From: a virus
IMG/VR virus record: IMGVR_UViG_3300032291_000320
Location: 1-24,632 of that record
Length of the DNA: 24,632 nt
Reading direction: 5' to 3' (one strand)
The notes beneath the pieces were generated by a model. It saw only the letters and a list, made by a program, of their open reading frames with translations. It was not told where the DNA came from and made no database searches. Below are positions 1 through 24,632 of this stretch, piece after piece (position 1 is the first letter of the stretch; the number at the start of each line of letters is the position of its first letter). The position numbers and the translations under genes are program-made.

Positions 1-415
1 AGGCACCGGCCAGATCGGCACCGTAGATTTCCGGATTACAGGTCAGGTATTCCCGCAAGGTGTGCAGGGCGAAGGCCAAATAGGGCAAGCCGACGCAGTG
101 GCAGCTTCTGTGGTCGTTGAAGATGGTGAAGTTGCCTACGGACTACTTGGCACTCCTGCAATCACGGGCGATGCAAATGTAGACTCCTATTTCTACACAC
201 CTTCGATCCGGGCTGACCTTGGTAGTGTCAACGTAGTGTCCGGCTACCGCGTCGATGGTGTCCAAGCGACCGGTTCAATAGGCAGCGTGATGGTTCAAAT
301 TCCAAAGATCGTAACCGTTACTGGCGTATCAGCAACTGGACGCGTGCAAACGCCCCTCGTTTGGGGTAACATCAACGACAGCCAAGACCCCAACTGGGTT
401 GTCATCCCGACGTAA
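1..415 (+). CDS. Repeat-rich phage structural protein, C-terminal part (5' truncated)
   Basis: The reading frame is open from base 2 to the TAA at 413-415, so the gene begins before the window; the internal ATG at 62 is probably not the start. About 137 residues are visible. They carry degenerate repeats built on a 'GVxATGxIGxVxV' pattern (for example GVQATGSIGSV and GVSATGRVQTP), rich in Gly, Val and Thr and typical of beta-structured virion proteins. The chain ends in a tryptophan-bearing segment, DSQDPNWVVIPT. The next gene, a tail fibre, follows 9 bp downstream in the same direction, so a tail or fibre-associated role is likely. I do not recognise a named family with certainty. The repeat character and position are seen; the virion role is inferred. 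Confidence 0.7.
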   Translation, partial: GTGQIGTVDFRITGQVFPQGVQGEGQIGQADAVAASVVVEDGEVAYGLLGTPAITGDANVDSYFYTPSIRADLGSVNVVSGYRVDGVQATGSIGSVMVQIPKIVTVTGVSATGRVQTPLVWGNINDSQDPNWVVIPT

Positions 416-424
416 GGACCGAAT

Positions 425-2017
425 ATGGCGAGTACATATAGCAATCTCAAAATCCAACTTATGGCGACTGGTGAAAACTCGTCTACATGGGGCGACGTTA
501 CCAACACCAATCTTGGGACCGCCATTGAGGAGGCCATTGCTGGTTCAGCGGATGTAACTTTTGCCAGCGGCAACGTCACTCTGACGCTCTCCGACACGAA
601 CGGAACGCAGCAGGCGCGCAACATGCGCCTTAATCTCGGCGGTCCTACTGGTGGCTCTACGCGCAACCTTGTGGTCCCCAGCATAGAGAAAGCGTACATC
701 GTCAACAATACCTGCGCAGATAGCGTGGTAGTTAAGACGGCTGCTGGCTCTGGCATCACCGTTCCTGCTGGTAAGACCATGTGGGTCTATAGCAATGCCA
801 CCGATGTGGTGGATGTCAACACGCACCTTTCTTCGCTAACGCTCGGTTCACCGCTCCCTGTATCCTCAGGTGGCACCGGTTCCAACACGGGCAGCGGTGC
901 TGCACTTACCAACCTCAACGCATCTAATGTGTCTTCTGGTACGCTTGCAGTTATTTATGGCGGCACAGGCGGTACGACGGCAGCTACGGCACGTGTAAAC
1001 TTACTTCCTTCTTATACCGCTAACGGTGGCAAAGTCCTTGCCCTTAATGCAGGCGCTACGGATACTGAGTGGATTTCGGTTGCTGGTGCGGGCACCGTTA
1101 CTTCGGTTAACGCCACAACGGCTATCAGCGGTCTTTCCTTCACTGGTGGCCCGATCACTTCGGCTGGCACTCTTACGCTTACTGGTACGCTTGGCGTCCA
1201 AGGTGGAGGCACTGGCACTACGTCGCTTACCTCGGGTGCGGTCCTGATCGGTGCTGGCACGTCGGCAGTTACGACTGTCTCCCCCGGTACCACGAGTAAC
1301 GTACTTACTTCAAATGGTTCTGCGTGGGTTTCACAGGCTCCCGGTGCCGCGGGAGTTAGCAGCTTTAACACCCGCACGGGTGCGGTTTCGCTTAGCTCGG
1401 TAGACGTTACGTCTGCTCTTACCTATACCCCAGTCCAATCCAACGGCACGGGTGCTTCGGGTACGTGGTCAATTAGTATTAGCGGTAACGCAGCAACAGC
1501 TACGTCAGCGACTTCCGCTACGTCAGCCACGACAGCAACATCGGCCACAAGCGCGACAACGGCTACAACGGCTACAACGGCTACAACGGCTACAACTGCA
1601 AACGCGCTCAACACGAGCAATAACTACCAAGTTAACAGCCTCGGCGTCGGCACTGCTGGCTCTGGCACTGCTGGTGAAATCCGTGCGACTAACAACGTCA
1701 CTGCCTTCTACTCGTCAGATGCGCGCTTGAAAGAAAACGTACAGCCCATCCAGAACGCACTCGGCATTGTATCTGCTGTTGGCGGTAAGACCTTCGACTG
1801 GACCGATGCTTACATTGCAGAGCATGGCGGTGAGGATGATTACTTCGTCCAGAAGTCCGACTTCGGTGTCATTGCACAAGATGTGCAGGCTGTATTCCCA
1901 CTAGCAGTCCGTACCCGCGACGATGGCACTCTGGCCGTTGACTATGAGAAGCTGGTGGCTGTGGCCTTTGCTGCGATTGCTGAACTACGCGCCGAGGTAG
2001 AGGCACTTAAGAAATGA
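425..2017 (+). CDS. Tail fibre protein with C-terminal S74 (endosialidase-type) chaperone domain
   Basis: This 530-aa protein is probably the receptor-binding tail fibre. The N-terminal ~140 residues (start MASTYSNLKIQLMATGE) resemble phage fibre attachment regions. The middle is low in complexity, with GGTG-type repeats (PVSSGGTGSNTG, IYGGTGGTTAA, QGGGTGTTSL) and an Ala/Thr/Ser tract around residues 355-390. The C-terminus is a clear peptidase S74 intramolecular chaperone: SSDARLKENV at 430-439, with Ser431 and the Lys436-Glu437 pair, then FGVIAQDVQAVFP, VDYEKLVAVAFAAI and a terminal coiled coil. In this family the domain trimerises the fibre and then cleaves itself off just before the conserved serine. 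The start ATG at 425 follows a purine-rich AAGGACCGA. The gene overlaps the next by 4 bp (ATGA). Receptor specificity cannot be read from the sequence. Confidence 0.92.
   Translation: MASTYSNLKIQLMATGENSSTWGDVTNTNLGTAIEEAIAGSADVTFASGNVTLTLSDTNGTQQARNMRLNLGGPTGGSTRNLVVPSIEKAYIVNNTCADSVVVKTAAGSGITVPAGKTMWVYSNATDVVDVNTHLSSLTLGSPLPVSSGGTGSNTGSGAALTNLNASNVSSGTLAVIYGGTGGTTAATARVNLLPSYTANGGKVLALNAGATDTEWISVAGAGTVTSVNATTAISGLSFTGGPITSAGTLTLTGTLGVQGGGTGTTSLTSGAVLIGAGTSAVTTVSPGTTSNVLTSNGSAWVSQAPGAAGVSSFNTRTGAVSLSSVDVTSALTYTPVQSNGTGASGTWSISISGNAATATSATSATSATTATSATSATTATTATTATTATTANALNTSNNYQVNSLGVGTAGSGTAGEIRATNNVTAFYSSDARLKENVQPIQNALGIVSAVGGKTFDWTDAYIAEHGGEDDYFVQKSDFGVIAQDVQAVFPLAVRTRDDGTLAVDYEKLVAVAFAAIAELRAEVEALKK
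1556..1596 (+). repeat. 9-bp tandem repeat inside the tail fibre gene
   Basis: Four perfect copies of ACAACGGCT (1556-1591) are followed by a partial copy. The array is codon-aligned and encodes a Thr-Thr-Ala tract. Upstream, ACG/ACA-TCG/TCA-GCC codons form a looser version of the same Thr-Ser-Ala pattern. A 9-bp unit keeps the frame when copies are gained or lost, so the fibre shaft could vary in length by slippage; that consequence is inferred. Confidence 0.85.
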
Positions 2018-2568
2018 CGCTTAACTCATCAGGACCGATCAGCTTAGGTGGCACCGCTACGAACGCGTCCATTAACCTTGAACTAAGCCAAGCGTTCAAC
2101 GCGCAGATTTCGATGAATGACGCCAACGTGCGTACGCTAGCTGGGGTGGCATCTGGTGCCATTATCATGCCGACCAACTTCTATGGCAAGAGTGCGGGTG
2201 CTACTGTTAATTTTAACGACGCAGTTGTTTCGGCTGCTGGCGTTCCCGCTCAATCTGCGGGATACCGCATAAATACAAACGGATTTGTTTACCAAGTGGT
2301 AAACGGTACCGATACATCGCTTGGCCAGTGGGTGACACCATCTTCCGCAGGTGGAAACTACGAAGTTTTTGCTACACTAGTTAGCGGCACTCTTTCCTCA
2401 GGAACTACGGGTTCTTGGGTTGCTACCTCTGGAACCCCGCTGTGGACACGGGTGGCGGTTATATCAGGCACCATTAATACCGTAGAGTTAGGTATGGATA
2501 TTCGCGCCACCGGGACCGGAACAGTTCTTGATTCGTGGTCTGTAACCCTTGAGGCTGAAAGGTTCTAA
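2014..2568 (+). CDS. Small fibre- or tail-associated structural protein
   Basis: This 184-aa protein starts inside the stop of the tail fibre gene (ATGA at 2014-2017), so the two are translationally coupled. The N-terminal ~60 residues have the pattern MTLNSSGPISLGG, INLELSQ, TLAGVASGAI, ending in NFYGKS. I associate this module with phage tail and fibre-adjacent proteins. The remaining ~120 residues are beta-rich (Gly, Thr, Ser, Val) without cysteine or obvious catalytic motifs, and resemble a small sandwich or tip domain. It probably decorates or assists the fibre; that rests on position and composition. No signal peptide or membrane segment is seen. Confidence 0.75.
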   Translation: MTLNSSGPISLGGTATNASINLELSQAFNAQISMNDANVRTLAGVASGAIIMPTNFYGKSAGATVNFNDAVVSAAGVPAQSAGYRINTNGFVYQVVNGTDTSLGQWVTPSSAGGNYEVFATLVSGTLSSGTTGSWVATSGTPLWTRVAVISGTINTVELGMDIRATGTGTVLDSWSVTLEAERF

Positions 2569-4508
2569 TGCCCTTCATCAAACTTCAGTTTAAGCCCGGT
2601 GTGAACCGCGACCAGACCGACTACTCCAACGAAGGTGGTTGGTACGAGTGCGACAAGATACGGTTCCGCTCTGGCTATCCGGAGAAGATTGGCGGCTGGC
2701 AGAAATCTACGCCGAACCCGTTTATTGGCGTGTGTCGCCAGATGTGGAACTGGATCACCACGTTCTCGGACAACTTCCTTGCCTTGGGGACGAACGAGAA
2801 ACTCTACATTGAGGCTGGCGGATACTATAACGACATCACGCCGCTGCGTACGGTAAACCCGACGCTGGCAACTCCTGTGACGGACAACTCCGTCTATACG
2901 TCAACGACCACGCCGACCATCGTAACCATAACTTTAAGCTCCGTGCATAATGCGCAGTCGGATAACTATGTCACTATCTCAGGTGTAACTGGCACCATTG
3001 GCGGAATCCCCGCCAGCCAGATCAACGGCAACCATCAGATTACCGTGACGAATACTTTCTCATTCACTATTCCTGTGACAGGCCCAGTTACCTCAAACGT
3101 TTCTGGCTCTGGTGGCACGGCGATTAGCATCAGCTTTGAAATCGACATCGGCAACCCTATTGCTGTCAACGGTTACGGCTGGGGTACAGGCGTCTGGGGT
3201 CGTGAAGCATGGGGGCTTGGGTCTACAACACCCATCACTCAGCCGCAGCGCGACTGGTGGCTCGATAACTTCGACAACGACCTTGTGGCAAATATCCGCA
3301 ACGGTCCCGGTTACTGGTGGGCTCGTGGTAGCACTGTTAATCCATCTACAGCGCTTGCCTCTCGGGCTATTACGCTCCAAGCTCTTGCGACGAGTGAGGG
3401 CTACAACCCTGACTATGTGCCGGTTAAGATCATGCAGTTGCTGGTCTCGCAGCAGGATAAGCACCTCATTTCCTTTGGTTCTGTGCCTTATAACAGCACG
3501 CTTGCGACTGACTTTGACCCACTTCTGATCCGCTGGGCATCCCAAGACAACCCGGGCCAGTGGTTGATAGACACCACTACGAGTGCTGGATTCCTGCGCA
3601 TTTCACGTGGTTCCCAGATCATCCGTGCTCTCCCGACGAGGCAGGAAATTCTCGTCTGGACGGATACAAACCTGTATACGCTCCAGTTTCTCGGCACGAC
3701 AGATGTGTTCGGCCTTCAGGAATATGCGGACAACATCTCTATTGCTTCTGCTCGGTGCATGGCATCCGCGTCCAACATCACCTATTGGATGGGGCAAGAT
3801 AAGTTCTATGCCTACACTGGTCGCGTCGAGACGCTGCCCTGTACCCTGCGCAACCATGTCTTCCAGAACCTTAACTATAGTCAAGCAGCACAGATCGTCT
3901 GCGGGACCAATGAGCAGTGGAACGAAGTTTGGTGGTTTTACCCTACGCTAGACAGCGATTACAACAACGCCTATGTGGTCTATAACCACCTTGAAAAAAT
4001 CTGGTATTATGGGACCATTGACCGTACGGCATGGCTCGACACCCCGCTACGCCAGTACCCGCAGGCTGCTAATACACCGGTAAACATAAACAACCTCGGC
4101 AGCGTCATCGTTGGCGATGGTTATGTTTATGGCCACGAGAACGGCATCAACGACGACACAGACCCCATGGTGTCTTTCATTCAGTCGTCAGACTTTGACC
4201 TTGATGACGGCTATAAGTTTATGCTCAGCCGACGCATCATCCCAGACATTGAGTTCAACGGCTCCACGTCAAACGCACCAGAAGTCACCATGCAGATTAG
4301 AGCACGTAATTTCCCCGGCTCTACGCTGTCCAATAACCCCAGTGATAGCAAGCTCGTGATAGAGACGTCGGTAGATCAATATACAGAACAGGTCTTTGTG
4401 CGTGCACGCGCTCGCCAGATGGCGCTTAAGATTAGTTCTGAAACCCTCGGCGTACAGTGGCAACTGGGTGCCCCGCGCCTTGACGCTCGTGAAGATGGTA
4501 CTCGGTAA
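2568..4508 (+). CDS. Tail/packaged-DNA-stabilisation-like protein with an FCCH-like beta insert
   Basis: This 646-aa virion protein starts at a TAATG overlap with the preceding stop. The N-terminus (MPFIKLQFKPGVNRDQTDYS, then EGGWYECDKIRFRSGYPEKIGGW) is highly conserved in podovirus-like tail proteins that I associate with the P22 gp10 (tail accessory/stabilisation) group; this assignment is from memory. After a gap comes a beta-rich segment at about residues 118-165 (SVHNAQSDNYVTISGV, then NGNHQITV, NTFSFTI). It resembles the FCCH-like small domain often inserted in phage structural proteins. The rest is rich in Trp, Tyr, Asn and Asp with repeated beta-strand/turn patterns (for example IRALPTRQEILVWTDTNLYTL), consistent with a beta-propeller-like body. 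It is probably part of the tail tube or neck closing the portal. An alternative is a baseplate or fibre hub protein. Confidence 0.75.
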   Translation: MPFIKLQFKPGVNRDQTDYSNEGGWYECDKIRFRSGYPEKIGGWQKSTPNPFIGVCRQMWNWITTFSDNFLALGTNEKLYIEAGGYYNDITPLRTVNPTLATPVTDNSVYTSTTTPTIVTITLSSVHNAQSDNYVTISGVTGTIGGIPASQINGNHQITVTNTFSFTIPVTGPVTSNVSGSGGTAISISFEIDIGNPIAVNGYGWGTGVWGREAWGLGSTTPITQPQRDWWLDNFDNDLVANIRNGPGYWWARGSTVNPSTALASRAITLQALATSEGYNPDYVPVKIMQLLVSQQDKHLISFGSVPYNSTLATDFDPLLIRWASQDNPGQWLIDTTTSAGFLRISRGSQIIRALPTRQEILVWTDTNLYTLQFLGTTDVFGLQEYADNISIASARCMASASNITYWMGQDKFYAYTGRVETLPCTLRNHVFQNLNYSQAAQIVCGTNEQWNEVWWFYPTLDSDYNNAYVVYNHLEKIWYYGTIDRTAWLDTPLRQYPQAANTPVNINNLGSVIVGDGYVYGHENGINDDTDPMVSFIQSSDFDLDDGYKFMLSRRIIPDIEFNGSTSNAPEVTMQIRARNFPGSTLSNNPSDSKLVIETSVDQYTEQVFVRARARQMALKISSETLGVQWQLGAPRLDAREDGTR

Positions 4509-4825
4509 TGGCGCTCGAGAAATTTAAAGCTGCCCCGCTTCCTAACCCGCCTGTACAATACGATCCACAGTATGTGCGGCAGCTTGTTCGCGTCCTCGAA
4601 CTTTATTTCTCTCAGTTGGATTCGCTCACCCCCAACCAAGCGGCTTCTTATCGGGCTGATGCTTTTTATGGGGGTACTTTTAGTGGTATCTTCGCTGCGC
4701 GGCCAGTGACTACAACCCAAAAGAATGCTTTAACGGCACAGGCTGGGTGGGTTGTTTTTGATACCACGCTGGGTAAACTATGCGTATATAATGGCACAAA
4801 CTGGCAAACGATAACTTCAACTTAG
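4508..4825 (+). CDS. Small virion accessory protein, unknown function
   Basis: This 105-aa protein starts at a TAATG overlap with the preceding tail gene, implying coupled translation and equal dosage. Residues 1-50 are proline-rich and then helical (PNPPVQYDPQYVRQLVRVLE, with LYFSQLDSLT following). The C-terminal ~40 residues (GWVVFDTTLGKLCVYNGTNW) form a beta hairpin motif common at the ends of phage fibre and tail proteins. No enzyme motif is visible. It is probably a small tail component or fibre-assembly partner. The following 61 bp (4826-4886) hold no gene; they include the AAGGA ribosome site for the next gene and no promoter I can support. Confidence 0.7.
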   Translation: MALEKFKAAPLPNPPVQYDPQYVRQLVRVLELYFSQLDSLTPNQAASYRADAFYGGTFSGIFAARPVTTTQKNALTAQAGWVVFDTTLGKLCVYNGTNWQTITST

Positions 4826-4886
4826 AATCTTTGGACAAATCGGTAATACCAGTGTAAGTACAGAATAGCGCTCAAGGATTTAGGTT

Positions 4887-6329
4887 ATGCAGGAATTGGA
4901 CGTTCAGCCCACTAATCCCACTCCGTACACCCCTGCAGGGGGCATGTACAATAATAACCCGGTTCCGGGGGCTGGTGGTTTGCCGTCTCTTTCGGGTTTG
5001 AACACCCGTATGAACCCAATGGCTCAGGAGCTTCAGGGCCAAGGGCGTGGCGAAGATTCCATGCTCGTGCACATGACACCGGGCGAAGTAAATAGCCTTC
5101 AGGGTCTAGCTATGGCACATGGCGGATCGCTTACTATTAACCCAGAAACAGGTCTGCCCGAAGCTGGCTTCCTTAAGAAGTTACTACCTACACTGCTAGG
5201 CGCAGGGCTTATGCTTATTCCGGGCGTGAACGCACTTGCTGCGGCTGGTATGGTCGCTGGTGGCTCTGTTCTAAAAACAGGTAGCCTTAAGAAAGGTCTG
5301 ATGGCCGGTCTCCAAGCCTATGGCGGTGCTTCACTTGCTGGTGGTTTGGGTGCTGGCAATGTGTTTGGTAACGCGGCTAAACAAGCGGGTACTGGTGCCG
5401 CAACTGGTTTTGGTAAATTTGCTACGAGTCCTGAGCTTTTGGCTCAATCTGCCGCAGAGGGCGGCGGGGCTGTTGGACTTGCGGGCCAAACTGCGGCTAA
5501 AACGGGTCTTGCTGGGATCGCACAAGGCTTCGGCACTGCGGCTAAGGCTGGTCTACCTGCTGGTACTCCGGGGATTATCTCCAAAGCTGCACCCATGATT
5601 GCTGCTTCTGGTCTTATGAAGGGTGTTACTGGCGCAGTGGCCCCATCAGGTGGCGGTGGTGTAGCAGGACCGGCTGGTCAGGTTGATAACTCGTACCAAG
5701 GTCCATACTACGCGCAGGATAGGCAGCGGATTCTAGACCCTGAGGGTCCTACTTCATCGAAGCAGCGCCGCCACTTTGCCGTTAGCATGCCAGAGATATA
5801 TAACACTATGGGTCAGGTCGTACAGCCCGGTTCCAATACAGCACGCGGCACGCAGATCATGCAGCCGGTGCTAAACCCTAACGCTAAGAAGGGTCAGAAC
5901 ATGTACGACTTCCAGCCCACTACCTACATGGGTGGCGTTGACCCTGACGAAGAAGACACAGGCTACGCCGTTGGTGGCCCGGTGAATATGCGCAACGGTT
6001 CTTTTGTAGTCGATGCACGTACGGTATCAGAGCTTGGTAACGGCAGCAGCAATGCTGGCATGGAATTTTTATCTCGTATGGGTGGACGCCCAATACAGGG
6101 ACCCGGTGACGGGGTAAGTGACTCAATACGCGCAAGTATTGGCGGCAAGCAGGATGCCCGTATCGCCCGCGACGAAGTGCTGTTTCCCCCAGAGGCAGTT
6201 AAACGATTAGGAAATGGTAGCTCAAAGAAGGGCACTGCTAAACTATACTCGCTTATGAACAAGGCGCACAAAGCCCGCAAGAAAGCAAAGCGTGGACAAG
6301 ATACCAAACTGCGTCGTGGATTAGGATGA
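4887..6329 (+). CDS. Glycine-rich hydrophobic internal virion protein
   Basis: This 480-aa protein is probably an internal or ejected virion protein. The first ~60 residues are Pro/Gly/Asn-rich. The next segment (MLVHMTPGEVNSLQGLAMA, then HGGSLTINPETGLPEAGFLK) is a motif I associate with virion proteins of uncultured aquatic phages. Residues ~93-155 are strongly hydrophobic (LLPTLLGAGLMLIPGVNALA and a Gly/Ala-rich continuation) and could insert in membrane. The C-terminal third contains two related units: VDARTVSELGNGSSNAGMEF near 370 and LFPPEAVKRLGNGSSKKGTA near 435. A basic tail (KARKKAKRG) follows. The ATG at 4887 lies 8 nt after AAGGA. It is the first of four consecutive genes likely to be co-packaged. 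The role is inferred from context; no catalytic site is seen. Confidence 0.75.
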   Translation: MQELDVQPTNPTPYTPAGGMYNNNPVPGAGGLPSLSGLNTRMNPMAQELQGQGRGEDSMLVHMTPGEVNSLQGLAMAHGGSLTINPETGLPEAGFLKKLLPTLLGAGLMLIPGVNALAAAGMVAGGSVLKTGSLKKGLMAGLQAYGGASLAGGLGAGNVFGNAAKQAGTGAATGFGKFATSPELLAQSAAEGGGAVGLAGQTAAKTGLAGIAQGFGTAAKAGLPAGTPGIISKAAPMIAASGLMKGVTGAVAPSGGGGVAGPAGQVDNSYQGPYYAQDRQRILDPEGPTSSKQRRHFAVSMPEIYNTMGQVVQPGSNTARGTQIMQPVLNPNAKKGQNMYDFQPTTYMGGVDPDEEDTGYAVGGPVNMRNGSFVVDARTVSELGNGSSNAGMEFLSRMGGRPIQGPGDGVSDSIRASIGGKQDARIARDEVLFPPEAVKRLGNGSSKKGTAKLYSLMNKAHKARKKAKRGQDTKLRRGLG

Positions 6330-6335
6330 TTTGTA

Positions 6336-7742
6336 ATGGCTAAAAGTACTACACAGAACGTTGTTCAGACCACATCGAATATCGGACCGTCGCAGCTTCC
6401 GTACTACAACACTGCGATGCAGGGTGCCCAGTCTCTGCTTACCACTCCGATGCCGGTCTATGATCGTGAGCGTCTCGAAGGGTTTACAGACCAACAGAAG
6501 AAGCTTCAGGGCGAAGTTGCCGGTATGCAGACACCGGGCCAATTTGGTGCTGCTTCAAATCTCTCTGCAGCCGCTGGACTCGGTTCGCTCCAAGCAGGGC
6601 AATATACGCCGGGTCAGTTTGGTGCACAGCAGATAGGTCAACCTAACCTCCAGCAGTATAGTATGCAGGGGCCAGCTAACGTACAGGCCCAGCAGTACGG
6701 TACACCTCAGATGGGTGCTGCTCAGACCAGCTTCCAACCCAACTTAAATTACTTCCAAATGCAAGGTCCACAGCAATTTGGTGGGGTGCAGGCGCAGCAG
6801 TATATGTCGCCCTATGCCCAGAACGTCACCGACATACAGAAGCGCGAAGCTATCCGTGACGCCCAGCAACAGCAGTTGGGTGCAAACCTTGGGTCGGTTA
6901 GACAGGGTACATATGGCGGTGCCCGCCAAGCCCTTGCTCAGACAGAGCGTGAGCGCAATCTAGGTATACAGTTAGGCGACATCCAAGCACGTGGCTCGCA
7001 ATCAGCGTATGAAAATGCGCAAGCTCAGTTCGAGCGTGACCGCGCAGCGGGTATGACGGTAGGAGGCCAGAACCAAGCTGCCGCACTACAGACGCAACAA
7101 CTTGGTACACAGACTGGCCTACAGTCGGCACTTGCTAACCTCGACTCTGCTTCGCAGGCTAACGTCCAGAACTTGGCGGCTCAGCTTCAAACGCAGGGAC
7201 TTAATTCCGAGCAGGCTATGCGCGCAGCATTGGCTAACCAGCAGGCGCAGCTTACTACAGGCCAGCAGAACCTTAGCGCCGCGCTTGATACACAGCGTCT
7301 CGGTGCCCAAACAGGTCTTGCTGCACTCCAATCGAATCAGCAGGCTGACCTCGATAGGCAGCGTATGGCGGAACAATCTCGCCAGTTTGGTTCACAGCAG
7401 GGTCTTGCAGGTCTCGCTCAGGCTAATCAGGCAGGTCAGACACTCGCCAATATCGGTTCGGCACAGCAGAATGCGGACATTTCACGGCTTGGTGTGCAGC
7501 AAGGTACAGCGGCGCAGACGCAGGCACTTGAGCAGCAGAAGCGTGATCTTGACTACGCAGACTTTATGCGGGAAGCCGATAACCCATACACACAACTTCA
7601 GCGTTATATGGGCCTACTAAGCGGTGTGCCACAAGCGACGACCACCACACAGACGTCAACTGCTCCGACACCAAGCATCGGGCAACAGCTTTTGGGTGCT
7701 GGCGTCACTGCAGCAGGCTTGTATAAGCAGTTTGGTACTTAA
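6336..7742 (+). CDS. Glutamine-rich helical virion protein
   Basis: This 468-aa protein is dominated by Gln, Ala, Gly and Leu and begins 6 bp after the previous stop. Residues ~60-150 contain irregular repeats of a 'QxGxxQxxxQxYxxPQxGxxQ' type. A conserved-looking core follows (YMSPYAQNVTDIQKREAIRD, LGSVRQGTYGGARQALAQTE, RERNLGIQLGDIQARG). Then come long helical Gln/Ala-rich repeats (QTGLQSALANLDSASQANVQ and similar) to residue ~400, and a final motif DYADFMREADNPYTQLQRYM. The repeats look like an extended helical or coiled structure. Between a hydrophobic protein and a transglycosylase, it is probably an internal or ejected protein, perhaps a tube-forming component. I know of no enzymatic activity for it. 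Confidence 0.75.
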   Translation: MAKSTTQNVVQTTSNIGPSQLPYYNTAMQGAQSLLTTPMPVYDRERLEGFTDQQKKLQGEVAGMQTPGQFGAASNLSAAAGLGSLQAGQYTPGQFGAQQIGQPNLQQYSMQGPANVQAQQYGTPQMGAAQTSFQPNLNYFQMQGPQQFGGVQAQQYMSPYAQNVTDIQKREAIRDAQQQQLGANLGSVRQGTYGGARQALAQTERERNLGIQLGDIQARGSQSAYENAQAQFERDRAAGMTVGGQNQAAALQTQQLGTQTGLQSALANLDSASQANVQNLAAQLQTQGLNSEQAMRAALANQQAQLTTGQQNLSAALDTQRLGAQTGLAALQSNQQADLDRQRMAEQSRQFGSQQGLAGLAQANQAGQTLANIGSAQQNADISRLGVQQGTAAQTQALEQQKRDLDYADFMREADNPYTQLQRYMGLLSGVPQATTTTQTSTAPTPSIGQQLLGAGVTAAGLYKQFGT

Positions 7743-7747
7743 GGGGA
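7741..7747 (+). promoter_or_regulatory. Ribosome binding site supporting a TTG start
   Basis: AAGGGGA lies 6 nt before the TTG at 7754 and overlaps the TAA of the previous gene. The next in-frame ATG (7796, residue 15) has no such site, so the TTG is the better start for the transglycosylase gene. Confidence 0.65.
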
Positions 7748-7753
7748 TATACG

Positions 7754-9412
7754 TTGTCTGACTCGTTCAACATTGGGGAACCACAGCGCGTTGCTATGGA
7801 AGTTGGTGGCAATAAGGAGCTTCTTGCGAAGCGTGCCAGCAATGGTACCATGAACCCAACAATAGCCGTGCTAGCCGGTATGTATATCGACTACATGAAA
7901 AAAGCACAGGCTATGGGGATGGGGCAACCGCCTACCGTAGCTCAGCAAGTTCTTGGCGGTCAGCCTCCTGCGCCCCCTGCGCCCCCTGCGCCTCCCGCTC
8001 CTCCTGCGGGTCTTGGTGCTACACCACAAGCTGCGGCTATGCCACCTGAGATGGGTATGCCTCCACAAGAAATGGCTCCTCCACAAGAAATGGCTCCCCC
8101 ACAAGAAATGCCTGCTCCGCAAGGTGAAATGCCAATGATGGCTGAAGGCGGCATGGTGCCTCCTTACGCTTCTGGCGGTGGCCTATCTGATGTTCCTGTG
8201 CCTGATGACATGTTCGATGAGCCACGCAATGGCGGCTTCGGTGACGGCTATGCAGGTGGCGGCATGGTTGCATTTGCTGCTGGCGGACGGACTGGGTACG
8301 AGGATTTCCGTAGAGCTATCATCGCGCAAGAAAGCAATGGCCGCTACGGTATCGCTAATGCTGAAGGCTCTGGGGCTATGGGTATCGGGCAGATTATGCC
8401 CGGGACTGCACGTGCAATCGCTAAGCGTATTGGACTTCCCTATCGCCCAGAGCTTCTCGCGGGTACTGATGAGGCGTCTCGTGAATATCAGGACGCCCTT
8501 ACCGCCGAAGCTACTAAAGAGGCGTTTGCCTATGGCAAGGGCGACCCACAACTTGCGGCTCAATACTATTTTGCTGGACCTAACAAAAAAGGCTGGGGTC
8601 CAAAGACACAAGAGTATGGTAGCGATGTGATGCGACGTCTGGGCAAGGAGGGAACTCCTATGCCGCGTGAAGCCGACACTAACACTGCCCAAGGTCGGGC
8701 TATGTCCCTCGAAGACCAACTCGCATTTTCTGACCGGCTGTTTAATAACCTTCCTCGTGAAGCTATGGAACGTGCAAAAGCAGCTACGCTTAAAAAACTT
8801 GACCCTGCATATATAGAAAAGCAAGAAAGGCTTAACGAAGCCGAAGCTATTACTGCGGCTGGTTTGGAACTAATAGCACCAGAAGAATACAGAGGGGAGA
8901 ATATCCTTGGGTCTATTGCAAAAGCAGTTAAGACCGGACTCAGTGCTTATGGAACCGGGAAGAAAGAACAGAAAGCCGCTGACAACGCAGCGATTCGTGA
9001 GCTTATGGAGTACGAAGAACTTGACCGTAAGACCGCTGTCGCTGCTTATGGATTTGGTATGGACGCCTACAAGCTTGGCGTAACGGCTGACCAAGCAAAA
9101 CGTGCACTAGCGTTCGACGAAAAGAAGCTTGCTACTACAGTCAGTGAAAATGCGCTTGATCGTGAAGTACAGATGGCTGCGGCTATGTACCGGGCACAAA
9201 ACCCGTCGGATTTTGATACTAAGTTTGCCATGTACCAGAAATCCTACCCCGGCGTTAGTGAGGTTGCTATACTTAAGCAGATGAAGACTGATGGCTTACT
9301 CGGTAGCAACCAAGCAGGTATGGCCGGACTAGTTGGTGTGGATGGCGAAATGGGTAGCGCGGGCGACGCTAATAGTGGTATGAGTATAGTTGGTTCCCGA
9401 CCCGTACAGTGA
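7754..9412 (+). CDS. Virion-associated lytic transglycosylase (SLT domain)
   Basis: This 552-aa protein probably cuts peptidoglycan during DNA entry. A Pro-rich stretch (~70-125) with PPAPP and PPQEMA repeats is followed by Gly/Met motifs (MAEGGMVPPYASGGG, YAGGGMVAFAAGGR) and then a soluble lytic transglycosylase domain at ~183-290. The domain has AIIAQESNGRYG, with catalytic Glu193 followed by Ser, then SGAMGIGQIMPGTAR (206-220) and LAAQYYFAGPNKKGWGPKTQ, matching the family's E-S, GxMQ-like and AYNAG-like positions. The C-terminal ~250 residues are helical and unassigned. Translation starts at TTG with a good ribosome site; the stop lies 8 bp before the giant polyvalent gene. No signal peptide is seen, which fits a particle-borne enzyme rather than an endolysin secreted at lysis, though a second role in lysis cannot be excluded. 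Confidence 0.88.
   Translation: MSDSFNIGEPQRVAMEVGGNKELLAKRASNGTMNPTIAVLAGMYIDYMKKAQAMGMGQPPTVAQQVLGGQPPAPPAPPAPPAPPAGLGATPQAAAMPPEMGMPPQEMAPPQEMAPPQEMPAPQGEMPMMAEGGMVPPYASGGGLSDVPVPDDMFDEPRNGGFGDGYAGGGMVAFAAGGRTGYEDFRRAIIAQESNGRYGIANAEGSGAMGIGQIMPGTARAIAKRIGLPYRPELLAGTDEASREYQDALTAEATKEAFAYGKGDPQLAAQYYFAGPNKKGWGPKTQEYGSDVMRRLGKEGTPMPREADTNTAQGRAMSLEDQLAFSDRLFNNLPREAMERAKAATLKKLDPAYIEKQERLNEAEAITAAGLELIAPEEYRGENILGSIAKAVKTGLSAYGTGKKEQKAADNAAIRELMEYEELDRKTAVAAYGFGMDAYKLGVTADQAKRALAFDEKKLATTVSENALDREVQMAAAMYRAQNPSDFDTKFAMYQKSYPGVSEVAILKQMKTDGLLGSNQAGMAGLVGVDGEMGSAGDANSGMSIVGSRPVQ
8060..8113 (+). repeat. Three 18-bp tandem repeats encoding PPQEMx
   Basis: Three codon-aligned copies of CCTCCACAAGAAATGGCT occur in a row; the third differs at two sites (CCC and CCT codons). 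They encode Pro-Pro-Gln-Glu-Met-Ala/Pro. Just upstream a shorter GCGCCCCCT series encodes PPAPP. Both form the flexible linker before the transglycosylase domain. Confidence 0.85.
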
Positions 9413-9420
9413 GGTAAGAC

Positions 9421-12400
9421 ATGCCCGACCGGATTTATTCTGTCCAATATAACGGGCGTATCTATGACGTTCGCGCCGCTGATACGGCTACCCCAGACCA
9501 AATCTTTTCGTATGTCCGTCAGCAAGCTGGCGGCAGTGGACCTCAAGGCCCAAAGGAAGAAGAGAACCTTCTTGAGAAAATCCCCGTTGTCGGTGGGTTG
9601 TTGGCCGGTGTTGCGGACATTCCGCTCAATGTTGTCTCTGGGTTGGCTAGTACGAGTAAGACCTTTACCGACGCGTTCGGTGCTGAGAACATGGCTTCCA
9701 ATGCACTTGAGACTGTAGCCGACTACGCAGAAAGCCTGACATCGGCTCAGTCACGCGAAGACGAGAAGACTGCCGCTGCTATCCGTAAGGCCGCAGAAGG
9801 TAAGGGTATCTGGGAAGAAGTCAAAGCCGCTGCGGAGTCGTTTACTGTTAATCCGCTTGACACGCTTGCTAGTATCACAGGCTCCGCGCTTCCATTCGCC
9901 GCTGCCGCTAGAGTAGGGGGTCCCGGACTTGCTCTTGGTCTTGGTGCTGTATCCGGTGCGGGTAACGTTAAAGGTGGTATCAGTGATGCCGTGTACGCAC
10001 GTGCGATAGAAGCTGGTGTACCCGACGCAGAAGCAAAAATCATGGCTGAAGAAGCTCAGGCTTATGGCGGTGAAAACCTTGATCAGATCGGTTTAGCCGG
10101 TGCGTTGGGTGCCATAGCCGGTGCTACAGGTTTTGATAAGGTACTTGGCCGTGCAATCGCCAAAAGTGCAGTCGAAGATGTCCTTGAGGACGTAGTTAAA
10201 AAAGAAGCCACACGCGGTCTCGCACGTCGTACGGTTACAGGGGCTGGGGCAGAAGCTATACCTGAAGCGGGTCAAGCTGGCCAAGAACGGTTTGCACAAA
10301 ATCTCGCCGAGCAACGCGCAGGATATGAGACTGATCTTATGGCTGGTGTGGCCGGTCAAGCTGCATTTGAAGGTCTAGCTGGCGGCGTCCTTGGTGGTAT
10401 CGGTGGTATACCGGGGAAGCCTACGCCGGGTCCTATTGCTACGGATGAAGAAATTGCTACGGACCTAGAGGGCTTTGAAGCTGATATCGCAGCCTCGGGT
10501 ATGCCGGAAGCGCAAGACCCCGTTATCCGTGCACGTGCTGCTGAGATTATGCAGATTGACTCTAGCGCCGACCCGATAGAGGCTATTGAGATAGCGGTAG
10601 CCGAACGAAACCGGCAAGCTGAACTTGACCAAACGGAGGAATCCGATGCTGCTGAAAGACTTGACGTTGGAGGAGGTGGGCCTGACGTTTCAGGTGTTGG
10701 CGGAGCAGATGCCGCTGCAGAAGCTGCCGGATCATCTGCAGATGTTGGACGAGGACCAGTGGGAGGAGTTGGCGTTTCTGCTGGACAACCTGTGGTTAAT
10801 GAAGGAGTTGTCGAGCCTACACTGAAGCCCGCATCAATTATCCCGCCCATCGAGGAAATCAGCCCACAAGCTAATATTGCTGAGCAGCTTGCACCTACCG
10901 TACAGCCCGCACCTGCTGCTACTGCACCGGCTGTAGAAGATGTTGCGCCTATCGCACCTGCACCTACACAGGTCGTGGAAGAAGCTGCGCCTACGCCGCT
11001 CCAACAAATCGCCAACATGAGCGATGGTGTTCAACGTGCACGGGCGATTAAAACGTATCTCACGGACCTTCAGGCTCAAGGCAGTGGGTTCGATCAGCTT
11101 CGGGTTGTACAAGATGCTATCGACGAATACCGCGCACTTACTGAGCCCCGCCGCGTTGAGCAACGTACCCGTAGGGAAGCCCGAAAAGACTTAAAGGCTG
11201 AAGAGGCTGCGCTTAACACCGTCGAAACTCAAATTGCCGAAGCCGCATCTACACCAGAACAAAAAGTTTCTGATATTGCTGGAACGCTGGAACAGAATAT
11301 TGCTGCACCTACTGAAGTAGTACCTGCTCCAGTTAGCACGCTACCACCTGAAGTACAGGCTGCGCAGGCTGAAGTTGACCAGAAAAACCCCGGCTTTGAA
11401 ATCCGTTATGACGAAGACAGCAAACGCCGCCGGTACTCGTACGGGCTCTCGGACGGCAAAATCCTATTCAGTTCGCCCAATCTCAACGCCGTTAAGAACC
11501 GTATCCTCGACGAGAAGCCGGTCCAGCCACAGAAAACTATCGACGGCGTTCCAGTCACGGTGGTGCCTGCGGGCGAAGCCAAGGGTATTAAACCACAGGT
11601 TAAGCGGGAAGCACCGCTTCAGATCGAGCCGCCGAGTATTGCTGGTAAGCTATCACCTGCTCAAGAAGAGCAGCAGAGCCTGCTCCTAGCTGAAATCGAC
11701 GAAGCCCGTAAAGCATTGCTAATTAACAACGCTGAGCGCACCGAGCTAGTGGAGATGCTTCGTACCCCGACAGGCAGAGACCTTGCGAGAAGCCGCGAGT
11801 GGACGCTTGCTACGGCAATTCAGAACGACATTAATAAGCTCAAGGACGAAGGCAGTGCACTACGGGGCGAGGAAAAAATACTCGCCAAAAAGCTAGGCCG
11901 CGATGTCCGTCTGGAACCAGAAGTAGATAAAGAAGGTAACGTCACCGAAGAACTAACTGCGGAAGAAACTGCGCTTGCGGAGAAGGTCGCGGACTTGAAG
12001 AAGCGCACCGAGACTCAGAACGACGCGTTATCAGCAGCTAAGTCTGGTATCTACAAGCGCACCCGCGAAAAGCTTGCGGAGCGTAAGGACACGCGCCAAA
12101 AACGCATCGCTCAACTTAAGCGTAACCGCGAAAAGGGTTTAATTAGCGAAGTTGTGTTTAGGCGTGAGATGGGCGAAGTGCGTCCCGAGCGTCCCATGTT
12201 CCGCAAGGGTAAGGGCAAAGCTACTGGTATCACGCTCGAAGAGCTTAACAACGCAGTCAAGGCTATCACGAGCCGCTGGGGTGCGCGTCTTGAACCTAAG
12301 ATGGTGCAGTCTGTTGCAGACCTCCCTGATGCTATCCGCAAAGAAATCGAGAAGCTTGGCCGTACCGATGCGTTTGGCTTCTATAAGGACGGCAAGGCGT

Positions 12401-15400
12401 ACCTGATTGCTGACAATATGAACGGCGTTGAGGACGTAGCGCCTACGCTCTACCATGAGGCTCTTGGGCACCTTGGTTTGCGTGAGCGATTCCGTGAAGG
12501 CTTGGATGCTGTCCTTGAAGACATCTACCGTACCAATAAGGGCGTAGCTGCACTGGCCGACAAGTTCCTTAGTGCGAACCAAGACCTATACTCGAAGGAT
12601 GAAAACCCTACTGCGCGTGCAGTAGAAGAAGTCCTTGCGTCTGCGTCGGAAGCAGGACCACTACGTGCAAGCCGGTTGGACAATTTGATGAAGTACATCA
12701 AGGACTTCGCTCGTAAGTACCTTGGCCTCGACTTGAAATTCAGCGACCGTGAGGTGCGCACCATCCTTGCTATGGCTCATGAACAAGCTCTCTCTGGTGA
12801 GGGAACTGTCATGGGTAGCTCGTCGATAATGTTTAAGACGCCTGAGCAAAATGAAGCTGACGAGAAGGTCGCAGACGCCGACGTAGCTGCGCAGGATACC
12901 ATCGAGAAACATGCTACAACAACAGCAGATCGAGTCGATATAAGAAACTCACGAAGCGTACTCGGGGGTATCGGCGACATAATCAAAGGTAAGACCCTCA
13001 AGAACTGGATGGGCGGGCTTATGAGCACGACTGCTTCGAGTGGGTGGATAGGCCGTGGAGGTCTTAAATTCATGCCGACGGATGGCGTGTTAGCTTACGC
13101 AAGAACAAAACTCTTCAAACCTACGGCAGATGCGCTTGAACAGGCTGTCGATGCTGCGGATAAAATGAATGGCACCCGCGCTGCCACACGCCGCCTGTTG
13201 AACAGGACGGCAGCCGACCTTAAGAATTACCTACTTAGTGATGCAGACCCTATAATAGTTAAAGGTGAGAAGCGGAAAGCGCTCCCCGTTGCCATGGACC
13301 ATGGCAACTACTACAACATAGACATGGTCAGCCTCATGGATGCCAAGTCTCGTGAAGATGCGTTTAAGACGGATCAAATCTGGCGTAGGTATACAAAGCT
13401 ACTGAAGGACCCTGACCTTACTCCCGCTAAGAAGAAGGAGTTCGAGGGTAAACTTGCTCAGCGGCAAGCCGAAATTGACGGTGCCTTGGATATTATAAGC
13501 AAACTATCTGCGCAGGGACGTGCTCTCTACAAGCGTATCCGCAACATGAACCGCGACATGCAACTGCGGCGTCAGTACCTGATGGACAAACGGATCGAAA
13601 ACCTACGTGATGCTGGGCTTTCCGAAGAGTCCATTTCCAAGATGGCTATTGCAATCCGGGCTGAGCAGGAGCGCCTGAACGATAAGGTTAATGCACCTAG
13701 CAAAGAAGACGCACACAAGGACTACCCTGATGTTCCGTTGGGTCTGTTCCACCGTGAATATTTTGCAAAGCGTCGCTATGGTAACTACTGGCTGCGCATC
13801 AAGAAAACTAAGTTTGGTGAACCTATCCTTAAGTTTTACGAGACCATGGCGGAGCGTGATGCCGATTGGGAAGCCGCTGCGGAAGAGTTTGGTCTCGACA
13901 AAGAAAACCAAAACCAACTGCAGATAGGTAACGACGTCGAGACGCAGTTGGGCGAAGACTTTGACGATGCAAACCCGTTCATGCAGGTGATAAACAAAAT
14001 CTCAGGTATTGATGTAGATACGTTCACGGAAGCTAAGAAAAACCAACTCCGCAACGATGTGTATCAGCTACACCTAATAAACACGCCGGAAGGGTCTGGA
14101 CGTAAGCAGTTTATTAAATCCAAGAACCGCCTTGGATGGAGTTCAGATGTCCTGCGCACGTTTGGCGCTACGGCTGAAGAGTATGCGTCGGATGTTGCTC
14201 GGTTACGCTATGTGCCTGAGATCGACCGTGCCCTTAACGCAGCTAAGAAGTCTATTGAGAGTGTCCCAGACACTGGGGAAGATGCTGAAGACCGGATTTC
14301 AATCTCCACCAGCGAGCGCTCTCTGGCCCTCGACTTTATAAAAACTATTCAAGATCGTATCAACGGTGAGATGGAGCCGCAACCAAACGGTCTCGCAAAT
14401 AAAATCGTCCCGTGGATGAACCAGCTTGCGTTCGTGTCGTTCCTAACTGCTCCGGCTACTGCACTTGTGCAGGTTACTGCTCTGCCTATGCGCGTAGCTC
14501 CTAACCTTTGGGGTAAGTACGGAATGGCAAACACAACTCGTGCCATGGGCCGGTATATGAACGTGTTCAAAAACGCCCCTAAGTTTGAGAGTAAGGCTAA
14601 AGGCGAGCGTAAGACGTTCCGTATCCCGACCCTTATGGAGTCGAACATCGTAAAGAACAGCAAGCGGCACCGTGACGCACTGACCCGTGCGACGAATGAG
14701 TACGGCCTGATTATGCCGCTGTCGGAATTTATTATGGGTGACAAGCGCACTTCGCAGGCTGGGCTAGAAAGCAATATATCGGAGATTCGTGAAAAAACCT
14801 ACGACGCTATGACGTACCTGTTCGATACGTCGGAGCAGTTGACCCGTGAAGTTGCGTTCATGGCCGCGTATGACCTTGAGTATAACAAGCTGGCCGACGC
14901 AGGTTTATCCCCTGAGGAACGGCAGAACAAGGCTGTTATCTCCGCCAAGGACACCGTGAACTACACGTTGGGTAACTATACCAACCTCAACCGGCCTCCC
15001 GTCATGAAGGGCAGTGAACTTGCCCGGGCTTTGTTCTTGTTTAAGCAGTACTCTGTTATCACCACGCGCTTCTTTGTGCAGGCAACGCGAGCTATCTTCG
15101 GTAAGAACACACCACCCGAAGAGCGCACTGCTGCTATGAAAGAAATGACAGGCGTCCTTGGTATGGGCTTCCTGATGGGCGGTGTGGTTGGCCTACCCCT
15201 CTACACACTAGGTATGATGACGCTTCAAGCGCTCCAAGACGCAACCGATGATGACGAAGATCGTAGGGAGCGGATGAAGAAGAACCCGCTAACTGCCGAC
15301 AGCGTCGAAATGCAGTTCCGCTACGAGTGGTTACCTGAGCACTTCGGTCAGCCTATGACTACTGCCGCTGATGGTAAGCAGATTAAACTAAGCGACATCA

Positions 15401-16101
15401 TCCTTAACGGTGCCGTGTCAGAAGCAACGGGCTGGAACTTCGGCTCTCGTGTGTCGCTCGACCTTGCAGGTATGTGGTTCCGTGCACCTAAGGACGCAGA
15501 CACGTGGGGCCAGACAGTCAACAACGCGCTGGTGGAGAACATCCCCGGTGCGTCCGCATCGCTCAATATTGTGTCCATGGGTGAAGAGATTGCCAAGGGC
15601 AACGTGCTTAAAGGTCTTGAGGTTGGTCTTCCAGCTATGGTCCGTGCACCGTTCAAGGCGTACCGGCTCAGCGAAGAGGGTGTGCGCACCCAGACAGAGA
15701 AGATTAAACTGAAGGCGGAAGAGCTAAGCAACGCCGAGATCATTGGTGCCGCACTAGGGTTTAACCCCACGCAGGTTGCAAAGGTGCAGCAGCAGAACCG
15801 TGACGTGCTGAACAGCACCAAGGACCTACAAACGCAGAAGAGCGATTTGCTCGGTGCTTACAAACGAGCGGTGCGCCGTATCCAGAACGGTGATGCAGAC
15901 GGGCAAGAGAAAGCACGTGAAGCGGTCAACGATATCATGGACTTCAATAAGAAGATTGGGAATCCGTACTACGGCATCTCCTACGCCAATATGTACAGGT
16001 CGTTGACTGGCTCTGCCGCAGAAGAAAAGTACGACATACAGGGTATGGGTCTTAACCAGATCGACTCGTACTACGCTGACCAGTTGCTTAACCCGAAATA
16101 A
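9421..16101 (+). CDS. Giant polyvalent virion protein with HEALGH metallopeptidase-like motif
   Basis: This 2226-aa protein is likely packaged and ejected with the genome, comparable in position and size to large internal virion proteins of podoviruses. The start ATG follows GAGGTAAG. Residues 1-35 form a small module (YSVQYNGRIYDVRAADTATP) like those at the front of polyvalent and gp16-type proteins. Gly/Ala-rich hydrophobic helices lie at ~55-80, 145-180 and 215-325. An acidic, Pro/Ala-rich linker covers ~380-530 and Lys/Glu-rich coiled-coil-like sequence ~560-920. APTLYHEALGHLGLRERF has its H-E-A-L-G-H at 1012-1017. Near the C-terminus are two more hydrophobic regions (~1661-1695, ~1910-1940) flanking RPPVMKGSELARALFLFKQY, resembling the PLxRFG/LPD38-type regions of large phage polyvalent proteins. 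The peptidase activity is unproven because the His spacing is one residue longer than HExxH. The frame is unbroken throughout. Confidence 0.85.
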   Translation: MPDRIYSVQYNGRIYDVRAADTATPDQIFSYVRQQAGGSGPQGPKEEENLLEKIPVVGGLLAGVADIPLNVVSGLASTSKTFTDAFGAENMASNALETVADYAESLTSAQSREDEKTAAAIRKAAEGKGIWEEVKAAAESFTVNPLDTLASITGSALPFAAAARVGGPGLALGLGAVSGAGNVKGGISDAVYARAIEAGVPDAEAKIMAEEAQAYGGENLDQIGLAGALGAIAGATGFDKVLGRAIAKSAVEDVLEDVVKKEATRGLARRTVTGAGAEAIPEAGQAGQERFAQNLAEQRAGYETDLMAGVAGQAAFEGLAGGVLGGIGGIPGKPTPGPIATDEEIATDLEGFEADIAASGMPEAQDPVIRARAAEIMQIDSSADPIEAIEIAVAERNRQAELDQTEESDAAERLDVGGGGPDVSGVGGADAAAEAAGSSADVGRGPVGGVGVSAGQPVVNEGVVEPTLKPASIIPPIEEISPQANIAEQLAPTVQPAPAATAPAVEDVAPIAPAPTQVVEEAAPTPLQQIANMSDGVQRARAIKTYLTDLQAQGSGFDQLRVVQDAIDEYRALTEPRRVEQRTRREARKDLKAEEAALNTVETQIAEAASTPEQKVSDIAGTLEQNIAAPTEVVPAPVSTLPPEVQAAQAEVDQKNPGFEIRYDEDSKRRRYSYGLSDGKILFSSPNLNAVKNRILDEKPVQPQKTIDGVPVTVVPAGEAKGIKPQVKREAPLQIEPPSIAGKLSPAQEEQQSLLLAEIDEARKALLINNAERTELVEMLRTPTGRDLARSREWTLATAIQNDINKLKDEGSALRGEEKILAKKLGRDVRLEPEVDKEGNVTEELTAEETALAEKVADLKKRTETQNDALSAAKSGIYKRTREKLAERKDTRQKRIAQLKRNREKGLISEVVFRREMGEVRPERPMFRKGKGKATGITLEELNNAVKAITSRWGARLEPKMVQSVADLPDAIRKEIEKLGRTDAFGFYKDGKAYLIADNMNGVEDVAPTLYHEALGHLGLRERFREGLDAVLEDIYRTNKGVAALADKFLSANQDLYSKDENPTARAVEEVLASASEAGPLRASRLDNLMKYIKDFARKYLGLDLKFSDREVRTILAMAHEQALSGEGTVMGSSSIMFKTPEQNEADEKVADADVAAQDTIEKHATTTADRVDIRNSRSVLGGIGDIIKGKTLKNWMGGLMSTTASSGWIGRGGLKFMPTDGVLAYARTKLFKPTADALEQAVDAADKMNGTRAATRRLLNRTAADLKNYLLSDADPIIVKGEKRKALPVAMDHGNYYNIDMVSLMDAKSREDAFKTDQIWRRYTKLLKDPDLTPAKKKEFEGKLAQRQAEIDGALDIISKLSAQGRALYKRIRNMNRDMQLRRQYLMDKRIENLRDAGLSEESISKMAIAIRAEQERLNDKVNAPSKEDAHKDYPDVPLGLFHREYFAKRRYGNYWLRIKKTKFGEPILKFYETMAERDADWEAAAEEFGLDKENQNQLQIGNDVETQLGEDFDDANPFMQVINKISGIDVDTFTEAKKNQLRNDVYQLHLINTPEGSGRKQFIKSKNRLGWSSDVLRTFGATAEEYASDVARLRYVPEIDRALNAAKKSIESVPDTGEDAEDRISISTSERSLALDFIKTIQDRINGEMEPQPNGLANKIVPWMNQLAFVSFLTAPATALVQVTALPMRVAPNLWGKYGMANTTRAMGRYMNVFKNAPKFESKAKGERKTFRIPTLMESNIVKNSKRHRDALTRATNEYGLIMPLSEFIMGDKRTSQAGLESNISEIREKTYDAMTYLFDTSEQLTREVAFMAAYDLEYNKLADAGLSPEERQNKAVISAKDTVNYTLGNYTNLNRPPVMKGSELARALFLFKQYSVITTRFFVQATRAIFGKNTPPEERTAAMKEMTGVLGMGFLMGGVVGLPLYTLGMMTLQALQDATDDDEDRRERMKKNPLTADSVEMQFRYEWLPEHFGQPMTTAADGKQIKLSDIILNGAVSEATGWNFGSRVSLDLAGMWFRAPKDADTWGQTVNNALVENIPGASASLNIVSMGEEIAKGNVLKGLEVGLPAMVRAPFKAYRLSEEGVRTQTEKIKLKAEELSNAEIIGAALGFNPTQVAKVQQQNRDVLNSTKDLQTQKSDLLGAYKRAVRRIQNGDADGQEKAREAVNDIMDFNKKIGNPYYGISYANMYRSLTGSAAEEKYDIQGMGLNQIDSYYADQLLNPK
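10635..10640 (+). promoter_or_regulatory. Internal Shine-Dalgarno site for the embedded ORF
   Basis: GGAGGA lies 5 nt before the ATG at 10646, inside the giant polyvalent gene and out of its frame. The match and spacing are as good as at the clearest gene starts in this window. In the main frame these bases encode Thr-Glu-Glu, so the site may also be there by chance. Confidence 0.55.
10646..10825 (+). CDS. Candidate embedded gene: 59-aa Leu-rich acidic protein overlapping the polyvalent gene
   Basis: This ORF lies wholly inside the 2226-aa gene in the +1 frame. It starts at ATG with GGAGGA 5 nt upstream; an in-frame TTG at 10625 would add 7 residues but lacks that site. The product looks like a folded helical protein, with LTLEEVGLTFQVLAEQMPLQ, then LPDHLQMLDEDQWEELAFLL and a terminal KELSSLH. 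It has 17 Leu, 2 Trp, 12 Asp/Glu and only 3 Lys. No membrane segment or known motif is seen. The main frame here encodes a Gly/Ala/Val-rich linker (DVGGGGPDVSGVGG and similar), the kind of permissive sequence where overprinting is tolerated. Caution: G-rich first codon positions of the main frame would themselves give many CTG, GAG and CAG codons in this frame. The function is unknown. Confidence 0.5.
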   Translation: MLLKDLTLEEVGLTFQVLAEQMPLQKLPDHLQMLDEDQWEELAFLLDNLWLMKELSSLH

Positions 16102-16133
16102 AAACCCCCCATCGGGGGAGGTCCGATGAGGGG
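16097..16133 (-). terminator. Rho-independent terminator of the minus-strand operon
   Basis: Read on the minus strand, CCCCTCATCGG (16133-16123) pairs with CCGATGGGGG (16115-16106) around a 7-nt loop with a single-base bulge, and TTTTTATT (16104-16097) follows almost at once. This is the classical hairpin plus U-tract. It lies 51 bp after the last minus-strand stop and touches the stop of the convergent polyvalent gene (its TAA is within the U-tract complement). On the plus strand no T-run follows, so I propose termination mainly for the minus-strand transcript. A competing shorter hairpin (16105-16109 with 16114-16118) is possible. Confidence 0.8.
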
Positions 16134-16183
16134 TAGAGAGGTATCAACCTTGCAAGGAGCAAAACTTGCGGGGGCACATATAC

Positions 16184-16378
16184 TCACAAACGCCAAACAC
16201 GTAAACCCCTAATTCCATCTTGGACCGTCACTTTTATCAACACCTTGAGTCTAAGGCGCTTAGTGACCACAAGCAGTTGTGTTTTTGCTGCTCGGGGGTC
16301 TAGGCATGGGATGAAGATATCCGTGCCTTTCTTGAAGGCTTTCCAGTTCACATCGTAGGTGACACCCTCAATCTGCAT
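16184..16378 (-). CDS. Small basic protein, unknown function, overlapping the primase gene end
   Basis: This 64-aa protein starts at an ATG (16378-16376) inside the 3' end of the primase/helicase gene, giving an 11-bp overlap, with GGAG 9 nt upstream; a longer in-frame ORF runs back to 16441 but lies wholly in the primase gene. The product (MQIEGVTYDVNWKAFKKGTD, then IFIPCLDP and a basic C-terminus ending RGLRVWRL) looks like a compact beta-strand protein with many Lys and Arg. That suggests nucleic-acid or protein binding, but no named family is recognised. It is the last gene before the operon terminator. Coupled translation with the primase suggests a replication-associated role (inference). 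Confidence 0.75.
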   Translation of the reverse strand: MQIEGVTYDVNWKAFKKGTDIFIPCLDPRAAKTQLLVVTKRLRLKVLIKVTVQDGIRGLRVWRL

Positions 16379-19205
16379 CCTCAGTCTCCGGCACGAAGAC
16401 ACCCATATCAAGGAAGTCGCTGACGCTGGTATCAAACTCAATGCAGTATACGGACGGGGTCGTCATCGCCATACCCTTGGACAGACGCTTGTTGCCGGTG
16501 TCGATATAAGCCCCACACTTCTTAAAGTCTTTGATGACTTCTTTGTAGTTTATCTGCGACTTGATGCACTCTTCGCGGAAGTGCTTATGATCCACAAACA
16601 GGCGTTTAGTATCCGGCTCAAAGCGAGCATAGAGCGCACCTTTGGGTTCGTGGAGAGGTGAAGCTGCCAAGTTAGACCTACTATCTATCCCGTCATCAAC
16701 GACAAGGATGTTATGGATATTGCGGTTGAGGTAGTCACCCAGTATCGCCATCGTAGATATACTAGGTGCTTCTACATCCTGCCGTGTCTCAAGGACCATG
16801 CTCGTTGCCCACGCATAGATGCGCTGCATGTCCCAGTTGATTATCTTGAGACGACGAGCAATCATACCCCCAGTTAGGTTAGCTGCTAGTTTGGCGGACC
16901 AGAAGCGTTCCCGCTGTGTCAGCTTCAATTCACGGTCAACCTTTTCCTGCACAACCTTGAGAGTACGCTTAACGTCTTCGAGATTGTTTATCACCCACTG
17001 GATGTAGATAGGCCCAGCATGGCCGTAGTTTTCAAGCAGTTGGAAGTCGAACATCTGCTTTGCGTAGTCGGTCGGGATAGCGTCGGTGGTCTCAATCTTA
17101 TACTCTAGTAGGCGCATCATCTCGCCGTCGGGATGATTTTTATGCAGACCCAGCTTTTCGTAGATAGAAGCGTTGGACGAGCAAAGACTGATCGTCTGCC
17201 ATGTCGTGTTGTTCGTGCGTAGCTCGTTGGACGATGCCTTCATACGGTGTTTGCCGCGCCCTTGGCTCATGTTGTAAGCCATTTCGGACAGCCCCGCCCC
17301 TGTCATGTTGGTAACTTCGTCCACACAGAACGGTAGGTTATTATGCACACCCAACTGCTGCGTCTTAGCGTTGGCAGTATCCCCCTTGATTGCACATAGG
17401 TCCTTGGGGTGGCCGTATATGCTATTCGTTGCGTGTAATAGAGTGGTCTTACCCGTACCCGATGTAGAGTGGATTACGTTGATGATCGCACCCGACTGCC
17501 CTGTAAACTTGAAGAGCGGTGCCCCGAACGCAGTCAGCACAGCAAACGCATGCGGCTCTAACCCCGGACGTCCGTACAAGTTAATAACTTCCTGCCACTT
17601 CTCATAAGAACCTTCCGCGTGTAAATGCGTCGCAAGGTCACGTGTTGCTGATGATGGGGGGCTATGGAATATACCGTCGAAGCAAACCTCGCGGTCCCCG
17701 ATGATAAACTTGGTATCGTTATCAGCCCAGCCAAACTGCATACGCATAAGCTCTGCCTTCCTTTTATATTGTATCGCCTTGAGTGACATGGTCACGAACA
17801 AGATGATTTGTTTGAACTGCTTCTCGGTGGCAGCTACGCCCTTCGAAGCCAGCATCTTACGAAGCTCGGCTGCATCCCCCACTGCTTGTTTCTGCGTGAT
17901 GATAAACTCACGCACACCCTCTTTGGGGAGGTGCAACCGCATGACCAAGACGTCACCCTCTTTGGGGTCAGTCATAGTCTTCACCAGATATAAGTCGTGC
18001 TCATAGACAAGGACAGGTGCCTCCTCGTCCTTTTCTGGCTTCAAGTAGATGCCGCCCTTCTTACCCCGTGTGAACGGGAACGGGTATTCGGGTATACGGT
18101 AGTCGATTGGCACATCGTCTTCACCCCCTTCAGGGACGACGTAGTTTCCATCTTCCGTCTCAGCTTCTGCTACTTCCCTACCCAGCACGATGGGGTTCTT
18201 AACCTTACCCAAGTAGGGGCAGCCGTAACAGCCCCCGGGATTATTGCGCTCAAAGGTCGCACAGTTATGCGGACCTGTGATATGCTTGGTCTTATCCACC
18301 GCCCTGTCTGGGTCGTAGTCCGGATGCCCGTGGGACATCTTCTGTATCGCAGTGTCCCTGTCTACGCAGAACTTGGCAATCGACAACGCGTCGAACCACC
18401 GGACTTCTGGTAGCGAAGCTCGTTCCTCGTAGGCAGCTAACAACTGCTGGCACCCGTCACCCTTTGCACTACGCCGCATGATCTTGGAGAAACGGGATAC
18501 GTTGTTATCCTGTAGCTTCTCAAAGATGTTGCTCTTGCGCCGCTCAGGCACAACCATTTCACGCAGGGCTTCAACCCCAAGCGCCGTACGGAACTCTTCG
18601 AACTCTACCGGAGCAGCGTCAGAAATCACCGTCACCTGCTTAGGTGGGTTATCCTTAAAGTTTAATGTGCCCGGTATACGCAGGATACGCGCTACCTCGA
18701 ACACGGCGGGGTCTACATAAAAGTTATGCGTGACGCATAATGCAGAAAGTCTGTTTGCTACGGGTTCCCACTCTTGGCGGGTTATGTCTTGGGTCAGTGG
18801 CCAGTATGCGTGTATACCGCGTCCTGAGTTAACGATGAGGGGTATTGGCAACCCAACCGTTTTGCAGAACTGCCGAAGTGCGGCTAACCCTGCGTCTTGG
18901 TCGATGTAGCCATCTGGCCTCCCCGTCTTCTCGCTGACCACGGCCTTTGCTTCACCGCAGTCAATGTCCACCCAGAACGACCGGAGAGCTTTGACGTTCT
19001 CCTTCTGCCTGTTCTGTTCCGTCTCATATTTGGCGACACCAAAAAATACGTTGCGACCTTCCGCAACATACTTCTCTGTAAGCGTGTCTACCTCTTCCCT
19101 AGTAGCTACAAGTTTTTGCCTTACGTCACGTTCACCCTTGATACCGAGTACGGCAAACCAACCATCAGCTGGCTGCACGACACTCATTAGGTCTACGTGA
19201 TTCAT
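16368..19205 (-). CDS. AEP-type primase fused to a DUF927-like helicase
   Basis: This 945-aa protein (from ATG 19205) is a replicative primase/helicase. The N-terminal half has archaeo-eukaryotic primase (PrimPol-type) signatures: FWVDIDCG with Asp80/Asp82, SGRGIHAYW at 127-135, and DPAVFEVARILRIPGTLNFK near 165-185. Next is a zinc-type cluster, HNCATFERNNPGGCYGCPYLG, with Cys315, Cys326 and Cys329. The C-terminal half is a P-loop ATPase: STSGTGKTTLLHATNSIYGH with Lys586 and Thr587, then FCVDEVTNM with Asp629-Glu630. This pattern resembles DUF927/superfamily 3-like helicases. It would make primers and unwind DNA at the fork. A GTG at 19217 would add four residues; neither start has a strong ribosome site, and I prefer ATG because the 12-bp dyad then lies outside the gene. 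The upstream neighbour is an XRE-type regulator. No DNA polymerase is in the window. Confidence 0.9.
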   Translation of the reverse strand: MNHVDLMSVVQPADGWFAVLGIKGERDVRQKLVATREEVDTLTEKYVAEGRNVFFGVAKYETEQNRQKENVKALRSFWVDIDCGEAKAVVSEKTGRPDGYIDQDAGLAALRQFCKTVGLPIPLIVNSGRGIHAYWPLTQDITRQEWEPVANRLSALCVTHNFYVDPAVFEVARILRIPGTLNFKDNPPKQVTVISDAAPVEFEEFRTALGVEALREMVVPERRKSNIFEKLQDNNVSRFSKIMRRSAKGDGCQQLLAAYEERASLPEVRWFDALSIAKFCVDRDTAIQKMSHGHPDYDPDRAVDKTKHITGPHNCATFERNNPGGCYGCPYLGKVKNPIVLGREVAEAETEDGNYVVPEGGEDDVPIDYRIPEYPFPFTRGKKGGIYLKPEKDEEAPVLVYEHDLYLVKTMTDPKEGDVLVMRLHLPKEGVREFIITQKQAVGDAAELRKMLASKGVAATEKQFKQIILFVTMSLKAIQYKRKAELMRMQFGWADNDTKFIIGDREVCFDGIFHSPPSSATRDLATHLHAEGSYEKWQEVINLYGRPGLEPHAFAVLTAFGAPLFKFTGQSGAIINVIHSTSGTGKTTLLHATNSIYGHPKDLCAIKGDTANAKTQQLGVHNNLPFCVDEVTNMTGAGLSEMAYNMSQGRGKHRMKASSNELRTNNTTWQTISLCSSNASIYEKLGLHKNHPDGEMMRLLEYKIETTDAIPTDYAKQMFDFQLLENYGHAGPIYIQWVINNLEDVKRTLKVVQEKVDRELKLTQRERFWSAKLAANLTGGMIARRLKIINWDMQRIYAWATSMVLETRQDVEAPSISTMAILGDYLNRNIHNILVVDDGIDSRSNLAASPLHEPKGALYARFEPDTKRLFVDHKHFREECIKSQINYKEVIKDFKKCGAYIDTGNKRLSKGMAMTTPSVYCIEFDTSVSDFLDMGVFVPETEDAD

Positions 19206-19208
19206 TGT

Positions 19209-19236
19209 ATAGTCCACTATCGCAGGAAATACCTGC
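19209..19236. promoter_or_regulatory. Two adjacent dyads before the primase gene (possible operator)
   Basis: ATAGT-CC-ACTAT (19209-19220) is a perfect 12-bp inverted repeat, and GCAGG-AAATA-CCTGC (19222-19236) is a second 5-bp-arm dyad one base away. Both lie in the 54-bp gap between the XRE-type gene and the primase gene, the longest gap within this operon. They could be an operator for the neighbouring HTH protein, an RNA hairpin masking the primase start, or chance; only the symmetry is seen. Confidence 0.4.
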
Positions 19237-19259
19237 CGGTTGATCTCTCTTGCTGAAAA

Positions 19260-19505
19260 TCAAGACCCAGTGGTCTCGCCGAGGTCGTCCATCCACTTTA
19301 GCATCGTGTCGATATGCTGCTCATGTGGGTTAGTCTCTCCGCAGAACCACTGGTATATCGTCTGACGGGTAACCCCTAGGGTACGAGCGGCTTCTTGAAC
19401 CGAGATATCCCGGTCCAAGCAAACGCGCCCAAGCTTTACTCCTAGTAAGTTACCGTCAGCGTTCCTGATCGCGTCAGCTACTTTGATTGTGTAGCCCTGC
19501 GACAT
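19260..19505 (-). CDS. XRE-family helix-turn-helix DNA-binding protein
   Basis: This 81-aa protein has a Cro/XRE-type helix-turn-helix at ~35-66 (ISVQEAARTLGVTRQTIYQW, then CGETNPHEQHIDTML). The recognition helix would be TRQTIYQWF. The N-terminal ~30 residues form a short strand/helix extension. The ATG follows GGAGGACTGACCT, and the gene begins 3 bp after the stop of the candidate ssDNA-binding protein gene. Such proteins bind short palindromes, and two dyads lie directly downstream, before the primase gene. A repressor or timing regulator of the replication genes is plausible (inference). No second early operon or lysogeny gene is visible to make it a lysogeny switch. It could also help mark a replication origin. 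Confidence 0.8.
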   Translation of the reverse strand: MSQGYTIKVADAIRNADGNLLGVKLGRVCLDRDISVQEAARTLGVTRQTIYQWFCGETNPHEQHIDTMLKWMDDLGETTGS

Positions 19506-19508
19506 AGG

Positions 19509-20402
19509 TCAGTCCTCCGCCCATTCGCCGAGCAGGTCCGAGAGACCCTTATCCTCCACGGGAGCATCGACAACAGCAGGTTTCTTAACAGCGCGCTTAA
19601 CCGGCTCCGCTGCTTCTTCCTCTTCTGGCTCGTCAAACAGCGTTATCTTGGGGGCTTCGATGGCCTTTACTGGCTGTGCCTTGGCACCATCCACTTCGGA
19701 AGTGGTAAGCTGGATATAACGCTGGGCTTCGCCGCTGGCATAGGCAGCATCAATAAGGTCGGACTCATCCTGCGTCAGATGGCGTACTGCCTTGAACTTA
19801 AGGGTCAGCGTGTCAGCGTCGAGGTCATACATGACCTTTGTCACCACCGTGTCAGGTGCTTCGCCGTTAGCCTTAAGGTAGTTGCAGTAGCTCTCGAACG
19901 GATGCTCGTTGCCGATACCCTTACCGAATAGCGACTTAGCAGCAAAGCTCATCTGGTAGATGTCACCAGTTGGGTCACCCTCAACCAACGCAGCGATGCG
20001 GCGTTTGAAGCGGCAAGCCTTACCACGGCCTTTGGAACCAGAACCATCAATGTTCATAGCACATGTAGCGCAGCCAGAACCCTGCCGGTTAGGAGCCTTA
20101 GCATCCGGAGTGCGGCCATCAGCAGACCAGCAATCAGGTAATGAGGCTTTACCGTCCGGATCGTAATCAGATGCGTAGTACTCACGCGATACATCCTTGA
20201 GCATGTCAACGACGATAATGTTAATCTCGTGCGGGACAGCCTTACCAATTTGCTCACCGTTGACGACACGCTTGAATGTGCCGTTGGTATTGGTGGCGAT
20301 GCGGCGTAGGCTACTGCCAGAACCAATCTTATCCGCCAGCCGCGACTCGCGTTTGACGGTTGGTAAGCTGCTTTGGTCTTCGAAAATTGTTATGTTGCTC
20401 AT
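19509..20402 (-). CDS. Candidate ssDNA-binding protein with four-Cys cluster and acidic tail
   Basis: This 297-aa protein starts at MSNITIFEDQ (ATG 20402); a GTG at 20414 would add four residues and overlap the preceding stop by 4 bp. Residues ~88-137 carry cysteines at 91, 111, 114 and 130 (LPDCWSADG, GSGCATCAMN, GKACRFKRRIA), a pattern suited to zinc binding, followed by a helical/beta segment. The C-terminal ~70 residues are low in complexity (PEEEEAAEPVKRAVKKPAVV) and end in an acidic, aromatic tip, SDLLGEWAED. An acidic C-terminal tip that recruits partners is characteristic of phage and bacterial single-strand-binding proteins. Position upstream of the primase/helicase supports that role. 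No OB-fold can be proven by eye, so the function is inferred; a recombination mediator is the main alternative. Confidence 0.6.
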   Translation of the reverse strand: MSNITIFEDQSSLPTVKRESRLADKIGSGSSLRRIATNTNGTFKRVVNGEQIGKAVPHEINIIVVDMLKDVSREYYASDYDPDGKASLPDCWSADGRTPDAKAPNRQGSGCATCAMNIDGSGSKGRGKACRFKRRIAALVEGDPTGDIYQMSFAAKSLFGKGIGNEHPFESYCNYLKANGEAPDTVVTKVMYDLDADTLTLKFKAVRHLTQDESDLIDAAYASGEAQRYIQLTTSEVDGAKAQPVKAIEAPKITLFDEPEEEEAAEPVKRAVKKPAVVDAPVEDKGLSDLLGEWAED

Positions 20403-20410
20403 AGTGTCTC

Positions 20411-20818
20411 TCACTTATTGGAGGGTTTACGTACAGTGATAGCGTACTTGTTATCAATCTGTAATCCAGCAGGGTGCTGTTCGGGGTTTTCTTCAAGAAA
20501 CTGCTTCATGTTCCCGTTGTGGATACGTTGCTCTAGGAGAAACGGGGCATCATTATCCTTGATGAAATTGTACATGGTGGCCCAGTCCGTGGTCCAGTAG
20601 CGGGATTTAACCCTACGGGTCACGGTGCCTTCCGCAGTGCGAAGGCTGTCTAGGTTCTGGTCATTACATATTTTAAGCAGCTTGTCGGAGACCATCTCAA
20701 GCTTTTCCTTGAGTACCCCGATCTCTTTCGCATGTTCTGTTTCGAGGTCTTCGATAGCTGAACGAATGCGACGGTAAACTGCTACCAGCTTATCGGCTGG
20801 TATTACTTCCTCTTCCAT
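20411..20818 (-). CDS. Conserved-looking coiled-coil phage protein, unknown function
   Basis: This 135-aa protein starts at an ATG preceded by a textbook ribosome site (TAAGGAGCAAAATATG). Residues ~8-55 are strongly helical with alternating charge (LVAVYRRIRSAIEDLETEHA, EIGVLKEKLEMVSDKLLKIC), suggesting a dimerising coiled coil. The second half (SLRTAEGTVTRRVKSRYWTT, then DWATMYNFIKDN and FLEENPEQHPAGLQ) is globular and ends in a basic tail (AITVRKPSNK). The 'T..GT..R....RYWT.DW' and 'FLEENP...P.GL' features look conserved among phage replication-region proteins, but I know no assigned activity. Sited just before the candidate ssDNA-binding gene (9 bp between the stop and the ATG used here), it may act with it. 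Confidence 0.7.
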   Translation of the reverse strand: MEEEVIPADKLVAVYRRIRSAIEDLETEHAKEIGVLKEKLEMVSDKLLKICNDQNLDSLRTAEGTVTRRVKSRYWTTDWATMYNFIKDNDAPFLLEQRIHNGNMKQFLEENPEQHPAGLQIDNKYAITVRKPSNK

Positions 20819-20859
20819 ATTTTGCTCCTTATGGTTGGTACTTGGTATTAAGCTTCACA

Positions 20860-21129
20860 CTATACAGTGTCAAGCTCTTTAAGATATTTTTCTTCGATAA
20901 ACATCGTCCTAGCGTGGGGCGTTTCAACAAAGGGTTTGCATTGGTAGTCATGGCCGTGTGTGTTGTATGAAGCCACATCCACTACCGTAAAACCCTCAGG
21001 GTAGGTTAGGGCGTACGCCTTCTTAGTGCAGCCAGTAGCCCTAAGGTGTAGGTTATCTTGTATCTCAACACGGTCGCCTACCTTAAACTTGTATACCGGT
21101 GGGCGCTCAAACATTGTATTCTCAGTCAT
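20860..21129 (-). CDS. Small SH3-like hypothetical protein
   Basis: This 89-aa protein starts at an ATG with GGAGGAAT 5 nt upstream; that ribosome site is formed by the last codons of the helicase gene, which stops 1 bp before this ATG. Residues 12-35 (VYKFKVGDRVEIQDNLHLRA) look like the first strands of a small SH3/KOW-like barrel. Later, EGFTVVDVASYNTHGHDYQC and EKYLKEL complete an alpha/beta profile. Similar small proteins are common in phage early regions. The function is unknown. The 41 bp to the next gene hold only its ribosome site and a short dyad. Confidence 0.7.
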   Translation of the reverse strand: MTENTMFERPPVYKFKVGDRVEIQDNLHLRATGCTKKAYALTYPEGFTVVDVASYNTHGHDYQCKPFVETPHARTMFIEEKYLKELDTV

Positions 21130-21130
21130 T

Positions 21131-22687
21131 TTATTCCTCCGTCATCTGTCTATATAAATCTATGATACGTTCGTGGTTGTTTATATTGCCGCGCAGCATT
21201 GAGTACAACCTGTCCTCAACCTCACTGCCTCGTATGTGCACAATAGTCATAGCGTTTTTCTGCCCGGGACGATTGATACGAGCGTTAGCTTGCAGATAGG
21301 TCTCAACTGATGTCACTGGTGCGTACCAGATGATTGTATCTGCTGCCGTAAGCGTAAGCCCATGCGATGCAGCCTGTGGCTGGATGAGCAGCACATGGGG
21401 GTTCTTTTTGGTCTGGAACTCGGTGACAATATCCGTACGTTTGTTGACCGAAACCTTACCGTTGATGACATCGCAGGTGATGCCTTCCTTTTGCAGCTTA
21501 GCCCGTAGCAACTCGATAGTGTGCGTGAACGGCACAAAGACCAGTACCTTGCTCGTAGCCTCGGCTATGACTTCCAGCACGGCGTTCAAGCGGGTGGACA
21601 CATCGAACTCTATGACCTCGCCAGTGTCCGAATACACCGCACCTCCGCTTATCTGGAGTAGCTTGTTGATCTTGACCGCTGCGTTTACTGCGCTGACTTC
21701 TTCACCCGCTGCCTCAAGAAGCATCTCGGTCTTAAGCTGCTTGTAGTACTTGGCTTGCTGCACGGTGAGAGGCGCGTCACGGTCTAGGTAAGTTACATCC
21801 GGTAGGTCGAGACAGTCTTTCTTTTCGAACCGAATGGCTGGCTGTAGCATCTTATGCACATAAACATCGGAGCCGGGTTTAGGGGTCCACTTGAACTTCG
21901 TCACCGGATACATCGTCTCAGCACGGAAGTGGCTGTAGTACTTCGGCGACTTCTCTGGGTTCACGAGCCGTGCCAAACCATACGCGTCCAGTGGGCTTTG
22001 CGCTGCTGGCGTACCAGTAAGCATCCACAACCGGGGTCCAGTCTCCTTGACGATCTCGTTCAGTATCTTCCAGCGGTTGGTCTGCACATTCTTATATGCG
22101 TTCGCCTCGTCCACCACGATCAGGTCAAACCCACCGTTGATGATGTCATCCTTGATGATAGCCAGCCCGTCAAAGTTAACGACGACGAACTCTGCGCCAG
22201 CGGCGACAATCTTCTTGCGGGTCTTAGCATCGCCGTGAGCCACGCCGCATGAGCGGTGCATAGCAAACTTGAACAAGTCCTGCTGCCATGCTGACTTCAT
22301 TATCGACAAGGGGCACAGCACCAGCACACGCTTAATCTCGTTGCGCTTAATCAAATAGTCTGCTGCCCAGATGACGCTGGCTGTCTTACCTGTACCCTGC
22401 TCGTTGAAGCAGAAGGCGCGGTCGTATAGCGTCAAGAAGGACGCTGTTGTTTTCTGGTGCTCAAACGGAGTGAGCTTCCCAGTCCATGCGTAATCCCGCA
22501 GGATCGGTGAGGGTATGTCCTTATGCTCAAGCAGCGCAAGGGTTTGGGCTTCCTCTAGCCCCCATCTAACTAGCACTTTGTATTTGCTCCCGTTGGTCGA
22601 AACTACCGCGCTCTTTGTGATGCTGTCGGTAATCAGGTTGGGTTCCGCTGTCTCAATGAGCAGCGCTTTGTTTTCAACTATCTCCAC
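21131..22687 (-). CDS. SNF2-type superfamily 2 helicase/ATPase
   Basis: This 518-aa DNA-dependent ATPase probably remodels or unwinds duplex DNA in replication or recombination. Residues ~70-90 hold a Q-like motif (LTPFEHQKTTASFL). Walker A is FNEQGTGKTA with Lys101, motif II is VVDEANAYKN with Asp193-Glu194 (DEAN rather than DEAH), and motif III is LTGTPAAQSP near 222. The C-terminal RecA-like lobe has FVPFTHTIELLRAKL, PQAASHGLTLTAADTIIWY (motif V) and QANARINRPGQK near 465-475 (motif VI). I chose GTG 22687 (MEIVENKALL): it has GGGAG upstream and leaves a 14-bp overlap with the preceding gene. A longer in-frame ORF to 22747 would be read from inside that gene. No nuclease domain is attached. 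Confidence 0.88.
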   Translation of the reverse strand: MEIVENKALLIETAEPNLITDSITKSAVVSTNGSKYKVLVRWGLEEAQTLALLEHKDIPSPILRDYAWTGKLTPFEHQKTTASFLTLYDRAFCFNEQGTGKTASVIWAADYLIKRNEIKRVLVLCPLSIMKSAWQQDLFKFAMHRSCGVAHGDAKTRKKIVAAGAEFVVVNFDGLAIIKDDIINGGFDLIVVDEANAYKNVQTNRWKILNEIVKETGPRLWMLTGTPAAQSPLDAYGLARLVNPEKSPKYYSHFRAETMYPVTKFKWTPKPGSDVYVHKMLQPAIRFEKKDCLDLPDVTYLDRDAPLTVQQAKYYKQLKTEMLLEAAGEEVSAVNAAVKINKLLQISGGAVYSDTGEVIEFDVSTRLNAVLEVIAEATSKVLVFVPFTHTIELLRAKLQKEGITCDVINGKVSVNKRTDIVTEFQTKKNPHVLLIQPQAASHGLTLTAADTIIWYAPVTSVETYLQANARINRPGQKNAMTIVHIRGSEVEDRLYSMLRGNINNHERIIDLYRQMTEE

Positions 22688-22982
22688 GCTTCTTTCGCTC
22701 CCGCTTGCTGACCTCGGATATAAGGTTGCGCTTGCTGTCCCTAGCAAACGAACGGTTCTTGGCTGCGCTTTCTACACGCACACCTGACTTGTTCGAGCCG
22801 CCTTTGTCGAAGGCTACCTTATGTGCAACGTCCTTGCCATCACCCTTCTTGACCTTACCGGCCTTCATCAGCTTGGCACGGGCGGCGTTACGCGCAGCGC
22901 GGTTCTTCTTCTGCTCTGGCTGCGCCCCGTAGGCTGCGGCAGTGCCAGTATACTTGCGGTCCTTAGGGTCTTTGTATGGCAT
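22674..22982 (-). CDS. Small lysine-rich HNH-like protein
   Basis: This 102-aa protein starts at a TAATG overlap with the nuclease gene, with GAGGA 7 nt upstream. The N-terminal half is very basic (RAARNAARAKLMKAGKVKKG). Residues ~50-80 have DVAHKVAFDKGGSNKSGVRV followed by SAAKNRSFAR. This resembles the core of HNH-type sequences, 'DxDHxxPxxxGGsNxxxNLxxxxxxxNRSk', but the usual first His pair is reduced to Ala-His and no zinc cysteines are present. It could therefore be a minimal or inactive HNH fold that binds DNA. The C-terminus (SKRERKKRGDS) is also basic and overlaps the helicase start. Cleavage activity is unproven. Confidence 0.7.
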   Translation of the reverse strand: MPYKDPKDRKYTGTAAAYGAQPEQKKNRAARNAARAKLMKAGKVKKGDGKDVAHKVAFDKGGSNKSGVRVESAAKNRSFARDSKRNLISEVSKRERKKRGDS

Positions 22983-23656
22983 TACCGGTTCCTCTTAGGT
23001 TTCCAATGTGCGCATTCTACCACAGGACACCAGCCGCATAAAGGGCCAGACTTCGGATTGAACACGCCGTTCTCAAGCGCATCGTTAAGGTTCTCAAGCT
23101 GCGTATCAAACACGGACAGATACTGATCCATCTTCTCCCTTACGTGTACTTTCTTAGGGAACTCATTTGATACGACGTATAGCAGACCGGATTTAATCTC
23201 TTGCACCTGCGGGTAGTGTACGAAGATAGCACCAGCCATCAAGTCAAGCTGCTTCATGTCGGCGTACTTGGCGTTCTTACCCGTCTTGTAGTCGAGCAGG
23301 TGAGCCTTTTCGCCGTTGACAATCAGCAAGTCGATGATGCCGCGATACCATACGTCCTTAGCAAAGAAGGTGGTAGGCTCGTAGCCAGTAGCCGTCTTCC
23401 TTACACCTACCTTCATCTCGGTACGCTTGTCACCGGAGAAACCGGCAAGCCGTTCCACAATAGGTCGCATGTACGCAAACTTATCGGGGACAGGCTTGCC
23501 ATCTCTGATGAACTCTTCGGCAGCTAAGTGTACAGCGGTCCCGTAATCAGCGGCTTCTCCCGGCTCATCCTTGATGTCCTTCACAACCTTGAGGTGGAAG
23601 TATTTCTTCGGGCATTGCTCGAAAGTCTTGATACTGCTGTAGGACCACGCTGTCAT
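22982..23656 (-). CDS. PD-(D/E)XK exonuclease with Cas4-like four-cysteine pattern
   Basis: This 224-aa protein is a RecB/Cas4-family nuclease. The nuclease signatures are YGTAVHLAAEEF (His43), RGIIDLLIV (Asp109) and LLDYKTGK (Asp122-x-Lys124), with a later helix KQLDLMAGAIF carrying Gln136. Cysteines stand at 15 (EQCPKKYFH) and at 207, 210 and 215 (CGWCPVVEC), one near the N-terminus and three near the C-terminus. This is the arrangement that holds a 4Fe-4S cluster in Cas4 and AddB nucleases. It is short but complete for a stand-alone phage Cas4-like exonuclease. The TAATG overlap with the HNH-like gene and the nearby SNF2 helicase suggest end resection in recombination or replication. No cas1, cas2 or repeat array is nearby, so I do not call it CRISPR. 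Confidence 0.85.
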   Translation of the reverse strand: MTAWSYSSIKTFEQCPKKYFHLKVVKDIKDEPGEAADYGTAVHLAAEEFIRDGKPVPDKFAYMRPIVERLAGFSGDKRTEMKVGVRKTATGYEPTTFFAKDVWYRGIIDLLIVNGEKAHLLDYKTGKNAKYADMKQLDLMAGAIFVHYPQVQEIKSGLLYVVSNEFPKKVHVREKMDQYLSVFDTQLENLNDALENGVFNPKSGPLCGWCPVVECAHWKPKRNR

Positions 23657-23657
23657 G

Positions 23658-24224
23658 TTATCTGATTTTCCCTTGGATACGGTCAGCCACTAATGTAGCA
23701 TATCCCGCTATATCAATCCAGCTATCTAGGTGATTTGGGTTGCCATGCACGATGCGGCTTATCTTAGTCGCAATCATATCCAACGCCTGTAACTGATCGG
23801 GATACAGGTGCACTTCGTTACGGGCCACTGCATTGTGCATGATGCCCTTAATCCTGATAACCGTATCCGAAGATTGCATGAACGAACCGTACTGTTCCGC
23901 CCTTGCATCTAAGACCTTACCCACTCCGCTTACTTCGGGTTCGGGTTTGGGTTCGACTTTCACCGTAGCAGGACCGCGGGGAACCTTACGCTCCATTTCG
24001 CCATTGCGTCCTTGCCTCCCTTGCGAGGCTGTAACTGCCGCTTCGATAAACGTCTCTTCGGAGACACCCAATTCTTCAAGCGTGAATGTTTCCTGCGTCA
24101 GCTTGTTCTTCATTGCGTGTACGTAACTATCGCTAACAAGTAGACGCTTTTTGATCTGCTTGGGGGTATAACCCTCCTTCAGCATCTTTATAATCATATC
24201 TGCTTTGGTACTTTTTCTAGCCAT
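23658..24224 (-). CDS. Helix-turn-helix protein fused to a DUF6378-like domain
   Basis: This 188-aa protein starts at ATG 24224, preceded by TAAAGGAGCAAACGAA; an in-frame ORF to 24371 runs back through the neighbouring gene and lacks a ribosome site. Residues 5-40 form a homeodomain-like HTH (MIIKMLKEGYTPKQIKKRLL, VSDSYVHAMKNKL). Residues ~65-100 are a flexible Arg/Pro/Glu linker. Residues ~107-183 (DARAEQYGSF, LYPDQLQALDMIATKISRIV, DSWIDIAGYATLVADRI) match the pattern of DUF6378, an all-helical domain often compared to MazG-type NTP pyrophosphohydrolases. If so, this would be a DNA-binding protein carrying a possible nucleotide-sensing or hydrolysing domain. I cannot see the full acidic metal-binding set, so catalysis is uncertain. 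Confidence 0.75.
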   Translation of the reverse strand: MARKSTKADMIIKMLKEGYTPKQIKKRLLVSDSYVHAMKNKLTQETFTLEELGVSEETFIEAAVTASQGRQGRNGEMERKVPRGPATVKVEPKPEPEVSGVGKVLDARAEQYGSFMQSSDTVIRIKGIMHNAVARNEVHLYPDQLQALDMIATKISRIVHGNPNHLDSWIDIAGYATLVADRIQGKIR

Positions 24225-24237
24225 TTCGTTTGCTCCT

Positions 24238-24426
24238 TTATGGTAGGCGTTGTGCCGCTTTAGTAAAATCTTCGTAGTGCTTACGACATAGATACAGCAT
24301 AGTATCTTCGACGGTAAACTGGTTGAAATCCAGAAGCCGTTCGTGGTCATGAGTGCATCCGGCAACCCCACACTCTACTGGTACGACTATCGCCACAGGG
24401 CGTAGCACTTCTATTTCTAGCGTCAT
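24238..24426 (-). CDS. Small Cys/His (zinc-ribbon-like) protein
   Basis: This 62-aa protein starts at ATG 24426 with GAGGAGC 6 nt upstream; the longer in-frame ORF to 24483 would overlap the previous gene and has no ribosome site. Cys19 and Cys24 (CGVAGCTHDH) pair with Cys47 and His50 (CRKHYEDF), a plausible single zinc site of C-x4-C...C-x2-H type. The N-terminal ~17 residues are strand-forming. Its TAA lies within the ribosome site of the next gene. Small proteins of this kind are frequent in phage early regions as host-interaction or DNA-binding factors. The function here is unknown. Confidence 0.65.
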   Translation of the reverse strand: MTLEIEVLRPVAIVVPVECGVAGCTHDHERLLDFNQFTVEDTMLYLCRKHYEDFTKAAQRLP

Positions 24427-24436
24427 TGTTTGCTCC

Positions 24437-24632
24437 TCATTTAAGATTGCCACCACTCTGCAAGAGGTCACCGCCATACTCATACGTGCCTACATGGCGT
24501 AGCTTGATGAACGGGTGGGCGTGTATTTTGCCGCCGTGCTTACGCCACAGCTCACAAAAATGGTAATCTTCGCTTAGCAATGCACCGCTATCGTCGATGC
24601 TGGTAGCGAAAAACTCATGGGTTAACGGCTTC
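24437..24632 (-). CDS. Glycosyltransferase-like protein, C-terminal fragment (5' beyond the window)
   Basis: The last 196 bases read on the minus strand as an open C-terminus of about 64 residues ending at TGA 24439-24437; the start lies outside the window. The peptide includes HEFFATSIDDSGALLSEDYH, then FCELWRKHGGKIHAHPFIKL and RHVGTYEYG. The 'SEDYxFCxxWRxxGGxIxxxPxxxLxHxG' pattern is one I associate with the C-terminal part of family 2-like glycosyltransferases carried by phages. In such enzymes the Ser-Glu-Asp region lies near the active site. It may modify DNA or a virion protein. Only the end is visible, so the assignment is moderate. Confidence 0.65.
   Translation of the reverse strand, partial: KPLTHEFFATSIDDSGALLSEDYHFCELWRKHGGKIHAHPFIKLRHVGTYEYGGDLLQSGGNLK

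Follow-up and report, generated by a model that had tools for sequence, protein, structure and literature searches.

The locus examined here raises the question of whether a short open reading frame (ORF) lying wholly within a giant phage gene is itself a gene, or a by-product of the composition of the gene that contains it. The window, namely the entire 24,632-nucleotide stretch of viral DNA subjected to analysis, carries a polyvalent gene within which a first-pass annotation had claimed a 59-residue +1 ORF, with an ATG at 10646 and a Shine-Dalgarno (SD) sequence upstream. Inspection of the sequence and an ORF check confirmed the presence of these elements: the frame extends on the plus strand to TGA 10823–10825, its translation being MLLKDLTLEEVGLTFQVLAEQMPLQKLPDHLQMLDEDQWEELAFLLDNLWLMKELSSLH followed by the stop (with LPDHLQMLDEDQWEELAFLLDNLWLMK as an example peptide from the 59-aa protein), and its start is preceded by ACGGAGGAATCCG-ATG, in which the end of the GGAGG lies 6 nt from the ATG (Table 1). 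Judged by the sequence comparisons described below, 10646–10825 is very probably a real nested protein-coding gene, with a predicted product, in an uncultured phage.

Table 1. Coordinates of the nested gene and of the relevant parts of its host gene in the window.
Feature	Position	Strand	Remarks
Host gene, 2226-aa polyvalent protein	9421..16101	+	ATG start; C-terminal part matches NF032893 (PLxRFG domain) and phrog_10089 (DarB-like antirestriction)
Conserved Gly/Ala-rich N-terminal domain of host protein	9553..10389	+	all nested genes found lie in the linker after it
Variable low-complexity linker of host protein, carrying the nested gene	10390..11100	+	limits approximate
Shine-Dalgarno GGAGG, 6 nt before ATG	10635..10639	+	SD type kept in L017, L008, L006, L011, L023, L018 and L069
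Nested overlapping gene, 59 aa + stop TGA	10646..10825	+	+1 relative to polyvalent gene

The host gene and the probability of an open +1 frame by chance

The host protein belongs with the PLxRFG proteins, as indicated by its match to NF032893 over residues 1447–2195 (253.9 bits as against a curated cut-off of 100). Genes located 5' of the polyvalent gene include tail-fibre and structural genes, a weak DNA-ejection match and a transglycosylase, thereby placing it at the end of an apparent late operon. Two other features of the region were recorded: a zinc-peptidase-like HExxH motif (HEALGH, 12454–12471, polyvalent residue 1012), seen by eye where no family match occurs, and a convergent gene following the late operon (16368–19217, minus strand, 949 aa) with matches to DUF927 (Pfam, 8.9e-27) and to primase/helicase PHROGs.

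Across the nested ORF, the main frame encodes a linker of Gly, Ala, Val, Asp and Pro. The first-pass annotation had cautioned that codon bias in the main frame might be partly responsible for the look of the +1 frame. On a chance reading, the combination of that bias with G-first codons would give rise to an open, Leu/Glu/Gln-like frame from which no product is made. GNN codons abound in the main frame and become NNG codons in +1, and when codons were redrawn synonymously with the main protein held fixed, the +1 frame remained free of stops in 7.5% of the window draws and in 16–27% of those for three relatives; openness alone, expected in some 8–27% of synonymous recodings, is thus weak evidence. 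Under the same null, however, a maximum of 32 of the 59 residues in relatives were identical to the window peptide, as against the 49–52 observed, and bias alone likewise fails to explain third positions frozen inside the ORF only, the low dN/dS of the nested frame, or the repetition of the pattern in four clades. In our view a chance open frame is refuted by these comparisons, and we regard it as scarcely credible.

Substitution patterns in close relatives

Close relatives were obtained by tblastn of the nested peptide against IMG/VR contigs. In three of them, the nested protein was 83–88% identical to that of the window and the main protein, drifting over the same codons, 62–68%. When a second frame is read in +1, its second codon position falls on the third position of the main frame, and main third-position differences from the window amounted to 1 of 60 codons within the ORF as against 27% in the N-terminal flank for L017, 3 of 60 as against 30% for L008, and 5 of 60 as against 56% for L006 (Fisher p 1e-6 to 5e-5 for the three, non-independent, window pairs). 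Main positions 1 and 2 within the ORF diverged to an extent similar to or above that of the flanks, and nested-frame dN/dS values were 0.10–0.24 in six pairs, again non-independent.

The limits of this pattern coincided with those of the proposed gene. Main positions 1, 2 and 3 differed by 0.43, 0.37 and 0.60 at 30–15 nt upstream, and by 0.11, 0 and 0.61 at 15–30 nt past the stop; inside the ORF, the third main position differed by 0–0.10 for 150 nt and by 0.19 in the final block. The constraint thus extends from the SD to the nested stop, with both frames diverging freely 5' of the SD. An overprinted gene is expected to show purifying selection in its own frame and, in the frame of its host gene, fewer synonymous changes; both were found, and the host frame proved to be coding and conserved on either side of the nested ORF. 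Both comparative checks proposed in the first-pass annotation gave the result expected of a gene: the open frame, ATG and SD were kept in relatives, and main-frame synonymous change collapsed within the nested ORF only. Coding selection on the nested frame, with conservation of its start, SD and stop, is what comparison of the sequences demonstrates.

Main-frame dN/dS values exceeded 1 (2–9.5). Positive selection on the main frame was considered as a cause and rejected, since values of this size follow from the freezing of synonymous sites; PMC2601044 reports overlapping genes with inordinate apparent positive selection. Of the two frames compared here, the nested one is the strongly constrained and the main one the tolerant partner.

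Conservation of the DNA for a non-coding cause, such as an RNA structure or a protein-binding site, could also freeze main-frame synonymous sites. Changes within the ORF were, however, unevenly distributed, following the +1 codon phase with fewest at nested second positions, and the nested peptide can be aligned in relatives whose linkers cannot; a cause of this kind is accordingly most improbable.

A wider family of nested homologues

An iterated profile search across all fetched loci, seeded with seven sequences, reached L018, L048, L052, L054, L055, L069 and L073 and, marginally, L068 and L067, with E values of 0.57 and 11 after iteration. Sixteen distinct nested versions were distinguished, with identities down to 20–40%, and all 16 were in +1 of the host frame. 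L34 and W39 (numbering of the window peptide) were invariant within the family and set in a hydrophobic pattern, and the peptide remained alignable even where relatives had unalignable linkers.

In the pairs L048–L052, L067–L068 and L069–L073, the strongest third-position collapse in the host gene was the nested ORF itself, which backs these copies independently of their similarity to the window; in total, the substitution pattern of the host gene marks the nested ORF in four clades. L067/L068 are regarded as marginal members, included on the combination of a marginal first match, position and their own substitution pattern. As judged from its occurrence in several deep clades of the host N-terminal domain, the nested gene is old. 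The same scan gave no second nested gene in the other late genes of the window, nor did it show an alternative one in L039/L060 or L058/L070, two clades that possess the N-terminal domain and no detectable nested gene.

A further feature of the family concerned the 3' end: the last residue before the stop is His in 14 of the 16 nested proteins (as LH, TH, VH or IH) and Gln in the other two, and in the same fourteen the main frame has a Leu codon at the nested His end (10820–10825 in the window, and the 3' ends of the homologues).

The position of every copy in +1 of the main frame behind the same N-terminal domain would also suit a programmed +1 frameshift, whereby an N-terminal domain product of ~410 aa would carry the 59 residues as its tail and no free small protein would be made. 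L055 and L068, which have long upstream +1 open stretches without a clear start and SD, are consistent with such an arrangement; L019, L054 and L073 have weaker or ambiguous starts and SDs. Against a frameshift, 11 of the 16 copies possess an ATG or GTG start with an SD of GGAGG, AGGAG or GAGGA type at 5–9 nt, both frames diverge freely upstream of the SD with conservation starting only there, and visual inspection of the printed sequences revealed no conserved slippery site. We consider a frameshift improbable, if less so than either a chance frame or a non-coding cause. Because conservation begins at the SD, internal initiation is the favoured route to the nested product: most likely, ribosomes would start at the internal ATG by way of the GGAGGA Shine-Dalgarno on a late polycistronic mRNA to yield a 59-aa helical protein late in infection, while others would read through in the main frame to produce the giant protein.

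Association with the host N-terminal domain

Every nested copy was located in the linker behind the same Gly/Ala-rich N-terminal domain. In L018, L023, L054, L067 and L068, the host protein matches that of the window in its N-terminal part only, with the nested gene present, a comparison indicating that the gene accompanies the N-terminal domain even where the remainder of the protein differs; L069 and L073, truncated at contig ends, are uninformative on this point. In L023, the nested gene ends at codon 557, and the part from residue 565 (550 in some matches) matches giant proteins, some of them LPD5-annotated.

The polyvalent gene of L023 (467–4894) resembles that of the window solely in its N-terminal domain and nested gene, and what follows the nested gene matches giant genes of Vibrio phages and E. 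coli podoprophage-type records. A mosaic junction adjoins the nested gene. Between L018 and the window, the N-terminal domains were 74% identical and the nested proteins 29%, the L018 linker being longer and unrelated, a pattern that suggests that linker and nested gene have been exchanged together or turn over rapidly.

The nested gene was patchily distributed on the tree of the N-terminal domain, requiring at least 4–6 changes, and the whole records of several relatives with the domain were without it; with many such relatives, the domain evidently does not strictly require the nested gene. Nested-protein and N-domain identities were weakly correlated (rho 0.28). At the sensitivity used, the N-terminal domain was not found in the records of the phage collection.

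Properties and possible function of the nested protein

The AF2 model of the nested protein, of good confidence (pLDDT 88, pTM 0.68), predicts helices at residues 8–18, 29–32 and 36–58, and the calculated pI was 4.1–5.6 in 15 of the 16 members, the exception being L048 (pI 9.1). Fold searches with two AF2 models, PDB included, revealed no significant structural neighbour. Family profiles gave best E values of 0.06 (PHROG), 0.02 (Pfam) and 0.014 (NCBIfam), all far below the cut-off where one exists; the last, to the NCBIfam model PRK02793 (15.5 bits as against a cut-off of 103), was at chance level, and the remaining weak matches to Pfam, PHROGs and NCBIfam were likewise rejected as chance.

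The free-standing homologue that the first-pass annotation had proposed to seek did not emerge: none turned up in 50,697 phage records when three family members served as tblastn queries, a profile search of 29 whole phage records recovered nested copies only, and neither four cultured phages with DarB-like giant genes nor bacterial and archaeal genomes contained a homologue. No description of the family was found in open-access papers. On this sequence evidence, we file the nested protein as a putative new family, and same-strand nested genes themselves as a known kind.

With a product that would be small, acidic and helical, share its mRNA with the giant protein and be tied to one domain of it, a role as chaperone or assembly partner suggests itself. 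Since the nested gene follows the N-terminal domain even when C-terminal modules differ, our guess, a tentative one, is that its product serves the Gly/Ala-rich N-terminal domain as a small acidic partner or chaperone and might, for example, keep it soluble or load it into the virion. The main rival, about as likely and itself only a possibility, is that the nested gene is real and the target of its product is the host cell, in anti-defence or takeover, and not the polyvalent protein. Activity of this sort is common among small acidic phage proteins, and the patchy presence of the gene on the tree fits an accessory role; its location in a late structural operon, and its retention with the N-terminal domain as other modules change, count against an effector. 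The fuller form of the chaperone proposal, namely an undescribed helical family existing only nested in +1 in polyvalent linkers, bound to the N-terminal domain across module changes and acting as its chaperone or loading factor, must be considered doubtful as a whole.

Comparison with known systems

Same-strand nesting with internal initiation is exemplified by gene E inside gene D of phiX174. The present gene is likewise nested on the same strand with inferred internal initiation, but phiX174 has a small ssDNA genome, whereas the window is of tailed dsDNA phage type, and there is no sequence relation between them. In lambda and similar phages, Rz1 is a small gene wholly embedded on the same strand, in +1, in a larger late gene and with its own start, an arrangement shared by the nested gene described here. 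Unlike Rz1 of the Rz/Rz1 spanin system (PMC6139136, PMC5295617), however, the nested peptide of the window is devoid of Cys, and hence of a lipobox Cys, has a helical model and no family match, and lies in a 2226-aa PLxRFG polyvalent gene rather than an i-spanin gene; an embedded o-spanin of Rz1 type, which would be a lipoprotein with a lipobox Cys signal in an i-spanin gene, was rejected on these grounds.

The host gene itself resembles the polyvalent proteins of PLxRFG/DarB-like type described by Iyer et al. 2017 (PMC5512222) in being a multi-module giant phage protein with an NF032893 match. Overlap, frameshift and linker were sought by word search in that paper and do not occur in it, and nested genes within polyvalent proteins thus apparently form no part of its account.

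Implications

Fully nested genes with deep comparative support are few in large dsDNA phages, and gene callers drop them. With the nested frame conserved, the linker of the giant protein would be whatever the nested codons permit, and its Gly/Ala/Val composition in this stretch may in part be a by-product of the hidden gene. The third-position freeze in the linker offers a clear signature by which similar genes could be found in other giant phage genes. The nested protein is a testable candidate helper for polyvalent proteins and, if such a role were true, a single stretch of mRNA would give rise to the helper as well as to the giant protein, itself probably ejected.
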